Shown here: in pieces, positions 1 to 64,000 of the stretch
Numbering within the stretch: position 1 is the first letter of the stretch
How the letters are laid out: the number at the start of each line of letters is the position of its first letter
Assembly: GCA_030147525.1 (NCBI GenBank)
Contig: JASBVF010000032.1
Coordinates: forward strand, 62,001-126,000
Length of the DNA: 64,000 nucleotides
Reading direction: 5' to 3'
Source of the DNA: Bacteroidota bacterium
GTDB taxonomy: Bacteria > Bacteroidota > Bacteroidia > Chitinophagales > Saprospiraceae
Notes under the pieces: model-generated
The model's input: only the letters and a program-made list of their open reading frames with translations
What the model was told of the DNA's origin: nothing
Databases searched by the model: none
Made by a program: the position numbers and the translations under genes

Positions 1-1403
1 CACCGGTACTCGCACTCACCGCCACTGCCACTGCTGAAGTAATCAACGACATTCAGGAACGGCTTGATTTCAAAAAAAAGCATGTTCATAAAAAAAGTTT
101 CAGCAGGGAAAACCTGGCCTACGTGGTATTGCCGGAGGAAAACAAAAAGGAGAAAATGTTAGACATCGTCCGCAAAATCAAAGGTAGCGGCATCGTTTAC
201 GCTCGAAACCGGAAGCTGACCAAAGAAATGGCCCGTTTCCTTGCGGAGCATAAAATCTCAGCTGACTACTACCACGCAGGCCTCACAACCGAGCAGCGGT
301 CCAGGAAGCAGGACGACTGGGTCGCTGGTAAAATCCGCATCATGGTTTGCACCAATGCCTTCGGCATGGGCATCGACAAACCGGACGTGCGGTCAGTGGT
401 TCACCTCGACTTGCCCGACAGCCTCGAAGCTTATTTTCAGGAAGCCGGCAGGGGTGGCAGGGATGGAAAAAAATCGTTTGCTGTCCTGCTTTACGCTCAC
501 GGTGATCGACTGATGCTGGAACGCAGCCTTGAAGTATCCTTCCCTCCCCTTTCTGAAATCCGGCAAACTTACCGGGCGCTGGGTAGCTTTTTCCAATTGG
601 CGGTTGGAGGGGGTGAATTTCAAAGTTTCGACTTCGACATCACTCTTTTTTGTAAAAACTTCAAACTGGATGTACTGAAAACTTACTCCTGCCTTAAAAT
701 TCTGGAGCAGGAAGGATGGATTGCCATGACGGAGTCCATTTATCTGCCGTCAAGTTTTATGGTAAAAGTCAACAGGGAACAGCTTTACGATTTTCAACTA
801 AAAAACCCAAAACTCGACATCCTCATCAAAACACTGCTCAGGCTCACCGAGGGGGCCTTTAATAACTTTGCTAACATCAATGAATACCAAATAGCAAGAG
901 TGCTGAAAGCCCCGGTCGAATCCGTCATACCGGCATTGCACCAAATGGACAAGGAAAATATTATTGACTACCGGCCCGCCAAAGACAAACCGCAAATCGT
1001 TTTCATCCGGGAGCGAGTGAACGCCGACAACCTGACCATCGACCTCGAACAGTACAACTTCCGGAAGGAACGATACGCATGGAGAATCCGAAAAGCGATT
1101 GAATACGCAACAACACCCCGCTGCCGCAGTGAGCAACTGCTGGCGTATTTTGGTGAAAAATCAGCACCCTGCGGCGTATGCGATGTTTGCCTCGGCAGAA
1201 CAAAGTCAGAGCTTTCCACCAATGATTACGAACGTTACAAATTGAAAATCAGCCAGTTGCTAAAAAAGGAACGACTCAGCGAACGACAAATACTGGAAGC
1301 TTTTTCATCTAACCGGCACCCTTTCGTCCTAAAGGCTCTGGAGTTTTTACTCGACGAAGGACTCATCGTAAGGGAAAGTGATTTGCTGACCTGGAAATCC
1401 TGA
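1..1403 (+). CDS. recQ: RecQ-family ATP-dependent DNA helicase (5' truncated)
   Basis: The reading frame is open from the first base of the window, so the true start and the N-terminal ATPase motifs lie upstream. Seen here are the LTATAT helicase motif (about nt 18-35), the second RecA-like lobe with YHAGL, then TNAFGMGIDKPDVR and the motif VI block QEAGRGGRDG. A four-cysteine zinc-binding region follows (RCRSEQLLAYFG, then CGVCDVC near nt 1171-1191), and a short helical tail ends the protein. No HRDC domain is visible. RecQ helicases unwind duplex DNA 3'-5' in repair and recombination. A GTG at 123 could be misread as a start, but the family homology continues upstream of it. The glycosyltransferase gene starts 3 bases after the stop, so the two are probably cotranscribed. 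Confidence 0.93.
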   Translation, partial: PVLALTATATAEVINDIQERLDFKKKHVHKKSFSRENLAYVVLPEENKKEKMLDIVRKIKGSGIVYARNRKLTKEMARFLAEHKISADYYHAGLTTEQRSRKQDDWVAGKIRIMVCTNAFGMGIDKPDVRSVVHLDLPDSLEAYFQEAGRGGRDGKKSFAVLLYAHGDRLMLERSLEVSFPPLSEIRQTYRALGSFFQLAVGGGEFQSFDFDITLFCKNFKLDVLKTYSCLKILEQEGWIAMTESIYLPSSFMVKVNREQLYDFQLKNPKLDILIKTLLRLTEGAFNNFANINEYQIARVLKAPVESVIPALHQMDKENIIDYRPAKDKPQIVFIRERVNADNLTIDLEQYNFRKERYAWRIRKAIEYATTPRCRSEQLLAYFGEKSAPCGVCDVCLGRTKSELSTNDYERYKLKISQLLKKERLSERQILEAFSSNRHPFVLKALEFLLDEGLIVRESDLLTWKS

Positions 1404-1405
1404 GC

Positions 1406-2518
1406 ATGAAAAAAATTATCTGCACCGTCACCAACGACCTCACTTTCGATCAACGGATGCTAAGGATTTGCTCGAGTCTGGCTGCTGCCGGGTTTGAAGT
1501 CACGTTGGTGGGGAGGGTGCTTCCTTCGTCCATTCCGCTTTCGCCTCAGCCATTCCGGCAAAAGCGGCTCCGGCTTTTTTTCAAAAAAGGCAAACTGTTC
1601 TACCTGGAGTACAATCTGCGACTGACGCTTTTTCTGCTTTTTTCCAAATTTGACATAGTCAATTCCATTGATCTCGACACCTTGCTTCCGGGTTTCGTTG
1701 TGTCAAAAATTCGAGGCAAAATCTGCGTGTACGATGCCCACGAGTACTTTACCGAAGTACCCGAAGTCGTCGAACGGCCGGGAGTTCAGCGTGTCTGGGA
1801 GTGGGTGGCCCGCATGATTATTCCAAGGTTAAAATACGCATACACGGTGTGCCACAGTTTGGCTGAAGTTTTTGAAAAAAAATACGGCACCAGCTTCGAA
1901 GTCATTCGCAACGTACCCTGGCAAAAGCCGCTTCCTCCCGAAAATTTTGAACAAAAAACTCAACCCTTCACCCTGCTCTACCAGGGCGTTTTAAACGATG
2001 GCCGGGGACTGGAAGAAGCAATCGAGGCGATGGCAGATCTTCCGGATGCAGTTTTGTGGCTTGCCGGTGAAGGTGACCTGTCGCAACATTTACGGTTGCT
2101 TACTACTCAACTGGGCGTAGAATCAAGGGTAAAATTCCTGGGCAAGGTGCCGCCTGACGAGCTTTCGAAGCTTACCCCACAAGCAGACCTCGGACTTAAC
2201 TTACTAAAAGCAAAAGGATTAAATTACTACTACTCCCTGGCCAACAAAGCCTTCGACTACGTTCAGGCAGGTCTGCCCTCCCTGAACATGGACTTTCCGG
2301 AGTATCGGCGAATCAACCGGGAGTATGAGGTGTTTTTACTATTAAAAAAGCTGGACGTTGCCTCCATTTCGGCAGCAGTGGAAAAATTGCGAAGCGACAA
2401 AGAGTTTTACAGGCAACTCGCAGCTAATTGCCGGGAAGCAGCCAATATCTTTACCTGGGAAAACGAAGAAAAAGTACTGTTAGGTTTTTACAAAAAAATA
2501 CAGGAGCAGCAACCTTGA
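1406..2518 (+). CDS. Glycosyltransferase, GT4-like (GT-B fold)
   Basis: A 370-residue protein with a two-domain GT-B layout. The N-terminal half has the family opening (KKIICTVTNDLTFDQRMLRI) and a DAHEYF motif. The C-terminal Rossmann half has LLYQGVLNDGRGLEEAIEA, a GEGDL turn, FLGKVP, and a donor-binding stretch NKAFDYVQAGLPSLNMDFPEY. The pattern fits retaining glycosyltransferases that use nucleotide sugars to build surface polysaccharide or glycolipid; donor and acceptor cannot be read from sequence. It has no signal peptide and probably works at the inner face of the cytoplasmic membrane. The start codon lies 2 bases after the recQ stop, which suggests translational coupling rather than a functional link. 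Convergent with the next gene. Confidence 0.85.
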   Translation: MKKIICTVTNDLTFDQRMLRICSSLAAAGFEVTLVGRVLPSSIPLSPQPFRQKRLRLFFKKGKLFYLEYNLRLTLFLLFSKFDIVNSIDLDTLLPGFVVSKIRGKICVYDAHEYFTEVPEVVERPGVQRVWEWVARMIIPRLKYAYTVCHSLAEVFEKKYGTSFEVIRNVPWQKPLPPENFEQKTQPFTLLYQGVLNDGRGLEEAIEAMADLPDAVLWLAGEGDLSQHLRLLTTQLGVESRVKFLGKVPPDELSKLTPQADLGLNLLKAKGLNYYYSLANKAFDYVQAGLPSLNMDFPEYRRINREYEVFLLLKKLDVASISAAVEKLRSDKEFYRQLAANCREAANIFTWENEEKVLLGFYKKIQEQQP

Positions 2519-2549
2519 AATGATCATAGTTCTCCCCAACTTATCAGCG

Positions 2550-2966
2550 TCAGAGTGCGTCGGTGGAATCCACTTCAGTTTGGGCAGCTACGGCGCTCTT
2601 GAGCTGAAGACGGAAGGGATAATTGTTGATGGTCATTTTGAAAACAAGCAATGAATCCGTGAGATTTTCAATGGTGTAAGTGACCGGAGGCTCACTTTTC
2701 TGCATGATTTCGGTTCCTGAAAATTCGTAATCAAACTCATCGTCCAGCAAAGTTGGTGTCAGATTGGTTCGCATTTTACCATCCTCATCAAATTCGTAGT
2801 AGGTATCGGTCAGCGTTTCGGTTTGTTTGCCATTGCGCCATGCCTTGTCAATTTCCCAGCGGCCGGTGAGCAGGTTTTGGCTAAATGCAGGTTGCTTGGG
2901 TTCGTCTTTGCATGCCGACAGGATCGACAGAATTACAAATAGGGACAAAGTGATGAAGGAACGCAT
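2550..2966 (-). CDS. Lipocalin-like lipoprotein, unknown function
   Basis: A 138-residue protein with a lipoprotein signal peptide: a hydrophobic stretch and the lipobox ILSAC, with the Cys near residue 19. The mature part begins with LTGRWEIDKAWRNGKQ and has a series of short beta-strand segments, including YYEFDEDGKM and YTIENLTDSLLVFKM. This matches the small lipocalin-like lipoproteins common in Bacteroidota ('GxW' opening followed by an antiparallel barrel). Function is not known for most members. A TATTTTTG promoter element on the minus strand lies about 120 bases upstream. The gene is convergent with the glycosyltransferase, with only 31 bases between the stops. Confidence 0.7.
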   Translation of the reverse strand: MRSFITLSLFVILSILSACKDEPKQPAFSQNLLTGRWEIDKAWRNGKQTETLTDTYYEFDEDGKMRTNLTPTLLDDEFDYEFSGTEIMQKSEPPVTYTIENLTDSLLVFKMTINNYPFRLQLKSAVAAQTEVDSTDAL

Positions 2967-3086
2967 ATTTCAGAGAGTTCATAGTGCCGTTTCAGGCTGA
3001 TTATCAGCGAATTGCGGCAATTAGTGATCAATTTTTGTTTACACCAAAACACAGGGCGGGAAAGTCCAGCCATGCAATTTTAACCA

Positions 3087-3128
3087 CAAAAATAACAGAA
3101 TCCTGATTACATGCGCCAACTGGCGCAA
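3087..3128 (-). promoter_or_regulatory. Candidate promoter with overlapping palindrome upstream of the lipocalin-like lipoprotein
   Basis: On the minus strand TATTTTTG (3087-3094) fits the Bacteroidota TAnnTTTG element. A TTG (3117-3119) sits 22 bases upstream as the -33 element. The palindrome TGCGCC-AACT-GGCGCA (about 3112-3128) overlaps the -33 element, which is where a repressor could bind. The rest of the 2967-3370 gap shows no gene. Confidence 0.4.
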
Positions 3129-3311
3129 TTCAGGCAGGGAATGTTGTATACTTTGAGTCGACGAATTTAAGATCAACAGACAGTCAACCTTCCAGGTTTC
3201 CGATATATTTTAATCGTAAACCAATTTTATTTAACTGTAATCTCACATCCACCGCCCTACCCAACCATTTTGACCCGGTTACCTGTCTTAACCGATAGCA
3301 TCCGGATGTTG

Positions 3312-3319
3312 TAATTTTG
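3312..3319 (+). promoter_or_regulatory. TAnnTTTG promoter element for the LVIVD-type lipoprotein
   Basis: TAATTTTG lies 51 bases upstream of the ATG at 3371. It matches the -7 element of the primary Bacteroidota sigma factor. No TTG is found at the usual 19-22 base spacing, so the call rests on the -7 element alone. Confidence 0.5.
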
Positions 3320-3370
3320 TGTTTTAAACTAAAATCACAATCCAGCTCCTTCAACATTAATTCTACAATT

Positions 3371-4648
3371 ATGAAGACGAATCATTTTTTACTCCTCGTA
3401 CTGACTACCCTACTGGGTTTCACTACCCAAAGCTGCCTGAAAGATAAATGTGAGCGTACGGTATCCTACATCAAAGTGGAGCCAGTGTTCAAATCGTTAG
3501 CTGAAATTCACAGCGGCGAAGTCGTATCCGAAGCTCCGAGGGAGCTCAAAAACCCAGGAAAGATTTACTACTACAACAATCAGATTTTTGTAAACGAACG
3601 GCGGGAAGGCATCCACGTCATCGACAATTCTGACCCTGCCAATCCGGTGAACACCGGCTTTATCAGCATTCCCGGCAACGAAGACATGGCGATCAAAAAC
3701 GGCCTGCTCTATGCCAATAGTTACATCGACCTATTGACTATCAATCTCAATGATTATCAACTGATTAGCCGTACTGAAAACGTTTTTCCGCCACTTTGGG
3801 AAGATGTCCAGAACAACCAGGTGGCTGTGTATTACCAGGAAACTCCGGTTACGGAGGTAATGGATTGTGAATCATACGGCGGCCTGTACAGGCATAAAGA
3901 CGAATTGATTGACTTCGGAGGATTTAACGCTGATGTATCAGTATTGTCTTCCAGTTCATCAGAGGCAAGTGGAGGCACAGGAATCGGCGGTTCGATGGCA
4001 CGTTTTACAATTGTCAACAATTATCTCTACGTCGTAGACGATTTCAATCTTAACGTTTTTGATCTTACGCAAGCTACGGCCCCCACCCAGGCAAGCACTG
4101 TAAACATTGGCTGGGGTATTGAAACAATCTTCCCATATGAAGACAAGCTTTTCATCGGCTCTAACAGCGGTATGTTTATTTTTGACAATAGCAATCCAAC
4201 CATGCCTTCCATGCTGGCTTCATTTGCTCACGCAACGGCCTGCGACCCGGTGGTTGTGAAGGATAATTTTGCCTACGTCACACTTCGGGATGGCACCAAC
4301 TGCGAAGGTTTCAACAACCAACTTGACCTCGTTGACATTTCCAATATCACGAATCCATTTTTGGTGAAGTCCTTTCCGATGGATAACCCACACGGTCTTT
4401 CCATCAAAAACAACAGCCTGTTTCTATGTGAGGGCAGCTTTGGTTTAAAGTCCTTTGACATCACAGACCCCGCTGCGCTGAACCAGCATTTGCTCGATCA
4501 TGAAAAAGGACTGCATGCTTTTGATGCTATCGCTTTGCCGGGAGGCGCCAATTTGCTGCTCGTAATTGGCGATGATGGTTTTTACCAGTACAATTTTGAC
4601 GATCCGGCCAACCTGAAGCTGATGAGCAAGATTCCGGTAAATCGTTAA
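3371..4648 (+). CDS. LVIVD-repeat beta-propeller lipoprotein
   Basis: A 425-residue protein with a lipoprotein signal peptide ending LLGFTTQSC. The body has repeated segments of the type 'IHVIDNSDPANPV', 'LNVFDLTQATAPTQ', 'MFIFDNSNPTMPSMLASF', 'LDLVDISNITNPFLV' and 'LKSFDITDPAALN'. These are LVIVD-type blades with D-I/N-S/T-xP cores and suggest a propeller exposed at the cell surface or in the periplasm. The family has no defined biochemical activity. The start at 3371 was chosen because the signal peptide begins there; an upstream TTG at 3317 lies within the promoter. A terminator-like hairpin follows at 4739. Confidence 0.75.
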   Translation: MKTNHFLLLVLTTLLGFTTQSCLKDKCERTVSYIKVEPVFKSLAEIHSGEVVSEAPRELKNPGKIYYYNNQIFVNERREGIHVIDNSDPANPVNTGFISIPGNEDMAIKNGLLYANSYIDLLTINLNDYQLISRTENVFPPLWEDVQNNQVAVYYQETPVTEVMDCESYGGLYRHKDELIDFGGFNADVSVLSSSSSEASGGTGIGGSMARFTIVNNYLYVVDDFNLNVFDLTQATAPTQASTVNIGWGIETIFPYEDKLFIGSNSGMFIFDNSNPTMPSMLASFAHATACDPVVVKDNFAYVTLRDGTNCEGFNNQLDLVDISNITNPFLVKSFPMDNPHGLSIKNNSLFLCEGSFGLKSFDITDPAALNQHLLDHEKGLHAFDAIALPGGANLLLVIGDDGFYQYNFDDPANLKLMSKIPVNR

Positions 4649-4738
4649 AGCCCGCAAAAACTATGAAATTTCAGATAATACGTTTCGGTTTGCTGTTTTA
4701 ACCCAAAACCGGGATCAACCTTTCTGAGTATTATTAAA

Positions 4739-4773
4739 AGTCTGCCGGAGATACTCCCGGTAGGCTTTTTTTC
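4739..4773 (+). terminator. Rho-independent terminator
   Basis: A 10-bp stem (AGTCTGCCGG with CCGGTAGGCT, two G-U pairs), an 8-base loop and a following run of seven T. It ends the transcript of the LVIVD-repeat lipoprotein gene. Confidence 0.7.
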
Positions 4774-4946
4774 TAAAATTGAAAAAAGCTATATTTCCTA
4801 TTACAAGATGGAATTTTGAAATTTGCCGCAGCCATAAGATTGTTGCCGGCACTTCACAATGTCCTACAACAGCAGATGCAATACCACTGCAAAAACATCG
4901 TTCAAAATATGGCATTTTACCGGCCAGAAATCTGAAAAACAGTTAC

Positions 4947-5627
4947 ATGAAAAATATACTTGCACTTCTTGTTTTCACCACTTGTGCACTTTGCCAGGTG
5001 AGTGGTCAAATTGGCTTTTCCGGTGCCTACAAAACCTTCACGGCCGATAGCTGGGATGATTATTTCCGAAGTGAGTTTGCAGAAAACCCAGGTTCGGCAA
5101 CAGGGTACGCCGCAGCTGTGAATTACTGGTTCCGGCTCAAAAACCGCCGGATAGAGTTTTTGCCGGAGCTTAGTTACGAGCGCTTCGAAAACATGGCCGG
5201 GACGTCCAATTTTGAGCACCGTATCCTTGGTTTTTATTTCAACACCAATATTTATCCATTCGATTTTGAAAGTGACTGTGACTGCCCGACCTGGTCGAAA
5301 ACGGGTAATTTTTTCACGAAAGGATTTTTTATTCAAGTTTCACCCGGCATCTGGCAATTGCACAACCGGTACGAAACTGACCAGCAATATGAAGACGAAA
5401 ACCTGACGTGGGCCATCGGCGGAGGCGCCGGGCTGGACCTCGGCATCTCTGATTTTCTCACCGTTACACCGATGGTAAAAATGTATTATTCGCCGGACAA
5501 CACCTGGAATAACCTGCCTGGCTTTAGCAGCGAAGCTGTTGCGGTGAGTTCAAACATCCGCCAATTGTACGCCGGATTGAAAATTGGTTTTCGCTGGCAA
5601 CAGGAGCCTAAGTTCCGGCGCCGCTGA
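4947..5627 (+). CDS. Outer-membrane beta-barrel-like protein
   Basis: A 226-residue protein with a signal peptide (MKNILALLVFTTCALCQVSGQ). The rest alternates in amphipathic strands (AAAVNYWFRL, RRIEFLPELSYERF, HRILGFYFNTNIYPF, FFIQVSPGIWQL, LTWAIGGGAGLDLGIS, LTVTPMVKMYYS) and ends with an aromatic strand (LYAGLKIGFRW). This is the pattern of a small outer-membrane barrel of the OmpW/'porin family' kind in Bacteroidota. A DCDCP segment near residue 105 could hold a disulfide. The frame is open further upstream to 4779, but the signal peptide fixes the start at 4947. Function not recognised. Confidence 0.65.
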   Translation: MKNILALLVFTTCALCQVSGQIGFSGAYKTFTADSWDDYFRSEFAENPGSATGYAAAVNYWFRLKNRRIEFLPELSYERFENMAGTSNFEHRILGFYFNTNIYPFDFESDCDCPTWSKTGNFFTKGFFIQVSPGIWQLHNRYETDQQYEDENLTWAIGGGAGLDLGISDFLTVTPMVKMYYSPDNTWNNLPGFSSEAVAVSSNIRQLYAGLKIGFRWQQEPKFRRR

Positions 5628-5708
5628 TTTTTCACAAAAGCCTGTCAGATGCAAGGAATTCCTGTTAACAAAAATATTCAACCAGATAGAAACTGAACCA
5701 AAAAAGAT

Positions 5709-5716
5709 TACCTTTG
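5709..5716 (+). promoter_or_regulatory. TAnnTTTG promoter element for rpsO
   Basis: TACCTTTG followed by CGCC, 158 bases before the rpsO ATG. The 12-mer TACCTTTGCGCC recurs at the typA promoter on the other strand (48035-48046). No -33 TTG is visible at 20 bases. Confidence 0.55.
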
Positions 5717-5720
5717 CGCC

Positions 5721-5836
5721 GCTGTAACTGATTTTCGTAATCACTAACGGCTGAAAACAGGTGAGCGCCAGGCTGCTTTTTCACAATAATCGTCTTACTA
5801 TCAAGCGATTAGAAAAAAAACGCAGCAGGTTACAGC
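5721..5836 (+). ncRNA. Candidate structured 5' leader of rpsO mRNA
   Basis: The roughly 150-base leader between promoter and ATG can form nested helices. The outer helix is GCTGTAAC (5721-5728) with GTTACAGC (5829-5836). The middle helix is GCTGC plus a T run (5772-5781) with an A run plus GCAGC (5813-5826). The inner helix is TAATCG (5787-5792) with CGATTA (5806-5811). S15 represses its own synthesis by binding leader RNA in several phyla, each with a different RNA fold, so this is a reasonable candidate. The pairings are seen in sequence; the regulatory role is inference. Confidence 0.45.
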
Positions 5837-5873
5837 ACCGTTCACCGGGTTTTCGCACAATACACAAATCTAA

Positions 5874-6149
5874 ATGGCGGTTTATCTAACCAGCGAGAAA
5901 AAGAACGAAATCTTTAAAGAATACGGTGGAGATGAGAAAAACACCGGTTCGATTGAAGGTCAAGTTGCCTTGTTTACTTACCGAATCAAAAGTCTTTCAG
6001 AGCACCTGAATTCATTCAAAAAAGATCACACAACCCGTCGTGCATTGCTTGCCATGGTAGGCAAGCGGAAGCGGCTCCTTGAGTATCTGAAAAAAAGAGA
6101 TATTCAGAAATACCGGGAACTGATCAGCAAGTTGGGTATTCGTGGATAA
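5874..6149 (+). CDS. rpsO: 30S ribosomal protein S15
   Basis: A 91-residue protein of the usual S15 length. It carries the family's diagnostic blocks: the N-terminal helix LTSEKKNEIFKEYG, then TGSIEGQVALFTYRIKSLSEHL, HTTRRALLAMVGKRKRLLEYL and a C-terminal YRELISKLGIRG. S15 binds 16S rRNA in the central domain and is a primary assembly protein of the small subunit. The neighbour downstream is pnp, the classical rpsO-pnp pairing, but here a strong terminator and 317 bases separate them. The long leader suggests autogenous control. Confidence 0.97.
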   Translation: MAVYLTSEKKNEIFKEYGGDEKNTGSIEGQVALFTYRIKSLSEHLNSFKKDHTTRRALLAMVGKRKRLLEYLKKRDIQKYRELISKLGIRG

Positions 6150-6160
6150 GACATCAATGA

Positions 6161-6193
6161 AAAAGTGTTTCGCATTTTGCGGAACACTTTTTC
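6161..6193 (+). terminator. Rho-independent terminator of rpsO
   Basis: The stem AAAAGTGTTTCGCA pairs with TGCGGAACACTTTT around a short loop and is followed by further T. It lies 12 bases after the rpsO stop. The rest of the 6194-6466 gap holds no gene or clear TAnnTTTG promoter, though pnp needs its own start site or read-through from rpsO. Confidence 0.85.
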
Positions 6194-6466
6194 CATTCAC
6201 TCGCTGGTTCGAAGCACAAAAATCGCTACGACAATTCTCTCCCAAGCGTCCTCTTCAGCAAAAGGAATTTTCAGAAAGATGAAGAATGTTGATTTGGGAA
6301 ATCGTTTGAACACTGACCCTTACAACTCACCGGCGACCTGTTTGACCGGAATATCATCATCAGCTGTATGAGACCAAAACAATACAATCTAACAACAAGA
6401 TTATACAGTGTCCTAAATCATAATCATGGTTCAACAACCTGTTGAATCGCTAACTAATTTTTTAAA

Positions 6467-8710
6467 ATGGGTAAACAAATTCCTATCACTACCTCCTTCA
6501 ACCTGCCCGACGGCAGGGAGGTTACGATTGAGACTGGCAAACTGGCTGCCCAGGCCGATGGTTCAGTCGTTGTAAGAGTAGGCAACACGATGATTTTCGC
6601 ATCGGTTGTTGCTGCTAAAAAAGTCCGTGAAGGACAATCGTTTTTTCCGCTATCAGTCGATTATCAGGAAAAATTTGCAAGCGCCGGTCGTATTCCGGGC
6701 AACTTCTTCCGTCGTGAGTCAAAACTTTCTGATTACGAGGTTTTGATTTCCCGATTGGTAGACAGGGCTATTCGTCCGCTCTTTCCTGATGGGTTCATGG
6801 AAGACACGCAGGTAATCATCAACCTGATTTCCGCTGACAAAAACGTGCCGCCGGATGCCTTCGTCGCACTGGCCGCTTCAGCTGCACTCACTATCTCCGA
6901 AATTCCTTGGCAAGGGCCAATTTCCGAAGTTCGTGTAGCGAGAATCAATGGCAGTTTTCACATCAATCCGAACAAGTCGGATCTTGAAAATGCCGACATT
7001 AACCTCATCGTCGCCGCCGATGCTAAAAACATCATGATGGTGGAAGGCGAAGCTAAAGAATGCTCAGAGCGTGACCTCGTTGACGCCATCCGCCATGCTC
7101 ACGACGCCATCAAAGTACAGTGTCAGGCTCAGCTCGACCTCGCCCAGAAGGTGGGAGGTCCTGCACTGAATAAGCGTGAGTTTGAAGGGCTGCCCGAAAA
7201 TGAAGAAATCAAAAATCGTGTTGCCGAACTGGCAAAAGATAAAATTTACGAAGTAGCCAAAGCTTTCCTCGAAAAGCAGGAACGTAAAAACCGCCTGGAG
7301 GAAATCCAGAATGAAGTGGTCGAAAAGATCACCGAAGAGAAAGGCGAAGAGTTCATGGAAGAAAACGCCGGCCTGACCGAACGTTACTTTGACGAACTAA
7401 AGAAAAAAGTCGTTCGCAGCATGGTCTTGAATGACGGCGTTCGCCTCGACGGCCGTAAACCTGACGAGATTCGCCACATCTGGAGCGAAATCGACTACCT
7501 GCCTTCTCCACACGGTTCTGCGGTTTTCACCCGTGGTGAAACCCAGGCACTGACCAGCGTTACACTGGGTACGAAGCTGGATGAAATGATGATCGACAAT
7601 GCGCTGGAGCAGTCTTATGAAAAATTCATCCTGCACTACAACTTCCCACCCTACTCTGTCGGTGAAACGAAGCCGCTGCGTGGTCCGGGCCGCCGTGAAG
7701 TTGGACACGCCAACCTCGCCAGCCGTTCCATCAAGCAGGTAATGCCGGAAGATTTTCCTTACACTGTCAGAGTAGTCTCAGACATTCTCGAAAGTAACGG
7801 TTCTTCCTCCATGGCTACAGTTTGCGCAGGCTCACTGGCCCTCATGGATGCAGGTGTTCAACTCAAATCTGCCATCTCCGGTATTGCCATGGGTATGATC
7901 GCAGAAGACGGCAAAGCTGCCATCCTCAGCGATATCCTCGGAGACGAAGATGCGCTCGGTGACATGGACTTCAAAGTAACCGGTACCAAAAACGGTATTT
8001 GCGGTTGCCAGATGGACATCAAAATCGATGGTCTTTCTTTCGAGTTGCTCGAACAGGCGCTCATCCAGGCTAAAGCCGGCCGCCTGCATATTTTGGATAA
8101 AATGTCAGAAGCAATTGCTGAACCAAGAGAAGACCTCAAGCCTCATGCTCCGAGAATCGTGGAACTCATCATCGACAAGAGTTTCATTGGCGCCGTCATT
8201 GGCCCTGGTGGCAAGATCATTCAGGAAATCCAAAGTACAACCGGCACAATTATCAACATTACCGAAGTTGGCGATCAGGGAATTGTAAATGTTGCCAGCC
8301 CAGACAAGGAAAGCATCGATGCTGCTGTCAGCCGTATCAAGCAAATCACTTTCATGCCATCCGAGGGCGATGTTTACGACGCAGTCGTAAAAACAGTTAT
8401 GCCTTACGGTGTGTTTGTTGAATTCTCTGGCAAAAGCGGCTTGTTGCACGTGACTGAAATGTCACACTCCCGCATTGACAAAGTGGAAGATGTCTTTCAG
8501 GAAGGCGATCCGGTCAAGGTTAAACTGATCGGCATCGACAAGAAAACAGGCAAATTCCGCTTGTCTCGCAAGGCACTCATGCCTCGCCCTAACGGCGCTC
8601 CCGACGATGATGGTGTAGGAGAGGATCGTGGCGGCGACAGAGGTGGTCGTGGCGGCGGAAGAGGCGGCCGTGGCGGTGGCGGAAACTACAGAGGTGGTGG
8701 CCGTCGTTAA
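6467..8710 (+). CDS. pnp: Polyribonucleotide nucleotidyltransferase (PNPase)
   Basis: A 747-residue protein. Two RNase PH-like domains are separated by an all-helical linker: domain 1 at about residues 10-225 and domain 2 at about 310-555, the latter with the block GPGRREVGHANLASRS. A KH domain follows (VELIIDKSFIGAVIGPGGKIIQEI, about 565-625), then an S1 domain (GDVYDAVVKTVMPYGVFVEFSGKSGLLHVTEMS, about 635-705). PNPase degrades RNA 3'-5' by phosphorolysis and can add heteropolymeric tails, usually as a trimer within a degradosome. The last 30 residues are almost only Gly and Arg (RGG repeats), an RNA-binding tail absent from the E. coli enzyme. Confidence 0.97.
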   Translation: MGKQIPITTSFNLPDGREVTIETGKLAAQADGSVVVRVGNTMIFASVVAAKKVREGQSFFPLSVDYQEKFASAGRIPGNFFRRESKLSDYEVLISRLVDRAIRPLFPDGFMEDTQVIINLISADKNVPPDAFVALAASAALTISEIPWQGPISEVRVARINGSFHINPNKSDLENADINLIVAADAKNIMMVEGEAKECSERDLVDAIRHAHDAIKVQCQAQLDLAQKVGGPALNKREFEGLPENEEIKNRVAELAKDKIYEVAKAFLEKQERKNRLEEIQNEVVEKITEEKGEEFMEENAGLTERYFDELKKKVVRSMVLNDGVRLDGRKPDEIRHIWSEIDYLPSPHGSAVFTRGETQALTSVTLGTKLDEMMIDNALEQSYEKFILHYNFPPYSVGETKPLRGPGRREVGHANLASRSIKQVMPEDFPYTVRVVSDILESNGSSSMATVCAGSLALMDAGVQLKSAISGIAMGMIAEDGKAAILSDILGDEDALGDMDFKVTGTKNGICGCQMDIKIDGLSFELLEQALIQAKAGRLHILDKMSEAIAEPREDLKPHAPRIVELIIDKSFIGAVIGPGGKIIQEIQSTTGTIINITEVGDQGIVNVASPDKESIDAAVSRIKQITFMPSEGDVYDAVVKTVMPYGVFVEFSGKSGLLHVTEMSHSRIDKVEDVFQEGDPVKVKLIGIDKKTGKFRLSRKALMPRPNGAPDDDGVGEDRGGDRGGRGGGRGGRGGGGNYRGGGRR

Positions 8711-8736
8711 TAACTGACGCTGAATTTTTAGCAATA

Positions 8737-8776
8737 AAAAAGCGGTCTGCCGGGTTCATCCTCGCAGGCCGCTTTT
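8737..8776. terminator. Bidirectional terminator between pnp and the RDD gene
   Basis: AAAAGCGGTCTGC pairs with GCAGGCCGCTTTT around a loop. A tracts on the left and T tracts on the right make it work on both strands. It sits between two convergent genes. Confidence 0.85.
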
Positions 8777-8796
8777 CATTTTCTTGAAAGCTGAAC

Positions 8797-9240
8797 CTAA
8801 ACCTGTCTTTTTACAACCAGCGTCCCCGCGATCATATCGTGAAGCGCTTGTTTTTTATCTGTAAAACCAGCCATGAAAAAACCAATGAGAAGAATCATCG
8901 CAGAGAGAATTTTGGAAAAATACCGCCCGACAGCCTGCCCGACAGAGATGCGTCCGCCATGGATGTCAGTGACGACAATGCCAATCGCCTGTTTGCCGAA
9001 AGTCGCTTGTTTTTCAGAACTTTCGTAATAGACAAAATAGCCAACACTAATTAATGCTACCAAGATGCGGGAAAATACATTAGGTTCGAGGAAGTCACCA
9101 CCGATGGTACCGTAAATTACCAAACCTACCACCGTCATAATGATGGCATCAATGAGGTAAGCCGCTGCACGCAGCCAGAATCCAGCATATTCCGGTGAAA
9201 AGCCGTAACGGTCAGGGGAGTCAAGGATTTCATTTTCCAT
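8797..9240 (-). CDS. RDD family membrane protein
   Basis: A 147-residue protein with three hydrophobic segments. The first follows the family motif AGFWLRAAAYLIDAIIMTV, with the Arg-Asp pair that names the family. The second is RILVALISVGYFVYYES, followed by the conserved QATFGKQAIGIVVTD. The third lies near KILSAMILLIGFFMAGFT, followed by KKQALHDMIAGTLVV. RDD proteins are small inner-membrane proteins of mostly unknown role; some have been linked to sodium/proton exchange. Convergent with pnp. The 297-base stretch upstream of it (9241-9537) holds the divergent promoter of the next gene. Confidence 0.88.
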   Translation of the reverse strand: MENEILDSPDRYGFSPEYAGFWLRAAAYLIDAIIMTVVGLVIYGTIGGDFLEPNVFSRILVALISVGYFVYYESSEKQATFGKQAIGIVVTDIHGGRISVGQAVGRYFSKILSAMILLIGFFMAGFTDKKQALHDMIAGTLVVKRQV

Positions 9241-9448
9241 GGAAAAAAAGTTTTATTTATGAAATGAAAGGTTAATTCAGCAACAAGAAATGAAATTATA
9301 TTTCGACATCAAAGCTAAAATCCTAAAAAGCGGCGGTCAACCTTAAAACCAAGATACTTCAGGCCTTTCTGATTCATGAATTACTGCTATTTTTCCTGCC
9401 ATAAAAAGAACCTGAGAAGAAGCTTTAGCCGAGTTTTATGAAATAACG

Positions 9449-9479
9449 TTGGCGGAGTTCAAAGTTCAAATTACCTTTG
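9449..9479 (+). promoter_or_regulatory. Complete Bacteroidota-type promoter for the GlgE-like gene
   Basis: TTG (9449-9451), an exact 20-base spacer and TACCTTTG (9472-9479), 58 bases before the ATG at 9538. Both elements fit the consensus of the primary sigma factor of this phylum. Confidence 0.7.
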
Positions 9480-9537
9480 AGGGTGTCATTTTTGCCACTC
9501 ACTAACATTTATTGACAAATTCTATATTTAAAAGAAA

Positions 9538-11484
9538 ATGAGAAACCGTACCATCATAACCAACGTGAAACCCGCTCTTGAAGGTGGTAAATATTTCATC
9601 AAGAGAGTTCCCGGAGAAGATGTTAACGTCTCAGCTGATATTTACTGTGATGGAGACGACACCATCAAAGCCGCAGTTTTATACAAAAAATCCGATGAGA
9701 AAAAATGGAGCGAGGCTCCGCTTTTCCACACGAATGGCGAGTCCTGGGCAGGGTCATTTACCGTGGAGTCGGAAGGAATGTATGATTATAAAATCGAAGC
9801 CTGGGTTGACCACCTCGCCAGCTGGCACAACAATTTCATCCGGAAGCACAGCCTCGGACAGCACCTGGCTACCGACCTGTTGATTGGCGTTGAGTTGTTG
9901 AAAAAAGCTGCCGGAGGCGCCGACAAACCAACAGCAAGTCTGCTTAAATCCTGGATAAAACTGCTGGAAAATGACACAAACTATCATGAGGCGGTATCAC
10001 TGGTTTTAAGCCAGGAGTTCGCCACCGCCATTGCCAATTGCCCTTTGAAGCAATTCCAAACTGTTTTTGATCAAAAACTAAAAGTACGGGTTGGCAGACC
10101 GAAAGAGCTTTTCAGCGCCTGGTATCTCATGTTTCCAAGGTCGGCCGCTGATAAGCCAGGTAAACATGGCACGCTGAAGGATTGTGAAAACCGCCTGCCC
10201 CGCATCGCAGAGATGGGGTTCGACACATTGTTGTTGCCGCCGGTTTTCCCGATTGGAAAGACTAATCGCAAAGGAAAAAACAATACATTGATTGCCAATC
10301 CCAACGACGTAGGCTCGCCATGGTCGGCAGGAAGTGAGGAGGGCGGCCACAAGTCTGTCCATCCTGAGCTTGGTACCATCAAAGATTTTGAAAAACTTGC
10401 TAAATCAGCGGCAGGTCTCGGCATCGAACTGGCGTTGGATGTCAGCCTACGTTGTTCGCTCGATCACCCCTACATCAAGGATCACCCGGACTGGTTTTTC
10501 CGGTTGCCGGATGGCAGTTTGCAGGTGGAAGAAGTTCCGCCGCTCAACTACATGGACATCGTCGATTTTAATTTTGAATGCGACGACTGGGAAAACCTCT
10601 GGAATGAATTGAAAAGTGTGTTTCTTTTCTGGGCGGAAAAAGGTGTCCGAATTTTCTATGCCAGTACGCCGCACCACAAGCCGTTTGCTTTCTGGCATTG
10701 GGTGATTCAAGAAGTACAAAAGAAATACCCGGAGGTCATCTTTTTCTCCGGCGCATTCACCCGGCGGGTTATCCGGGAAGAACTCGCAAAGTCCGGCTTT
10801 AACCAGTCCATCTCCAACTTCATCTGGCAAACCAGTATTAAGGAGTTACAGGATTATATGATTGAGGTAACACAGAGCGAAACGAAGGAATACCTGCATC
10901 CGAGTTTTTTCACCAATACACCTGACATACTGCCAAGCTACTTGGCTGACGCAGGCCCGAATTCATTCCTGCTTCGTTACGCACTTGCAGCCACTTTATC
11001 CTCCAACTGCGGTATTTACGGCCCGGTATTCGAGTTGATGTACAATGAACGGTACCCCGGCAGCAAGGAGCGCTACCAGCATTCTGAAAAGTATGAAATT
11101 CTGCATTTTGACTGGGAACATCGCAACCGGCTGACAGATTTTATTACCCGGCTCAACCGTATCAGAAAGGAAAATCCCGCATTTCACAATACTTTCAATA
11201 TTCACTTCACCAACGCAGACAATGACCAGTTCCTGGGTTTCGTCAAAGTCTCCCTCGACAAAAAGAATCTCGTATGGTGTATCATCAACCTAGATGTCAA
11301 CAACCGCCAAACCGGCCATGTGGAAGTGCCGAAAGCACTACTGGGCTTGAAAGGCAGTTGGTTCAACCTGAAAGTAACCGACTTGTTAACCGGTGAGGTT
11401 TATCACTGGTTTAACGACTGGAATTTTGTGGAACTCAACCCTGAACGTTTCCCGCTTCACGTCCTGAAAGTTGAGATGGGATAA
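9538..11484 (+). CDS. GlgE-like GH13_3 protein with altered catalytic residues (probable pseudoenzyme)
   Basis: A 648-residue protein that aligns along its length with alpha-1,4-glucan:maltose-1-phosphate maltosyltransferase: an N-terminal beta-sandwich (about 1-110), a helical insert, then the barrel with PRS, GKNNTLIANPNDVGSPWSAGSEEGGHKSVHPELGT, DHPYIKDHPDWFF and NTPDILP, and a C-terminal sheet domain. In active GlgE the nucleophile motif reads FRVDNPHTKP and the acid/base motif LAEAFT. Here these read FYASTPHHKP, with Ser376 in place of the nucleophilic Asp, and FSGAFT, with Gly405 in place of the acid/base Glu. The third carboxylate, Asp463 in NTPD, is kept. The frame is intact, so the gene is not simply decaying. 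No treS, maltokinase or glgB lies nearby. It may bind alpha-glucan or act as a regulatory partner; that is inference. Confidence 0.75.
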   Translation: MRNRTIITNVKPALEGGKYFIKRVPGEDVNVSADIYCDGDDTIKAAVLYKKSDEKKWSEAPLFHTNGESWAGSFTVESEGMYDYKIEAWVDHLASWHNNFIRKHSLGQHLATDLLIGVELLKKAAGGADKPTASLLKSWIKLLENDTNYHEAVSLVLSQEFATAIANCPLKQFQTVFDQKLKVRVGRPKELFSAWYLMFPRSAADKPGKHGTLKDCENRLPRIAEMGFDTLLLPPVFPIGKTNRKGKNNTLIANPNDVGSPWSAGSEEGGHKSVHPELGTIKDFEKLAKSAAGLGIELALDVSLRCSLDHPYIKDHPDWFFRLPDGSLQVEEVPPLNYMDIVDFNFECDDWENLWNELKSVFLFWAEKGVRIFYASTPHHKPFAFWHWVIQEVQKKYPEVIFFSGAFTRRVIREELAKSGFNQSISNFIWQTSIKELQDYMIEVTQSETKEYLHPSFFTNTPDILPSYLADAGPNSFLLRYALAATLSSNCGIYGPVFELMYNERYPGSKERYQHSEKYEILHFDWEHRNRLTDFITRLNRIRKENPAFHNTFNIHFTNADNDQFLGFVKVSLDKKNLVWCIINLDVNNRQTGHVEVPKALLGLKGSWFNLKVTDLLTGEVYHWFNDWNFVELNPERFPLHVLKVEMG

Positions 11485-11504
11485 TTCAGGTGAGATAGCT
11501 AATT

Positions 11505-12542
11505 TTATTCTTCCTGAAACTCTGCAGGATAACTGACCGTTCCGGCCATTTTTTCTAACGAGCCTGGAACCAGTTCGATCGCCATAAAAGCAGCATCCGT
11601 TACCTCAAAAGGGCAACGGATGCTCCATTTTGAGGCTTTTTCAAATCCAAATTTCGGGTAGTACTCAGGGTGCCCAAGCACAATGACGGAGGTAAAACCA
11701 AGTGAATATGCCTTCCGTAGCCCGGCTCTATTCAACATTTTCCCAATACCCTTTCGTTGGTGTGCCGGTAAAACGGTCACAGGTGCAAGTGCCAGCGTGA
11801 TTGTTTGCCCCTTCAGATGATTGATTTGAATTTTAGAAAATAAAATATGCCCAACGACCTGCCCATCCATTTCAGCCACCAGTGATAGGCCCGGCACAAA
11901 GTGCTCTCCTTCCCGGACCCTGTTTACCAGCCGGCCCTCATCTTCCTGACCGAATGCAGCTTTGTTCACTTCAAAAATGGCATCCCGGTCAGCAGGCATT
12001 TCTTCCCGGATTGTCACATCGCTGTTCTCATCGTCCAACTCGTACACGTCCAGGTAAAAATACTTGCCAGGGTGCTGCTCAAAATCAATCTCCCTCAGGA
12101 AATGAAAGCCACATTTTTCCAAAACCCGGACGGAGGCAACATTGGCCGCCATCGCCCTGCCCACAATCCGTTTCAGGTTTAATTTTTTGAAACCAAATTC
12201 AATGCAGGCCTTCGCCGCTTCCGTAGCATAGCCTTGATTCCAGTATTTTCTAAAAAAACGAAAGCCCAGGTCGGATTCATCCAGCTCCGGCAGGTATTTC
12301 AACCCACACCAGCCAAGGAATTCACCGGATTTTTTTAGAATTACAGCCCAGCGGCCATAGCCATACTTTTCGTACTGGTCATATTTTTCAAGGAAATCCT
12401 TTGCTGATTCGATGCTTTCAAAGGGCGGGTCGCCGGTGTATTTCACAACTTCCGGGTCGGCGTTGAGGTCGAGAAAATGACGGGCATCGCCGGGCGTAAG
12501 TTCCCGGAGTCCCAGCCTGCTTGTTTCAATTAGATAGTTCAC
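11505..12542 (-). CDS. Fused double GNAT N-acetyltransferase
   Basis: A 345-residue protein from a GTG start. Residues about 1-165 form a RimJ/RimL-type GNAT: IETSRLGLRELTPGDARHFL at the N-terminus, the acetyl-CoA loop region YWNQGYATEAAKACIEFGF, and NVASVRVLEKCGFHF. Residues about 175-345 form a second, YhbS-like GNAT: VTIREEMPADRDAIFEVNKAAFG, the pyrophosphate-binding loop LPAHQRKGIGKMLNRAGL, and VLGHPEYYPKFGFEKAS. GTG at 12542 was preferred because homology begins there; the open frame continues back to a TTG at 12656 that overlaps the divergent gene's ATG. Acyl acceptors are unknown. The fusion could be a natural bifunctional enzyme; no frameshift is needed. Confidence 0.75.
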   Translation of the reverse strand: MNYLIETSRLGLRELTPGDARHFLDLNADPEVVKYTGDPPFESIESAKDFLEKYDQYEKYGYGRWAVILKKSGEFLGWCGLKYLPELDESDLGFRFFRKYWNQGYATEAAKACIEFGFKKLNLKRIVGRAMAANVASVRVLEKCGFHFLREIDFEQHPGKYFYLDVYELDDENSDVTIREEMPADRDAIFEVNKAAFGQEDEGRLVNRVREGEHFVPGLSLVAEMDGQVVGHILFSKIQINHLKGQTITLALAPVTVLPAHQRKGIGKMLNRAGLRKAYSLGFTSVIVLGHPEYYPKFGFEKASKWSIRCPFEVTDAAFMAIELVPGSLEKMAGTVSYPAEFQEE

Positions 12543-12655
12543 CGGTTCAGTTTTGTGGAAATTTTTAACCAAAGTGACCAAAGTTCCAAAGTTCAGGAAG
12601 TTTTTACAGCTCGTTGGCGTCTGATTTGTTTTAGCATTGCAAAAAATAGAATTCA

Positions 12656-13234
12656 ATGAAAATCACCCGCAGTTTAGCCTTTTCACTGTTCCTTCTTTCA
12701 GCCTGCCAGGAAGTGCCGACGATTCAGGCCATCAGCTACAGCGATGCGCTGAAAAAATGTGAGCCGGTGAGGGAAGAACACGTCATCAAATTTGACGGAA
12801 ACTGCGTCAACGGCGCTTTCCTTCCCGAATTTTCAACCACGGACATGGCCGGTAAAACCGTCACGAACCAGGATTTCAAAGGCAAAATGCGACTGCTCAA
12901 TTTCTGGTTTATCGAATGCCGGCCCTGTATCGAGGAATTGCCCGACCTGATTGAACTTAGCCAGAAATGGGACTCCGGCGATTTTGAAATCGTCAGCATT
13001 TGCCTCAATCAACGGGAGGATGTTGAGAAATTTTTATTGAAAAAACCCATCCCCTACACCATTTTGCCCGACAGCGAACACTTGGCAGATGAAGTTTTTC
13101 AAAATCCATTCGGCTACCCCGCCAATTTTTTAATTGATAAAAATGGTGTCATCGTGGACGTATTCGATGCCTTGAAAAAAGGCAATCAAGACTACGCCAC
13201 GCTGGTGAAACTGGTTGAAAATCAGCAGCGGTAG
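12656..13234 (+). CDS. TlpA/ResA-like thioredoxin-fold lipoprotein
   Basis: A 192-residue protein with a lipoprotein signal peptide (FLLSAC, Cys17). A thioredoxin-like domain begins near residue 55 (FLPEFSTTDMAGKTVTNQDFKGK) and contains the active site FWFIECRPCIEE, with Cys88 and Cys91 in a CRPC motif. The cis-Pro region FGYPANFLIDKNG follows. Such proteins are anchored in the periplasm and reduce or exchange disulfides, for example in cytochrome c maturation. The residue before the first Cys is Glu rather than the usual Trp. Three further cysteines (17 lipidated, 35 and 50) lie in the N-terminal part. Divergent from the GNAT gene. Confidence 0.83.
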   Translation: MKITRSLAFSLFLLSACQEVPTIQAISYSDALKKCEPVREEHVIKFDGNCVNGAFLPEFSTTDMAGKTVTNQDFKGKMRLLNFWFIECRPCIEELPDLIELSQKWDSGDFEIVSICLNQREDVEKFLLKKPIPYTILPDSEHLADEVFQNPFGYPANFLIDKNGVIVDVFDALKKGNQDYATLVKLVENQQR

Positions 13235-13336
13235 TCATGATGTTTCAGGCAAGAAATACTGTTTATCAAAAGTGAGACAATTCTGAAGATTGTCAGATGT
13301 GAAAATAAGCGGAAAGGAGAATTGCATTTGGGATTT

Positions 13337-13366
13337 TGAAAAAAAACGAAGCCGGCCGGCTTCGTT
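13337..13366 (-). terminator. Terminator of the BNR-repeat gene
   Basis: AACGAAGCCGG/CCGGCTTCGTT is a perfect 22-base palindrome. An A tract on its left becomes a T tract on the minus strand. It lies between two convergent genes. Confidence 0.8.
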
Positions 13367-13404
13367 CTCGATAAAATCATGTCGAATCTAACGGTTCCGC
13401 AAAC

Positions 13405-16400
13405 TCAATCCGCCTGCTTCAACCGAATCACATCCACCCCTTTCTCCCTGATCAGCCGGTTAAATTCCGGCAGTTTCTGCTCTTTCACCACCTTTAGTTC
13501 CTTCAGCCATTTATCGATTTCAGCGGAAAGTTCCTGCTGAACGGCAATGGCCTGCTCCGTTGGCGGATAGTCTCCGCTGGTGAGAGAGTTCAGGTGGCCG
13601 AGCTTGTTGGTCAGCCGGATCGGGAAGTTGAGCGGGTCCTGGTTCGAGCGGTTTTTCGTCTGGTAAAGTTCCGTCTCCACTTTTGTCATGATCGAATCCA
13701 TGTCTTTGGAGAGGTCAATCAGCACTTTGTGGTCTTCGTTTTCCTTGTCGAGCCGTCCGGTGAAAGCCTTCGTTTGTGACCTTACGTCCCGAATGTCGAG
13801 GATGGCCTGGTGGGCTTCGCTCACCTTGTCTCTCACGGCAATCAGGAAATCGAATTGTTTTTTGAAATCAGCCGCTGAGGAAGGCGAGCGTGGATCTTTG
13901 AGTATTTTGAAATTTTGTTCCTGCACCTCCTCCCCTACTGTGAGTCTGACTTTGTAATCGCCCGGGATAGCCTTCGGACCGTTCAAACTGGCCCACCAAA
14001 GCACCATGCCATCAAAAGATTTGGCGTCAGGATAGCGCATGTTCCAGTTGAAAGTATTCGCTCCGGACTTCGCCTCCATCTGGTCTTTCTTTTCTTTTGC
14101 TTTGGTTGAGAACTCCCTGATGACCGTGCCATCCGCTTCCAGAATGGCGATTTTAACCTCCGTTTTTGAGGAGTCAAAATCGTTCAGATTGAAGAAAACG
14201 GTCACTCCGCCGGGGTGATTTGTACCTTGTGTTTTCAGGTTTTTGCGCTGAAAACCGTCCATCCGATAGCTGTCCATCGGCCGGAACAGGTGGACTTTTT
14301 TTGTCGCCAAATCATCTTTCAGCTGATGCAAAACCGTCAAATCATCAATCATCCAAATGCTGCGGCCCTGCGTGGCGGCGATCAGGTTGTTGTTTTTCAC
14401 AGCCAGGTCAGTGATGGGAACGACCGGCAGGTTGAGCTGAAAAGGCTGCCAGTTGGCGCCATCATCAAAACTCAGGTACATACCCGTTTCCGTACCGGCA
14501 TAAAGTATGCCCCGGTGATCGGGATCAGCACGGACTACTCTCGTAAAATGCTCATTGTCAATGCCATTCACGATTTTAGTCCAGGTTTTACCATAATCTG
14601 AAGTTTTGTATAGGTAAGGCTGGTAATCACCGTTTTTGTAGCTCGTAGCTGCAAGGTAACAGCCCCCGTCTTCGAATGGGCTGGGCTCAATGCTGTTGAT
14701 CATGATCCACTCTGGCATGCCCTTCGGTGTCACATTGTCCCAGGTTTTGCCACCGTTGCGGCTCACATGCACAAGACCATCGTCACTGCCGGTCCAAAGC
14801 AACCCTGCTACCCGTGGACTTTCCGCTGCTGCGAAAATGGTGCAGTAGTACTCCACGGCTGTGTTATCCTTGGTAATAGGACCACCGGACGGGCCCTGCT
14901 TGGACGGGTCGTTTCTTGTCAGGTCAGGTGAAACGACCTCCCAGCTCTGACCCTCGTTGGTTGACACATGCAGGTGATTGGACGCAGTGTACAATTTCTT
15001 GGGATCGTGCGGTGAGAAGAAGATCGGGAAATTCCACTGGAAGCGGTATTTCATATTTTCAACACCATGCCCCATCGGGTTGTCAGGCCAAACGTTGATG
15101 GCACGCTGGAAACCGGTCCTGTGGTCCTGCCGCTCCAGCAGACCATCGTAGCAACCACCGTAAACGATATCATTGTTCAGCGGATCGATGGCAATATGAC
15201 CACACTCGCAGCCGGCCGTTGTCTCCCAGTCATCTTCGCCGATGGAGCCACCGTTCGTCCGGTGATGGATTCGAAGGGTGCTGTTATCCTGTTGCGCAAC
15301 ATAAATCCGGTAAGGGAAATGATTGTCCGTCGTTACCCGGTAGAACTGAGCGGTTGGTTGATTGTAGTAAGTTGACCAGGATTCGCCGCCATCGTAGCTG
15401 ACCTGCGCCCCGCCGTCGTCAGCGATGACCATGCGCTTTGGGTCTTCCGGTGCAATCCAGAGGTCGTGGTGATCGCCATGAGGGGCGTTGTAAGATTTAA
15501 AGGTCCGGCCTCCGTCAGTGGATTTATGGTAGGATACGTTCATCACGTAAACCACGTCTTCATCCTGCGTATCAGCATAAATTCGGGTGTAATACCAGGC
15601 ACGCTGACGGAGCGAGCGGTCCTCGTTCAGTTTCCGCCAGGTTTTTCCAGCATCGTCGGAGCGGAAAACACCTCCCGTGTTTGACTCGATGATCGCCCAA
15701 ACCCGGTTGGAATTCACCGGCGAAACCGTTACCCCAATGATCCCGATGGTATCTTTCGGCAAACCTTCGTTGCGTGAAATATTCGTCCAGGTATCCCCAC
15801 TGTCGGTACTTTTCCAGAGGCCGGAACCTTCGCCGCCGCTTTCAAGGCTGTAGGGCGTACGGCGTACTCTCCAGGTAGAAGCATAGAGGATGCGTGGGTT
15901 GTTTGGATCAAATGTCAAGTCCACGGCGCCGGCCACATCGTCAACATAGAGAATTTTTTCCCAGGTTTTTCCGCCGTCTTTGCTGCGATACACACCCCGC
16001 TCTTCACTTTTTTTAAAAATATCACCCAAAACGGCTGCGTAAACCAGATCTGGGTTTTTCGGGTGAACCCGGATGCGGGGAATGAAACGGCTGTTTTTCA
16101 AACCCATTTGTTTCCAGGTCGTGCCGGCATCTTCTGATTTCCAGACACCGTAACCGTAAGAAACATTACCTCGCACGGTTACTTCGCCGCCACCGACGTA
16201 GATTACGTTCGGGTCGCTTTCGCTCACGGTCACCGCCCCGATGGAGCCGCCGAAAAATCCGTCGGAAATATTTTCCCAGGTTCCGCCGCCATCAGTGGTA
16301 CGCCAGACGCCGCCACCGGTGGCGCCCATGTAGAAAAGTTTGGGTTGGCCGGGCACGCCCGTCACAGCTGCGGAACGTCCGCCCCGGAATGGGCCAATTT

Positions 16401-16554
16401 CCCGCCATTGCAGCGAGTTGTAAAGTTTTTCCTGAAATTTTACTGTTGAAGTAGTTTGTGCTGTTTGCGCTTTCGTTTGCTTCTTCTGAGCAAAAAGCTG
16501 GTTTGAAAAAAGAAAAACAAGGACCAGCAGCGCAGGAAAGGTGTATTTGTGCAT
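13405..16554 (-). CDS. Large secreted BNR/Asp-box (sortilin/VPS10-like) beta-propeller protein
   Basis: A 1049-residue protein with a signal peptide (MHKYTFPALLVLVFLFSNQLFAQ). At least ten Asp-box repeats of the form S-x-D-x-G-x-T-W are visible, among them TTDGGGTWENI, SEDAGTTWKQM, SKDGGKTWEKI, STDSGDTWTNI, SDDAGKTWRKL, SYDGGESWSTY, STNEGQSWEVV, SRNGGKTWDNV and SDYGKTWTKI. They fill residues about 50-730 and imply one or two large propellers. The C-terminal 300 residues hold a beta-sandwich-like part (VTVFFNLNDFDSSKTEVKIAIL) and a helical tail. The family is often annotated as glycosyl hydrolase, but no catalytic site is evident. A binding or scaffold role outside the inner membrane is likely. 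No T9SS sorting tail was seen. Confidence 0.85.
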   Translation of the reverse strand: MHKYTFPALLVLVFLFSNQLFAQKKQTKAQTAQTTSTVKFQEKLYNSLQWREIGPFRGGRSAAVTGVPGQPKLFYMGATGGGVWRTTDGGGTWENISDGFFGGSIGAVTVSESDPNVIYVGGGEVTVRGNVSYGYGVWKSEDAGTTWKQMGLKNSRFIPRIRVHPKNPDLVYAAVLGDIFKKSEERGVYRSKDGGKTWEKILYVDDVAGAVDLTFDPNNPRILYASTWRVRRTPYSLESGGEGSGLWKSTDSGDTWTNISRNEGLPKDTIGIIGVTVSPVNSNRVWAIIESNTGGVFRSDDAGKTWRKLNEDRSLRQRAWYYTRIYADTQDEDVVYVMNVSYHKSTDGGRTFKSYNAPHGDHHDLWIAPEDPKRMVIADDGGAQVSYDGGESWSTYYNQPTAQFYRVTTDNHFPYRIYVAQQDNSTLRIHHRTNGGSIGEDDWETTAGCECGHIAIDPLNNDIVYGGCYDGLLERQDHRTGFQRAINVWPDNPMGHGVENMKYRFQWNFPIFFSPHDPKKLYTASNHLHVSTNEGQSWEVVSPDLTRNDPSKQGPSGGPITKDNTAVEYYCTIFAAAESPRVAGLLWTGSDDGLVHVSRNGGKTWDNVTPKGMPEWIMINSIEPSPFEDGGCYLAATSYKNGDYQPYLYKTSDYGKTWTKIVNGIDNEHFTRVVRADPDHRGILYAGTETGMYLSFDDGANWQPFQLNLPVVPITDLAVKNNNLIAATQGRSIWMIDDLTVLHQLKDDLATKKVHLFRPMDSYRMDGFQRKNLKTQGTNHPGGVTVFFNLNDFDSSKTEVKIAILEADGTVIREFSTKAKEKKDQMEAKSGANTFNWNMRYPDAKSFDGMVLWWASLNGPKAIPGDYKVRLTVGEEVQEQNFKILKDPRSPSSAADFKKQFDFLIAVRDKVSEAHQAILDIRDVRSQTKAFTGRLDKENEDHKVLIDLSKDMDSIMTKVETELYQTKNRSNQDPLNFPIRLTNKLGHLNSLTSGDYPPTEQAIAVQQELSAEIDKWLKELKVVKEQKLPEFNRLIREKGVDVIRLKQAD

Positions 16555-16602
16555 AGTTTGTCCGTTTACAGGTTTAGTTCAATTTTTAACGGACGCTAAG
16601 AT

Positions 16603-16641
16603 AAAAAAAGACCTGTAAGCAAATGCGCTAAACAGGTCTTT
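16603..16641 (-). terminator. Rho-independent terminator of the phage-holin-like gene
   Basis: Read on the minus strand, AAAGACCTGT pairs with ACAGGTCTTT and is followed by a run of T. It lies just after the stop of the gene at 16660 and upstream of the BNR gene, so the two are separate transcripts. Confidence 0.85.
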
Positions 16642-16659
16642 CCTCAGGGGTTTCGCAGT

Positions 16660-16998
16660 TTAGTGGAACATCCACTGCGTCAGCGAATTCACCACCCCGA
16701 CTACGACGGCGAGCGCCAGCGCCCACCAGAAGTTTTTGATTGTCAATCCTTTCAGAAAATAATCCGCAATCATCAAAACGATGGCATCCACGACGAGGCT
16801 GAAAAGCCCGAGCGTTATCCAGCGAACCGGCGTGGAAATCCAGTCCAGAAAACTACCCAGTGAAGCATTGAGCAGCGCAACAACTAAACCGATAACCAGG
16901 GCCCGGTAAAAGTCTGATACTGTAACGCCCCGCAGGAGCTGGGCACCGAGCCAAACGGCCACGGCATTGATCAAAGCAGTAATAATGAATTCGAACAT
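16660..16998 (-). CDS. Phage holin family 4-like membrane protein (YvlD type)
   Basis: A 112-residue protein made almost wholly of four hydrophobic segments: FIITALINAVAVWLGAQLL, ALVIGLVVALLNASLGSFL, WITLGLFSLVVDAIVLMIADYFL and FWWALALAVVVGVVNSLTQWMF. The pattern LLxGVTVSDFYRALVIGLVVALLN is typical of the YvlD/Phage_holin_4_2 family of small inner-membrane proteins. Despite the name, members in chromosomes have no known link to lysis. No phage genes surround it. Confidence 0.85.
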   Translation of the reverse strand: MFEFIITALINAVAVWLGAQLLRGVTVSDFYRALVIGLVVALLNASLGSFLDWISTPVRWITLGLFSLVVDAIVLMIADYFLKGLTIKNFWWALALAVVVGVVNSLTQWMFH

Positions 16999-17056
16999 GA
17001 CAGAAAGGTGTTTGGTAAGTGATTAAAATTAGAACATGGATGGTATGAGAAATCTT

Positions 17057-17422
17057 CTACTTTTTAGATTCTTCCAGCGCTTTTTCTGCACTTTCCAGCC
17101 TCCGTTTCAGCTGCTCATTTTCCAGGTACAACTCATCTACCCGCTTGGATTTGAATTCCAGTTCATCCTGCAATCTCTTGACTTCCTCCTCTAATCCTTT
17201 TGCGGAAGGGGATTGATTTACAGCTTTGGTTTCAGCTGTTTCAGATGAAACCGGAGCGGTGACCGATTCCGTTTTATCGCCTATGTTCAGCAGGTTTTTA
17301 ATATTCTGAATTCCGTCTTCACCATTGTAATACGAAGCACCGATGTAAGCCAGCGGTGCAACAATGATCATAACCAACATAAAACGTGTGAATCCTGTAA
17401 CTTTCAATGATCTCCTTGCCAT
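17057..17422 (-). CDS. Single-pass membrane protein with C-terminal coiled coil
   Basis: A 121-residue protein. After a basic N-terminus (MARRSLKVTG) comes one membrane segment (FMLVMIIVAPLAYIGASYY, about 14-32). A low-complexity linker rich in Ser, Thr and Glu follows, then a heptad-patterned coiled coil (about 75-118: LEEEVKRLQDELEFKSKRVDELYLENEQLKRRLESAEKALEE cut here into its heptads). No enzymatic motif. It probably forms an oligomer in the periplasm; function not recognised. Its start is followed upstream by a 423-base stretch (17423-17845) with no gene. Confidence 0.65.
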   Translation of the reverse strand: MARRSLKVTGFTRFMLVMIIVAPLAYIGASYYNGEDGIQNIKNLLNIGDKTESVTAPVSSETAETKAVNQSPSAKGLEEEVKRLQDELEFKSKRVDELYLENEQLKRRLESAEKALEESKK

Positions 17423-17761
17423 AATACTATGTGATTTTTTATTGTTTCAAACAGGAACGAAAGTAGCAGGAAATACGAACCGATCCAATTCTTCTTCTAC
17501 TTAGCTTAGAAAAAAACGGATGAAACGGGAGTACCCGTGATTTGGAAATCAGGCAAATTTCGAAAATCCGTCAGCATCACGCACATTTCACAAAAACAAC
17601 TCTTGTGCCTGTTAATCTACTGACTATCAAATTTTTAAAGTAATTTTTTTCAAATGAAACACTTCAGGGATAAATGGAGGGCATTTTAAATTCAAAAATG
17701 CAGCCTGTGCCAGTATTGATTTCGTAAAACAGTTTTGCCATCAAAGTCAATTTAGCATCTA

Positions 17762-17792
17762 TTGGTAAAATCCGCTGAAATCGATAGGTTTG
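17762..17792 (+). promoter_or_regulatory. Complete Bacteroidota-type promoter for the phzF-like gene
   Basis: TTG (17762-17764), a 20-base spacer and TAGGTTTG (17785-17792), 54 bases before the ATG at 17846. This is the only feature supported in the 17423-17845 gap. Confidence 0.7.
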
Positions 17793-17845
17793 CAAATCTC
17801 CACTCGCTGCTAAAATAACCGTAAAAAAAAACAGAACAGAACACC

Positions 17846-18637
17846 ATGCAACTAAAAATCTACCAGGCCGACGCATTTACCGGGCAACTTTTTGGCGGCA
17901 ACCCGGCTGCTGTTATCCCACTCGACCACTGGCTCCCGGATGAAACACTTCAAAATATCGCCATCGAAAACAACCTTTCGGAAACAGCTTTTTTTGTAAA
18001 AAATAATCACGGAAAAGGTTATCAACTTCGGTGGTTCACCCCTGCATGTGAAGTCGATCTTTGCGGACATGCAACCATCGCAACGGCCCACGTACTTTGG
18101 GAACACCTTGACTACGAAGGGGATGAAATCATTTTCGACTCCCACCGCGGCAAACTCGGTGTAAAACGGGACGGCGACTGGTACACACTCGACTTCCCGA
18201 CGGATAAAATAACGAAAATCGAAACCCCGGAAATAATTGCAAAAGCCCTTGGCGTCAGGATTCTGGAATGCTGGAAAGGCTTGGAAGATTATCTGGTTTT
18301 GGTGGAAAGTGAAACAGTTGTTGCCAACCTTGAGCCTGATTTTAAAGCCCTGGCACAACTGAAGTCACGAGGCGTGATCGTAACCGCAGGCGGCTCAGGG
18401 GTCGATTTCATTTCACGGTGTTTTTTCCCGGCCTTCGGTATCGATGAAGATCCCGTCACCGGCTCGGCGCACACCACGCTGGTGCCTTTTTGGTCAAAAA
18501 AACTGGAAAAAACAGTGATGACTGCCCGGCAAATTTCACAAAGAGGCGGTTTTTTAAAATGCCACCTGTTGGGTAAGCGCACCGCCATCAGCGGACAAGC
18601 CGTCACCTACCTCGAAGGCGTTATTGTGATCCGGTAA
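17846..18637 (+). CDS. PhzF family isomerase/epimerase
   Basis: A 263-residue protein of the PhzF fold, two similar halves in a diaminopimelate-epimerase-like arrangement. Diagnostic blocks are YQADAFTGQLFGGNPAAVIPL at the N-terminus (split by the family's GGNPAAV), NNLSETAFFV with the catalytic Glu, FTPACEVDLCGHATIATAHVL, and FFPAFGIDEDPVTGSAHTTLVPFW in the second half. PhzF itself isomerises a dihydroanthranilate in phenazine synthesis, but most members outside phenazine producers have unknown substrates, and no other phenazine genes are present. The PLP-enzyme gene starts 30 bases downstream, so the two probably form an operon. Confidence 0.92.
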   Translation: MQLKIYQADAFTGQLFGGNPAAVIPLDHWLPDETLQNIAIENNLSETAFFVKNNHGKGYQLRWFTPACEVDLCGHATIATAHVLWEHLDYEGDEIIFDSHRGKLGVKRDGDWYTLDFPTDKITKIETPEIIAKALGVRILECWKGLEDYLVLVESETVVANLEPDFKALAQLKSRGVIVTAGGSGVDFISRCFFPAFGIDEDPVTGSAHTTLVPFWSKKLEKTVMTARQISQRGGFLKCHLLGKRTAISGQAVTYLEGVIVIR

Positions 18638-18667
18638 ACACTTACCGTCCATCGAAAAAACTAAAAA

Positions 18668-19828
18668 ATGCACCTGAGCGAAATTCTCACGCACCTCGGC
18701 GAGGACCGTAAAAACTACTTCAACGCCGTATCGCCCCCCATCATTCAGAGCAGCAACTTTGCTTTCGAAAGCCTGGAACAGTTCCGCAACGATGTCCAGG
18801 ACGAACTGGCGAACCACATCTACACCCGTGGCAACAACCCGACGGTTGAAATTTTACGAAAAAAACTGGCGGCCCTTGAGGGAGCTGAAGATGCACTCGT
18901 CGTGGCCAGTGGTGCAGGGGCAACAGCCATGGCCGTGCTTGCCAATGTGAAAGCAGGCGACCATGTTATTTGTGTGAAAAACCCTTACTCCTGGACGAAG
19001 AACCTGATGCTGAATTTTTTACCCAAATTCGGCGTCACCCACACTTTCGTGGACGGCACGGATATCGCTGACATCGAGGCAGCCATCCAGCCAAACACCA
19101 CTTTCATGTACCTCGAAAGCCCAAACACGATGACTTTCGAGTTGCAGGATTTACGGGCCTGCGCAGCGCTTGCCAAGCAGCACGGCATCGTCACCCTCAT
19201 CGACAACAGCAACTGTTCGCCGCTTTTTCAGCGCCCCATCGAATTCGGAATTGATCTGGTGATGCACACTGGCACGAAGTATCTCAACGGCCACAGCGAT
19301 GTTGTGAATGGCATCATTTGCGGCAGCAAAAAAATGATCCGTAGGATTTTTGAAACGGAAATAATGACCTTGGGCAACATCATTTCCCCGCACGATGCAT
19401 GGCTGATTATCCGTGGGTTACGGACGCTGGAACTACGGGTGAAACGCAGCTTCGAAAGTGCCGCTAAAGTTGCGGCATGGCTGGAATCGCATCCGAAGGT
19501 TGAGCGGGTATTGTTCCCGTTCCTGCCCTCTTTCCCGCAATATGAATTGGCCAAACAGCAAATGAGCGGCTGCGGCGGACTGATCACTGTTTTTTTGAAA
19601 ACAGATTCAATGGAGAAAGTGGAAGCATTTTTCAAAAAGCTAAATCGATTCCTGTTTGCCGTATCGTGGGGAGGTCACGAGTCGCTCGTAATACCAATGG
19701 CGGCATTCTACAACATTCCGGGAAGAGAAAACCCGCCCTATCCTTTCACGATGATGCGATTTTATATTGGGCTGGAAGATCCGGAATGGTTGATGGAAGA
19801 TCTGGATGAAGCGCTGAAGGTTGTCTGA
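18668..19828 (+). CDS. Cys/Met metabolism PLP-dependent enzyme (cystathionine gamma-synthase/lyase family)
   Basis: A 386-residue fold-type I PLP enzyme. Seen are the N-terminal YTRGNNPTVEILRKKLAALEGAEDALVVASGAGA, the substrate-loop ESPNTMTFELQDL, the cofactor-binding Asp in LIDNSNCSPLFQRP, and the Schiff-base lysine in HTGTKYLNGHSDVVNG (Lys204). The C-terminal domain runs from about 255. The family contains cystathionine gamma-synthase, beta- and gamma-lyases and homocysteine synthases; the sequence alone does not decide which. It follows phzF closely, so both may act on amino acids. The gene ends at a long inverted repeat and is convergent with the E1 beta gene. Confidence 0.88.
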   Translation: MHLSEILTHLGEDRKNYFNAVSPPIIQSSNFAFESLEQFRNDVQDELANHIYTRGNNPTVEILRKKLAALEGAEDALVVASGAGATAMAVLANVKAGDHVICVKNPYSWTKNLMLNFLPKFGVTHTFVDGTDIADIEAAIQPNTTFMYLESPNTMTFELQDLRACAALAKQHGIVTLIDNSNCSPLFQRPIEFGIDLVMHTGTKYLNGHSDVVNGIICGSKKMIRRIFETEIMTLGNIISPHDAWLIIRGLRTLELRVKRSFESAAKVAAWLESHPKVERVLFPFLPSFPQYELAKQQMSGCGGLITVFLKTDSMEKVEAFFKKLNRFLFAVSWGGHESLVIPMAAFYNIPGRENPPYPFTMMRFYIGLEDPEWLMEDLDEALKVV

Positions 19829-19841
19829 AGTGGTTGAGTTG

Positions 19842-19875
19842 AGAGTTATTGAGTTGCGGACAACTCAATAACTCT
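19842..19875. repeat. 15-bp perfect inverted repeat between convergent genes
   Basis: AGAGTTATTGAGTTG (19842-19856) and its exact complement (19861-19875) flank a CGGA tetraloop. It lacks a T run but lies in the 66 bases between two convergent stops. It is one of several low-complexity hairpins at gene ends in this window. Confidence 0.85.
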
Positions 19876-19894
19876 GGGACTCAAAACCTTGAGG

Positions 19895-20881
19895 CTATGC
19901 ATTAACGTACATCACCTCTTTTACTGCCTTGATAATCTTGGAAGGATTGGGCAGGTATTCCTCGACAAAAGTCGGAGCGTAGGACAATGAAGTGTCGGCA
20001 GAATTCACCCGTGTGACAGGAGCATCGAGGTAATCGAATGCGTATTTCTGCATTTCGTAGGCGATTTCAGCAGAAACACCGAACATCGGCCAGGACTCAT
20101 CCACTACGACCATGCGGTTAGTTTTTTTCAAAGATTCTACCAATGTGTGGTAATCGAGCGGGCGAATGGTACGCAGGTCAATAACTTCTGCAGATATTCC
20201 CATGCCTTCAAGCTCTTCCGCTGCAGACATCGCTTCAAGTACCATTTTATTGAATGAAACAATTGTCACATCGGTACCTTCCCGGCGAATCGCTGCCTTC
20301 CCGATAGGCACGAGGTATTCGCCTTCAGGGACCTCCCCCTTGTGTCCGTACAGCATTTCAGACTCCATCATGCAGACGGGATCGTTGTCACGAATGGCAG
20401 ACTTAAGCAAGCCTTTAGCATCAGCAGGATCGATGCAGGAGACGACCTTGAGGCCTGGTGTATTGCCAAGCCAGCTTTCAAAAGTTTGAGAGTGCTGCTG
20501 AGCCAATTGGCCGGCAGCGCCAGAAGGGCCACGAAAAACGATGGGGCACATGAAATCACCTGCCGATTGAGAAAGTGTTTTGGCGGCGTTGTTCACAATC
20601 TGATCAAAAGCCAGCACCGCAAAGTTCCAGGTCATGAATTCAACGATCGGACGGAGGCCGTTCATGGCAGCACCAACGCCGATACCGGCAAAGCCAAGCT
20701 CGGCAATGGGCGTATCGATCACACGTTTGGCGCCGAACTCTTCGAGCATACCTTTACTAACCTTGTAAGCTCCATTGTATTCAGCGACTTCTTCGCCCAT
20801 GAGGAAAACGGTTTCATCCCGGCGCATCTCTTCCGACATAGCTTCCCGGAGTGCTTCTCGCAATTGAAGTGTTCTTGCCAT
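19895..20881 (-). CDS. pdhB: Pyruvate dehydrogenase E1 component, beta subunit
   Basis: A 328-residue protein with the transketolase pyrimidine-binding domain first (LREALREAMSEEMRRDETVFLMGEEVAEYNGAYKVSKGM, cut at its DETVFLMGEEV core) and the C-terminal domain second (VTIVSFNKMVLEAMSAAEEL, RTIRPLDYHTLVESLKKTNRMVVVDESW). Blocks such as RVIDTPIAELGFAGIGVGAAM and MESEMLYGHKGEVPEGEYLVPIG are those of two-subunit (alpha2beta2) E1 enzymes. It binds thiamine diphosphate with the alpha subunit and decarboxylates pyruvate. The alpha subunit gene is not adjacent. The 366-base stretch upstream (20882-21247) holds its promoter and a leader of about 160 bases. Confidence 0.93.
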   Translation of the reverse strand: MARTLQLREALREAMSEEMRRDETVFLMGEEVAEYNGAYKVSKGMLEEFGAKRVIDTPIAELGFAGIGVGAAMNGLRPIVEFMTWNFAVLAFDQIVNNAAKTLSQSAGDFMCPIVFRGPSGAAGQLAQQHSQTFESWLGNTPGLKVVSCIDPADAKGLLKSAIRDNDPVCMMESEMLYGHKGEVPEGEYLVPIGKAAIRREGTDVTIVSFNKMVLEAMSAAEELEGMGISAEVIDLRTIRPLDYHTLVESLKKTNRMVVVDESWPMFGVSAEIAYEMQKYAFDYLDAPVTRVNSADTSLSYAPTFVEEYLPNPSKIIKAVKEVMYVNA

Positions 20882-21046
20882 ATTTCAGATATTATTTTAA
20901 AACTTGAGAATTTATACAACAACGCCTTTTGCAGCCGGTGAAGCATGCCCGATTGAAACCGGAAAAGTTCACAATGGTTAGCCGGATGGCTGTTCCTGTT
21001 TTCTGCACGAGGCGCTGCATCGTTTTGCAGTTTTTGTTCTACGGCG

Positions 21047-21054
21047 CAAAAGTA
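21047..21054 (-). promoter_or_regulatory. TAnnTTTG promoter element for pdhB
   Basis: On the minus strand TACTTTTG followed by CGCC, the same context as at rpsO and typA. It lies about 165 bases upstream of the pdhB ATG, implying a long 5' leader in which a small CTGCA/TGCAG hairpin is visible. Confidence 0.5.
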
Positions 21055-21247
21055 CCTTTCCGTTGCTAACTTTTTATAAAGAAACATAAAACATTGCAGG
21101 GAAAATTTGGTTCTGAACCCATTTTTTTCAAAAAAATGCTGAATCGACTGAAACCTTTAAGACAGTCCCGAAAATAATTCTCTTATTTTATTAATTACAG
21201 AATTTAATCCCGATCTTTGGTGCCTTAACGGTAAATCTTGAAAAGAC

Positions 21248-22195
21248 ATGATGCGAAATTACTCCTTGTTTTTTGTGCTGTGCACATCAGTGTGTTTGGT
21301 TTCCTGTGAAAAGGAGATTGAATACAATTTTAACAAGAAGGAGAAAATTGTCGTCTTCAGCCAGTTTACTGACAATAATGCTTTGGATGTACTGGTGTAT
21401 AAGACAGGCTCATATGAAACTAACGGCACCAATGAATTCGTCACCGACGCAACCGTTATGGTTTTTTCGAAAGGAGAATTTTTAGAGGCGCTCGACCTCA
21501 TTCCCGCCAATGATGCATCCAACGCACCACCATTCTACAGATCCAAAGAGCTAAAGCCCGAAATTGGAAAAGTGTACGTCATCAAAGTCAGCGTTCCCGG
21601 CTTTGACCCCGTAACTGCCGAAAACAGCATCCCGGTCGCCGTGCCCATTCAATCCGTTCAATTCAACAGTAACCAAAACGAAGACCCGGAAAACGACAAA
21701 GAAACCGTGCTGGATTTCAACGTATCCGTCACCATCCAGGACCCTCAGGAAGTAAGGAACTACTACCACCTCATCTTTTATCAAAAGTTAATTCCATACA
21801 CCATAACAAGCACTGGCGATACCATCAGGGGCGAAATGTCTTACGCCAAACCACAGACACTTTTCCCGAGTGACCCTAATCTACCCCTGATCAAAAACTT
21901 CGACAACAGGGGCTTCCTTGCCGAGGACAGAACTTTCAACGGCCAACGCATGGTCTTTGGCGCCCACGGAAGTTACCTCTACGACCCCGGAAAATTTATT
22001 GCCGGGGATTTCTTAGTGGAATTGCGAACTGTTTCCGAAGCCTATTTTTATCACTACTCTACCCTCACACTTCAGGATGGAATGGGAAATAACCCATTTG
22101 CTGAGGGAGTTGTCATTTACGATAACATTGAAAACGGTGTGGGAATTTTTGCAGGTTACAGCTCTTCCGTGAATACGTTTCATTTGAATAATTGA
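21248..22195 (+). CDS. DUF4249 domain lipoprotein
   Basis: A 315-residue protein with a lipoprotein signal peptide (FVLCTSVCLVSCEKEIEY, lipobox LVSC). The mature part fits DUF4249: an N-terminal 'KIVVFSQFTDNNALDVLVYKT' strand set with a carboxypeptidase-regulatory-like look, 'VTDATVMVFSKGEFLEAL', 'YRSKELKPEIGKVYVIKVSVPGFDPVTAENSIP', and a C-terminal 'VELRTVSEAYFYHYSTLTLQ' then 'NPFAEGVVIYDNIENGVGIFAGYSSS'. DUF4249 proteins occur next to or far from TonB receptors in Bacteroidota and are thought to act at the outer membrane. Here no TonB receptor adjoins it. A strong terminator follows. Confidence 0.82.
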   Translation: MMRNYSLFFVLCTSVCLVSCEKEIEYNFNKKEKIVVFSQFTDNNALDVLVYKTGSYETNGTNEFVTDATVMVFSKGEFLEALDLIPANDASNAPPFYRSKELKPEIGKVYVIKVSVPGFDPVTAENSIPVAVPIQSVQFNSNQNEDPENDKETVLDFNVSVTIQDPQEVRNYYHLIFYQKLIPYTITSTGDTIRGEMSYAKPQTLFPSDPNLPLIKNFDNRGFLAEDRTFNGQRMVFGAHGSYLYDPGKFIAGDFLVELRTVSEAYFYHYSTLTLQDGMGNNPFAEGVVIYDNIENGVGIFAGYSSSVNTFHLNN

Positions 22196-22220
22196 TCTCC
22201 TGTTTTAAAAACAGGTGCAA

Positions 22221-22262
22221 GAAAATGCGGTAAGTCAGTTACGACTTACCGCATTTTTTTTT
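22221..22262 (+). terminator. Rho-independent terminator of the DUF4249 gene
   Basis: AAAATGCGGTAAGTC pairs with GACTTACCGCATTTT around AGTTAC, followed by more T. A near-perfect 15-bp stem. Confidence 0.9.
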
Positions 22263-22380
22263 GCGCCCTGATGAATTTTAAAAAAAATCTGAATGCAAGT
22301 AGGGGGTGACTTCAAAATAAGTGTCTTAGTAGGCGATAGGACAAAATTAGCTTTCACAACAACTTAAAATTTCAAAAGAA

Positions 22381-23067
22381 ATGAATGTAGCTGCTACAAA
22401 CGAAATCGCACCCATCTCTCAGTTTCCATTGTTCAATTGCCTGACGGACGATGAAAAAATCCGCCTCGAATCAATGGCTGAATACAAGGTGAAGCCAAAA
22501 TTCAGCTACCTCTACCTGCCTGACGAGCCTTCCGACACGATTTTCTTTTTGGCTAAAGGCATGATCAAAATCGCAACTCATTCCGATGACGGCAAAGAAG
22601 TCATCAAATCTTTGTTCCAACCGCTTGCCATGTTCGGCGAACTTGGAATTATTGGTGAAACTAAAAGGCAGGACCTCGCACAGGCTCTGCGGGAGGAAGT
22701 TCACATCTACACTCTGAAAGTAAGCGACTTGAAAAAGTTAATGCGCATGAACTTCCAGCTTTGCGACAAAGTAATGGCACTCTTCGGCAACCGGTTGTTG
22801 AGAGCCGAAAGCAAACTCGAATCGCTCATCTTCAAAGATGCCCGCACCCGTATCGTAGAATTCATAAAAGATGCCGTAGCCCGGAGCGGCCGTAAGGTTG
22901 GCTTTGAAATTTTACTGAAACATTCTCTCACTCATCAGGACATTGCAAATATCACCTGCACGTCCCGCCAAACAGTCACACTTGTGCTGAATGAGTTACG
23001 CAAGTCTGACCTGATCTACTTCAACCGGGGTAAAATCCTCGTGAGAGATATGGCGAAGCTGGTTTAA
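22381..23067 (+). CDS. Crp/Fnr family transcriptional regulator
   Basis: A 228-residue protein. Residues about 15-145 form a cyclic-nucleotide-binding-like barrel (FPLFNCLTDDEKIRLESMAEYK, then AMFGELGIIGETKRQD). A long dimerisation helix follows, then a winged helix near 185-225 with the recognition region LTHQDIANITCTSRQTVTLVLNELRKSDLI. No Cys cluster for an Fe-S centre is seen at the N-terminus, so it is not an Fnr-type oxygen sensor. Whether it binds cAMP is unclear; the phosphate-binding loop departs from that of E. coli Crp. Its targets cannot be read here. It has its own terminator and appears monocistronic. Confidence 0.9.
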   Translation: MNVAATNEIAPISQFPLFNCLTDDEKIRLESMAEYKVKPKFSYLYLPDEPSDTIFFLAKGMIKIATHSDDGKEVIKSLFQPLAMFGELGIIGETKRQDLAQALREEVHIYTLKVSDLKKLMRMNFQLCDKVMALFGNRLLRAESKLESLIFKDARTRIVEFIKDAVARSGRKVGFEILLKHSLTHQDIANITCTSRQTVTLVLNELRKSDLIYFNRGKILVRDMAKLV

Positions 23068-23119
23068 TATAAAAAGTGCTTTTTTCTCTTTTTGAGATTA
23101 TAATATCTACCGAAATACG

Positions 23120-23148
23120 GGCCATTCATTCCGAATGGCCTTTTTTTT
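23120..23148 (+). terminator. Rho-independent terminator of the crp-like gene
   Basis: GGCCATTC pairs with GAATGGCC around a 5-base loop and is followed by eight T. The last T overlap the end of the convergent methyltransferase gene. Confidence 0.9.
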
Positions 23149-24505
23149 ATTCAAATTTTACATCCATCCGAATCCTCCACTCATTGGGCAGGTAGTTATT
23201 AATACGATTGTCGAGCACCTTCATCCAGCCAAGGTTATGACCTTGGAAGCGGGCAAGCATCCAGCCTTTGGGCAGTCCTGCAGGGTCGAGGTTATCTTTT
23301 TTCAAAAAATGGAGCGCCTGCATTTTATCAAGTTCCACGGCCGGCAAATTAGTACTAACCAAATTGCTCAAAGCAAGGGTGTGCGCAGGAACAAAATCCT
23401 TTTTTTTCATCGTTCCGATGACGGTGCCGAAAGATCTTTTGCGAAGTACCCTGTCAAGCATCGCACAATCATCCGTCAGGTTCTCCGGCAAGGCTACAAT
23501 CTCTCCGTTAGGTTTTTGAAAAAATGCCAAAGCTTCTGGCGCTGCTAACCACTCGGAAAAAGCGGTAATTTCTTTTGTTTTCAAACGCTGCCAATCGCCC
23601 AGCCCGTTATTCTTACTTCGAAACAGCGATTCGGCGCCAGCTTTCTTTTTCAGGCAGGCGATAAAAAAACCCTCTCCCCGAAGCCGGTGCGGGAAAAACT
23701 GATATCCCAGTTTTTTGTCTGCGATACCCCAGGCAGGTTGAAGCTGGATGGGTAAAAAATCAAAATCACCGGATTCGAGCAACCAGCTGACGTTCAACTC
23801 ATTTTCACCCGCATTAAAAGTGCAGGTTGAATAAATCAGCACTCCGTCGGGCCGGAGCAGCTCTTTCGCCTCGCTCAAAATCCGCCGTTGCCGACCTTCG
23901 CAAATCGCAAGATTTTGCTCCGACCATTCACCCGCTGCCGATTGGTCCTTCCTGAAAAGCCCCTCCCCGGAGCATGGGGCATCAACCAACACTACATCAA
24001 AAAAACCTTCCAGCTTTCGAAAATCGGAAGGGTCGTGATTGCTGACTGCAACATTGGCATGGCCCCATTTTTCCAGATTCATCCGCAAAGCCGGAACCCT
24101 GCTCTGAATTACCTCATTGGCCAACAATAGACTTTCACTGCTCAAAGCGGAGGCCAGCAATGTACTTTTTCCGCCGGGTGCTGCGCAAAGGTCGAGTACC
24201 CGCATAGCTTGCCCGACATCTACCGATTGGATCAATGCTTCCCGAAGAAACATTGAAGACGCCTCCTGAACATAATAAGTCCCGGCATGAAAAGCAGGAT
24301 CGAGTGTAAAAACCGGCCGTTCCGGTAAGTAGCGACCATCGGGATGCCAGGGTATTTTTTCACAACCTTCAAACTCTTGGCTCGCCTTGGCCGGGTTCAG
24401 CCGGATGCTTACAGGAGGCGGCTCGCCTAAAGCTTCCAGAAAGACCTGGAAGTCATCTCCTAAATCCTGCCTCATGCGGTCGGTGAATATTGATGGTAAA
24501 ATCAT
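23147..24505 (-). CDS. RsmF/NOL1-NOP2-Sun family RNA (cytosine-C5) methyltransferase
   Basis: A 452-residue protein. After a short N-terminal part comes a Rossmann methyltransferase core: SAM-binding VLDLCAAPGGKSTLLAS, then VVLVDAPCSGEGLFRKD with the catalytic PC motif, and VLIYSTCTFNAGENE with the second catalytic TC cysteine. The C-terminal region (about 300-452) has the extra PUA-like and RsmF-C domain found in RsmF/YebU. The enzyme methylates C5 of cytosine in 16S rRNA, or possibly tRNA. The start at 24505 (MILPSIFTDRM) fits the family; the frame is open a further 19 codons to a TTG. Confidence 0.92.
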   Translation of the reverse strand: MILPSIFTDRMRQDLGDDFQVFLEALGEPPPVSIRLNPAKASQEFEGCEKIPWHPDGRYLPERPVFTLDPAFHAGTYYVQEASSMFLREALIQSVDVGQAMRVLDLCAAPGGKSTLLASALSSESLLLANEVIQSRVPALRMNLEKWGHANVAVSNHDPSDFRKLEGFFDVVLVDAPCSGEGLFRKDQSAAGEWSEQNLAICEGRQRRILSEAKELLRPDGVLIYSTCTFNAGENELNVSWLLESGDFDFLPIQLQPAWGIADKKLGYQFFPHRLRGEGFFIACLKKKAGAESLFRSKNNGLGDWQRLKTKEITAFSEWLAAPEALAFFQKPNGEIVALPENLTDDCAMLDRVLRKRSFGTVIGTMKKKDFVPAHTLALSNLVSTNLPAVELDKMQALHFLKKDNLDPAGLPKGWMLARFQGHNLGWMKVLDNRINNYLPNEWRIRMDVKFE

Positions 24506-24773
24506 TTTTTCAGGTAGGTAATTAATGGGCGAATGTAAAAAAATTGAACAGGAAGCAGTCAAAAACCCACTGCAGGGTAGTGTTCTTCTATTTTTTCAAA
24601 AAAAAGTAAGCGGGAAAATCCTGGCTGAGTAGAGGAGGTGCCTGTTATTCTCAATCTTCTGTCAAAATAGGGGCCGTTTAGATTAAAAATGAAGACTCAA
24701 CAAGATTCCTTCACAGGCGTTTCCTTTTTTTGCATTCCAAAAACATTCATCTAACTCCGCAAGTCTAAAATTC

Positions 24774-26579
24774 ATGGCAGATCAATCCACCAGCTCAACC
24801 CCGGAAACGGCTGATAAAAAGATCAGTGGCGAACGCCTTCGAGAGGCACTGAAAATTTTCGAATTTGTGAAACCCTATCGCTGGTCACTGATTTGGGGAT
24901 TAGTGCTGCTGTTTTTATCCAGCATGGTCTTCATGATTTTCCCGTTTCTTTCCGGCGAGCTGATCAATATCGCACAGGGAAATTCAGAATATCCCTACAC
25001 TTTGGAAGAAATTGGCCTTTTCCTGATCATGGTATTGATTGCCCAGGGCTTCGTATCCTATTTCCGGGTGCAGCTATTTGCCACTGTAAGCGAAAAGGGC
25101 ATTGCTGCCGTACGCAAAGCGCTTTACGAAAAGCTGATCTCCCTTCCGATTGTATTTTTTGAAAACAGCCGGACCGGGGAGTTGGTCAGCCGCCTTACTG
25201 CCGATGTTGAAAAACTCTACAGTGCATTTTCGATTACGCTGGCGGAATTTTTAAGGCAGATTATCCTCCTCATTTCCGGTATCATCATCCTCGGCATTCT
25301 TACCCCTGAACTTTCGCTGATCATGCTCGCCACGTTTCCGGTCATTGTGGTGGGCGCCATGGTGTTCGGCCGATACATCCGCCGCCTGTCAAAACAGCGA
25401 CAGGAAGAATTGGCCAATACCAACATTATTCTCAACGAGACCATGCAGACCATTCAGGTGGTGAAGGCTTTCACGAACGAGTTTTTTGAAAATTTCCGCT
25501 ACGGTAAATCCATCGATGAAACCGTCAAAGTATCCCTGAAATACGCCAACGGAAGGGCTATTTTCACAGTTTTCATTGTCACCATCTTATTTGGAAGTTT
25601 ATTTTTCATCATCTGGCAAGGTGCAGTTTTGCTAAGGGCCGGAGAGATTGATGCCGGAAAATTAGTTTCATTTGTGGTTTACACTGCCGTCATCGGCGGT
25701 GCCATTGCCGGTCTTGGAAACTTCTACACAGAATTACTTGGCGCAATCGGCGCTACGGAGCGGGTGCGTGAAATTCTGAATGAAGAAAGCGAGGTGAAGG
25801 TGTCAGAAACCGCTTCGAATGCCGGCAAAAAACTCTACGGAGACATCGAGTTTCAGGATGTGCAATTCCACTACCCTACCCGTCCCGACATTGAGATTTT
25901 AAAAAATATCAGTTTCAAAATACCTGCCGGCAACAAAGTAGCACTGGTGGGACCCAGCGGAGCAGGAAAATCTACCATCGTTCAGCTCATCCTTAAATTC
26001 TACGACCTGCAGGACGGAAAGGTCCTGGTGGACGGTGAGAGCATCCAGGACATGAACACGACTGCCTATCGCCAAAATGTCGCCATCGTTCCGCAGGAAG
26101 TGTTGCTCTTTGGCGGCACCATCCGGGAAAATTTACTCTATGGGAAACCTGACGCTACCGAAACCGAACTGATCGAAGCTGCCCGCCAGGCCAATGCCTG
26201 GGATTTCATCCAAACCTTCCCCGAAGGCATGGACACAATTGTAGGCGAAAGAGGTGTCAAGCTTTCTGGCGGACAACGACAGCGGGTAGCCATCGCCCGG
26301 GCCATTTTGAAAAACCCTGCCATTTTGCTGCTTGACGAAGCCACCTCTTCCCTCGATGCCGAATCAGAAAAAGTAGTGCAGGATGCGCTGGATAAGCTGA
26401 TGGAAGGCCGGACCTCGATCATCATCGCTCACCGGTTGGCCACCGTGCGCAACGTTGATTGCATTTATGTCATCGACAATGGCAAAATTGTTGAGCAGGG
26501 AACACACGATCAGTTGTCGCTGATGGAAGATGGCGTTTACAACAGCCTGGCGAAGTTGCAATTTGAACAGGTTTCGTAA
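24774..26579 (+). CDS. ABC exporter, fused permease and ATPase (MsbA/lipid-drug type)
   Basis: A 601-residue half-transporter. Six membrane helices fill residues about 35-320. The nucleotide-binding domain carries Walker A GPSGAGKST (393-401), the signature LSGGQRQR, Walker B AILLLDEATSSLD and the switch His in IIIAHRL. Homodimers of this type export lipids, peptides or drugs across the inner membrane; the substrate is not evident. The next gene, a small membrane protein, follows in the same direction after 26 bases and may be cotranscribed. Confidence 0.93.
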   Translation: MADQSTSSTPETADKKISGERLREALKIFEFVKPYRWSLIWGLVLLFLSSMVFMIFPFLSGELINIAQGNSEYPYTLEEIGLFLIMVLIAQGFVSYFRVQLFATVSEKGIAAVRKALYEKLISLPIVFFENSRTGELVSRLTADVEKLYSAFSITLAEFLRQIILLISGIIILGILTPELSLIMLATFPVIVVGAMVFGRYIRRLSKQRQEELANTNIILNETMQTIQVVKAFTNEFFENFRYGKSIDETVKVSLKYANGRAIFTVFIVTILFGSLFFIIWQGAVLLRAGEIDAGKLVSFVVYTAVIGGAIAGLGNFYTELLGAIGATERVREILNEESEVKVSETASNAGKKLYGDIEFQDVQFHYPTRPDIEILKNISFKIPAGNKVALVGPSGAGKSTIVQLILKFYDLQDGKVLVDGESIQDMNTTAYRQNVAIVPQEVLLFGGTIRENLLYGKPDATETELIEAARQANAWDFIQTFPEGMDTIVGERGVKLSGGQRQRVAIARAILKNPAILLLDEATSSLDAESEKVVQDALDKLMEGRTSIIIAHRLATVRNVDCIYVIDNGKIVEQGTHDQLSLMEDGVYNSLAKLQFEQVS

Positions 26580-26605
26580 GTTGCAGCGAATAACTTTCAC
26601 TAACG

Positions 26606-27136
26606 TTGAAAACAAAGTTTAAAATACTTGCCTGGTTAGGTCTGCTGCTGTTCATCGGCCTGTTTGTGCTGTATGCTGCTGAATTCAAATGGCTTGAAAA
26701 CACATTTGATGCCGGTGAACTAATCTGGAAGTCAATCGCCGGCGGTGTGTTGGTAGGAATTCTAACCGGATTATTCTTAAAAAAACATGCGGAAGACCTC
26801 GTTTCACACATCCGGCTTTGGGCAGCTTGTCTGTTGGTGCCGGCATTTTTTGCTCCGCTTGCCGGAAGTTTGACCAACCGGCTGCTTACTCCGCACGAGA
26901 CCCAACTGCAAGATTTTGAATTTTGGGAGGAAAAACCCTACGCATCTGAGCTTTACGGTTTCATCGAAGGTGAAAAAATTGAGCCGGATGGCTACTACCT
27001 GTTCATTCTCCGGAACGGAGAGATCAAGAGATTTAAAAGCAAATTCCAACGATTTAAAGGTGTCCGGCGGGGTGACATAATTAAAATGCCGGTGAAAAAA
27101 GGACTCTGGGGCTTCGAGGTTGTTGCCTTGCAATGA
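26606..27136 (+). CDS. Unknown membrane protein with soluble C-terminal domain
   Basis: A 176-residue protein from a TTG start. An in-frame stop at 26591 and the absence of any ATG before residue 160 force this start. Two to three membrane segments are seen: ILAWLGLLLFIGLFVLYAA (about 7-25), SIAGGVLVGILTGLFL (about 43-58) and LWAACLLVPAFFAPLAGSL (about 71-89). The last 85 residues are soluble with strands such as GYYLFILRNGEIKRFKSKF and RRGDIIKMPVKKGLWGFEVVAL. No family recognised. It may belong to the upstream ABC exporter. Its stop codon touches the stop of the convergent regulator gene with no base between them. Confidence 0.7.
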   Translation: MKTKFKILAWLGLLLFIGLFVLYAAEFKWLENTFDAGELIWKSIAGGVLVGILTGLFLKKHAEDLVSHIRLWAACLLVPAFFAPLAGSLTNRLLTPHETQLQDFEFWEEKPYASELYGFIEGEKIEPDGYYLFILRNGEIKRFKSKFQRFKGVRRGDIIKMPVKKGLWGFEVVALQ

Positions 27137-27769
27137 TCAGACAATGCCCTCATTCACTGCGTAGAGGACCAACTCGGAGGTCGAGCCGATCTGCAGTTTT
27201 TTCATGATGTTCTTTCGATGGGTGTAAACCGTGTGGGTACTGAGGTTCAGCTTCCCTGCGATTTCCTTGGCAATGAGGCCGCTGGCTACCAATTGCACGA
27301 TTTCGATTTCCCTGGGCGTTAGTGGTGTCGGGGAGCAATCCTCCTTGGGGAAGGATTTTTCAAGCAAATGGTTCAGGACATTCGTGCAGTAAAATTTTTC
27401 ACCTTTGGCGGTAGCCATCACAGCGTCTGTGATTTCTTTTTCACCACACTGCTTTGATAAAAAGCTGCTCACGCCACTTTCCAGCACACGGTAAATAGTT
27501 TTTTTGTCTTCATCACCGCTGATCACGAGGATGTTGGTGTAAGGCGATGCTTTTCTGATTTTCTCAATGGTTTCCGGTGAAAACCGATGAGGTTGATTGT
27601 AGTCGAGCGCAACCATGTTGGGCTGAAGTTTCTTCAACTGTTCCATCAGTTGAATCTCGTTGGTGGCTTCAGCAACAATCTCGCATGCTGGAAAGGAGGA
27701 AAGCAGATGGCGCAGACCTACCCGTATTAAAAACTGGGAATCAGCTATGATGATGGAAATTGATTTCAT
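27137..27769 (-). CDS. NarL/FixJ-type response regulator with atypical receiver
   Basis: A 210-residue protein: receiver domain (1-120) and LuxR-type HTH (about 145-208, with LTPREIEIVQLVASGLIAKEIAGKLNLSTHTVYTHRKNIMKKL recognised by its PREIEIVQLVASG and STHTVYTHRKNI parts). The phospho-acceptor Asp56 (ALDYNQP), Ser in VISGDED and Lys in FLSKQ are present. The usual acidic pair near the N-terminus is only Asp10 followed by Ser11 (IIADSQ), so metal binding may be weakened. No histidine kinase is adjacent. The start at 27769 begins the receiver; the frame is open 21 codons further upstream. Confidence 0.87.
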   Translation of the reverse strand: MKSISIIIADSQFLIRVGLRHLLSSFPACEIVAEATNEIQLMEQLKKLQPNMVALDYNQPHRFSPETIEKIRKASPYTNILVISGDEDKKTIYRVLESGVSSFLSKQCGEKEITDAVMATAKGEKFYCTNVLNHLLEKSFPKEDCSPTPLTPREIEIVQLVASGLIAKEIAGKLNLSTHTVYTHRKNIMKKLQIGSTSELVLYAVNEGIV

Positions 27770-27902
27770 GTATTCATTCCGTGTAATTAACGCCCCTTGA
27801 TAGGGATGGCAAAGATAGGCCAAGGCCCACACTCAGCCAATTTTATTTAGATTAAATTCAGATTGGGCAAAAAGGTTTAACTTTCAAATGACAGTTTGCC
27901 AT

Positions 27903-30563
27903 TTATTTAAATTCCATGATGTACCGGAGTATCGGAAAAATGGGTAACAAACTCACCTGGATGACCTTCCTGCGCAGCACGCCCTCATCGTCAAAATCAT
28001 CCCGAATGGTGTAGTAAAGCGGGTTTTGACGGTAGTAGGCATTGTAAACCCCCATTTTTAAAACATGCCGGGTATTTCTTTGTGAAAAATAATGATTGAC
28101 CGCAAGGTCAAGCTTATGGTAGAGCGGATAGCGGTTGCCGTTTAGCTCTTCAATTACCACTGACTTAGGTAAAACATCAGTTGGCGGACCGCCCGAAGGT
28201 GGTTGCACCAATTCATACTGAGCAGTCGGGAATGAAAATGCAGTACCTGTCGCCAGTGAAAAACTCGTTGCGAGCTCCCATTTTTGGTTAAACTTGTAAA
28301 GGAACTGGGCACTTAAATTGTGACGGCGGTCAAATCTGTGTGGGAATTTTTTCCCGTTGTTCACATCTTTTCCGAACTGCCTGTCAGATCTCGACAGCGT
28401 GTAACTCACCCAACCACCTGCTTTTTGGGATTCCATTTTCAGCAAAACTTCTGCGCCGTAGGACCAGCCTTTGCCAAGTGAAACATTGTTCTGCCAATTC
28501 ACGGAATTGATCTGATCCAACCCCGTACCCTGGAAGTAGACGAGGTTTTGCATGGTTTTGTAGTAAGTCTCGAACTCTAACTGATACCATTTACCCAGTT
28601 TTTGCCGGAAACCGGTAACAAACTGCCACGAATGCTGGGGGGGTACCCGCTCCGTTGCACTGACCCAAAGATCTTTTGGCAGGCCAATGTTAGTCGGCGT
28701 CAGCAAATGTAAAAATTGCGTAACCCGGCCTGCTGAAGCGTGTATTGAGAATCTTTGATTCTGAAGAAAACTCAGCAGCAGTCTCGGCTGAAGCGAGATA
28801 TGTTCTCCATCTTTGACTGTCAGAGCTGCTGCCCGTAACCCAAGATTTACCCGGATAAAATCTCCCAACTTCATTTCATTTTGCACGTAAGCATCCAGCT
28901 CATTCGAGCGGAGCGGCACTTTGTTCCATTCTCCAAGTGTGTCAATCTGTATCGAGTCAATGATGGTAGCCTGATCGAATGAAACAATGCCGGGCTGGAA
29001 ATTATGGCGGGTAACGCTGCCTCCGAACCGAATCCGGTGCGTTGGGGACAACAGGTAATCAAAGTCCATTTTTACACCAACATCCCTGATTTCAGAATCG
29101 TATTTTAAAACAAGAACATCCCGTGAAATCCGGCCAGTGGGCGACAGCAAATCGACATCAATAAAATCTTTGGATTTATAAAAATACTGGCTGAAGGTGA
29201 TCGTGGTATTGGCAAACAGTTTTTCAGTAAAAATATGGTTCCAGCGAAGTGCTGCCACGTTATTGCCCCAGGCAATATTCTCCCGGTCCGTTACGACGGA
29301 AAGGGTATCGGTAAACCATTGAAACTGATCATAATTGTCGATAAAATCATCTTTCCCCCTGTAGACACTGAAATAAACCCGGTCTTTTTTGGAAATTCGG
29401 TAATTTACCTTGCCATTCAAATCAAAAAAGAAATAGCTGAGAAAGCCATCGGCGCCCTCCTCTTTCCTCAGTTTTCGGGAGATTGGTTCACTGAAAAAGT
29501 CAAACAGCGCCCGGCGGCCTGACACAAAAAAAGAGCCTTTCTTATTAGCAATCGGCCCTTCCAGACTGAGTTGGGCTGAGCTAAGCCCTACCTCTGCATC
29601 ACCTTGTAACTGATTGGAGTTGCCTTCCTTCGTCTGCACATCCCAAACAGAGGAAAGCCGTCCGCCGAACTGCGCCGGAAAGCTTCCTTTCATCAGAGTT
29701 GCGCTTCGAATGGCGCTGGAGTTGTAAATTGAATAAATTCCGACTCCGTGCGATGCGTTATAAACTGACACGCCGTCCAGCAAAAACAGGTTTTGATCGA
29801 CATTTCCTCCCCGGACGGAAATTCCTCCGAATCCATCTGTTCCGGTTTGGATACCGGGCAGCGTGTAGGTAAGTCGCATGATATCCGCCTCTCCACCAAG
29901 AGAAGCCATCCTGGATGCCTGCTCCATGTTGAACTGATAATTGCTCATCCCTGATTCAAGGAAAATGGAATCGGCAAAAGAATTAACAATGACTTCAGTA
30001 AGAAACGCAGGCTTTAATTTCACATCCTGCAAAGAATTGGCTGTTAAAACTAACGACAGCGTATCGAGCTCGTAACCCAGATTTGAAATCACCAGATTCA
30101 CAGGTCCTTCTTCCAGCGTCAGGCTGAAATAACCAAATTCGTTGGCGTAAGTCCCCACCCCTCTTAACCCTTCGTAAATAATAGCGCCAGCCACCCGTTC
30201 GCCCGTCGAGATATCACTGACAAAGCCATAAAGGGTATAGCTCCTGACCGGTGGCGGCGCTTTTTTCACCAGCACGATCTGGGTTCCTGAAACTATAAAC
30301 TCAAGTTCGGTTCCACTCAGAATGGACTTTAAAATATTCCGGAGCGATTCATTCTTCGCTTCGATGCTGACGGTTTTGGTAGCCGGAATGACTGCGTTGC
30401 TAAAGGAAAGTTTGATACCTGACTCTTCAACCAGCAGGTAAAGCACCTCTTCCAGCGGTATATTTTTCACGTTGAGACTGACTTTGACATCTAACGGCGT
30501 TTGGCCGGATATGCTAAAGGTGAGACACCCAAGAAAATATAGAAGTAGCCAGATTTTCTTCAT
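27903..30563 (-). CDS. TonB-dependent receptor with STN signalling domain
   Basis: An 886-residue outer-membrane protein. A signal peptide (MKKIWLLLYFLGCLTFSISGQ) precedes an STN domain (about 22-95: VSLNVKNIPLEEVLYLLVEESG), a carboxypeptidase-regulatory-like domain (about 108-190: LYGFVSDISTGERVAGAIIYEG), the plug (about 215-330: MRLTYTLPGIQTGTDGFGGISVRGG, then NLFLLDGVSVYNASHGVG) and a 22-strand barrel to the end. The STN domain is the part that signals through FecR to an ECF sigma, both encoded upstream on the same strand. The substrate is unknown. No SusD-like lipoprotein follows, so this is a FecA-like rather than a SusCD-type uptake unit. Confidence 0.92.
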   Translation of the reverse strand: MKKIWLLLYFLGCLTFSISGQTPLDVKVSLNVKNIPLEEVLYLLVEESGIKLSFSNAVIPATKTVSIEAKNESLRNILKSILSGTELEFIVSGTQIVLVKKAPPPVRSYTLYGFVSDISTGERVAGAIIYEGLRGVGTYANEFGYFSLTLEEGPVNLVISNLGYELDTLSLVLTANSLQDVKLKPAFLTEVIVNSFADSIFLESGMSNYQFNMEQASRMASLGGEADIMRLTYTLPGIQTGTDGFGGISVRGGNVDQNLFLLDGVSVYNASHGVGIYSIYNSSAIRSATLMKGSFPAQFGGRLSSVWDVQTKEGNSNQLQGDAEVGLSSAQLSLEGPIANKKGSFFVSGRRALFDFFSEPISRKLRKEEGADGFLSYFFFDLNGKVNYRISKKDRVYFSVYRGKDDFIDNYDQFQWFTDTLSVVTDRENIAWGNNVAALRWNHIFTEKLFANTTITFSQYFYKSKDFIDVDLLSPTGRISRDVLVLKYDSEIRDVGVKMDFDYLLSPTHRIRFGGSVTRHNFQPGIVSFDQATIIDSIQIDTLGEWNKVPLRSNELDAYVQNEMKLGDFIRVNLGLRAAALTVKDGEHISLQPRLLLSFLQNQRFSIHASAGRVTQFLHLLTPTNIGLPKDLWVSATERVPPQHSWQFVTGFRQKLGKWYQLEFETYYKTMQNLVYFQGTGLDQINSVNWQNNVSLGKGWSYGAEVLLKMESQKAGGWVSYTLSRSDRQFGKDVNNGKKFPHRFDRRHNLSAQFLYKFNQKWELATSFSLATGTAFSFPTAQYELVQPPSGGPPTDVLPKSVVIEELNGNRYPLYHKLDLAVNHYFSQRNTRHVLKMGVYNAYYRQNPLYYTIRDDFDDEGVLRRKVIQVSLLPIFPILRYIMEFK

Positions 30564-30691
30564 GTAAAGGTGATTAGAGCGAGTCCAAAGTTAGTTTTTT
30601 TTGAAGAAAATCAAGGATTCAGACACCTTGACATACAAGCAGCTAGACAGCCGCTCTTCATGGAGGTTTTTTGAAAAATTATCCAAAATTA

Positions 30692-30730
30692 AACGAGGCA
30701 TGCCCGTTAATGCCACGGACATGCCTCGTT
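30692..30730 (-). terminator. Hairpin between fecR and the TonB receptor gene
   Basis: An 11-bp stem (AACGAGGCATG with its complement, 30692-30702 and 30720-30730) and a 17-base loop. On the minus strand it is followed by TTTAATTTT. It could end or attenuate the sigma-fecR transcript before the receptor gene. Confidence 0.6.
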
Positions 30731-30756
30731 GATTCATCAAGTTACAGCGACCGGTT

Positions 30757-31713
30757 TTATTCGCAGCAGGTACCCGAAACAGCTATGCTCGTCGGAGAAG
30801 TTTTAGTGAATTGAACAGGACAGGAAATTTTGATGGAATTCAAATCCGCTTCCACCTGATCTTTCTCAATCGTCAGGGTGTAACGGCACTTGAGCAACTG
30901 CTCGTCTTTTACACTTATTTCTATACCATACTGACGTTTGATTTCCGTAAAAATTTCCCGGAATGTTTTTTCCTTAAAAATCAGGGTTCCGGATTTCCAG
31001 GCCATGGAGTTATCAGTTTTCTCCTGGAAGGAAACGACTTTTCCCTGGCTTTTTTCGAAAACCATTTTGTCGCCTTTGTTCAAAATGACCTGCTTATTGG
31101 AGCCTTTCAATTTTACGGCAACCTTTCCGGTTTTTACGTATACTTCCATCACGTCTTCATTGGCGTAAGCCCTGACATTAAAAGAAGTACCAAGCACCTG
31201 AACTTCGGCCACTCCCGTTTCAACGACAAATGGTTTTGAAGCATCTTCGGCGACTTCGAAGAATGCCTCGCCGGTCAGTTCTACCCGTCTTTCCTTTTTG
31301 GTAAAATCTTTCGGGAAGGTCAGCATGCTGGTTTCGTTCAGCGTTACGGAAGTTCCGTCGCTGAGCATGAGTGCTTTTTGCGCTCCTGCTTCTGCAGCAA
31401 GCGTTTCTGTTGTTGCACCTTCTGAAACCACGAGTCTGAAAACATAAACCGAAGCCAGTAACAGGACTGCCGCTGCTGCAATTTTCATAAGCCGCAAGCC
31501 GGGATTCAAACGCACCACTTTACCGGCATTCTTCTGCCCCTCGTTTTCTATCCTGGCTTTGAATTTCTGAAAGCCGTTAGTGACGTCAGGCTGATAGTCC
31601 TCTTTGTAAGAGGAGGTAGCTTCCCACAACTTGCGCAGTGTTTTTGCATCCTGGCCGAGTTCGGTCTGCTGATCCAGCCATTGTTCTATTCCCTTCTTAT
31701 CCTTAGAAGCCAT
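30757..31713 (-). CDS. FecR-family anti-sigma factor
   Basis: A 318-residue protein. A cytoplasmic N-terminal part (1-70) is followed by one membrane helix (about 73-92, LMKIAAAAVLLLASVYVFRLVV). The periplasmic FecR domain comes next (about 105-205: LSDGTSVTLNETSMLTFPKDF, RRVELTGEAFFEVAEDASKPFVVETGVAEVQVLGTSFNVRAY seen by its GEAFFEVA and VLGTSFNVRAY blocks), then a DUF4974 domain (about 235-310: LIFKEKTFREIFTEIKRQYGIEI). Such proteins hold the ECF sigma until the receptor's STN domain reports ligand. The C-terminus ends in two Cys next to each other (GTCCE), an unusual feature that might form a disulfide. Confidence 0.92.
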   Translation of the reverse strand: MASKDKKGIEQWLDQQTELGQDAKTLRKLWEATSSYKEDYQPDVTNGFQKFKARIENEGQKNAGKVVRLNPGLRLMKIAAAAVLLLASVYVFRLVVSEGATTETLAAEAGAQKALMLSDGTSVTLNETSMLTFPKDFTKKERRVELTGEAFFEVAEDASKPFVVETGVAEVQVLGTSFNVRAYANEDVMEVYVKTGKVAVKLKGSNKQVILNKGDKMVFEKSQGKVVSFQEKTDNSMAWKSGTLIFKEKTFREIFTEIKRQYGIEISVKDEQLLKCRYTLTIEKDQVEADLNSIKISCPVQFTKTSPTSIAVSGTCCE

Positions 31714-31887
31714 TTTAATAATTGATGAATTTTTGAGGTAAGTGCAAGCTTGTTTAAAGATTTAGTTTGCGCTCAACCTTTCTGATTTTTCTACTTGGAA
31801 GACACGCCAAAACGGTACTCCCCCTACTTGGATGCTAAATTCTGATAGATTTCTCTTTTAAAATGTAAGTTAACTGACTAAACTAAT

Positions 31888-32439
31888 TTACGCATCCTTC
31901 AAAAACGGGCCAATGACAGTTTTTAGCACTTTCAGAGCCTTCGTCATCTGATTTTCCACCGTCTTGATGGAAATACCAAGCTGGTCAGCGATTTCCTGAT
32001 TGGTCATCTCCTCAAAGCGACTCAGCGAGAACACCAGCCTGCACCGCTCTGGTAAACTTTCAACCGCCTGCTCCACCACTTTGGCCAGATCAGCGCCCTC
32101 CAGCGTTTCTATGATGCTGACCGTATCGCTTTCCATCTCTGTTATTTTGTCCTCGTCGTCCCATCTGATTTTGCGGTCACGGATGTAATTCAGCGTTTTG
32201 TTAACTGCAGCACGGCGAAGATAAGCCTTGAGAGAGGTATTGATTACCAGTGAATCCCGTTTTTTCCAAACATCAAAAAACACATCCTGGGCAAGGTCTT
32301 CTGCTACCTGAGTATCCGGTAAAATTTTTGCAATGGCAATACAGACCAATGAATAATAATGTTTGAACATCAGCTCCATTGCTCGTTCACTGTCCTTGCC
32401 AAGTAATTCGAGAATTTGGTCGTCGGTGTTCGTCAACAC
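31888..32439 (-). CDS. ECF RNA polymerase sigma factor (Bacteroidota RpoE-like)
   Basis: A 183-residue sigma-70 family protein with only regions 2 and 4. Region 2 is near 20-90 (ERAMELMFKHYYSLVCIAIAKIL, then AEDLAQDVFFDVWKKRDSL). Region 4 is near 120-175 (AVESLPERCRLVFSLSRFEEMTNQEIADQLGISIKTVENQMTKAL, seen by its LPERCRLVF and ADQLGISIKTVENQM parts). It directs polymerase to the receptor promoter when released by FecR, by analogy with FecI. A 174-base gap separates it from fecR with no gene in it. Upstream, 32440-32778 holds no supported gene. Confidence 0.95.
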   Translation of the reverse strand: MLTNTDDQILELLGKDSERAMELMFKHYYSLVCIAIAKILPDTQVAEDLAQDVFFDVWKKRDSLVINTSLKAYLRRAAVNKTLNYIRDRKIRWDDEDKITEMESDTVSIIETLEGADLAKVVEQAVESLPERCRLVFSLSRFEEMTNQEIADQLGISIKTVENQMTKALKVLKTVIGPFLKDA

Positions 32440-32778
32440 AGTAAATGGTTAGATTTTTCAGCCGGGTGTCAGGGCTATCCTTGAATTTTTTCAAAAAAAA
32501 TGACCCCCGGCAAAGTTTTTCGTCTCAAGACTTAAAAAAATGAAATCCAAACAGTACACGGGCCGGTGGATCAAACTTTGAGATAAAAATTCCCGTTTAA
32601 TTGATGTAAATATGTAAAAATCGTGCTCAAAATAGGAGATTTGCCAGAAATCAAACCAGAAATTAGAAAATTGACTTTTTTCACCGTTACACTTTCGGTT
32701 TTTGGCTATTTTTGAAATTGAAAATGCATGCACATCTGCAAAAATATACTAGATACATTTTTTTGGTTAGAAACTCGA

Positions 32779-32806
32779 AGCCTGTCCCGGTCATCCGGGA
32801 TGGGCT
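32779..32806 (+). promoter_or_regulatory. GC-rich leader hairpin upstream of the SprE/PorW-tail-like gene
   Basis: AGCCTGTCCCGG pairs with CCGGGATGGGCT around TCAT (12 bp, two G-U pairs), then TTCGGGCTTTT, 27 bases before the ATG. It looks like a terminator stem lacking a T run and may attenuate the downstream gene or end a small transcript from upstream. Confidence 0.45.
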
Positions 32807-32832
32807 TTCGGGCTTTTAAAAATTATCTTTCA

Positions 32833-33297
32833 ATGCGTAAACTCATTATCCCATTGACACTCCTGCTCGCTTTTGCAGTCCGGTTTTCTGCCACCGCTCA
32901 AGCCGACCTTACAGAAAAAAGCGGCTTTGTCGTTAACGCCGCCGAAGAGCATTCCTTCCTCTTTGTGCTCAACAACAGGCCCAACGACCTCCCTGAAGTC
33001 CGGACGGGCATCACCAAGTACATTTGGAAATACCACCCCTCCGACCGCCTGAAAATCACCCAGATTAAAATTGATGGCGACCTGGAAAATGTTCCACTAA
33101 TCCATATCACCGGTTTCGATTCGAAGACAAAGGCCATGGAATTTTTTAATGGCCTTAAGAATAACAGACCCGACTTTCTGCAAATGGGAATGACGAAAGA
33201 TTATTTTGCCCTGTCGAAATCAAATTACGAGACCGTCGTGCGGACAAAATCGCTGCATGGATACAAATCCTTTTTTGAACAAAATTATTTAAAATAA
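32833..33297 (+). CDS. Secreted protein resembling the C-terminal domain of SprE/PorW
   Basis: A 154-residue protein with a signal peptide (MRKLIIPLTLLLAFAVRFSATAQ). The mature part follows the pattern of the domain at the end of the gliding/type IX secretion lipoproteins SprE and PorW: HSFLFVLNNRPNDLPEVRTGI, then KITQIKIDGDLENVPLIHITGFDSKTKAMEFFNGL (seen by its IKIDGDLENVPLIHI and KAMEFFNGL parts), then DYFALSKSNYETVVRTKSL and a final YKSFFEQNYL. In the full proteins this follows many TPR repeats, which are absent here. The match is from memory of the family pattern and not from a search. The frame is open from 32728, but the signal peptide sets the start. Confidence 0.6.
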   Translation: MRKLIIPLTLLLAFAVRFSATAQADLTEKSGFVVNAAEEHSFLFVLNNRPNDLPEVRTGITKYIWKYHPSDRLKITQIKIDGDLENVPLIHITGFDSKTKAMEFFNGLKNNRPDFLQMGMTKDYFALSKSNYETVVRTKSLHGYKSFFEQNYLK

Positions 33298-33305
33298 TAT
33301 CCATC

Positions 33306-33350
33306 GAATGATGAGCGGATTCCCCTTGAACGGGCTTCCGGTCATCATTC
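33306..33350. repeat. Imperfect inverted repeat between two genes
   Basis: GAATGATGA (33306-33314) pairs with TCATCATTC (33342-33350). After one mismatch four more pairs follow. It lies after the SprE/PorW-tail-like gene and before holA and may act as a weak terminator. Confidence 0.6.
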
Positions 33351-33424
33351 CTCAACTTTAATGATTCACAGGAACCGAGGATTTTCTAATTTTCTGATGA
33401 ATCCTTTTTAACTCTCACTCTCCC

Positions 33425-34432
33425 TTGACTTTCCCGCAAATACTTAACGATCTCAAGAAGAAGCAGTACCGTCCGGTTTATTTCCTGCACGGCAGCGAAT
33501 CTTATTTCATTGACTCCATTGCTGATTATATCGAGGAAAATGTGCTTTCTGAAAGTGAAAAATCTTTCAATCAAGCCATTCTTTACGGCCGGGATGTCGA
33601 CCACCTCGCCGTCATCGACAATGCAAGACGCTATCCGATGATGGCCGAACGGCAGGTGGTCATCGTGAAAGAAGCCCAGGAGATGAAGGACCTGAAAGAG
33701 CTTGAAAAGTACGTGCAAAATCCCATGCCCACTACCCTGCTAGTCATTTGCCACAAGCACAAATCCTTCAACGTCAACACAAAATTTGGAAAGCTTTTGC
33801 AGGAAAAGGGCGTCGTTTTCGATGCTAAAAAACTTTACGACAATCAAATCCCGGAATGGATTCAGGACTACCTGAAACACCAGCGCCTGCGCATAACGCC
33901 CGCTGCCGCTGACCTGCTGGCCGAATATCTGGGCACCGATCTCTCACTGATTGCCCACGAGCTCGACAAACTTTCCCTGCACCTCGAACCCGGTACGGAA
34001 GTGACAGCCGAACATGTGGAGGAGCACGTCGGCATCAGCCGGGAGTACAATATTTTTGAGCTGCAAAAAGCGCTGAGCCAGCGCAACATGCCCAAAATCA
34101 GCCGTATCGTCCAGAATTTCATTGCCAACCCAAAGCGGAATCCGTTCATCATGATCGTGGCCTCCCTGGCCGGTTTTTTCACCAAAGTATACCAGCTTCA
34201 CTTCTTGAAAAATGCGCCCGACGGGGAAGTTCAGAAAAAACTGGGCCTGCGTTCATCGTATGCGCTCCGGGAATACCGTTCTGCTGTCCGTTATTTTCCG
34301 CTGGCGAAAACGGAGCAAATCATCAGCACCCTTCAGGAATACGACATGATGGCAAAAGGCGTGGATTTTAACACCACCGGTAAGGAAGACGGTGAATTGT
34401 TGAAAGAACTGATCTGGAAAATTTTAAACTGA
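33425..34432 (+). CDS. holA: DNA polymerase III subunit delta
   Basis: A 335-residue protein matching HolA over its length: the N-terminal AAA-like domain (YRPVYFLHGSESYFIDSIADYI, split at HGSES), DNARRYPMMAERQVVIVKEAQ, and the C-terminal collar domain (FNTTGKEDGELLKELIWKIL). It lacks Walker motifs, as in the family. The delta subunit opens the beta clamp as part of the clamp loader. The start is TTG: an in-frame stop at 33398 and no ATG in between leave no alternative. The 3' end overlaps the convergent esterase gene by 9 bases. Confidence 0.92.
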   Translation: MTFPQILNDLKKKQYRPVYFLHGSESYFIDSIADYIEENVLSESEKSFNQAILYGRDVDHLAVIDNARRYPMMAERQVVIVKEAQEMKDLKELEKYVQNPMPTTLLVICHKHKSFNVNTKFGKLLQEKGVVFDAKKLYDNQIPEWIQDYLKHQRLRITPAAADLLAEYLGTDLSLIAHELDKLSLHLEPGTEVTAEHVEEHVGISREYNIFELQKALSQRNMPKISRIVQNFIANPKRNPFIMIVASLAGFFTKVYQLHFLKNAPDGEVQKKLGLRSSYALREYRSAVRYFPLAKTEQIISTLQEYDMMAKGVDFNTTGKEDGELLKELIWKILN

Positions 34433-35338
34433 CCCGTTTGTACGATCCATTTCTTCCAGCCAATCAAGTAAAATTTTATGGGAAGGATGCTCCTTGAAAC
34501 ACCAGCTTGCAGAGTCGAGATGCATGCCGTCAGGTAAGGTAATTAACCGCACGTCTTTCGCACCCTCTTCCCTGAGTTTTTCATAAAATGCCACATTGCT
34601 GTCATACTCAACCAGGCCATCTTTGTCGCCATGCAAAATCAGGGTAGGCAACGATTCGCCCGGGCGAATGTGATACATCGGGCTAGCCTTCCGGAATAAT
34701 TCGCCGGAGCGTTTTCCGGCAAGCATGCGCAATGGCGGCGATTTCCACATGCCATTAAGGTGAAGCGGAGCGCCCAACAGGAATACACCGGAAAAAATAT
34801 CCTGACGGAGTCCTGGCCCTGCCAGAATAGAGCGGTCAAAAGCCAGCAAAGCCGCCAGGTTGCCACCGGAGGAAATACCGCCCAACAGGATCTTTTTATT
34901 GGAGAGGCCTTCCGCCTTCATGATTTCGTGTACTTTCAGAAACGCAGAAAGAGTATCTTTCCGAAGGTCTTCAATATCAAAAAATGGAATTCTGCGATGG
35001 GAAGGCATGAAGACATGAAAGCCCAGGTCAGTCAATATCTGTGCATTTGCCCGGAACATTTCCGGCCGGCCAAACTGCCAGCCTCCGCCGTGAATGTAAA
35101 GGATGACATGATTTCTCGTTTTTTCCGGCTTTTTAGGCTGAAAATGAAGAATGTATTGACGAAAATGCTTGCCGTAGGAATATTTTTCCTTGCGGTAATT
35201 GCCCGACGGATAAGTTTCCATCCTGAAAGCCCAAGGCGCCAAACGCAATGCCTCGTAAATAAAAACACCTTTCGGCACAAGCCAATACATCAGCAGGTAT
35301 CCAACCAATAGGAAGAGTAGAATTTTGAGGAGAAACAT
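34424..35338 (-). CDS. Membrane-anchored alpha/beta hydrolase (HSL-like esterase)
   Basis: A 304-residue protein with an N-terminal membrane segment (MFLLKILLFLLVGYLLMYWL). The hydrolase domain has the oxyanion motif HGGGW (ILYIHGGGWQFGRP), the nucleophile elbow GISSG (LLGGISSGGNLAALLA), an Asp in HGDKDGLVEYDSN and a His in LPDGMHLDSAS, which gives a complete catalytic triad. This is the hormone-sensitive-lipase/carboxylesterase branch. The substrate is unknown. It is convergent with holA and the two stop codons interlock. Confidence 0.88.
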   Translation of the reverse strand: MFLLKILLFLLVGYLLMYWLVPKGVFIYEALRLAPWAFRMETYPSGNYRKEKYSYGKHFRQYILHFQPKKPEKTRNHVILYIHGGGWQFGRPEMFRANAQILTDLGFHVFMPSHRRIPFFDIEDLRKDTLSAFLKVHEIMKAEGLSNKKILLGGISSGGNLAALLAFDRSILAGPGLRQDIFSGVFLLGAPLHLNGMWKSPPLRMLAGKRSGELFRKASPMYHIRPGESLPTLILHGDKDGLVEYDSNVAFYEKLREEGAKDVRLITLPDGMHLDSASWCFKEHPSHKILLDWLEEMDRTNGSV

Positions 35339-35472
35339 ATTTTTCTAAATGAAAAGTAAAACCGGCATCCCGGTCTTTTAAGTTAGCGTTCTTTTTATAA
35401 AATCAGTTTACCTTCGGCCTTGCTAATTTCGAAAACTTTCACCAAAAGTCCCAAAAGACCCTGTAAAAATTC

Positions 35473-36030
35473 ATGACAAATCCTTCTTTTATGCGGCTTC
35501 ATCTTTTAATAAAAATAAACATCCTGAGCGCAGGAACCATTTTGGCTGCCTGCCTGACGCTATCGGGTTGCATGATCAAAGGCAACGGTTACTCTTTTAA
35601 AGGTATCAGCATACCGCCGGATGTGAATACCTATTACGTTGAGCTTTTTGAAAACCAGGCCCCCGCCTCCATTCCAACTCTTCCCCGTGATTTCACCGAA
35701 CTATTGAAAGATAAAATCCGGCGGGAGTCAAGACTTCAATACACCGACACGGACCCAGACATTGAATTTTCAGGAATGATTACCGACTTCAGGGTTTCGG
35801 CAGAAGCACCCAAAGCCGACGAACAAATCGGCTTCAATAAGCTCACCATTACCGTTCAGGTAAACTTTGTCAACAACAAAGACGAAAAAGCAAACTGGAA
35901 ACAGCAATTTTCTTTCGAAGACTTTTTTGGCGCCAACCAAAACCTGCTCGACGTTCAGGATGGCCTCGTTGAAAATATCAACAGGGAATTGACCGACCGT
36001 ATCTTCAACCGGGCTTTCACCAATTGGTAG
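35473..36030 (+). CDS. lptE: LPS assembly lipoprotein LptE
   Basis: A 185-residue lipoprotein. A long hydrophobic signal ends in a lipobox LSGC (Cys33), followed by NGYSFKGISIPPDVNTYYV and ENQAPASIPTLPRDFTELLKDKI, the opening of Bacteroidota LptE. The remainder has alternating strands and ends with a helix (LVENINRELTDRIFNRAFTNW). LptE plugs the LptD barrel at the outer membrane and helps insert LPS. LptD is not adjacent. A second ATG six codons in (MRLHLL) could be the real start. Confidence 0.88.
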   Translation: MTNPSFMRLHLLIKINILSAGTILAACLTLSGCMIKGNGYSFKGISIPPDVNTYYVELFENQAPASIPTLPRDFTELLKDKIRRESRLQYTDTDPDIEFSGMITDFRVSAEAPKADEQIGFNKLTITVQVNFVNNKDEKANWKQQFSFEDFFGANQNLLDVQDGLVENINRELTDRIFNRAFTNW

Positions 36031-36052
36031 ACAGGGGTTTGGGGATTTATTT

Positions 36053-36060
36053 TACTTTTG
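36053..36060 (+). promoter_or_regulatory. TAnnTTTG promoter element for the nucleoside transporter
   Basis: TACTTTTG lies 43 bases before the ATG at 36104. No TTG sits at 20 bases spacing. Confidence 0.5.
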
Positions 36061-36103
36061 AGCTTTTGAAAATCAGCGACTTCAACTTTAAACAAGTTCA
36101 ACT

Positions 36104-37393
36104 ATGGATATTCTCAGAGGGCTGTTAGGAATGGTGGTGATGCTTGGCATTCTCTTTCTGATTAGTAGCGACCGAAAAAATATCAACTGGCGGCTGGTCG
36201 GCGCCGGGATTTTACTTCAAATTGGGCTGGGGCTTCTCGTTTTTAAAGTTGAAATGGCCACCCTGGCTTTCGACGCTGTCGCAAGCTTTTTTGTCAAAGT
36301 ACTTGATTTCACCAATGCCGGCATTGACTTTCTGCTCATCCCTTTCGGAGCCACTGCCATGGACAACGCACTCAACAATTTTGTTTTCAAAATACTTCCC
36401 ACCATCATTTTCTTCTCGGCACTTTCTTCCATGTTGTACTACTTCGGCATTTTGCAAATTATCACCAAAGGGATTGCCTGGGTGATGAGCAAAACCATGC
36501 GACTGACCGGCCCGGAAAGTCTCGCTGCCGCCGCCAACGTTTTTATTGGTCAAACGGAGGCGCCGCTGGTCATCAAGCCCTACCTGGAACGCATGTCCCG
36601 TTCAGAAATCATGTGCCTGATGTGCGGAGGGTTTGCTACCATTGCGGGCAGCGTATTTGCTGCCTACGTAGGTTTTTTGGGTGGCGACGATCCTGTCGCC
36701 CGGCAGCTGTTCGCCCGGCACCTGCTCACAGCTTCCATCATGTCAGCTCCGGCAGCCATCATCGCTGCCAAAATGCTCTTGCCCGAATCAAAAGAAATAT
36801 CACTGGAAGATCAAGCCCTCGAAGTGCCGAAGGAGCAGTCAGGAAGCAACGTCCTCGATGCTATCACACGGGGCTCCACCGACGGGCTCAAACTTGCAGT
36901 CAACGTAGGTGTGATGTTGCTGGTTTTCACCGCCTTCATCTCCATGATCAACTTTTTCCTTGAATCAGGATTAGGCGAATGGACCGGATTGAATGACTAC
37001 GTTGTTGCTTCCACCAATGGCCGTTTCACCGGCTTCACTCTGGAATACATCCTTGGGCTGGTCTTTGCTCCTGTTGCCTGGCTGCTCGGCGTGCCTGCTC
37101 AGGATACCATGGTGGTCGGACAATTGCTCGGCATGAAAACGGCCATCAACGAATTCTACGCCTACGCCCAATTACCGGGCCTGAAAGAAACCATGATGCC
37201 CAAATCCATCCTTATTTCTACGTATGCGCTTTGTGGCTTTGCCAACTTTGCTTCTATCGGTATTCAAATCGGAGGCATCAGCGCTATCGCCCCCGGCCAA
37301 CGGAAAAATCTGACCGAACTGGGCTTCAAAGCCATGATTGGCGGCACCGTTGCTGCATTCTTGACGGCAATAATTGCGGGGATGTTTTTATAG
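36104..37393 (+). CDS. Concentrative nucleoside transporter (CNT/NupC family)
   Basis: A 429-residue inner-membrane protein with about ten hydrophobic segments. CNT hallmarks are visible: GILLQIGLGLLVFKV in the N-terminal Nucleos_tra2_N part, FIGQTEAPLVIKPYLERMSRSE (the signature GQTEAPL), and MCGGFATIAGSVFAAYV in the gate region. The C-terminal part has ALCGFANFASIGIQIGGI. It imports nucleosides with protons or sodium. It appears monocistronic with its own promoter. Confidence 0.95.
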   Translation: MDILRGLLGMVVMLGILFLISSDRKNINWRLVGAGILLQIGLGLLVFKVEMATLAFDAVASFFVKVLDFTNAGIDFLLIPFGATAMDNALNNFVFKILPTIIFFSALSSMLYYFGILQIITKGIAWVMSKTMRLTGPESLAAAANVFIGQTEAPLVIKPYLERMSRSEIMCLMCGGFATIAGSVFAAYVGFLGGDDPVARQLFARHLLTASIMSAPAAIIAAKMLLPESKEISLEDQALEVPKEQSGSNVLDAITRGSTDGLKLAVNVGVMLLVFTAFISMINFFLESGLGEWTGLNDYVVASTNGRFTGFTLEYILGLVFAPVAWLLGVPAQDTMVVGQLLGMKTAINEFYAYAQLPGLKETMMPKSILISTYALCGFANFASIGIQIGGISAIAPGQRKNLTELGFKAMIGGTVAAFLTAIIAGMFL

Positions 37394-37460
37394 AGAAGTG
37401 TGGGTTTCCTAATGAGTTGGATTTCAAATCCCAGTGACCGTTCCGGCTCCTACTTCAACT

Positions 37461-38015
37461 TCAATGCTTTGAAGCAACCTGCTGCAGCGTGCGGTCAATC
37501 TGCTTACGGTGTCGGGTAAAATGATCTGAGAAAAAAGTGAGCATACCTTCAGGAGGCATTCTTCCGGCCAGTGCGTGCCTGAAAATTTCCTTGTCTTTCC
37601 ACTCCGGCTTCAGGTTTTCAAAAAAATGCACCAGTTCCCCTCTGCTTGCCCGCCACTCGGCGGAGAGTTTGTCAAGCGTAACGTTTTCCCGGAAATGATC
37701 CTCGTTCACAATGGCAGGAGCTTTGTATTTGAGTGGCAGCCAAAGGAAAAACTTCAGAAATGCGGGTCTCAGACTGCTCAACGTACCTGCTTTTTTCAGC
37801 CCTTCCGGATAGCTTGTTTTCTTTTTGATGTACTGAATGGACTTGGCTTCGGCCATCATCAGATGCTGCATAACCTGCAAAACCGACCAGGCGTCCGGCC
37901 GGGGTTTGGCAGCCAATTGTTCCTGCGAATAACGCTTCAACCCATCGAGCAGGCGGTCCAGCTCATCATTCAGCTGGTTAATCTTACGCTGAAAACGTGC
38001 ATCCATAATTATCAA
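37461..38015 (-). CDS. DinB-like family protein
   Basis: A 184-residue protein that fits the DinB_2 four-helix bundle: LDRLLDGLKRYSQEQLAAKPRPDAWSVLQVMQHLMMAE (seen by its AWSVLQVMQHLMMAE block) with the first metal His, and FFSDHFTRHRKQIDRTL near the C-terminus with two further His. In the family three His bind a divalent metal, and known members act on thiols such as bacillithiol or mycothiol; bshB1 elsewhere in the window suggests bacillithiol is made. The start could be the fourth codon (MDAR). It follows mnmD by 3 bases and is probably cotranscribed. Confidence 0.8.
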   Translation of the reverse strand: MIIMDARFQRKINQLNDELDRLLDGLKRYSQEQLAAKPRPDAWSVLQVMQHLMMAEAKSIQYIKKKTSYPEGLKKAGTLSSLRPAFLKFFLWLPLKYKAPAIVNEDHFRENVTLDKLSAEWRASRGELVHFFENLKPEWKDKEIFRHALAGRMPPEGMLTFFSDHFTRHRKQIDRTLQQVASKH

Positions 38016-38018
38016 TTT

Positions 38019-38699
38019 TCAAGCTGTGAGAATTTCCTGTTTCCGGCCACGGGTCATTTCCCGCTTGCCGGGAGGGCCCTTCAGTGCCTCCACCTGAAAT
38101 CCTACCGAGCGCAGCGTCCGCTTGAAAACGCCTTTGGCACAATAGGTCACCAAAACACCGCCGGGCTTTAGCAATTCATACATTTTTTGCATCATCGGTG
38201 TTTGCCAGAGTTCAGGTTGGGTAGCCGGAGCGAAGGCGTCATAATAAATGACATCAAATTGCTCCGATAGTTCTATCGACTCAAACGTACTCAGGAGTTT
38301 TTCAAAAACAAAATTCTCAGTCAAACTTATGGGCGAATCCCAGTCGGAACGATGCATTTCATTAAAAACGGCCTGGTGGCGCATAGCCTGCAGGCTGGCG
38401 GGATAGCCCAGTTCTTCGGTAAGCTCAGGGCCGACAGGGTAAGCCTCAACGGCGGTGTAGTTCACACGAAGATCCAGTTTTTCAGCCTCCAAAAAGGTGA
38501 GGAAGGCCGTCAGTCCTGTGCCGAAACCCATGTCCAGCACGTTTAAATCCTTTTTTACGATGGCACGGTAGAACAAACCCGCTTCAATGAAAACATGCCG
38601 GGTTTCACGTATGGCGCCGTACTTCGAATGGTAGCCAACGCCAAATTTTTCAGAAAATACAGAATTTGAGCCATCCTGCGTCTCGAATAGTTTCAACAT
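38019..38699 (-). CDS. mnmD: tRNA (mnm5s2U34)-methyltransferase MnmD
   Basis: A 226-residue SAM methyltransferase corresponding to the N-terminal half of MnmC, without the FAD oxidoreductase half. Seen are the SAM motif VLDMGFGTGLTAFLTFLEA and the family signature VIYYDAFAPATQPELWQ. The C-terminal VTYCAKGVFKRTLRSVGFQVEALKGPPGKREMTRG is also diagnostic (blocks YCAKGVFKRTL and GPPGKREM). The enzyme completes the 5-methylaminomethyl group on the wobble uridine of certain tRNAs. First gene of a pair with the DinB-like protein. Confidence 0.93.
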   Translation of the reverse strand: MLKLFETQDGSNSVFSEKFGVGYHSKYGAIRETRHVFIEAGLFYRAIVKKDLNVLDMGFGTGLTAFLTFLEAEKLDLRVNYTAVEAYPVGPELTEELGYPASLQAMRHQAVFNEMHRSDWDSPISLTENFVFEKLLSTFESIELSEQFDVIYYDAFAPATQPELWQTPMMQKMYELLKPGGVLVTYCAKGVFKRTLRSVGFQVEALKGPPGKREMTRGRKQEILTA

Positions 38700-38779
38700 G
38701 GCTTCAAAATTTTACACGCACAAAAAGCAATCAATCCGCTCTTCAGAAGGAAAGGGGTTGCCGGTAACTTATTAAAAAA

Positions 38780-38849
38780 ATGACGACTGACGAATTACGA
38801 AACGTGAGGATGATTACATCATAACTTTCGTGACTTCGTCAATCGTCAT
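38780..38849. repeat. Long imperfect inverted repeat after the desaturase gene
   Basis: The arms at 38780-38802 and 38826-38849 pair over about 21 positions (ATGACGACTGACGAA against its near complement). The arms consist of repeated TGACGA-like words. It lies 31 bases past the desaturase stop and may serve as its terminator. Confidence 0.7.
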
Positions 38850-38880
38850 TTAACTTACCTGCAAAAGCAGCGTCAGCTGA

Positions 38881-39609
38881 TTACGCCTTGCGCAAGCGGA
38901 TAATTCCAGTCCAATGCAAGAAGCGCATAACCGGATAAACCGGATCGAACTCCCACCATCTTGACGCAAAGTTCGGGCTGTTGGGATGTTTGTGGTGGTT
39001 GTTTTGAAACAACTCGCCTAACATCAGGAAGTCGAATGGCAATGTATTTTTTGAGTGGTCGTCGTTGTCGTAGTTCTGGTAGCCGTACTTGTGGCCGCAC
39101 CAGTTGACAATTGCGCCGTGAATAGGCCCCATCATGAAGTGAATTGGCAGCAGCAGGTACATCCACCATTCAGTGGCGAAAACTACATAGAAAGCTATGT
39201 AAGCTCCCATCCAGAGTACCCTTGACGTCCATCCGTAACCGAATTTATCCAGGAGCTCCCATTTTGGATAGTTTCCGAGAAACTTGGGAGACACTTTCAA
39301 CGTATTGGTGGCAAGTCCGTGAAAAATGTTCCTCGTGTGCATCATCATGCCAAAAACATCTTTGAAGAAGTTGGGTGAATGCGGGTCTTTTTCCGTGTCG
39401 GAGAAAGCGTGGTGCATCCGGTGCATGATGGCATAAGCGCTGGGTGTAAGATATGATGCGCCTTGCGCTACATAGGTAAAAAAGTGAAAAATCCGTTCCC
39501 ACACCTTATTCATGGTGAACATCTTGTGGGAAGCATAACGGTGGTGAAAAAAGGTTTGAAAGAAAAGTGATCCAAACCAGTGGAGCAGAAAAAAAATCAA
39601 AACAGGCAT
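38881..39609 (-). CDS. Membrane fatty acid desaturase (acyl-CoA delta-9 type)
   Basis: A 242-residue membrane protein with the three histidine boxes of the diiron desaturases: HRYASH (about 23-28), HRMHH (about 63-67) and NNHHKHP (near 195). Hydrophobic segments lie at the N-terminus and near VLWMGAYIAFYVVFATEWWMYLLLPIHFMM (cut at AYIAFYVVFA). It introduces a double bond into saturated acyl chains, which tunes membrane fluidity. The start at 39609 was chosen; the frame is open to a TTG at 39654. It is shorter than animal SCD proteins but near the usual bacterial length. Upstream, 39610-40011 is AT-rich and holds no supported gene. Confidence 0.92.
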   Translation of the reverse strand: MPVLIFFLLHWFGSLFFQTFFHHRYASHKMFTMNKVWERIFHFFTYVAQGASYLTPSAYAIMHRMHHAFSDTEKDPHSPNFFKDVFGMMMHTRNIFHGLATNTLKVSPKFLGNYPKWELLDKFGYGWTSRVLWMGAYIAFYVVFATEWWMYLLLPIHFMMGPIHGAIVNWCGHKYGYQNYDNDDHSKNTLPFDFLMLGELFQNNHHKHPNSPNFASRWWEFDPVYPVMRFLHWTGIIRLRKA

Positions 39610-40011
39610 TAGTCTAATCTTAAAAAATGAAAAAAAAAAATAAAGATCGGGCAACTGAAGACAAGACTGGAATTCGGAAAAGCCGCCTTCAGAAACATGA
39701 ATTTAATTCAATTTTTCTAAAAACTTACTTCAATTGCTGCGCAATATTCGTCAGAACCTCTCACAACTCTGAGTTTTCAGCCCTTTTTTTCCATCAATTC
39801 AATGTAAAAATTCAAACGAATTAATTTTTGGAATAATATTTGAAAAGCTCATAACTGTTCATTGATTTATCAGTCAGATCGTTACAAATAATTTTTTTTA
39901 GAATTTTTTGTAAATTTTTGAAACCTCCACCCCCTGTTCCCTCGTACAAGCCGTTCGTATTTCATTGGGATCAAAATTGGAGAACTATGTGAATTTTTAA
40001 ACCCGGTTCCC

Positions 40012-41121
40012 ATGAACAGTATGAAGAAAAAACTGCTAATCGCCTTTGGCGCTACAGCAACTCTCGCCTTTGCCTCAGTCATCGTCTATCAAACAGACGT
40101 GATTGCCACATTGACGAAAAACCTTAAGTCTGAAACCCGGCGTGCTGACATTGCCGAACAGGAATTGCTGGTAAAAAACACCCTGGTAGAGGAATTGTCT
40201 ACTGAAAATGCGCTCTTGCGTGACAGCATCGAAGGGCTATATCTTGAAATTGCCAAGCTCAACGAAACCATTGCGGAGCAAAAGCAAGCTATCAAAAAGT
40301 TGAACAGCGTTCTAAAGTCGCAGGAAGATAAAGTGGCGGAACTGACCCGTGAAATTGCAGCGCTTGAAAAGTCAGGAGCAAACAACCGGCAGAAAATCAG
40401 CCAGTTGGAAAAGCAAAGGCACGACTTGCTCATCAAAATGGAAGAGTACGACCGGTACCGTCAAACTGTTATGGAGCAACAGGCCATTGCGGAACATAAA
40501 AAAGAAGAAGAAGCCAGAAAGCTGGACTCGGCCACGGAAAATCTGAAAGAGAATATTTCAATCGAATCAAAACCCGTGGTAGAAGCACCGCCAGTCCATT
40601 TAAATGTGTCTCCGACCGATGGACCTTCAGGCGAACCAGCTGTTCCTTCGCCAGCGCTTGAGAATATCAAAAACAAACAACAGGAAAACCTGGTAGCCAT
40701 CAAAACGCAAACGAGCGTGCGGTTTTCAGATATCACCCTGCGAAAAAAGGAAACAGGTAACGACCTTAAGAAAATCGATTCGAAAGACTGGCGTTATACT
40801 TTCGTCGAATTTGACCTCGACAACCCGAAGAAGGATTTGATTCTCAACGAGATATTCGTTCTGCAAATATTTGACATTGACCGAAACCAGGTCGTGCCGA
40901 TGAACGAAGCCAATCCGGAATTTCCGGATGGAGAAACCGGCAGAACCGGCTACAGATTTCGTTACAAAGGCGCCCCCGTCAGCATCCGCTACTTTAACAA
41001 CCAGCGGAAGGAAGGGGCCAACTACGAACTTCGCCTGTACTACCTGAAAGGCGGCTTGTTTTTCCCGCTCGACAACGGAAGCAAACGCATTGTACAGAAT
41101 GGCGAAGTGTTAACCCGCTAA
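40012..41121 (+). CDS. Membrane-anchored coiled-coil protein, unknown function
   Basis: A 369-residue protein. One membrane segment lies at about 8-26 (LIAFGATATLAFASVIVYQ). Residues about 35-180 form a long coiled coil (heptads such as ELLVKNTLVEELSTENALL and KVAELTREIAALEKSG). A Pro/Ser/Glu-rich linker follows (about 180-225), then a C-terminal globular domain (about 235-365: VRFSDITLRKKETG, WRYTFVEFDLDNPKKDLILNE, YELRLYYLKGGLFFPLD) predicted as mostly beta. The layout suggests a periplasmic oligomer holding the beta domain away from the membrane. No family recognised. It is followed by a terminator. Confidence 0.7.
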   Translation: MNSMKKKLLIAFGATATLAFASVIVYQTDVIATLTKNLKSETRRADIAEQELLVKNTLVEELSTENALLRDSIEGLYLEIAKLNETIAEQKQAIKKLNSVLKSQEDKVAELTREIAALEKSGANNRQKISQLEKQRHDLLIKMEEYDRYRQTVMEQQAIAEHKKEEEARKLDSATENLKENISIESKPVVEAPPVHLNVSPTDGPSGEPAVPSPALENIKNKQQENLVAIKTQTSVRFSDITLRKKETGNDLKKIDSKDWRYTFVEFDLDNPKKDLILNEIFVLQIFDIDRNQVVPMNEANPEFPDGETGRTGYRFRYKGAPVSIRYFNNQRKEGANYELRLYYLKGGLFFPLDNGSKRIVQNGEVLTR

Positions 41122-41169
41122 AACCAACTCAATTTAGGAAAGCCTTTATCTCAATAGAAGTTGTTTTTG

Positions 41170-41200
41170 GGCAGTGGCTTTAGGGCTGCTGCCTTTTTTT
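41170..41200 (+). terminator. Rho-independent terminator
   Basis: A short GGCAG/CTGCC stem with an internal loop is followed by seven T. It ends the coiled-coil protein's transcript. Confidence 0.6.
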
Positions 41201-41259
41201 ATTTTCCTTTCGTGATTGCACCGGCGATTGTTATTTTGTCCGCATAAAAATCAATCACG

Positions 41260-42693
41260 ATGATCAAAAACGGCTGCTTACTCCTTCTCGTTTTTTCCTT
41301 TTTTTCCTGTCATTCCGGTAAAATTTTAACCGTACAACAAACGGCAAAGCCTGCCGTCTTGCCCGGCGGCGCTCCCCGCTACAGCGATGTTTGTTTTTCC
41401 AGCCGATGGGAACGCCCCCGCCATGCACAGGATACCTTCGAGACCTTCAGCGCAGCCGCCGGTTTTCATGCCACCTACCTCAACTGGGTGTACACCACCA
41501 ATCCCCGTTTCATCCAAAAAGCCGACTCGCTCGGCTACAAATTGCAGGTTGCCCTCACCCCTACCCTGCCCGACCTGCCTTTTGGCAGCGAAACCAACCT
41601 GCAGGGCCGCATCGTGAATAAGGCCGGAAACTCCGTCACTGCTCCCTGGATGAAAGGCTGGGACAACTGGTGGGGCTGCGTCAATCATCCGGTTTTTCAA
41701 AATACCTATTTCGCCTACGTCCGGGCAGCGCTGGAGGCCGGTGCGTACGGCTTTCAGGTTGACGACCCCGCCATGGGCTTTTTGTTGCTTCGCAATAAAT
41801 GGGAAGACGTTTGTTATTGCGAACACTGCCGGAGGAAAGCCGACAGCCTTGGCGTACAACCGCCTGATATTCAGGAGGCTTCCGCAAGGGAGTTTCATCA
41901 AAAAATGAAACAGCAGGCCGAAGCACTGGCTGGCCGGCCCGTCCCTTTTTCCTGCAATAATTTTGAGGGCGATTGGGAGCTTTTCCCCTTCGATCAATTC
42001 GATTTTGGTGTGGCAGAAGTGCCTGAACGAAGAGCAAACCCCGAATACCTCTACGCAACCATCCGGGAAGCCCGACGACTTGGCAAGGCACAGGTTTTCA
42101 CCTTCGCCAACGACCGTGACTGGCTCGTGCAGAAAATGATCGCTGCCACTTATGCCTGTGGCGGCAACCCGCTCGTACCCTGGGATGTGTGGATGGGCGG
42201 CGGCCGTGACCGGTATTTCGGCAAGCCTGAAACTTACGCCCCGCTGTACGCTTTCGTCAGGGCGAATGCGCAGTGGCTCGACGGCTACGAGGATGCTTTT
42301 TACGCCACCTCTCAGGATGATCCCCGTTTCATCAATACGCAGCAATTTCCCGTCAGTTTTGACGAATACCGCAGGCAGGTGCATGCATTCGTGCGGGCAA
42401 AACCGGACGATACGACGGCCCCGGTCGTGGTTCACCTCATCGATTGGCATGTATTGATGGAGCCGTTTTCGATCCGGTTGAACGAACGGCGTTTTTTCAA
42501 AAAAGGCATCCGCTCCGTTGAATTGCTCACGCCGGTCGATTACGATCCCGGCGCTCACGAAGCTGCCAGAGCGAGCAGCGATTATTCAGCAATGGTCGCT
42601 TCGCAATCCCTTTCTTTTACCCGTGATGGAGATTTGATACGCCTGAAGATTCCAAAACTGAACTGGCACTGGGGAGTGCTGGTGGTAAGATGA
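41260..42693 (+). CDS. Glycosidase-like lipoprotein (TIM-barrel type), family not assigned
   Basis: A 477-residue lipoprotein (signal MIKNGCLLLLVFSFFSC). The sequence reads like a glycoside-hydrolase-type barrel: FHATYLNWVYTTNPRFIQKADSLGYKLQVALTPTLPD, GAYGFQVDDPAMGF with a carboxylate pair at a strand end, the VCYCEHCRRKADSLG cysteine motif seen in several putative glycosidases, then FGVAEVPERRANPEYLYATIREARR with a possible second catalytic Glu, and a C-terminal beta domain (VVVHLIDWHVLMEPFSIRLNERRF). I cannot name the family. It is preceded by TTATTTTG, one base off the promoter consensus. A 410-codon open frame on the opposite strand is a codon-bias shadow. Confidence 0.6.
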   Translation: MIKNGCLLLLVFSFFSCHSGKILTVQQTAKPAVLPGGAPRYSDVCFSSRWERPRHAQDTFETFSAAAGFHATYLNWVYTTNPRFIQKADSLGYKLQVALTPTLPDLPFGSETNLQGRIVNKAGNSVTAPWMKGWDNWWGCVNHPVFQNTYFAYVRAALEAGAYGFQVDDPAMGFLLLRNKWEDVCYCEHCRRKADSLGVQPPDIQEASAREFHQKMKQQAEALAGRPVPFSCNNFEGDWELFPFDQFDFGVAEVPERRANPEYLYATIREARRLGKAQVFTFANDRDWLVQKMIAATYACGGNPLVPWDVWMGGGRDRYFGKPETYAPLYAFVRANAQWLDGYEDAFYATSQDDPRFINTQQFPVSFDEYRRQVHAFVRAKPDDTTAPVVVHLIDWHVLMEPFSIRLNERRFFKKGIRSVELLTPVDYDPGAHEAARASSDYSAMVASQSLSFTRDGDLIRLKIPKLNWHWGVLVVR

Positions 42694-42885
42694 CAACATC
42701 TGCCATGGAAACTGGCGCTCTGCGCCGTTTGAAAAATGCTATGATCATAAAATCGCTTGAATCTTCAATTTCAATGAAGTAATCAAATCATTAGGGAAAG
42801 CTGTTTCAGAAACGGCTAAATCCAACAAATGAAATTTAGCTGTTAAAAAACCACTTTTAAATTACCATGTTATTTAGACAGAATC

Positions 42886-42893
42886 TACATTTG
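42886..42893 (+). promoter_or_regulatory. TAnnTTTG promoter element for the ferredoxin gene
   Basis: TACATTTG followed by CGC, 60 bases before the ATG at 42953. The context resembles those of rpsO, typA and pdhB. The rest of 42694-42885 shows nothing coding. Confidence 0.5.
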
Positions 42894-42952
42894 CGCACTT
42901 TTCAGCGCAGGCAACTATTTGCCCGCCGGCGCAAATAAGCAACAGAAACAAC

Positions 42953-43294
42953 ATGGCAACTGTAAAATTTACTTTTGAAGATACCAACATCCAACCGGTC
43001 ACCGTCGAAAACGTGCCGGTTGATATGTCCATTCTTGAAATCGCTGAGGAAAACGACGTGCACCTCAACCACAACTGCGGCGGCGTTTGTGCCTGCAGTA
43101 CCTGCCACGTTTACGTGCTGAGCGGCGAAGATGCCCTCGAAGAAATTTCCGACAAGGAAGAAGATTTCGTTGACCGGGCCATCAATCCCCGGCTGGAGTC
43201 CCGTCTGGGCTGCCAGTGCGTTATCCTGGAAGACGATGCCATCATTGAAATTGAAATCCCCGACCAGTCAAGAATTATCGGACACGAACATTAA
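42953..43294 (+). CDS. Adrenodoxin-type 2Fe-2S ferredoxin
   Basis: A 113-residue ferredoxin of the Fdx/adrenodoxin type. The cluster ligands are in NCGGVCACSTCHVYV (three Cys of the CxxxxCxxC pattern, with one extra Cys) and in RLGCQCVI (fourth ligand). Residues SILEIAEENDVHLNHNCGG and DKEEDFVDRAINPRLESRLGCQ match the family. It passes electrons in Fe-S cluster assembly or to redox enzymes. iscX follows 79 bases downstream, as in isc gene clusters, which supports a role in cluster assembly. Confidence 0.93.
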   Translation: MATVKFTFEDTNIQPVTVENVPVDMSILEIAEENDVHLNHNCGGVCACSTCHVYVLSGEDALEEISDKEEDFVDRAINPRLESRLGCQCVILEDDAIIEIEIPDQSRIIGHEH

Positions 43295-43328
43295 CCAACG
43301 ATGACTACTGAACGACGGGCAAGGGAGT

Positions 43329-43336
43329 TACCTTTG
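43329..43336 (+). promoter_or_regulatory. TAnnTTTG promoter element before iscX
   Basis: TACCTTTG lies 38 bases before the iscX ATG, inside the fdx-iscX gap. It suggests that iscX can be transcribed on its own. Confidence 0.45.
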
Positions 43337-43373
43337 TTTCCTCTTTCAACATTCATCATTCATAGTTAAGAAA

Positions 43374-43622
43374 ATGGCTTTTGAAGATTTTGACAATCAC
43401 CCCATCGAGTGGAGCGACCACGAAGACATTGCGATGAAGCTCTATGAGCGTTTTGGCGATGATTTTAACGAAAGCAAAATTTATCGCATTCGTTTTACCG
43501 ATTTGTTGGATTGGATATTGGAAATCCCCAACTTCACCGGCAAAAGAGAAGACTCCAACGAAGGACACCTGGAGCAGATTCAGGCCAAGTGGGTGTACGA
43601 GTGGAGAGACAATAATAAGTAA
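43374..43622 (+). CDS. iscX: Fe-S cluster assembly protein IscX
   Basis: An 82-residue acidic protein that is a little longer than E. coli IscX (66). The family blocks are present: IEWSDHEDIAMKLYERFGDDF, the conserved IRFTDLLDWILEIPNFTG (DLxxWI.ELxxF), and a C-terminal LEQIQAKWVYEWRD. IscX binds IscS and iron and modulates cluster synthesis. No iscS or iscU is near. It sits behind a ferredoxin gene, an arrangement kept from isc operons. Confidence 0.92.
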   Translation: MAFEDFDNHPIEWSDHEDIAMKLYERFGDDFNESKIYRIRFTDLLDWILEIPNFTGKREDSNEGHLEQIQAKWVYEWRDNNK

Positions 43623-43658
43623 GGGTTAGGGTTTTAAGGTTAGATGGTTTTGGGTTCT

Positions 43659-43732
43659 AAGGTTTGGAGGTTTTGACCAAACCCTAAAACCATCAAACCC
43701 TAAAACCCTCAAATCCAAAACCTCCAAACCTT
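43659..43732. repeat. Low-complexity inverted repeat with internal direct repeat
   Basis: AAGGTTTGGAGGTTTTG (43659-43675) pairs exactly with its complement at 43716-43732. The loop carries CAAACCCTAAAACC twice (43678-43691 and 43694-43707). The left flank (43621-43658) is rich in GGTTT-like words. It fills the iscX to KdsC-like gene gap. Confidence 0.85.
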
Positions 43733-43740
43733 AAATCTGC

Positions 43741-44289
43741 ATGCACAGCGACGCATATCCTCCCGACAATGACGAGCGGTTTTACCAGGCTGGTAACATT
43801 CTGAGCAGGTTCAGGGACATTCACACTTTTATTTTTGACGTGGACGGCGTGTTGACGAACAGTGAAGTACTCATCACTGAAAAGGGAGAATTGCTGCGAA
43901 AAATGAATGTCAGGGACGGCCTTGCCATGAAAATGGCCATTGACAAGGGTTTCAACATTTTCATCATCACCGGCGGCAAATCGGTTGGCGTGGTTGATCG
44001 CCTTCGGGCTCTCGGCGTGAAAGACATCGCACACGGCGTACAGAATAAACTCGGCGCCTACGAAGAATATCTCGATATCTACGACCTCAACGAAGACGGC
44101 ATTCTCTACATGGGCGACGACCTGCCTGACTATGAAGTCATGAAACGGGCCGGTGTTTCTGCCTGTCCCAATGATGCGGCGCCTGAGATTCTCGCATTTG
44201 CCCAGTATATTTCCCCCTACAAAGGCGGCCAGGGCTGCGTCCGGGACGTTATTGAAAAGGTGTTATTGTTGAACAATGCGTGGAAGTAG
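43741..44289 (+). CDS. KdsC-like HAD phosphatase
   Basis: A 182-residue protein of the C0-type HAD family (no cap domain). Motif I is FIFDVDGVLTN with Asp33 and Asp35, motif II FIITGGKS, the Lys region lies in NKLGAYEEYL, and motif III/IV is ILYMGDDLPDYEVMKRAG. These are the hallmarks of 3-deoxy-D-manno-octulosonate 8-phosphate phosphatase, which makes Kdo for LPS. Assignment to Kdo8P follows family similarity; close relatives act on other sugar acid phosphates. It heads a cluster with the UbiA and Maf genes. Confidence 0.88.
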   Translation: MHSDAYPPDNDERFYQAGNILSRFRDIHTFIFDVDGVLTNSEVLITEKGELLRKMNVRDGLAMKMAIDKGFNIFIITGGKSVGVVDRLRALGVKDIAHGVQNKLGAYEEYLDIYDLNEDGILYMGDDLPDYEVMKRAGVSACPNDAAPEILAFAQYISPYKGGQGCVRDVIEKVLLLNNAWK

Positions 44290-44460
44290 TAGATATTAGG
44301 ATATTGGGATATTTAGGGGACCAAAGGCTTATGCTCAAATAAAGTGGTTTCTGAAAATACCCGATTTTAAACAATTGAAAATCAACCTGTTTGCCTGCTT
44401 ACAAACAGACCCGCATCAGTTTCCAATTTTCAATTTTTTGATCAAGACTAACAGACCAAC

Positions 44461-45402
44461 ATGATTCATCAACTTATCAGCTTTTTTCGTCTTATTCGTT
44501 GGCCGAATCTGCTGATAGTTGCCATCACGCAGTACCTGCTTCAATATCTCGTGCTTGTCCCTGCGCTTGAAAAAGCCGGTCTTTCCCCGATTCTTAGCCC
44601 GGTTCACTTCTTCTTACTCGTCCTCGATACCGCCATCATTGCCGCAGGCGGCTACATCATCAACGACCTCATCGATTACGAAAGTGACCTGCTGAATAAA
44701 CCGGAAAAAGTATTCGTCAACACGGTCATTTCCCGGAAGGCAGCCATCATCATTTACATCATTCTCAACCTTGTCGGGCTGGAAATCGCCTGGTACCTCG
44801 CCAATTTTGTAGGTGAAAAACTGTTGATGCTCATCTACCCTGCTGCCGTTTGCCTGCTGTGGTTGTACTCCCGGCATTTCAAAAAAATGCCGCTGGCTGG
44901 CAATGTTGTCGTAGCAATTTTTTGTGCATTCGTCGCCGGTGTGGTGCTGTTCGCTGAGCGGGAAGCATTCGCCATCATTTCAAAAACACAACCCGAACTC
45001 GCTGCCACCATCAGTTTGTTGTTTGGCGGGTACCTGCTATTCGCATTCCTTTCCACCATGCTGCGGGAAATCGTGAAAGACATGGAAGATGTGGAGGGAG
45101 ACCGGGCCCAGTCTGTTCGCTCGCTGCCCGTCGTTTTCGGTATGCAAACAGCCCGCTATTGGGGTATGGGGTTCGCAGTGCTGCTCGTACTGGCGCTATT
45201 GCTTTTTTCAAAATGGCTCTACGAACATGCGCAGTGGACAGGCCTGGCATTCACGTGGATTGCGATAATTTTGCCCCTTGTTTTCACCTTGTTTTTATTG
45301 AAAAACGCCACTGAAAAAAAAGATTACACCCGGCTGAGCAGCCTGACGAAGTTTATCATGCTCTCCGGTTTGATCCTGTTGTTATTGATATGGAAATTTT
45401 AA
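44461..45402 (+). CDS. UbiA-family prenyltransferase (geranylgeranylglycerol-phosphate type)
   Basis: A 313-residue membrane protein with about eight hydrophobic segments. Both Asp-rich motifs that bind the prenyl diphosphate through Mg are present: NDLIDYESD (68-76) and DMEDVEGD near 205. The sequence around them (GGYIINDLIDYESDLLNKPEK) resembles the digeranylgeranylglyceryl-phosphate synthase-like group found in Bacteroidota, next to KdsC-like and Maf genes as here. Its exact prenyl donor and acceptor are not settled by sequence. Upstream (44290-44460) contains repeated GATATTAGGATATT-like words but no gene. The 3' end overlaps maf by 13 bases. Confidence 0.85.
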   Translation: MIHQLISFFRLIRWPNLLIVAITQYLLQYLVLVPALEKAGLSPILSPVHFFLLVLDTAIIAAGGYIINDLIDYESDLLNKPEKVFVNTVISRKAAIIIYIILNLVGLEIAWYLANFVGEKLLMLIYPAAVCLLWLYSRHFKKMPLAGNVVVAIFCAFVAGVVLFAEREAFAIISKTQPELAATISLLFGGYLLFAFLSTMLREIVKDMEDVEGDRAQSVRSLPVVFGMQTARYWGMGFAVLLVLALLLFSKWLYEHAQWTGLAFTWIAIILPLVFTLFLLKNATEKKDYTRLSSLTKFIMLSGLILLLLIWKF

Positions 45403-45965
45403 AGAAGAAAATCATCCTTGCCTCCAAGTCTCCCCGCCGAAGTCATTTGCTGCGTGAAGCCGGCTTCGATTTTGAAATCAAAACCCTCGATGTGGAAGAA
45501 TCCTACCCGGACGACCTGCCCGCCGACGAGGTGGCGCCTTACCTTGCCGAAAAAAAAGCCATGGCCTGCGCCGGTTATTTATCCAGCGAAGATGAAATCC
45601 TGCTTTCAGCTGACTCGGTCGTCATTCTGGATGATGTCATCTACGGCAAACCCGTTGATTATGAGGATGGTGTGAGAATACTGCGAAATCTGTCCGGAAG
45701 GATTCACCGGGTCATTACCGGTGTTTGTTTGTTGTCGAAAACGAAGAAGCGCATCTTTGCTGACGTAGCACACGTGCATTTCAAACCACTCAGCGACGAG
45801 GAAATACGCTACTATCTCGACCATTACGCACCGTTTGACAAAGCGGGCGCTTACGCTATTCAGGAATGGATTGGCTTGTGTAAAATTGCTAAAATCGAAG
45901 GGACTTACTCCAATATTATGGGCCTGCCCATGGAAAAGGTGTATGAGGAGTTGGAGCGGTTTTGA
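45390..45965 (+). CDS. maf: Maf-family nucleotide pyrophosphatase
   Basis: A 191-residue protein with Maf hallmarks: IILASKSPRRSHLLREAGFDFEI at the N-terminus (SxSPRR core), AEKKAMA, LSADSVVILDDVIYGKP, and the C-terminal APFDKAGAYAIQEWIG with KIEGTYSNIMGLPMEKVY. Maf proteins hydrolyse dTTP, UTP or modified nucleotides to monophosphates. The start overlaps the prenyltransferase gene, so the two are translationally coupled. Confidence 0.95.
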   Translation: MEILKKKIILASKSPRRSHLLREAGFDFEIKTLDVEESYPDDLPADEVAPYLAEKKAMACAGYLSSEDEILLSADSVVILDDVIYGKPVDYEDGVRILRNLSGRIHRVITGVCLLSKTKKRIFADVAHVHFKPLSDEEIRYYLDHYAPFDKAGAYAIQEWIGLCKIAKIEGTYSNIMGLPMEKVYEELERF

Positions 45966-45977
45966 TGGGTTTGGGAA

Positions 45978-46020
45978 ATAGTTTTATGGTTTCGGGATTA
46001 CCCCAAAACCATAAAACTAT
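45978..46020. repeat. Inverted repeat between convergent maf and typA
   Basis: ATAGTTTTATGGTTT (45978-45992) pairs exactly with its complement at 46006-46020, and a GGG/CCC step continues inward after one mismatch. It fills most of the 63-base gap between the two stop codons. Confidence 0.85.
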
Positions 46021-46028
46021 GTATCAGT

Positions 46029-47852
46029 TTACGCCTCTTCCGCTACGATTTCAACGGTAGCTTTGGAAGCCTTCTTCCGGTCGAAATCTTTCAGGAAGAT
46101 TTTGCGGAGGCGAATACTCTTGGGAGTTACCTCCACGTATTCATCGTCCATGATGTATTCCAGTGCTTCTTCCAGTGTGAACTTCTTCGGTGGAATCAGT
46201 TTCACTTTTTCATCGGCACCTGAAGAACGCATATTGGTAAGCTTCTTCGTCTTGGTCAGGTTCACCGTCAGATCGCCCGGACGGGTGTTTTCACCAACCA
46301 ACTGGCCTTCGTAGATTTCTTCGTTCGCTTCCACGAAGAAGTGCCCCCTGTCCTGCAGGTTGTAGATAGAGTAAGGAATGGCCTTACCTGTTTCCATGGC
46401 AAGAAGAGAACCGTTTTGACGCTTGGGCAGATCGCCTTTGTGCGGTTGGAACTCGATGAAACGGTGCGTCATGATGGCTTCACCGGCAGTTGCGGTAAGC
46501 AAGTTGCCACGCAGACCGATGATACCCCGTGACGGGATTTCAAAACGCAACACAACACGGTCGCCTTTTGGCTCCATGGAGTTCATGATACCTTTCCGGC
46601 GTGTTACCATGTCGATAGCCGTACCTGAGTTAACTTCCGGTACGTCGATGGTCAACTCTTCCACCGGTTCACTGAGCACGCCGTCAATTCTTTTCAGGAT
46701 AACCTGCGGCTGTCCGATTTGAAGCTCGTAACCTTCCCGGCGCATGGTTTCGATCAGGATGGACAGGTGAAGAACACCCCGTCCAAAGACTCTCCATGCA
46801 TCCGTTGTATTCGTATCCTGCACCCGGAGGGCGAGGTTTTTTTCCAATTCTTTCTCCAAGCGCTCCCGGATGTGGCGTGAGGTCACAAATTTACCTTCCT
46901 GGCCGAAAAACGGAGAGTCGTTGATGGTGAACAACATACTCATCGTTGGTTCGTCGATGGAAATGGTTGGGAGTGCCACGGGGTTTTCAACATCGGCAAC
47001 AGTATCGCCAATCTCGAAGCCTTCAATACCCTGAATAGCGCAAATGTCGCCGGCCTGCACTTCATCGACTTTCACTTTGGCCAAACCTTCGAATAGGTAC
47101 AGCCCCCGTATTGTCTGACGGGAAATAGTACCGTCACGCTTGATGAGCGCCACCTGCTGATTCGCCTTCAGGGAGCCACGGTAAAGCCTGCCGATGGCGA
47201 TACGGCCAATGTAGTTGGAATAGTCCAGTGAGGTAACCAGCATTTGCGTAGCACCATCGCCGACTTTTGGTTCCGGAATATATTCCAGGATAGCATCCAG
47301 CAGCGGCGTGATGTTATCGGTGGGTTTGCGCCAGTCATTGTTCATCCAGCCTTGCTTGGCCGAACCGAAGATGGTAGGAAAATCGAGCTGATCTTCGTTG
47401 GCACCGAGGTTGAACATCAGGTCAAAAACACCGTCCTGAACGATTTCAGGGGTGCAGTTTTCCTTGTCCACTTTATTGATAACGACGATGGGCTTGAGGC
47501 CCAGTTCGAGTGCTTTTTGCAAAACGAAGCGGGTCTGAGGCATGGGGCCTTCGAAAGCATCGACGAGCAACAACACGCCGTCGGCCATGTTGAGAACCCG
47601 CTCCACTTCACCGCCGAAGTCGGCGTGACCCGGTGTATCGATCACATTGATTTTTACGCCTTTGTACCAAAAGGCAGCGTTCTTTGCCAGAATCGTAATA
47701 CCCCGCTCCCGCTCGAGGTCGTTGTTGTCCATGATAAGTTCGCCGGGAGCTTCGTGTTCGCCGAAGAGGCGGCCTGCGTGGAGCATTTTATCAACCAGGG
47801 TTGTTTTGCCGTGGTCAACGTGGGCGATAATGGCTATGTTTCTAAGTTGCAT
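46029..47852 (-). CDS. typA: Translational GTPase TypA/BipA
   Basis: A 607-residue protein of the usual BipA length. GTPase motifs are AHVDHGKTTLVDKML (P-loop), the switch I region ERERGITILAKNA, DTPGHADF and NKVD. Domain II, domain III and the BipA-specific C-terminal domain follow (RGIIGLRGNLLTATAGEAIMTHRF, NTRPGDLTVNLTKTKKLTNMRSSG). It associates with ribosomes and helps 50S assembly at low temperature. The promoter lies 187 bases upstream. Confidence 0.97.
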   Translation of the reverse strand: MQLRNIAIIAHVDHGKTTLVDKMLHAGRLFGEHEAPGELIMDNNDLERERGITILAKNAAFWYKGVKINVIDTPGHADFGGEVERVLNMADGVLLLVDAFEGPMPQTRFVLQKALELGLKPIVVINKVDKENCTPEIVQDGVFDLMFNLGANEDQLDFPTIFGSAKQGWMNNDWRKPTDNITPLLDAILEYIPEPKVGDGATQMLVTSLDYSNYIGRIAIGRLYRGSLKANQQVALIKRDGTISRQTIRGLYLFEGLAKVKVDEVQAGDICAIQGIEGFEIGDTVADVENPVALPTISIDEPTMSMLFTINDSPFFGQEGKFVTSRHIRERLEKELEKNLALRVQDTNTTDAWRVFGRGVLHLSILIETMRREGYELQIGQPQVILKRIDGVLSEPVEELTIDVPEVNSGTAIDMVTRRKGIMNSMEPKGDRVVLRFEIPSRGIIGLRGNLLTATAGEAIMTHRFIEFQPHKGDLPKRQNGSLLAMETGKAIPYSIYNLQDRGHFFVEANEEIYEGQLVGENTRPGDLTVNLTKTKKLTNMRSSGADEKVKLIPPKKFTLEEALEYIMDDEYVEVTPKSIRLRKIFLKDFDRKKASKATVEIVAEEA

Positions 47853-48038
47853 AAAAAGTTTTATAAATCACAGGGAATTAGTTGTGCCTCAGGTTGAAAT
47901 AACTGAAAGACAAAGAATTTGGCCAGGCTGTTTTACAATTGCTTAGCAATCAAAAAGTTACCCCAACAAAATCCTGTAGCCATCCTACATTTCAATTTCC
48001 CGGAACCACTACTCCATGTGGTTTTTCAAAAAGAGGCG

Positions 48039-48069
48039 CAAAGGTAGTGAGAAAACCATCCATGTGCAA
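48039..48069 (-). promoter_or_regulatory. Complete Bacteroidota-type promoter for typA
   Basis: On the minus strand TTG (48067-48069), a 20-base spacer and TACCTTTG (48039-48046) followed by CGCC. It is the same 12-mer as at rpsO and leaves a leader of about 185 bases before the typA ATG. Confidence 0.7.
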
Positions 48070-48170
48070 TGGATGAAAAATAATATTTTGTTAAGCCATT
48101 ATTAAATTGCCGGTTCCCAAATTTTCAGGAAGGAAGTAAAAAAAAATGCCCCGATAGTAAGCTATGTTTC

Positions 48171-48178
48171 TAATTTTG
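48171..48178 (+). promoter_or_regulatory. TAnnTTTG promoter element for pulA
   Basis: TAATTTTG lies 29 bases before the ATG at 48208. Together with the typA promoter it explains the 47853-48207 gap. Confidence 0.5.
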
Positions 48179-48207
48179 CCTTTTAAAAAACTGAATCCTT
48201 GCTCAAT

Positions 48208-50232
48208 ATGAAATTCCTTTTCTTTTTTATTTCCTCCATTTTGCTATCCATGACGACCCTTGCTCAGAAAAATTTGAAGTTCGTTGAAAAATTTGGCGAC
48301 GTGTCATTCGACAACTATCCTGTTTACACCAAGGATGATCTCGGGCTTACCTTTTCAAAAAAGAAGCTCACTTTTAAAATTTGGTCGCCCCCGGCCAAAA
48401 AAGCCCGCATCCACATTTACGACAACGGAATCAGTGGCGTACCGGAGAAAACAAAAGAATTGAAAAAAGGAAAAGACGGCCTCTGGTCCATTAAATTGAG
48501 CCGCAAGCTGGAAGGTAAATTCTACACTTTTCAAATCCTTTACGATAGTATCTGGCTGGCCGAAACTCCCGACCCCTACGCCAAGGCCACAGGCGCCAAT
48601 GGCAACCGGGCCATGATCCTCGATGTCAGTGCCACGAACCCCGAAGGATGGGAAAACGACCAGCGGCCTTCGTTAAAAAGTTTCAGCGACATTATTCTCT
48701 ACGAACTGCATCTGCGTGACATTTCCGTGTATCCCAATTCCGGCATCGAGCACAAAGGCAAATACCTCGGCCTGGCTGAAACCGGAACAAAAACCTCCAC
48801 GGGCCTCAGCACCGGCCTCGATCACATCAAGGAACTTGGCGTTACGCACGTCCACATTCTGCCGGCCTTTGACCATCGTTCCATCGACGAGGAAAAACCT
48901 TTGGACAACCAATACAACTGGGGTTACGATCCGAAAAATTACAACGTCCCGGAAGGCAGCTATTCCACCGATCCTTACGACGGCGCAGTCCGCATCCGGG
49001 AGTTCAAACAGATGGTGAAATCACTTCATGACAATGGCCTGCGGGTCGTCATGGATGTGGTCTACAACCACACGGGCGGCGCCGTCGAAGAAAACCCGCT
49101 GTACCTGCTGGCCCCAAATTATTTCTACCGGATGGGCGACTCACCGAACTATGAGTTTACCAACGGCTCAGGCTGTGGCAACGAAACCGCTTCCGAGCGC
49201 CCGATGATGCGCAAATTCATGGTGGAGTCCATGGCGTATTGGGCTAAAGAATACCACATTGATGGCTTCCGGGTGGATCTGATGGGTCTGCACGATATCG
49301 AAACGATGAATGCAGTTGCTGCCGAGCTCCGCAAAATCGATCCAACCATTTTCATCTACGGCGAAGGCTGGACTGCCGGGGATACACCGCTGAGCGAACA
49401 ACAAAGAGCCGTAAAAACCAACACGCTCAAACTGGACGGCATTGCAGTTTTCAGCGACGAATTCAGAGATGGAGTGAAGGGCCACGTTTTTCAACCCAAC
49501 AACAAAGGTTTTATCAACGGCGAGCAAAAACTGAAGGAAAGTGTCAAATTCGGAATCGTCGGCGCCGTAAGCCATCCGCAGGTCGATAACAAACAAGTCA
49601 ATTATTCGAAATATCCCTGGGCAAAAACGCCTACCCAGTGCATTAACTACGTCTCCTGCCACGACAACCACACCCTTTGGGATCGTCTGAAAAACTCCTG
49701 CGCAGGCAGCACTGAACAGGAAATGCTGGAAATGAACAAACTCGCCCAGACCATTGTGCTTACTTCCCAGGGCGTGCCGTTCCTTCACGCAGGTGAAGAG
49801 TTTATCCGGACGAAATTTGGCGTGGAAAACTCTTTCGAAGCTCCCGACCACATCAACATGATCAACTGGGACAACAAAGCGCAATACGCCGACGTCCTTA
49901 CCTATTACCAGGACCTGATCAAACTTCGCAAGGCTCATCCCGCTTTCCGCATGAGTACGCAGGAGGATATTGCTAAACATCTTGAGTTCCTGGATGTTCC
50001 TCACGACAACATGATCGTTTACCAACTGAAAGACCATGCAAACGGCGACAGTTGGAAACGCATCGTGCTGATTTTTAACGGAAATAAAGTAGGCAAGCAG
50101 GTTGAAATTCCGCAGGGTAACTGGAACATCATTTGCCAGAACGGCCGCATCGCTCACGAAGGAATGGGCATGATAACCGGCAATAAAGCGAATGTCTTAC
50201 CCTATTCCGCCTGCATTCTGGCAGAATGGTAG
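48208..50232 (+). CDS. pulA: Type I pullulanase
   Basis: A 674-residue secreted GH13 enzyme (signal MKFLFFFISSILLSMTTLAQ). A CBM48-type domain lies at about 40-125, and then the barrel carries the type I pullulanase signature YNWGYDPKNY. Catalytic residues are Asp357 (GFRVDLMG, nucleophile), Glu386 (IYGEGW, acid/base) and Asp486 (SCHDNH). It hydrolyses alpha-1,6 branches in pullulan, glycogen or starch limit dextrins. It probably sits in the periplasm. The ATG at 48208 is preferred over a TTG three codons upstream. bshB1 follows 36 bases later, apparently unrelated in function. Confidence 0.95.
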   Translation: MKFLFFFISSILLSMTTLAQKNLKFVEKFGDVSFDNYPVYTKDDLGLTFSKKKLTFKIWSPPAKKARIHIYDNGISGVPEKTKELKKGKDGLWSIKLSRKLEGKFYTFQILYDSIWLAETPDPYAKATGANGNRAMILDVSATNPEGWENDQRPSLKSFSDIILYELHLRDISVYPNSGIEHKGKYLGLAETGTKTSTGLSTGLDHIKELGVTHVHILPAFDHRSIDEEKPLDNQYNWGYDPKNYNVPEGSYSTDPYDGAVRIREFKQMVKSLHDNGLRVVMDVVYNHTGGAVEENPLYLLAPNYFYRMGDSPNYEFTNGSGCGNETASERPMMRKFMVESMAYWAKEYHIDGFRVDLMGLHDIETMNAVAAELRKIDPTIFIYGEGWTAGDTPLSEQQRAVKTNTLKLDGIAVFSDEFRDGVKGHVFQPNNKGFINGEQKLKESVKFGIVGAVSHPQVDNKQVNYSKYPWAKTPTQCINYVSCHDNHTLWDRLKNSCAGSTEQEMLEMNKLAQTIVLTSQGVPFLHAGEEFIRTKFGVENSFEAPDHINMINWDNKAQYADVLTYYQDLIKLRKAHPAFRMSTQEDIAKHLEFLDVPHDNMIVYQLKDHANGDSWKRIVLIFNGNKVGKQVEIPQGNWNIICQNGRIAHEGMGMITGNKANVLPYSACILAEW

Positions 50233-50268
50233 CCTTAAACCTGACTTATTTTTTATTTAAAATAACGT

Positions 50269-51000
50269 ATGAAAATTGACATCCTCGCCATTGGCGTACA
50301 CCCCGACGACGTGGAACTTAGCTGCAGCGGAACTTTATTACGACACATCGACCAGGGAAAAACCGTGGGCCTGCTCGACCTTACCCGTGGCGAATTGGGC
50401 ACCCGTGGCACCGCTGATCTCAGAGACAAGGAAGCGGCAGCATCCGCAAAAAAAATGGGCGCCCTGTTTCGGAAAAACCTGGAAATGGCCGACGGAATGT
50501 TTCAATATTCGGAAGAAAATATCCTGAAAATCATCCGCATCCTTCGCTGGTGCCAGCCTGAAATCGTTCTCGCCAACGCACCCGACGACCGCCACCCCGA
50601 TCATGGCAGAGCTGCAAAACTGACTGCAGACGCCTGTTTTTATGCCGGTTTGGTGAAAATCGTCACTCGGGATGACGAAGGCAGAACGCAGGAAAAATGG
50701 CGACCGAAAGCCGTTTACCACTACATTCAGGACAAAGATCTGGTGCCGGATTTTGTAGTGGACATCACGCCGTACATCGATCGGAAAATGGAACTGGTGC
50801 AGACTTTTGAGTCGCAGTTTTACCAGCCGGGAGATAATAAATACGAGAAGGAATTGAGCACGCCGATTTCCGGCAAAGATTTCATGGATTTTCTCCGATC
50901 TAAAAACCGCTCTTTTGGCCGGCCCATCAGCGCTGAGTTCGCTGAAGGATTTATTGCGGCGAGGACCATCGGCGTGAATGATCTTTTTGATCTGAAGTGA
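50269..51000 (+). CDS. bshB1: Bacillithiol biosynthesis deacetylase BshB1
   Basis: A 243-residue PIG-L family zinc deacetylase. The zinc motif is GVHPDDVELSCSGT near the N-terminus, and the second His region is NAPDDRHPDHGRAAKLT. The blocks LDLTRGELGTRGT and VDITPYIDRKMELVQTFESQ are characteristic of BshB1. It removes the acetyl group from GlcNAc-malate, the second step in bacillithiol synthesis. Other bsh genes are not in the window. Confidence 0.95.
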   Translation: MKIDILAIGVHPDDVELSCSGTLLRHIDQGKTVGLLDLTRGELGTRGTADLRDKEAAASAKKMGALFRKNLEMADGMFQYSEENILKIIRILRWCQPEIVLANAPDDRHPDHGRAAKLTADACFYAGLVKIVTRDDEGRTQEKWRPKAVYHYIQDKDLVPDFVVDITPYIDRKMELVQTFESQFYQPGDNKYEKELSTPISGKDFMDFLRSKNRSFGRPISAEFAEGFIAARTIGVNDLFDLK

Positions 51001-51005
51001 AGCGG

Positions 51006-51362
51006 TCAGTAGCCTAATTCAAGGTTTGAGTAGAATCGCTTTTGTTCCAGCCAGTCCACGTATTGAACCGTGCCCAACCGGAATTTGACTGGGATGTGAG
51101 CCGACTGTTCCATCCTCACCTCCAACCTGCAAAAAAGCGCTTGCGAATGCTGAAAATACCTTGCCGGAAGGTTGACATGCGACAACTGAAAAAGTCGGTA
51201 ATCTGCAACAGGGTCAGGAAGTAAATCAGATCTCCAGGAAGGAGTTAGAGCCTGCACGGACAGAGGTTCGAACACGCCGGGACTGTACCGCAATCCAGCC
51301 TGCTGGCTAAAAGCCAGCGTTGTGAAACATGCAAAGATGATAGCAGAAACTAAGGTTTTCAT
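51006..51362 (-). CDS. Small secreted protein, conserved but uncharacterised
   Basis: A 118-residue protein with a signal peptide (MKTLVSAIIFACFTTLAFSQ). The mature part has LPDPVADYRLFQLSHVNLPARYF and then the block FCRLEVRMEQSAHIPVKFRLGTVQYVDWLE. The last is a pattern I associate with a short family widespread in Bacteroidota and without known function. The start at 51362 is set by the signal peptide. It follows the 49-residue membrane protein by 21 bases. Confidence 0.6.
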   Translation of the reverse strand: MKTLVSAIIFACFTTLAFSQQAGLRYSPGVFEPLSVQALTPSWRSDLLPDPVADYRLFQLSHVNLPARYFQHSQALFCRLEVRMEQSAHIPVKFRLGTVQYVDWLEQKRFYSNLELGY

Positions 51363-51383
51363 GGTTTGAGTTTTAAAAACCAA

Positions 51384-51533
51384 TTACTCAACAGCACACC
51401 TGCCCGCCCACAAAAAAATACCGATCCAAACCAGTCCTTTGATCAGAAAAAAAAGGAAACCTGCAACTCCTACCCTTTTCAGCCAGCGAGTGAATTTAGT
51501 TTTACCTGCCTGCGAATTTTCAATTTGCTCCAT
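51384..51533 (-). CDS. 49-residue single-pass membrane protein
   Basis: A very small protein: a basic N-terminal part (MEQIENSQAGKTKFTRWLKRVG) followed by one membrane helix (VAGFLFFLIKGLVWIGIFLWAG) and a short tail. Its start lies 4 bases after the stop of the acyl-CoA carboxylase gene on the same strand, so it is probably cotranslated with it. Function not recognised. Confidence 0.6.
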   Translation of the reverse strand: MEQIENSQAGKTKFTRWLKRVGVAGFLFFLIKGLVWIGIFLWAGRCAVE

Positions 51534-51537
51534 TGAA

Positions 51538-53163
51538 TTAAGTTTGAATAACACCAACGTTAAACCGCTCAATCGGAGAATGGTTTGCCATTTCTATCCC
51601 GGTGGAAATCCACTGGCGGGTTTCAAGCGGGTCGATAATCGCATCTACCCAGAGCCGGGCAGCTGCGTAATAGGGTGAAGTGGTCCGGTCGTAGTGGTTT
51701 TGAATCTGATCTAACAGCTTTTTTTCGTCGGAGGCTGCAATTTCCTGCCCCTTGGCTTTGAGCGAAGCCACCTGAATTTGCAACAGCGTTTTTGCAGCCT
51801 GCGAACCACCCATCACAGCGATTTTGGCCGTTGGCCATGCAACGATCAGGCGGGGGTCATAAGCTTTTCCGCACATGGCATAGTTACCGGCGCCGTAGGA
51901 ATTTCCGACAACAATCGTAAACTTCGGCACCGTGGAGTTGGCGACTGCATTCACCATTTTTGCACCGTCCTTGATGATACCGCCATGCTCGGAACGGCTG
52001 CCTACCATGAAACCGGTGACGTCATGCAGGAATACGAGCGGTATTTTTTTCTGGTTGCAATTCATAATGAAACGGGCCGCTTTGTCCGCTGAATCAGAGT
52101 AAATCACCCCGCCGAACTGCATCTCGCCCTTCGCTGATTTGGTCACGACACGGTTGTTTGCCACAATACCAACGGACCATCCGTCAATTCTGGCATAAGC
52201 GCAGATGATGGTTTTACCAAAATCTTTTTTGTAATAGGTGAGTTCCGAGTCATCCACCAGTCGTTTCAAAACTTCCGTCATGTCGTAAGGGCGGGTCGCC
52301 TCGTAAGGAATGAGCTGGTAAATTTCCTCCGGTTTTTCTTTGGGCGGAGCAGGTTTTTCACGGTTAAAACCGGCTTTGTCAAAATCGCCCAGCTTATCCA
52401 TCAGCCCCCGGATGGTGTCAAGGCATTCCTGGTCGTCTTTGACTTTGTAATCACAAATTCCGGAAATTTCCGTCTGCGTTGTCGCTCCGCCAAGCGTTTC
52501 CTGGTCCACATCCTCTCCGATGGCCGCCTTTACGAGATAAGGCCCGGCCAGGAAAATACTCCCTGACCCTTCCACAATGAGCGACTCGTCGGACATGATA
52601 GGCAGGTAGGCGCCCCCGGCTACGCAGCTCCCCATGATGGCGGCAATCTGCGGAATACCGGCCGCCGACATTTGCGCATTGTTTCTGAAAATGCGGCCGA
52701 AGTGTTCTTTGTCAGGGAAAATTTCATCCTGCATCGGCAGATAAACGCCGGCACTGTCCACCAGGTAAATGATCGGAAGCCGGTTCTCCATGGCGATTTC
52801 CTGCGCCCGGAGGTTTTTCTTTCCGGTGATTGGGAACCATGCACCAGCTTTCACCGTGGCATCGTTGGCAACGATGATGCAAAGCCGTCCGCTCACATAT
52901 CCCAGCGCTACAATCACGCCGGCTGCCGGACATCCGCCATGTTCCTCATACATTTCAAAACCTGCAAAAGCGCCGACTTCCAGCCATTCCGTATCTTTAT
53001 CCACCAGGTAGTTCACCCGCTCCCGGGCCGTAAGCTTTCCCCGTGCATGGAGTTTTTCGATTTTTTTAGTGCCGCCTCCCAGCCGGATTTTTATCATCCG
53101 GTGTTTCATTTTTGAAATGAGGAGCTTCATGGTATCCTCATTCTTGTTTTTTTCAATATCCAT
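51538..53163 (-). CDS. Acyl-CoA carboxylase beta (carboxyltransferase) subunit
   Basis: A 541-residue carboxyltransferase with the two crotonase-like halves of propionyl-/methylcrotonyl-CoA carboxylase beta chains. Blocks seen include KLTARERVNYLVDKDTEWLE, PIIYLVDSAGVYLPMQDEIFPD, AAIMGSCVAGGAYLPIMSDE (oxyanion loop), FLHDVTGFMVGSRSE, VVGNSYGAGNYAMCGKAYDP and a C-terminal DAIIDPLETRQWISTGIEMA. It transfers carboxyl from biotin to an acyl-CoA. The PMQDEIFPD-type loop resembles methylcrotonyl-CoA carboxylase, but substrate is not certain. The biotin carboxylase partner is not in the window. Confidence 0.93.
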   Translation of the reverse strand: MDIEKNKNEDTMKLLISKMKHRMIKIRLGGGTKKIEKLHARGKLTARERVNYLVDKDTEWLEVGAFAGFEMYEEHGGCPAAGVIVALGYVSGRLCIIVANDATVKAGAWFPITGKKNLRAQEIAMENRLPIIYLVDSAGVYLPMQDEIFPDKEHFGRIFRNNAQMSAAGIPQIAAIMGSCVAGGAYLPIMSDESLIVEGSGSIFLAGPYLVKAAIGEDVDQETLGGATTQTEISGICDYKVKDDQECLDTIRGLMDKLGDFDKAGFNREKPAPPKEKPEEIYQLIPYEATRPYDMTEVLKRLVDDSELTYYKKDFGKTIICAYARIDGWSVGIVANNRVVTKSAKGEMQFGGVIYSDSADKAARFIMNCNQKKIPLVFLHDVTGFMVGSRSEHGGIIKDGAKMVNAVANSTVPKFTIVVGNSYGAGNYAMCGKAYDPRLIVAWPTAKIAVMGGSQAAKTLLQIQVASLKAKGQEIAASDEKKLLDQIQNHYDRTTSPYYAAARLWVDAIIDPLETRQWISTGIEMANHSPIERFNVGVIQT

Positions 53164-53236
53164 AAGGTTAGGTTGGATGTTTCAGATTGAAAGCAAAATT
53201 GCAGTCGTAAAGAAAGCAAACCCGTTGAGAACGAAC

Positions 53237-53279
53237 AAAAAAAAGACCCGGCAGCGTCGTTTACCGGGTCTTTTTTTTT
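53237..53279 (-). terminator. Terminator of the HtrA-like protease gene
   Basis: AAAAAGACCCGG pairs with CCGGGTCTTTTT around a 12-base loop, with A runs on one side and T runs on the other. It lies 15 bases past the protease stop and would act on either strand. Confidence 0.9.
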
Positions 53280-53293
53280 AAAATATGTCGGAT

Positions 53294-54739
53294 CTATTTG
53301 ATTTCAAAAGTGTAATAATATTCGCCGGGGTAGTTTTCGTAAAACCCTTCCAGGTAAACTTCCTTACCTCGTCTTTTCTTCAACTCATTGATGACCTCCT
53401 GCACGGAAGACACCCTGACCTCGCCCACCTTGGTGATGATATAACCGGCGTCCATTTCTGTCTTTTCAATAGTGCTTCCTACTTCGATGCCTTCGACATA
53501 CACCCCGGAAACCCGGAGTTTCCTGCGTTCATCCGTGTTAAGTTCACGCAGGGAGAAGCCAAGCCTGCTCAGAATCTCACGATCGTCGCCACGTACGGTA
53601 AGCTTGGTAGCCTGGTTTTTATCTTTCAGTGTCACCTGAGCGGTTTTGCGTTTTCCATCCCGGATGTAATCTACTGAAATAGTAGCCCCTGGATGCAGCC
53701 TTCCGACCTGCTCCTGCAATTCAGGGATGGTTCTGATTTTTACATTGTTAATTCCAACGATTACGTCTTCCGCTTTCAGGCCGGCATCTTCCGCTCCGCC
53801 TCCGGGTGAAATGCCTGAAATGTACACGCCTTCCACGTATGGCAATTTCAATTCCCTCGCTTTTTCACTGTTAATCGCTCCGATGTGAATGCCCAGCAGG
53901 CCCCGTTGCACTTCACCGTAATCACGCAGGTCACGTATCACTTTCTGAACCAGCGTGGCCGGTATGGCAAACGAATACCCTTCGTATTTGCCGGAACGAG
54001 TGATGATGGCGGTGTTGATACCTACCAACTCGCCGTTGGTGTTGACTAATGCCCCTCCGCTGTTGCCCGGATTGACGGCCGCATCGGTTTGGATGAAAGA
54101 TTCAATGGTGTAGTCACCTTCCAGAATGTCGATGCTCCTGCCTTTAGCACTTACGATGCCCGCTGTTACAGTTGATTCAAGGTTAAAAGGATTACCGACA
54201 GCCAGCACCCATTCTCCCACTTTCAGAGAATCAGAGTTGCCAAAAACCATGTATGGAAGATCCTTATCGTCCACTTTCAACAGTGCCAGATCCGTATACG
54301 GATCAGTGGCAACCAGTTTTGCACTGTATTCCCGGCGGTCATTCAGGGTCACTTGATATTTGTTACCGTCTTCAATGACGTGGTTGTTCGTCACGATGTA
54401 TCCGTCAGGTGAAACAATTACTCCCGATCCTGAAGACGCACCAAAAGAGCCTGCGCCCCACCAACTGTAATTGGTGCTTTCTACCGCCCGGATATTGACC
54501 ACCGCCGGCGTCACAACGCTTGCAGCAGCGATAAAATCAGTGGGAGAAGACGACAGGAAAGTACGCTGCAGGCGTCCGGAAAAAGGATCTGCTTCCCCAA
54601 AATTGGTATAAACCGGGGAAGCGCCGGCGTCTTCGATGTAAACCATTTTCGGCGACTCAAAGCACTTGTAAATGAACACAGCCAGCAATGCGCTGCAAAC
54701 AGAGGATACGACAATGGGAACGAACTTATTCATAAACAT
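53294..54739 (-). CDS. HtrA/Deg-type serine protease with two PDZ domains
   Basis: A 481-residue envelope protease with an N-terminal membrane or signal segment (FVPIVVSSVCSALLAVFIY). The catalytic triad is His120 (TNNHVIEDG), Asp150 (YTDLALLKV) and Ser227 (GNSGGALV). PDZ1 (about 290-375, YVEGVYISGISPGGGAEDAGL) and a degenerate second PDZ (about 400-475) follow. The class degrades or refolds damaged periplasmic proteins; the choice between DegP, DegQ and DegS types is not certain. The start may be the third codon (MNKF). Confidence 0.93.
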   Translation of the reverse strand: MFMNKFVPIVVSSVCSALLAVFIYKCFESPKMVYIEDAGASPVYTNFGEADPFSGRLQRTFLSSSPTDFIAAASVVTPAVVNIRAVESTNYSWWGAGSFGASSGSGVIVSPDGYIVTNNHVIEDGNKYQVTLNDRREYSAKLVATDPYTDLALLKVDDKDLPYMVFGNSDSLKVGEWVLAVGNPFNLESTVTAGIVSAKGRSIDILEGDYTIESFIQTDAAVNPGNSGGALVNTNGELVGINTAIITRSGKYEGYSFAIPATLVQKVIRDLRDYGEVQRGLLGIHIGAINSEKARELKLPYVEGVYISGISPGGGAEDAGLKAEDVIVGINNVKIRTIPELQEQVGRLHPGATISVDYIRDGKRKTAQVTLKDKNQATKLTVRGDDREILSRLGFSLRELNTDERRKLRVSGVYVEGIEVGSTIEKTEMDAGYIITKVGEVRVSSVQEVINELKKRRGKEVYLEGFYENYPGEYYYTFEIK

Positions 54740-55018
54740 AGGTTGTTACTTGCACGCAATTTCAAAATTAATGAGAGTAAAATCAAAAATGCCACCAAGG
54801 TTTTTTTCGGGAATGGTAGATTCTACCTCAGAAACAGCGCCTTTTTACCTTTTAGTATGCAGGAAATCAGGCAAACCCTCTGCAATGATATTTTAAATTT
54901 CAATATTTCAAAACGCCGAAATATCTTGTAGGTTGTATTACTTCAAAAATAAAGCCGCAGAAAGCGGTTTTGAATAGCATTTTCTAACTTTAGACCGTTA
55001 ACTCAAAAATTCATCAAT

Positions 55019-55390
55019 ATGAAATTAGGTGCATTCTCTATCAGCCTTAGCGTCAAAGACCTGCAAGCCTCGAAAGCATTTTATGAAAAACTGGGTTTCG
55101 CCGTTTTTGCCGGCGACATGGCAAAAAATTACTTGATCATGAAAAACGGCAACTCACTCATCGGGCTTTTTCAGGGCATGTTTGAGCAAAACATACTAAC
55201 CTTTAATCCGGGCTGGGATGAAAACGCCCAATTGCTGGAATCTTTTGACGATGTCAGAGACATTCAGCGAGCGCTCAAAAACAGCGGCATCGCACCGGTA
55301 TCCGTGGCGGATGAAAACACAACCGGACCGGCCAGTTTGATCATCACTGACCCGGATGGTAATACGATCTTGATCGACCAGCATGTGTAG
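55019..55390 (+). CDS. Glyoxalase/VOC-fold protein
   Basis: A 123-residue protein with two beta-alpha-beta-beta-beta modules: KLGAFSISLSVKDLQASKAFYEKLGFAVFAG in the first (core ISLSVKDLQASKAFYEKLGF) and ASLIITDPDGNTILIDQHV in the second. The DPDGNTI turn is typical of the VOC family. Metal ligands are not clearly conserved, so no reaction is assigned. TAACTTTA, one base off the promoter consensus, lies about 35 bases upstream. The stretch 54740-55018 holds no gene. Confidence 0.88.
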   Translation: MKLGAFSISLSVKDLQASKAFYEKLGFAVFAGDMAKNYLIMKNGNSLIGLFQGMFEQNILTFNPGWDENAQLLESFDDVRDIQRALKNSGIAPVSVADENTTGPASLIITDPDGNTILIDQHV

Positions 55391-55461
55391 CAGATAAATA
55401 TGGGGTTGAAAAACTTGATTTTCGGCAGATGGGCAAAGGCTTTCTTGTAAAACTAAAATAC

Positions 55462-58227
55462 ATGAATCGTAGGTTCTTGTGGGGAATTGCCGGTGTATTG
55501 GCAATGGCCACTCTCTTCTCTTGCACCAAAACCATCAATGAAAAAAAATACATCGTTGGCTTCTCTCAATGCTGCTCCGACCCTTGGCGAGATGTTATGA
55601 ACGGTGAAATGCAGCGGGAGCTACTCCTGCATCCTGAACTGGATTTTAAAATAAAAATCGCCGGCAACAACAGCGAATTACAGGAACAACAGATTAAGGA
55701 ACTCGTTTCGGAAGGTCTCGACATCCTGCTCGTTTCACCCAATGAAGCCAAACCGCTCACAGCGATCATCGAAGAAGTTTACAAGGCGGGTATTCCAGTC
55801 ATTTTGATTGACCGGAAGACGGATTCGGAGCTTTACACCGCTTACATTGGAGCCAATAATTATGAAGTCGGAAAAACAGCAGGTCGCTATGTGGTAAGCA
55901 GGATGAACGGACAGGCCAGGGTTATCGAAATCCTTTTACCGCTGGCCATTTCGCCGGGCGCTGCCCGTAACCGGGGGTTCTCGGATGGCATTGCTCCGGC
56001 ACCCGGTGTCGAGGTGGTGGCTACCCTCGAAACCAAAGGCGGGTTGGAAGACATTTCTAAAATGTTGCCAGGCTTGCTACAAAATCACCCGGATGCCAAT
56101 GCCATTTTTGGTCATACTGACCTGCTTGCTGAAACGGCACACAAAATTGCGCATGACATGGGCCGGGCTAAGGATATGCTGTTCGTCGGCATCGATGGCA
56201 TACCCGGAACGGGCCGGGGCATTCAAGCCGTGGAAGACGGAATTCTCGACGCATCCATGCTCTACCCGACAGGAGGTGCAGAAGCTATTCGACTGGCTCT
56301 TGCCGTTTTGAACAACCTCCCCTACGAGAAGGAAAACACGCTCGAGACTATTGTTATCGATGAAGGGAATGCCCGCATTCTTCATAACCAGATGAAAAAA
56401 GTTTTCAGCCTTCAGGAAAATATTGACCGGCAAATGGAGGTACTCGAAAATTACAAACTCGTTTCCCACAACCAGCGCATTTTCATTTTGGTGCTCATCT
56501 CCAGTTTGCTGTTGGCAGTGGTGCTGGGGGTGTTTTTATGGAAATCGTTACGGGTTCAGAAAGCTGCCCTGAACAACCTGGAAATAAAAAACCGGGAAAT
56601 CATGGAACACGAGCAGCAACTCGTCGAAATGGCGGAGGAGGTTAAGCAGGCGACCCAGGCAAAGGTGGATTTTTTTACCAACATCAGCCATGAGTTCCGT
56701 ACTCCGCTCACACTGATTTTGGGGTTTGCTGAGGAGCTTTTGCCGTCGAAAAAACTGGGAAAAGATGTTCAACAGAGCATCGGTCACATCCAACAGAATG
56801 CTTTCCGGCTGCTTCGCCTTGTCAACCAACTCATGGATTTCCGAAAGGCCGAAAGCAACCAGATGAGACTGAGGGCCAGTGAAAACGACCTCGTGGCTTT
56901 CGTACGCAACATCATGGAATCATATGGAAAAACGGCTCACAGGCGAGGCATAGATTTTCAGTTGCTGACACGTCAGGAAAAACTGCCGGTCTGGTTTGAT
57001 GCCGGGATGATGGATAAAGTACTATTCAACCTACTGTCCAATGCTTTTAAATTCACTCCTGACGGCGGTAAAATCCACCTCGCCATCTCAGTAGATAATT
57101 TTGAAAACAAAGTAAAACTCTCCGTCGAAGACAATGGAAAAGGCATGACACCGGCAGAAGTTGATCATGTTTTCGAACCGTTTTTTCAGGGCGATGAACA
57201 GCAGTTGGCAGGCACCGGTCTTGGACTTTCGCTGTCAAAATCACTGGTGGAGTTGCACGGAGGGGATATTTCAGCTAAAAGCTCTAAAGGTAAAGGCAGC
57301 CGTTTCACGGTGTCGCTGCCCTTGGGTAAAAAACACCTGAGGGAGGAGCAGGTGATATCTGAAGCTGTGCCGGCGTTTGTAAGTCAGGAAGTTTTACTGA
57401 CCAGAGAAATGGATTTGGAAACTACCTGGAAAGAAACCGAAAACAGCACCGCTACCCAACAAATCCTGATCATCGAAGACAATGAAGACCTGCAATTTTT
57501 TCTTAAAAAGAAACTCAGCGCTACCTACCAGGTCATCCAATCCACCGACGGCAAGGATGGACTCCGGAAAGCCTTCGACCTCACGCCTGACCTTATCATT
57601 TGCGACATCATGCTGCCGGGCATGAACGGGCTGGAAATCGTCCGCACCTTGAAATCCGACCTCCGCACTTCGCACATTCCCGTGGTAGTGCTTTCTGCCC
57701 GAAGCACCATCGAGCAGCAAATCGAAGGCACGGAAACCGGGGCCGATTCCTACATCACCAAGCCTTTCAACGTTCTTTTTCTTTTGTCAAAAATCAAATC
57801 GCTGCTGCTCAACCGGCAGGTATTGCGGGAGAGTTTCAGCCAGAACCTGGTAGCGCATTCCATCGAAGTGCCACAGGTTGATCTTCCTGAAAACACCTCG
57901 CCGCTCGACCGTGATTTTGTTCAAAAATTTGTGTCTTATACCAGCGAAAATTACGGCAGGCAAGACTTCCAGGTAGCCGACCTCTGTGATGAATTTGGCC
58001 TTTCGAGATCGCAGCTCTACCGGAAAGTATCGGCCCTGCTAGGCGAGAGTATCAGTGATTATATTCAAAACCTGCGATTGAAAAAAGCAGAAGAGCTGCT
58101 GTTGGAAGGTAAGTTATCTGTCGCCGACATTGCCTACCAGGTAGGTTATTCCTCGCCCGATTATTTTTCAACGGTATTCCGGTCTAGGTACGGTGTGCCG
58201 CCGAGTGGTTTCAGAAAGAATCAATAG
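55462..58227 (+). CDS. Hybrid two-component sensor-regulator with periplasmic sugar-binding domain
   Basis: A 921-residue one-protein regulator. An N-terminal signal with a lipobox-like LFSC (Cys21) precedes a LacI-like periplasmic-binding domain (about 32-315: KKYIVGFSQCCSDPWRDVMN, IPVILIDRKTDSELYTAYIGANNYEVG). One membrane helix lies at 340-361. The kinase core has His410 (TNISHEFRTPLT), DNGKGM and GTGLGLSLSKSL. The receiver has Asp715 (LIICDIMLPGMNG), and the C-terminus is an AraC HTH (about 815-921). This is the HTCS layout; with this sensor type the ligand is a free monosaccharide such as fructose. Position upstream of GH32 and kinase genes supports that. The start at 55462 is set by the signal. 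Confidence 0.93.
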   Translation: MNRRFLWGIAGVLAMATLFSCTKTINEKKYIVGFSQCCSDPWRDVMNGEMQRELLLHPELDFKIKIAGNNSELQEQQIKELVSEGLDILLVSPNEAKPLTAIIEEVYKAGIPVILIDRKTDSELYTAYIGANNYEVGKTAGRYVVSRMNGQARVIEILLPLAISPGAARNRGFSDGIAPAPGVEVVATLETKGGLEDISKMLPGLLQNHPDANAIFGHTDLLAETAHKIAHDMGRAKDMLFVGIDGIPGTGRGIQAVEDGILDASMLYPTGGAEAIRLALAVLNNLPYEKENTLETIVIDEGNARILHNQMKKVFSLQENIDRQMEVLENYKLVSHNQRIFILVLISSLLLAVVLGVFLWKSLRVQKAALNNLEIKNREIMEHEQQLVEMAEEVKQATQAKVDFFTNISHEFRTPLTLILGFAEELLPSKKLGKDVQQSIGHIQQNAFRLLRLVNQLMDFRKAESNQMRLRASENDLVAFVRNIMESYGKTAHRRGIDFQLLTRQEKLPVWFDAGMMDKVLFNLLSNAFKFTPDGGKIHLAISVDNFENKVKLSVEDNGKGMTPAEVDHVFEPFFQGDEQQLAGTGLGLSLSKSLVELHGGDISAKSSKGKGSRFTVSLPLGKKHLREEQVISEAVPAFVSQEVLLTREMDLETTWKETENSTATQQILIIEDNEDLQFFLKKKLSATYQVIQSTDGKDGLRKAFDLTPDLIICDIMLPGMNGLEIVRTLKSDLRTSHIPVVVLSARSTIEQQIEGTETGADSYITKPFNVLFLLSKIKSLLLNRQVLRESFSQNLVAHSIEVPQVDLPENTSPLDRDFVQKFVSYTSENYGRQDFQVADLCDEFGLSRSQLYRKVSALLGESISDYIQNLRLKKAEELLLEGKLSVADIAYQVGYSSPDYFSTVFRSRYGVPPSGFRKNQ

Positions 58228-58398
58228 TGCAACAATCCTTAAACTCCACGCAACAAAACCTAAGCCCACGCCTCCATGCCGTCCTATTTACAATAAGTCC
58301 AAACTATTGATTTTCAGCAGCTTAACGAATTTTTTTCTTTGCAACAAATTTGAAGAAAATTTGGAATGAAGGTTAAGTACACCCGTTTTGCCCCGGCC

Positions 58399-58406
58399 TA
58401 ATTTTG
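58399..58406 (+). promoter_or_regulatory. TAnnTTTG promoter element for the sugar symporter operon
   Basis: TAATTTTG followed by CGG, only 12 bases before the ATG at 58418 (21 before MNHRK at 58427). The position is close to the start, which argues for the downstream ATG or a leaderless message. Confidence 0.45.
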
Positions 58407-58417
58407 CGGTATAAAAA

Positions 58418-59761
58418 ATGGAATACATGAATCACCGCAAGATTTTCTTCTGGTCAATTACGGTTGCGCTTGCCGGCTTTCTGTTCGGATTTGACACCGT
58501 AGTTATCTCCGGCGCCGACCTTTCCCTTCAGGCGCTCTGGCAAAAAGGAGAGTTTTTCCACGGCTTTGTTGTGATGGCATCTGCTCTTTGGGGCACTGTA
58601 ATAGGTGCTATTTTCGGTGGCATCCCTGCCGACAAGTTCGGGCGCAAAAACACCCTCATCTGGATTGGCATTTTCTATTTTGTATCAGCCGTGGGTTCAG
58701 CGCTGGCGAGTGACCCCTGGGTATTTGCTTTTTTCAGGTTTCTGGGAGGGCTGGGTGTCGGGGCATCAACGGTAGCGGCTCCTGCTTACGTTTCAGAAAT
58801 AGCTCCCGCCAGCAACCGGGGTAAACTGGTCGCACTCTACCAATTCAACATCGTTTTCGGTATCCTCATCGCTTTTCTTTCCAACTTTGTGCTTTCCGGT
58901 ATCGGCGAAAATGCCTGGCGCTGGATGCTCGGTGTGGAAGCTTTTCCGGCATTTATTTACACACTGATGGTGCTGAGTGTTCCCAAAAGTCCCCGTTGGC
59001 TGCTGGTGAAAAAAGGCGACCGGGAGGCCGCCGCCAAAACCCTCAGGATAATTGATCCCGGCATAGACGTAGAGGCAGAGGCAGAGATACAGCGCATAGT
59101 GGCGGACCATGAGGTGACAGATAAGCATGAAACAATTTTCAGTAAAAAATACCGGTTCCCACTGATGCTGGCGTTTCTGGTGGCATTTTTCAACCAATTC
59201 TCAGGCATCAACGCCTTTTTATACTACGCTCCCCGCATTTTCGAAATTGCAGGCCTGGGAAAAAGTTCGGCGCTGCTCAGCAGCGTAGGGATTGGAGTCA
59301 CCAACCTCATTTTCACCCTCATCGGCCTTTCGCTGATTGACCGGTTTGGCCGCCGCCAACTGATGTATTTCGGCTCTGTTGGCTACATTTTGTCCCTCTC
59401 GCTGGTGTCCATCACGTTCGCCATGGGCATCAAGGGCATGGCCGTGCCGGTATTCCTGTTCGTGTTCATTGCCGCCCACGCCATCGGTCAGGGAACCGTC
59501 ATCTGGGTCTTCATTTCAGAAATATTCCCCAATCATTTGCGGGCAAACGGGCAAGCCTTCGGTAGCTCGGTGCATTGGGTGCTGGCAGCAGCTATTCCAT
59601 CGCTGGTACCGGTGCTTTTCACTCAAATCGGAGCAGCTACCGTGTTCGGCATCTTCGCTTTCATGATGGTACTGCAATTGATCTGGGTCTGGCGCATGAT
59701 GCCGGAAACGAAGGGAGTTTCATTGGAGGAATTGGAAAAACAGTTAATTCTCAAAAGTTAA
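58418..59761 (+). CDS. MFS sugar-proton symporter (sugar porter family)
   Basis: A 447-residue protein with twelve predicted membrane helices. Sugar porter signatures are GFLFGFDTVVISGAD near the N-terminus, GGIPADKFGRKNTL (the loop 2-3 GxxxDxxGRR), RFLGGLGVGAS, VPKSPRWLL at the end of helix 6, QFSGINAFLYYAP in helix 7, DRFGRRQLM and PETKGVSLEE at the C-terminus. It imports a hexose with protons; fructose is likely given the adjacent fructokinase-like and GH32 genes. The start may be the fourth codon. A hairpin with a short T run follows. Confidence 0.93.
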   Translation: MEYMNHRKIFFWSITVALAGFLFGFDTVVISGADLSLQALWQKGEFFHGFVVMASALWGTVIGAIFGGIPADKFGRKNTLIWIGIFYFVSAVGSALASDPWVFAFFRFLGGLGVGASTVAAPAYVSEIAPASNRGKLVALYQFNIVFGILIAFLSNFVLSGIGENAWRWMLGVEAFPAFIYTLMVLSVPKSPRWLLVKKGDREAAAKTLRIIDPGIDVEAEAEIQRIVADHEVTDKHETIFSKKYRFPLMLAFLVAFFNQFSGINAFLYYAPRIFEIAGLGKSSALLSSVGIGVTNLIFTLIGLSLIDRFGRRQLMYFGSVGYILSLSLVSITFAMGIKGMAVPVFLFVFIAAHAIGQGTVIWVFISEIFPNHLRANGQAFGSSVHWVLAAAIPSLVPVLFTQIGAATVFGIFAFMMVLQLIWVWRMMPETKGVSLEELEKQLILKS

Positions 59762-59795
59762 GTTTCATACATATCATTTAGTGAGAGTACGGGGT

Positions 59796-59825
59796 TTCGG
59801 GAATATCCTTCCCGAGCTCCTTTTT
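59796..59825 (+). terminator. Weak terminator or attenuator between symporter and kinase genes
   Basis: TTCGGGAA pairs with TTCCCGAG around TATCC, followed by five T. It could lower expression of the downstream kinase and GH32 genes relative to the symporter. Confidence 0.5.
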
Positions 59826-59839
59826 AAAAAAACAAAATC

Positions 59840-60742
59840 ATGTCAATGCCTGCCATCATCTGTTTTGGGGAAGTTCTTTGGGATCTGCTGCCCACCGGCC
59901 GCATTGCCGGCGGGGCGCCGATGAATGTAGCATTTCACGCTAACCAACTGGGGATGGAGTCAAAAATGATCAGTAAAGCCGGACAGGACAGCCTGGGCAA
60001 AGAGCTCAACCGGTTTCTGGAAAATATCGGCGTCTCTACCGAGTTGATTCAAACCGACAATACTTTCTCCACCGGCACGGTGAACGTAACCCTGGATGCG
60101 AATGGCTCGCCTGCTTACGAAATCGTCAGCCCCGTAGCCTGGGATTACATCCACCCCGATGACAAGGCGAAGGACTACGTCAGGAATGCCGACGCCCTGG
60201 TTTTCGGTAGCCTGGCCAGCCGCACGGAGCGCAACAAAAACACCCTGTCAGAATACCTCGAGTTGGCCTCCATCCGTGTCTTCGACGTGAATCTTCGCAA
60301 ACCTTTTTTCTCAAAAAACCTGGTGGAAGAACTACTGGAAAAAGCTGACATCGTGAAGATGAATGACGAGGAACTTGACCTCATCGCCGGCTGGCAAGGC
60401 TCCGGCGGCATTGAGAGATCGCAGATGGATTTCATCAGAAACAAGTTCGGGCTCGACCTGATTATTTTAACAAAAGGGAAAAATGGCGCCGCCTGTCTGG
60501 ATGAGTCAGGCTACTACGAACACCCTGGCTTCAGTGTGAAGGTGAAGGACACCGTCGGCAGCGGCGACTCTTTCCTTGCTGCCTTTCTGAGCCATTTTTT
60601 AAACGGTGAAAACATACAAGACTGCCTTGCTTTTGCAGGGGCTGTCGGTGCGCTTGTGGCAACGAAACAGGGTGGAACACCAGAGTTCTCCCTACCTGAA
60701 ATAGAGGCCATCATGCGTACAAAATCTTTTCAAAACAATTGA
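59840..60742 (+). CDS. PfkB-family sugar kinase (fructokinase-like)
   Basis: A 300-residue ribokinase-fold enzyme. N-terminal blocks are ICFGEVLWDLLPTGRIAGGAPMNVAFHANQLG (cut at GEVLWDLLP and GGAPMNVAFH), typical of fructokinases. The C-terminal ATP-binding and catalytic motif is DTVGSGDSFLAAFL with catalytic Asp243. It phosphorylates fructose to a fructose phosphate. The stop overlaps the open frame of the GH32 gene, though the latter's preferred ATG is 18 bases downstream. Confidence 0.92.
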   Translation: MSMPAIICFGEVLWDLLPTGRIAGGAPMNVAFHANQLGMESKMISKAGQDSLGKELNRFLENIGVSTELIQTDNTFSTGTVNVTLDANGSPAYEIVSPVAWDYIHPDDKAKDYVRNADALVFGSLASRTERNKNTLSEYLELASIRVFDVNLRKPFFSKNLVEELLEKADIVKMNDEELDLIAGWQGSGGIERSQMDFIRNKFGLDLIILTKGKNGAACLDESGYYEHPGFSVKVKDTVGSGDSFLAAFLSHFLNGENIQDCLAFAGAVGALVATKQGGTPEFSLPEIEAIMRTKSFQNN

Positions 60743-60759
60743 AAATCAATTTTATTCGG

Positions 60760-62379
60760 ATGAAAAAATTCTTTAAAACCCTCGCATTTTTCCTCCTCGG
60801 CTGCCTGATTTTTTCATGCGACCAAATGGCCGATAACCAATCAGCCACACAGGAATCAACAACTACCGAAACGGCATTCTACCAAGAGCCGCACCGCCCG
60901 CAGTTCCATTTTTCACCCAAAGAAAAATGGATGAACGACCCAAACGGAATGTTTTTCTACGACGGCGAATACCATCTTTTTTACCAGCACTATCCCGACA
61001 GCAACGTCTGGGGGCCGATGCACTGGGGCCATGCAGTCAGCACTGATTTGGTGCATTGGCAACACCTGCCTATTGCACTGTACCCCGATTCGCTGGGCTA
61101 CATTTTCTCCGGTAGTGCCGTGGTGGATTGGAAAAATACCAGCGGTTTTGGTAAAAGCAGCCAGCCACCGCTCATCGCCATTTTCACCCACCACAACGTG
61201 GAAGGCGAAAAGGCCGGACGCAATGACTTCCAATACCAAAGCATCGCCTACAGCAACGACCGGGGCCGTACCTGGACGAAGTACGAAGGCAACCCCGTCG
61301 TGCCCAACACTGAAAAAATCCGGGATTTCCGGGACCCGAAAGTGATTTGGGACGAAGACTCCGGCCAGTGGGTCATGATTTTCGCAGCGCAGAATCATGT
61401 GAAACTATGGGGCTCCAAAGACCTGAAAAGCTGGACGTACCTCAGCGACTTTGGAAAACAGCACGGCGTTCATGCCGGCGTCTGGGAATGCCCGGATTTG
61501 TTCCCGATCAATGTTGAAAACAGTAAAGAAAGCAAGTGGGTCATGCTGTTGAGCATCAATCCCGGCGGACCAAACAGTGGCTCAGCCACCCAATATTTTG
61601 TGGGCAATTTTGATGGTAAAAATTTCATCCTGGATAAAAATTTCGAGCGAGACGTTACCGGCGAAAAAGCCGTTTGGCTTGACTATGGCCGGGACAACTA
61701 CGCTGGTGTCACCTGGTCGGATATTCCAAAGGAAGACGGCCGCCGCCTGTTCATGGGCTGGATGAGTAACTGGAACTATGCCACCATCGTCCCTACCCAA
61801 ATCTGGCGCAGTGCCATGACGCTGCCGAGAACATTGATGCTGAAAAAAACGGACGCAGGCTACCGCATTTTTTCACAGCCGGTCAAAGAATTGGAGGTGT
61901 TGCGTTCAACGGCTGCCAACCTTGAAAATACTGAAATCGCTGGCACGCTCGACCTGACACAGCGGCTCGGTTTTTCACCATCGCAAATGGAAATGACCCT
62001 TGATTTTGAGGCCTGGGATGCTGCCGCCAACTTCGGCGTCGAACTTTCCAACAACAAGGGCGAGCACTACCGCATCGGCTACGACGCTTCCGCCAATCAG
62101 TTTTATAGCGACCGCACCCAATCCGGCGATCTTGCTTTTTCTGAAAGATTCGGAGCAAAAATCCACACAGCTCCTCGCCTTGCCCAAGACAAAGCCATCC
62201 GCCTGCACTTTTTCTTCGACGTCGCTTCAGCGGAGCTGTTTGCCGACGACGGTGCGACCGTGATGACGGATATTTTCTTTCCCGGCGAAGATTTTACCTC
62301 GGTAAAAATTTATGCGGAAAAAGGAAAAGCAAAGCTGACTGGCGGGCAAGCATGGAGACTGAACGGTATCTGGCACTGA
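60760..62379 (+). CDS. GH32 fructan hydrolase (levanase/inulinase/invertase type) lipoprotein
   Basis: A 539-residue lipoprotein (signal MKKFFKTLAFFLLGCLIFSC). A five-bladed propeller carries the three GH32 catalytic motifs: WMNDPNG with nucleophile Asp60, RDP (RDFRDPKV) with Asp192 as stabiliser, and WECPDLF with acid/base Glu243. The C-terminal beta-sandwich spans about 370-535. It releases fructose from sucrose, inulin or levan; whether it is exo or endo acting is not certain. It probably sits at the outer membrane or periplasm. It is encoded 17 bases after the kinase, in one operon. Confidence 0.95.
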   Translation: MKKFFKTLAFFLLGCLIFSCDQMADNQSATQESTTTETAFYQEPHRPQFHFSPKEKWMNDPNGMFFYDGEYHLFYQHYPDSNVWGPMHWGHAVSTDLVHWQHLPIALYPDSLGYIFSGSAVVDWKNTSGFGKSSQPPLIAIFTHHNVEGEKAGRNDFQYQSIAYSNDRGRTWTKYEGNPVVPNTEKIRDFRDPKVIWDEDSGQWVMIFAAQNHVKLWGSKDLKSWTYLSDFGKQHGVHAGVWECPDLFPINVENSKESKWVMLLSINPGGPNSGSATQYFVGNFDGKNFILDKNFERDVTGEKAVWLDYGRDNYAGVTWSDIPKEDGRRLFMGWMSNWNYATIVPTQIWRSAMTLPRTLMLKKTDAGYRIFSQPVKELEVLRSTAANLENTEIAGTLDLTQRLGFSPSQMEMTLDFEAWDAAANFGVELSNNKGEHYRIGYDASANQFYSDRTQSGDLAFSERFGAKIHTAPRLAQDKAIRLHFFFDVASAELFADDGATVMTDIFFPGEDFTSVKIYAEKGKAKLTGGQAWRLNGIWH

Positions 62380-62465
62380 GGCTACAATTTTATTCTCAAT
62401 AACAAAAAAGCAGCCGTCTGCTTTCGCAAAACGACTGCCCATTATTCTAATTAAAACATGAAATT

Positions 62466-64000
62466 ATGAAATTCAATTTACTATCGCTTTTTGCGCTGCT
62501 ACTTTCCGTGCAGTTTGCTCTTGCACAGCGAACAGTGACGGGGTCAGTGACGGACGCTGAAACGAACGACCCGCTCATCGGAGCAAACGTTTTGATTCCT
62601 GGCCAGAACGCAGGAACAATTACCGGCCTAGATGGATCCTTCTCGCTGGAGGTACCGGAAAGCACCACTGAATTGAACATTTCTTACACGGGTTACCAGT
62701 CCGTCGTGGTTTCCATTGCAGGGCTGCAAAGAATTGAAGTCTCGCTAACACCCGGCAGCATCCTCGGCGAGGTAGTCGTCACCGGTTACACCACCCAGCG
62801 AAAAGCAGACCTGACCGGGGCCGTAACAGCCGTGGATTTGAAAGATGTGGAAACACTGCCTACCGGCAACGTCATGCAAAACCTTCAGGGACGTATTCCC
62901 GGCGTCCAGATTTTTACCAACGGAAATCCAAACTCCACGGCAGCCGTGCGTATCCGGGGTGTTGGCCTCGGCCGGCTCGGTTTCAACGACCCGCTCTACG
63001 TCATCGACGGGGTGCCGACTTTGTCGGGCCTGCACGAATTAAATGCCAACGATATCGAGTCCATTCAGGTATTGCGGGACGCAGCTTCGGCAAGTATTTA
63101 CGGCTCACGGGCTGCCAACGGGGTCATCATCATTACAACTAAAAAAGGAAAGGAAGGCAAAGTGCGGGTTGATTTGCGGGCCAACGTCTCTACGGAAGAC
63201 TTTGCTTTCGATGTGAATCCGCTGAATACCGAACAGCGGGCCACCGCCATCTGGCAGGCTGCCGTGAACGACGGCACGAACCCGAACAACGCCAGCCCTT
63301 TGTACCAATATGAATGGAATGGCGATTTTGGAAATCCGGTTTTAAACAAAGTGCTGCTGCCCGAATACATCGACGGCAACCGGACGATGAAACCCGCCAA
63401 CACCGATTGGTACAACGAAATCAAGCAGAATTCACTGATTCAGGACTACAACCTGACCATCTCGAATGGCAGCGAGCGTGGCAATTACCTTGTGTCCGGC
63501 AGCTATTTTAACCACCAGGGTATCATCAAAGAATCGGAGTTCGAACGGATGACTTTCCGTATCAACACGAGCTACGACATCGTTCCGGATAAATTGATCA
63601 TCGGTCAGAATTTCACCGCCACCAACCAGCGGGCAAACCTCGTCAACGACATTGCGCAAAGCGCAATGGGCCTGGCCATCGAACAGCAAACCATCGTGCC
63701 CATCCGCACCGAAGACGGCATCGGCTGGGGCGGCCCGACAGGCGGCATCACCGATCGTGACAACCCGGTCCGTCTGATTGAAATGAACAAGGACAACGTG
63801 TCCAACTTTAACCGTCTGCTTGGAAATGCCTACGTCGAGTGGTTACCGGTTGAGAACCTCACGCTGAGGTCCAGCTTTGGCGTTGATTACAACTTCTTCT
63901 ATTTCAGAAACTTCCGCAAAGCCTTCACGGCAGGCAGCCTGAATTTTGAGGATGAACTGAACACCAATAGCAACCGCTACGGCAACTGGGTTTGGTCGAA
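62466..64000 (+). CDS. SusC/RagA-family TonB-dependent transporter (3' truncated)
   Basis: The frame is open from the ATG at 62466 to the window end (511 full codons), so the barrel is incomplete. Signal peptide MKFNLLSLFALLLSVQFALAQ; carboxypeptidase-regulatory-like domain (about 22-95: VTGSVTDAETNDPLIGANVLI); TonB-box/plug (about 100-225: GEVVVTGYTTQRKADLTGAV, LQGRIPGVQI, YVIDGVP, IESIQVLRDAASASIYGSRAANGVIIITTKKG, seen in their family blocks). It imports oligosaccharides across the outer membrane with a SusD partner, which is expected just past the window. Position after GH32 points to fructan. Confidence 0.94.
   Translation, partial: MKFNLLSLFALLLSVQFALAQRTVTGSVTDAETNDPLIGANVLIPGQNAGTITGLDGSFSLEVPESTTELNISYTGYQSVVVSIAGLQRIEVSLTPGSILGEVVVTGYTTQRKADLTGAVTAVDLKDVETLPTGNVMQNLQGRIPGVQIFTNGNPNSTAAVRIRGVGLGRLGFNDPLYVIDGVPTLSGLHELNANDIESIQVLRDAASASIYGSRAANGVIIITTKKGKEGKVRVDLRANVSTEDFAFDVNPLNTEQRATAIWQAAVNDGTNPNNASPLYQYEWNGDFGNPVLNKVLLPEYIDGNRTMKPANTDWYNEIKQNSLIQDYNLTISNGSERGNYLVSGSYFNHQGIIKESEFERMTFRINTSYDIVPDKLIIGQNFTATNQRANLVNDIAQSAMGLAIEQQTIVPIRTEDGIGWGGPTGGITDRDNPVRLIEMNKDNVSNFNRLLGNAYVEWLPVENLTLRSSFGVDYNFFYFRNFRKAFTAGSLNFEDELNTNSNRYGNWVWS

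Follow-up and report, generated by a model that had tools for sequence, protein, structure and literature searches.

What does a protein do once it has kept the scaffold of the maltosyltransferase GlgE and lost the residues with which that enzyme works? The question is raised by one gene in a 64,000-nucleotide stretch of a Saprospiraceae genome (contig JASBVF010000032.1), which is called the window here. An earlier note, made from the sequence, described its product as a GlgE paralogue maintained as a pseudoenzyme, with a complete promoter, that could bind maltose-1-phosphate or alpha-glucan or modulate a true GlgE encoded elsewhere. The features on which the analysis rests are collected in Table 1.

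The gene and its lost catalytic positions

The open reading frame begins with ATG and is free of internal stops. In Pfam its product matches GlgE_dom_N_S (GlgE N/S) with 158 bits and GLGE_C with 70 bits; the alpha-amylase match is marginal, 22.3 bits against a cut-off of 22. A phmmer search of the solved GlgE structures aligned residues 4-645 with the Streptomyces coelicolor enzyme at E ~1e-134. A predicted model (pLDDT 92.9) superimposes on solved GlgE with a TM score of ~0.9, and the GlgE fold is thus predicted to be intact. The best Foldseek match of the model is a D394A GlgE mutant co-crystallised with maltodextrin, and GlgE and other GH13 entries are among the matches listed by VIA-align. 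Homology to GlgE in sequence and fold therefore covers the full length, N/S and C domains included, and the GlgE scaffold and intact frame described by the earlier note stand.

Residues are numbered below as in S. coelicolor GlgE (Sco) unless a window number is given. The alignment gives D394 to Ser376, E423 to Gly405, R392 to Tyr374 and N395 to Thr377, in agreement with the substitutions first read from the sequence. All 93 canonical rows, a few of which are identical sequences or the same species from two collections (e.g. L040/L097, L086/L098), have D at 394 and E at 423. A shifted catalytic Asp or Glu was ruled out: the alignment has no gaps around either motif, and the positions at which the clade described below has gained fixed acidic residues (Sco 56, 304, 350 and 432) are away from the motifs. 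A sequencing or assembly error was also ruled out, since both losses are present in 11 genomes. Judged from its sequence, the gene product is very probably non-catalytic in the GlgE sense.

Table 1. Positions of the gene, its upstream neighbours and the codons discussed in the text (window coordinates)
Feature	Position	Strand	Evidence or state in the clade
rpsO, upstream neighbour	5874-6146	+	NCBIfam S15_bact
pnp, upstream neighbour	6467-8710	+	NCBIfam polynuc_phos
Promoter-like element TTG-N20-TACCTTTG	9449..9479	+	8/11 orthologues
Catalytically dead GlgE (GH13_3 scaffold), 648 aa	9538..11484	+	ORF, Pfam, phmmer, predicted model
Lys245..Asn249, -2 subsite residues still present (Sco K264, N268)	10270..10284	+	K, N in 11/11
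Arg305 codon, place of -1 subsite Gln (Sco Q324)	10450..10452	+	R in 11/11
Val333..Leu336, former phosphate-site Asn352 and Lys355	10534..10545	+	V10 E1 and L11 of 11
Tyr374 codon, place of conserved Arg (Sco R392)	10657..10659	+	Y10 F1 of 11
Ser376 codon, place of nucleophile Asp (Sco D394)	10663..10665	+	S in 11/11
Gly405 codon, place of acid/base Glu (Sco E423)	10750..10752	+	G in 11/11
Asp463 codon, transition-state stabiliser still present (Sco D480)	10924..10926	+	D in 11/11
Lys518-Tyr519, -2 residues still present (Sco K534, Y535)	11089..11094	+	K 10/10, Y9 F1 of 10 readable

Distribution in two genera

Relatives were gathered from 199 and then 398 family genomes, from 14 genomes of the window's genus and from public genome contigs (57 loci). 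Genomes reached by both the family search and the loci (e.g. G199, G307) were matched via contig and coordinates, and L089-L095 and L106 were dropped as duplicates of clade genomes. Trees and residue counts exclude L083, which is the second piece of the G206 gene, and the fragments L130 and L131; 13 distant rows (11 Variovorax plus L078 and L079) were omitted from one tree. One Variovorax locus (L077, Variovorax sp. KBW07) has a GlgE-containing stop-to-stop frame of 1329 aa, which may reflect a fusion or an extended open frame upstream.

The gene is present in 11 of the 14 genus genomes, and both catalytic losses are common to all of these. The 11 sequences, of which the 10 full-length ones are 52-88% identical in pairwise protein comparison, form one clade (SH-aLRT 100; bootstrap/SH-aLRT 100/100 for 7 representatives in a tree of 35 representative rows). 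Ser394, Gly423, Leu355 and Arg324 are invariant in it; position 392 is Tyr in ten members and Phe in one, 395 is Thr in ten and Ala in one, and 352 is Val in ten and Glu in one.

A second Saprospiraceae genus, g97, has lost both catalytic residues in 5 of 5 recovered sequences. Its states differ from those of the window's genus (394 S/A, 423 G/A, 395 V, 355 L/F/Y), and R392 and Q324 are kept. E216, present in 93/93 canonical rows, is lost in both genera, and the remaining family sequences readable at 394 and 423 have D and E. In the 35-row tree the two genera group at 84/77 on a very short branch, so that one origin or two origins of the catalytic loss are both possible. The 16 recovered GlgE homologues that lack both catalytic carboxylates (11 from the genus, 5 from g97) mean that the GlgE pathway is less widespread than annotation by GlgE domains alone suggests.

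The binding pocket

The contacts named for GlgE in PMC4526890 are N352, K355, Y357 and N395 for the phosphate; Q324, R392, D394, N395, E423 and D480 for the -1 subsite; and K264, N268, residue 279 (S/V), D359, K534, Y535 and the A282 backbone for the -2 subsite. For the acceptor, PMC5076824 names H397, P428, Y445, W448 and R449, with H397 and W448 as the +1/+3 contacts, and Y646 at a secondary site. In the clade, Y357 alone is kept at the phosphate site (352 V10 E1, 355 L11, 395 T10 A1), and all of the -1 site is lost save D480. The -2 side-chain ligands (K264, N268, 279, D359, K534, Y535) are retained in every readable member, Y535 being Phe in one. The acceptor site is mixed: H397 and W448 are each found in 11/11 and Y445 in 10/11, P428 is found in 0/11, R449 is R7 K3 Q1, and the secondary-site Y646 is F7 Y3. 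In the aligned sequences the loss is therefore selective: catalytic, -1 and phosphate residues have given way, for the most part to new residues that are fixed, but D480, the -2 subsite and some of the acceptor site remain. PMC5076824 describes crystals in which the D394A and E423A variants of S. coelicolor GlgE, made in the laboratory, have malto-oligosaccharides bound. Counting against glucan binding, the window protein has itself lost several acceptor contacts (Y445 to N, R449 to Q, P428 to R).

Columns that hold one residue in at least 97% of 62 Bacteroidota canonical rows and are changed in the clade were taken as switched. There are 37 of these. Nine are invariant in their new state among the 10 full-length clade members, including Q324R, K355L, V393A, D394S, E423G and E528R; the other 28 vary. 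In addition, A350 has become acidic in 11/11.

The partly fixed new states could mean that the pocket was remodelled to carry out another reaction, with a sugar in the -2 subsite and Arg305, the acidic residue 331, Tyr374, Ser376, a mostly His residue 380 and Arg512 as the candidate residues. The nine invariant columns and the acidic A350 column point that way. There are precedents, a GH13 group described as active although it lacks the usual third catalytic Asp (PMC5347038) and GH130 relatives with changed phosphate ligands described as having turned hydrolases (PMC4599007). The first of these, the BmaN1 group, lacks only the third Asp, however, whereas here the two carboxylates on which the retaining mechanism depends are both missing and D480 alone is left, and most switched columns (28/37) are variable within the clade. 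A new enzyme of this kind is considered unlikely.

In g97 the retained part of the pocket is itself eroded, K264 and N268 being lost in 3/5 members and W448 in 4/5, and glucan binding may thus not be the common retained function of the two genera. The three sequences without the -2 residues (L102, L103, L104) also lack the acceptor W448, and they may have drifted to a non-sugar role. These losses, in frames that read open (several reach contig ends), are what one would expect if the fold served only protein-protein contacts, as a scaffold or dimer partner of, for example, GlgB, GlgA or PNPase, with any sugar binding incidental. Non-enzymatic GH13 scaffolds are described for rBAT/4F2hc (PMC8537225) and for plant ISA2 (PMC12510319). 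A pure scaffold, however, would not need the -2 ligands, and these are kept in all readable members of the window's genus, with the one Phe at 535. For the window's genus such a role is doubtful, and binding of glucan remains the preferred reading.

Neighbourhood, promoter-like element and selection

By clustering, pnp lies upstream of the gene in 8 clade loci, and rpsO does so too in 5 of those; in the window pnp and the gene are separated by an opposite-strand RDD-family gene (8800-9240). Downstream, six clade loci have an opposite-strand gene of a phosphofructokinase cluster (the family was named from scanned proteins), which is judged to be a neighbourhood marker only. An operon with glycogen genes was considered; none was recognised among the neighbours inspected, and the gene stands apart.

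Between pnp and the gene sits a promoter-like element. The pattern TTG-N19/20-TACCTTTG begins 87-90 bases 5' of the ATG in 8/11 orthologues and TACCTTTGA is invariant in 8/8 pnp-linked orthologues; in this comparison two of the start points (L049, L046) are not ATG. The pattern occurs in 1.3% of shuffled upstreams and in 0/8 canonical Saprospiraceae upstreams, and one g97 locus (L046) has one looser match. In the three genus members without the element the gene is located elsewhere in the genome. The element resembles the Bacteroidota -33/-7 promoter consensus. A promoter of sigma-70 type was also sought: the lone start-proximal match overlaps the ATG, and a 3-kb stretch has 7 matches against a shuffle mean of 3.8 (sd 1.9), not clearly above the shuffles. 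The earlier statement that the promoter is complete does not hold in that form.

In all 11 clade genomes the gene is free of internal stops; in one of them, G206, it is split across two contigs. Two of 22 clade pairs have usable dS, neither including the window gene, and both give low dN/dS, 0.042 and 0.061, as expected under purifying selection. The g97 values are 0.061-0.087 (3 pairs, two with dS >1.5), and canonical pairs with dS <1.5 give 0.030-0.154 (5 pairs) and 0.055-0.212 (56 pairs). The low dN/dS of the two usable pairs and the conserved promoter-like element suggest maintenance, and the loss of the essential catalytic residues is fixed in the clade. A maintained pseudoenzyme, as opposed to decay, is thus the part of the earlier note's interpretation that is supported; Ser376 and Gly405 are conserved throughout the clade.

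Slow decay, in which function went with the pathway and the gene is simply still undegenerated, is quite improbable. It would account for the absence of the gene from 3/14 genus genomes, an absence that marks it as dispensable, and it is helped by the stop-bearing copy in another genus and by the small number of usable pairs. Against it, frames are open across members at 52-88% protein identity, dN/dS is low where measurable, the promoter-like element is conserved, and both catalytic positions are fixed clade-wide in one new state. The stop-bearing copy (L131, G237:C27) is a canonical-type glgE with several stops, apparently decaying, in contrast to the intact pseudoenzyme.

Second GlgE, donor supply and glycogen route

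None of the 11 clade genomes, which are drafts, yielded a second GlgE. PF11896 (GlgE N/S) has one match per genome in all 11, and likewise in 6 intact-GlgE genomes and one g97 genome searched alongside; in the g97 genome G182 the GlgE gene spans two contigs. With no other GlgE found in the window's genome, "paralogue" is the wrong word, and the genomes searched give no support to the idea that the protein modulates a true GlgE.

The supply of maltose-1-phosphate was searched for in the same way. The absences below rest on draft genomes that are 70-100% complete. TreS passed its curated cut-off in 0/16 catalytically lost genomes (0/14 and then 0/2), 0/14 genomes without GlgE and 0/3 genus members without the gene, compared with 26/33 intact-GlgE relatives (Fisher p for TreS = 3e-7; the genomes are related, so one or two events lie behind this figure) and 6/6 further ones. 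The maltokinase cap domain was matched in 22/33 intact-GlgE genomes, 0/14 catalytically lost genomes and 0/14 genomes without GlgE, by a search that is insensitive, with no match in 7 intact-GlgE genomes that have TreS, several of them with long fused-type TreS frames. A GlgM-type synthase over the cut-off was found in 0/16 lost genomes and in 1/37 of all those searched. No genomic source of maltose-1-phosphate (TreS plus maltokinase, or GlgM) therefore passed the cut-offs in the 11 gene-carrying genus drafts. Four genomes (G091, G187, G183, G075) have an intact-looking GlgE and neither a TreS nor a maltokinase match, one of them being listed as 100% complete; they may be incomplete genomes, have missed genes or use another donor source. 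The link between GlgE and its donor pathway is thus not absolute.

That the protein is still a maltosyltransferase, with unusual catalytic residues, is hardly credible. In favour of this, the protein still has the whole fold, D480 and the -2 subsite; against it, other residues stand in place of the nucleophile, the acid/base and most phosphate ligands, and the donor-making enzymes are undetected. Binding of maltose-1-phosphate, the first ligand suggested in the earlier note, is disfavoured as well, because the -1 site is mostly replaced, as are three of the four phosphate ligands, and neither TreS, maltokinase nor GlgM passed the cut-offs.

The classical glycogen route is present in the genus. 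Of its 11 gene-carrying members, 11 have GlgB and 10 GlgC over the cut-off; a GT5 frame as long as GlgA (477-506 aa) is present in 10, and the frame of the remaining one has 246 aa. The genes glgC and glgA are found together in the window's genome, where they pass TIGR02091 and TIGR02095 (this is the only GlgA frame so scanned). Among three g97 genomes, two (G182, G097) have GlgA and GlgC and the third (G207) has GlgB only.

Two further observations concern related proteins. A stand-alone frame of ~270-300 aa resembling the N-terminal half of starch synthase (Glyco_transf_5) recurs in the family, for example at G000:C54:318058-318744 (L133) and similarly in many of 61 genomes; it may be another truncated glycogen-synthase relative. 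The window also encodes, at 48199-50232 (+), a GH13-like protein of 677 aa. Judged by eye, it resembles a pullulanase or isoamylase and its GH13 motifs look intact; its N-terminus has a signal-like stretch.

Proposed function

The reading preferred here, with a probability of about 0.5, is that the gene encodes a maintained pseudoenzyme derived from GlgE, a cytosolic and probably dimeric alpha-glucan-binding protein in cells that make glycogen with GlgC, GlgA and GlgB. It descends from the maltosyltransferase GlgE and, on sequence grounds, has lost the ability to form the maltosyl-enzyme intermediate. A glucan chain would be held by its non-reducing end in the old -2/+1..+4 groove, and such holding may steady or prime the glycogen made by GlgC-GlgA-GlgB, or recruit partners to it. 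Retention of the -2 subsite, H397 and W448 makes glucan binding plausible; a role at the glucan end is favoured by these residues together with D480 and Y357 and by the crystal binding of the D394A and E423A variants. The likely history is that an ancestor lost both the TreS/maltokinase supply and GlgE catalysis and retained a binding function.

A broader suggestion, offered tentatively, is that two Saprospiraceae genera made the hub enzyme GlgE non-catalytic while losing the pathway that feeds it, and that in the window's genus the pocket was rebuilt, either to read the ends of glycogen chains or to serve a new enzyme whose substrate is classical-route glycogen. The loss of catalysis coincides with the absence of the donor-making enzymes, which lets one ask what an enzyme keeps once its reaction ends. 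The separation of the subsites, phosphate and -1 lost and -2 kept, gives a directly testable prediction on glucan-end binding in bacterial glycogen metabolism.

Comparison with known systems

Natural pseudoenzymes of the alpha-amylase family are already known. Among the matches listed in the open-licence PMC literature there is no report of a natural GlgE pseudoenzyme.

Compared with GlgE itself (alpha-1,4-glucan:maltose-1-phosphate maltosyltransferase, GH13_3; S. coelicolor 3ZSS/5LGW, M. tuberculosis 4U33), the window protein replaces D394, E423, R392, Q324, N352, K355 and N395. Compared with GlgE systems, its genome has no TreS, maltokinase or GlgM over the cut-off and no recognised glycogen gene adjoining. 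By analogy, the noncatalytic ISA2 and the rBAT/4F2hc ectodomains are closest in kind. ISA2, the noncatalytic GH13_11 isoamylase paralogue of green plants, is described as having lost catalytic residues including the nucleophile and as long kept (PMC12510319). Unlike the window protein, in whose genome no second GlgE was detected, it forms complexes with its paralogue ISA1. The rBAT/4F2hc ectodomains are described as alpha-amylase-family proteins in a non-enzymatic role (PMC8537225), but as membrane-anchored vertebrate transporter heavy subunits they have no role in glycogen. The laboratory variants D394A and E423A are altered at the same two positions (as given in PMC5076824). Those are single engineered changes, whereas the natural protein also alters the phosphate site and other -1 residues.
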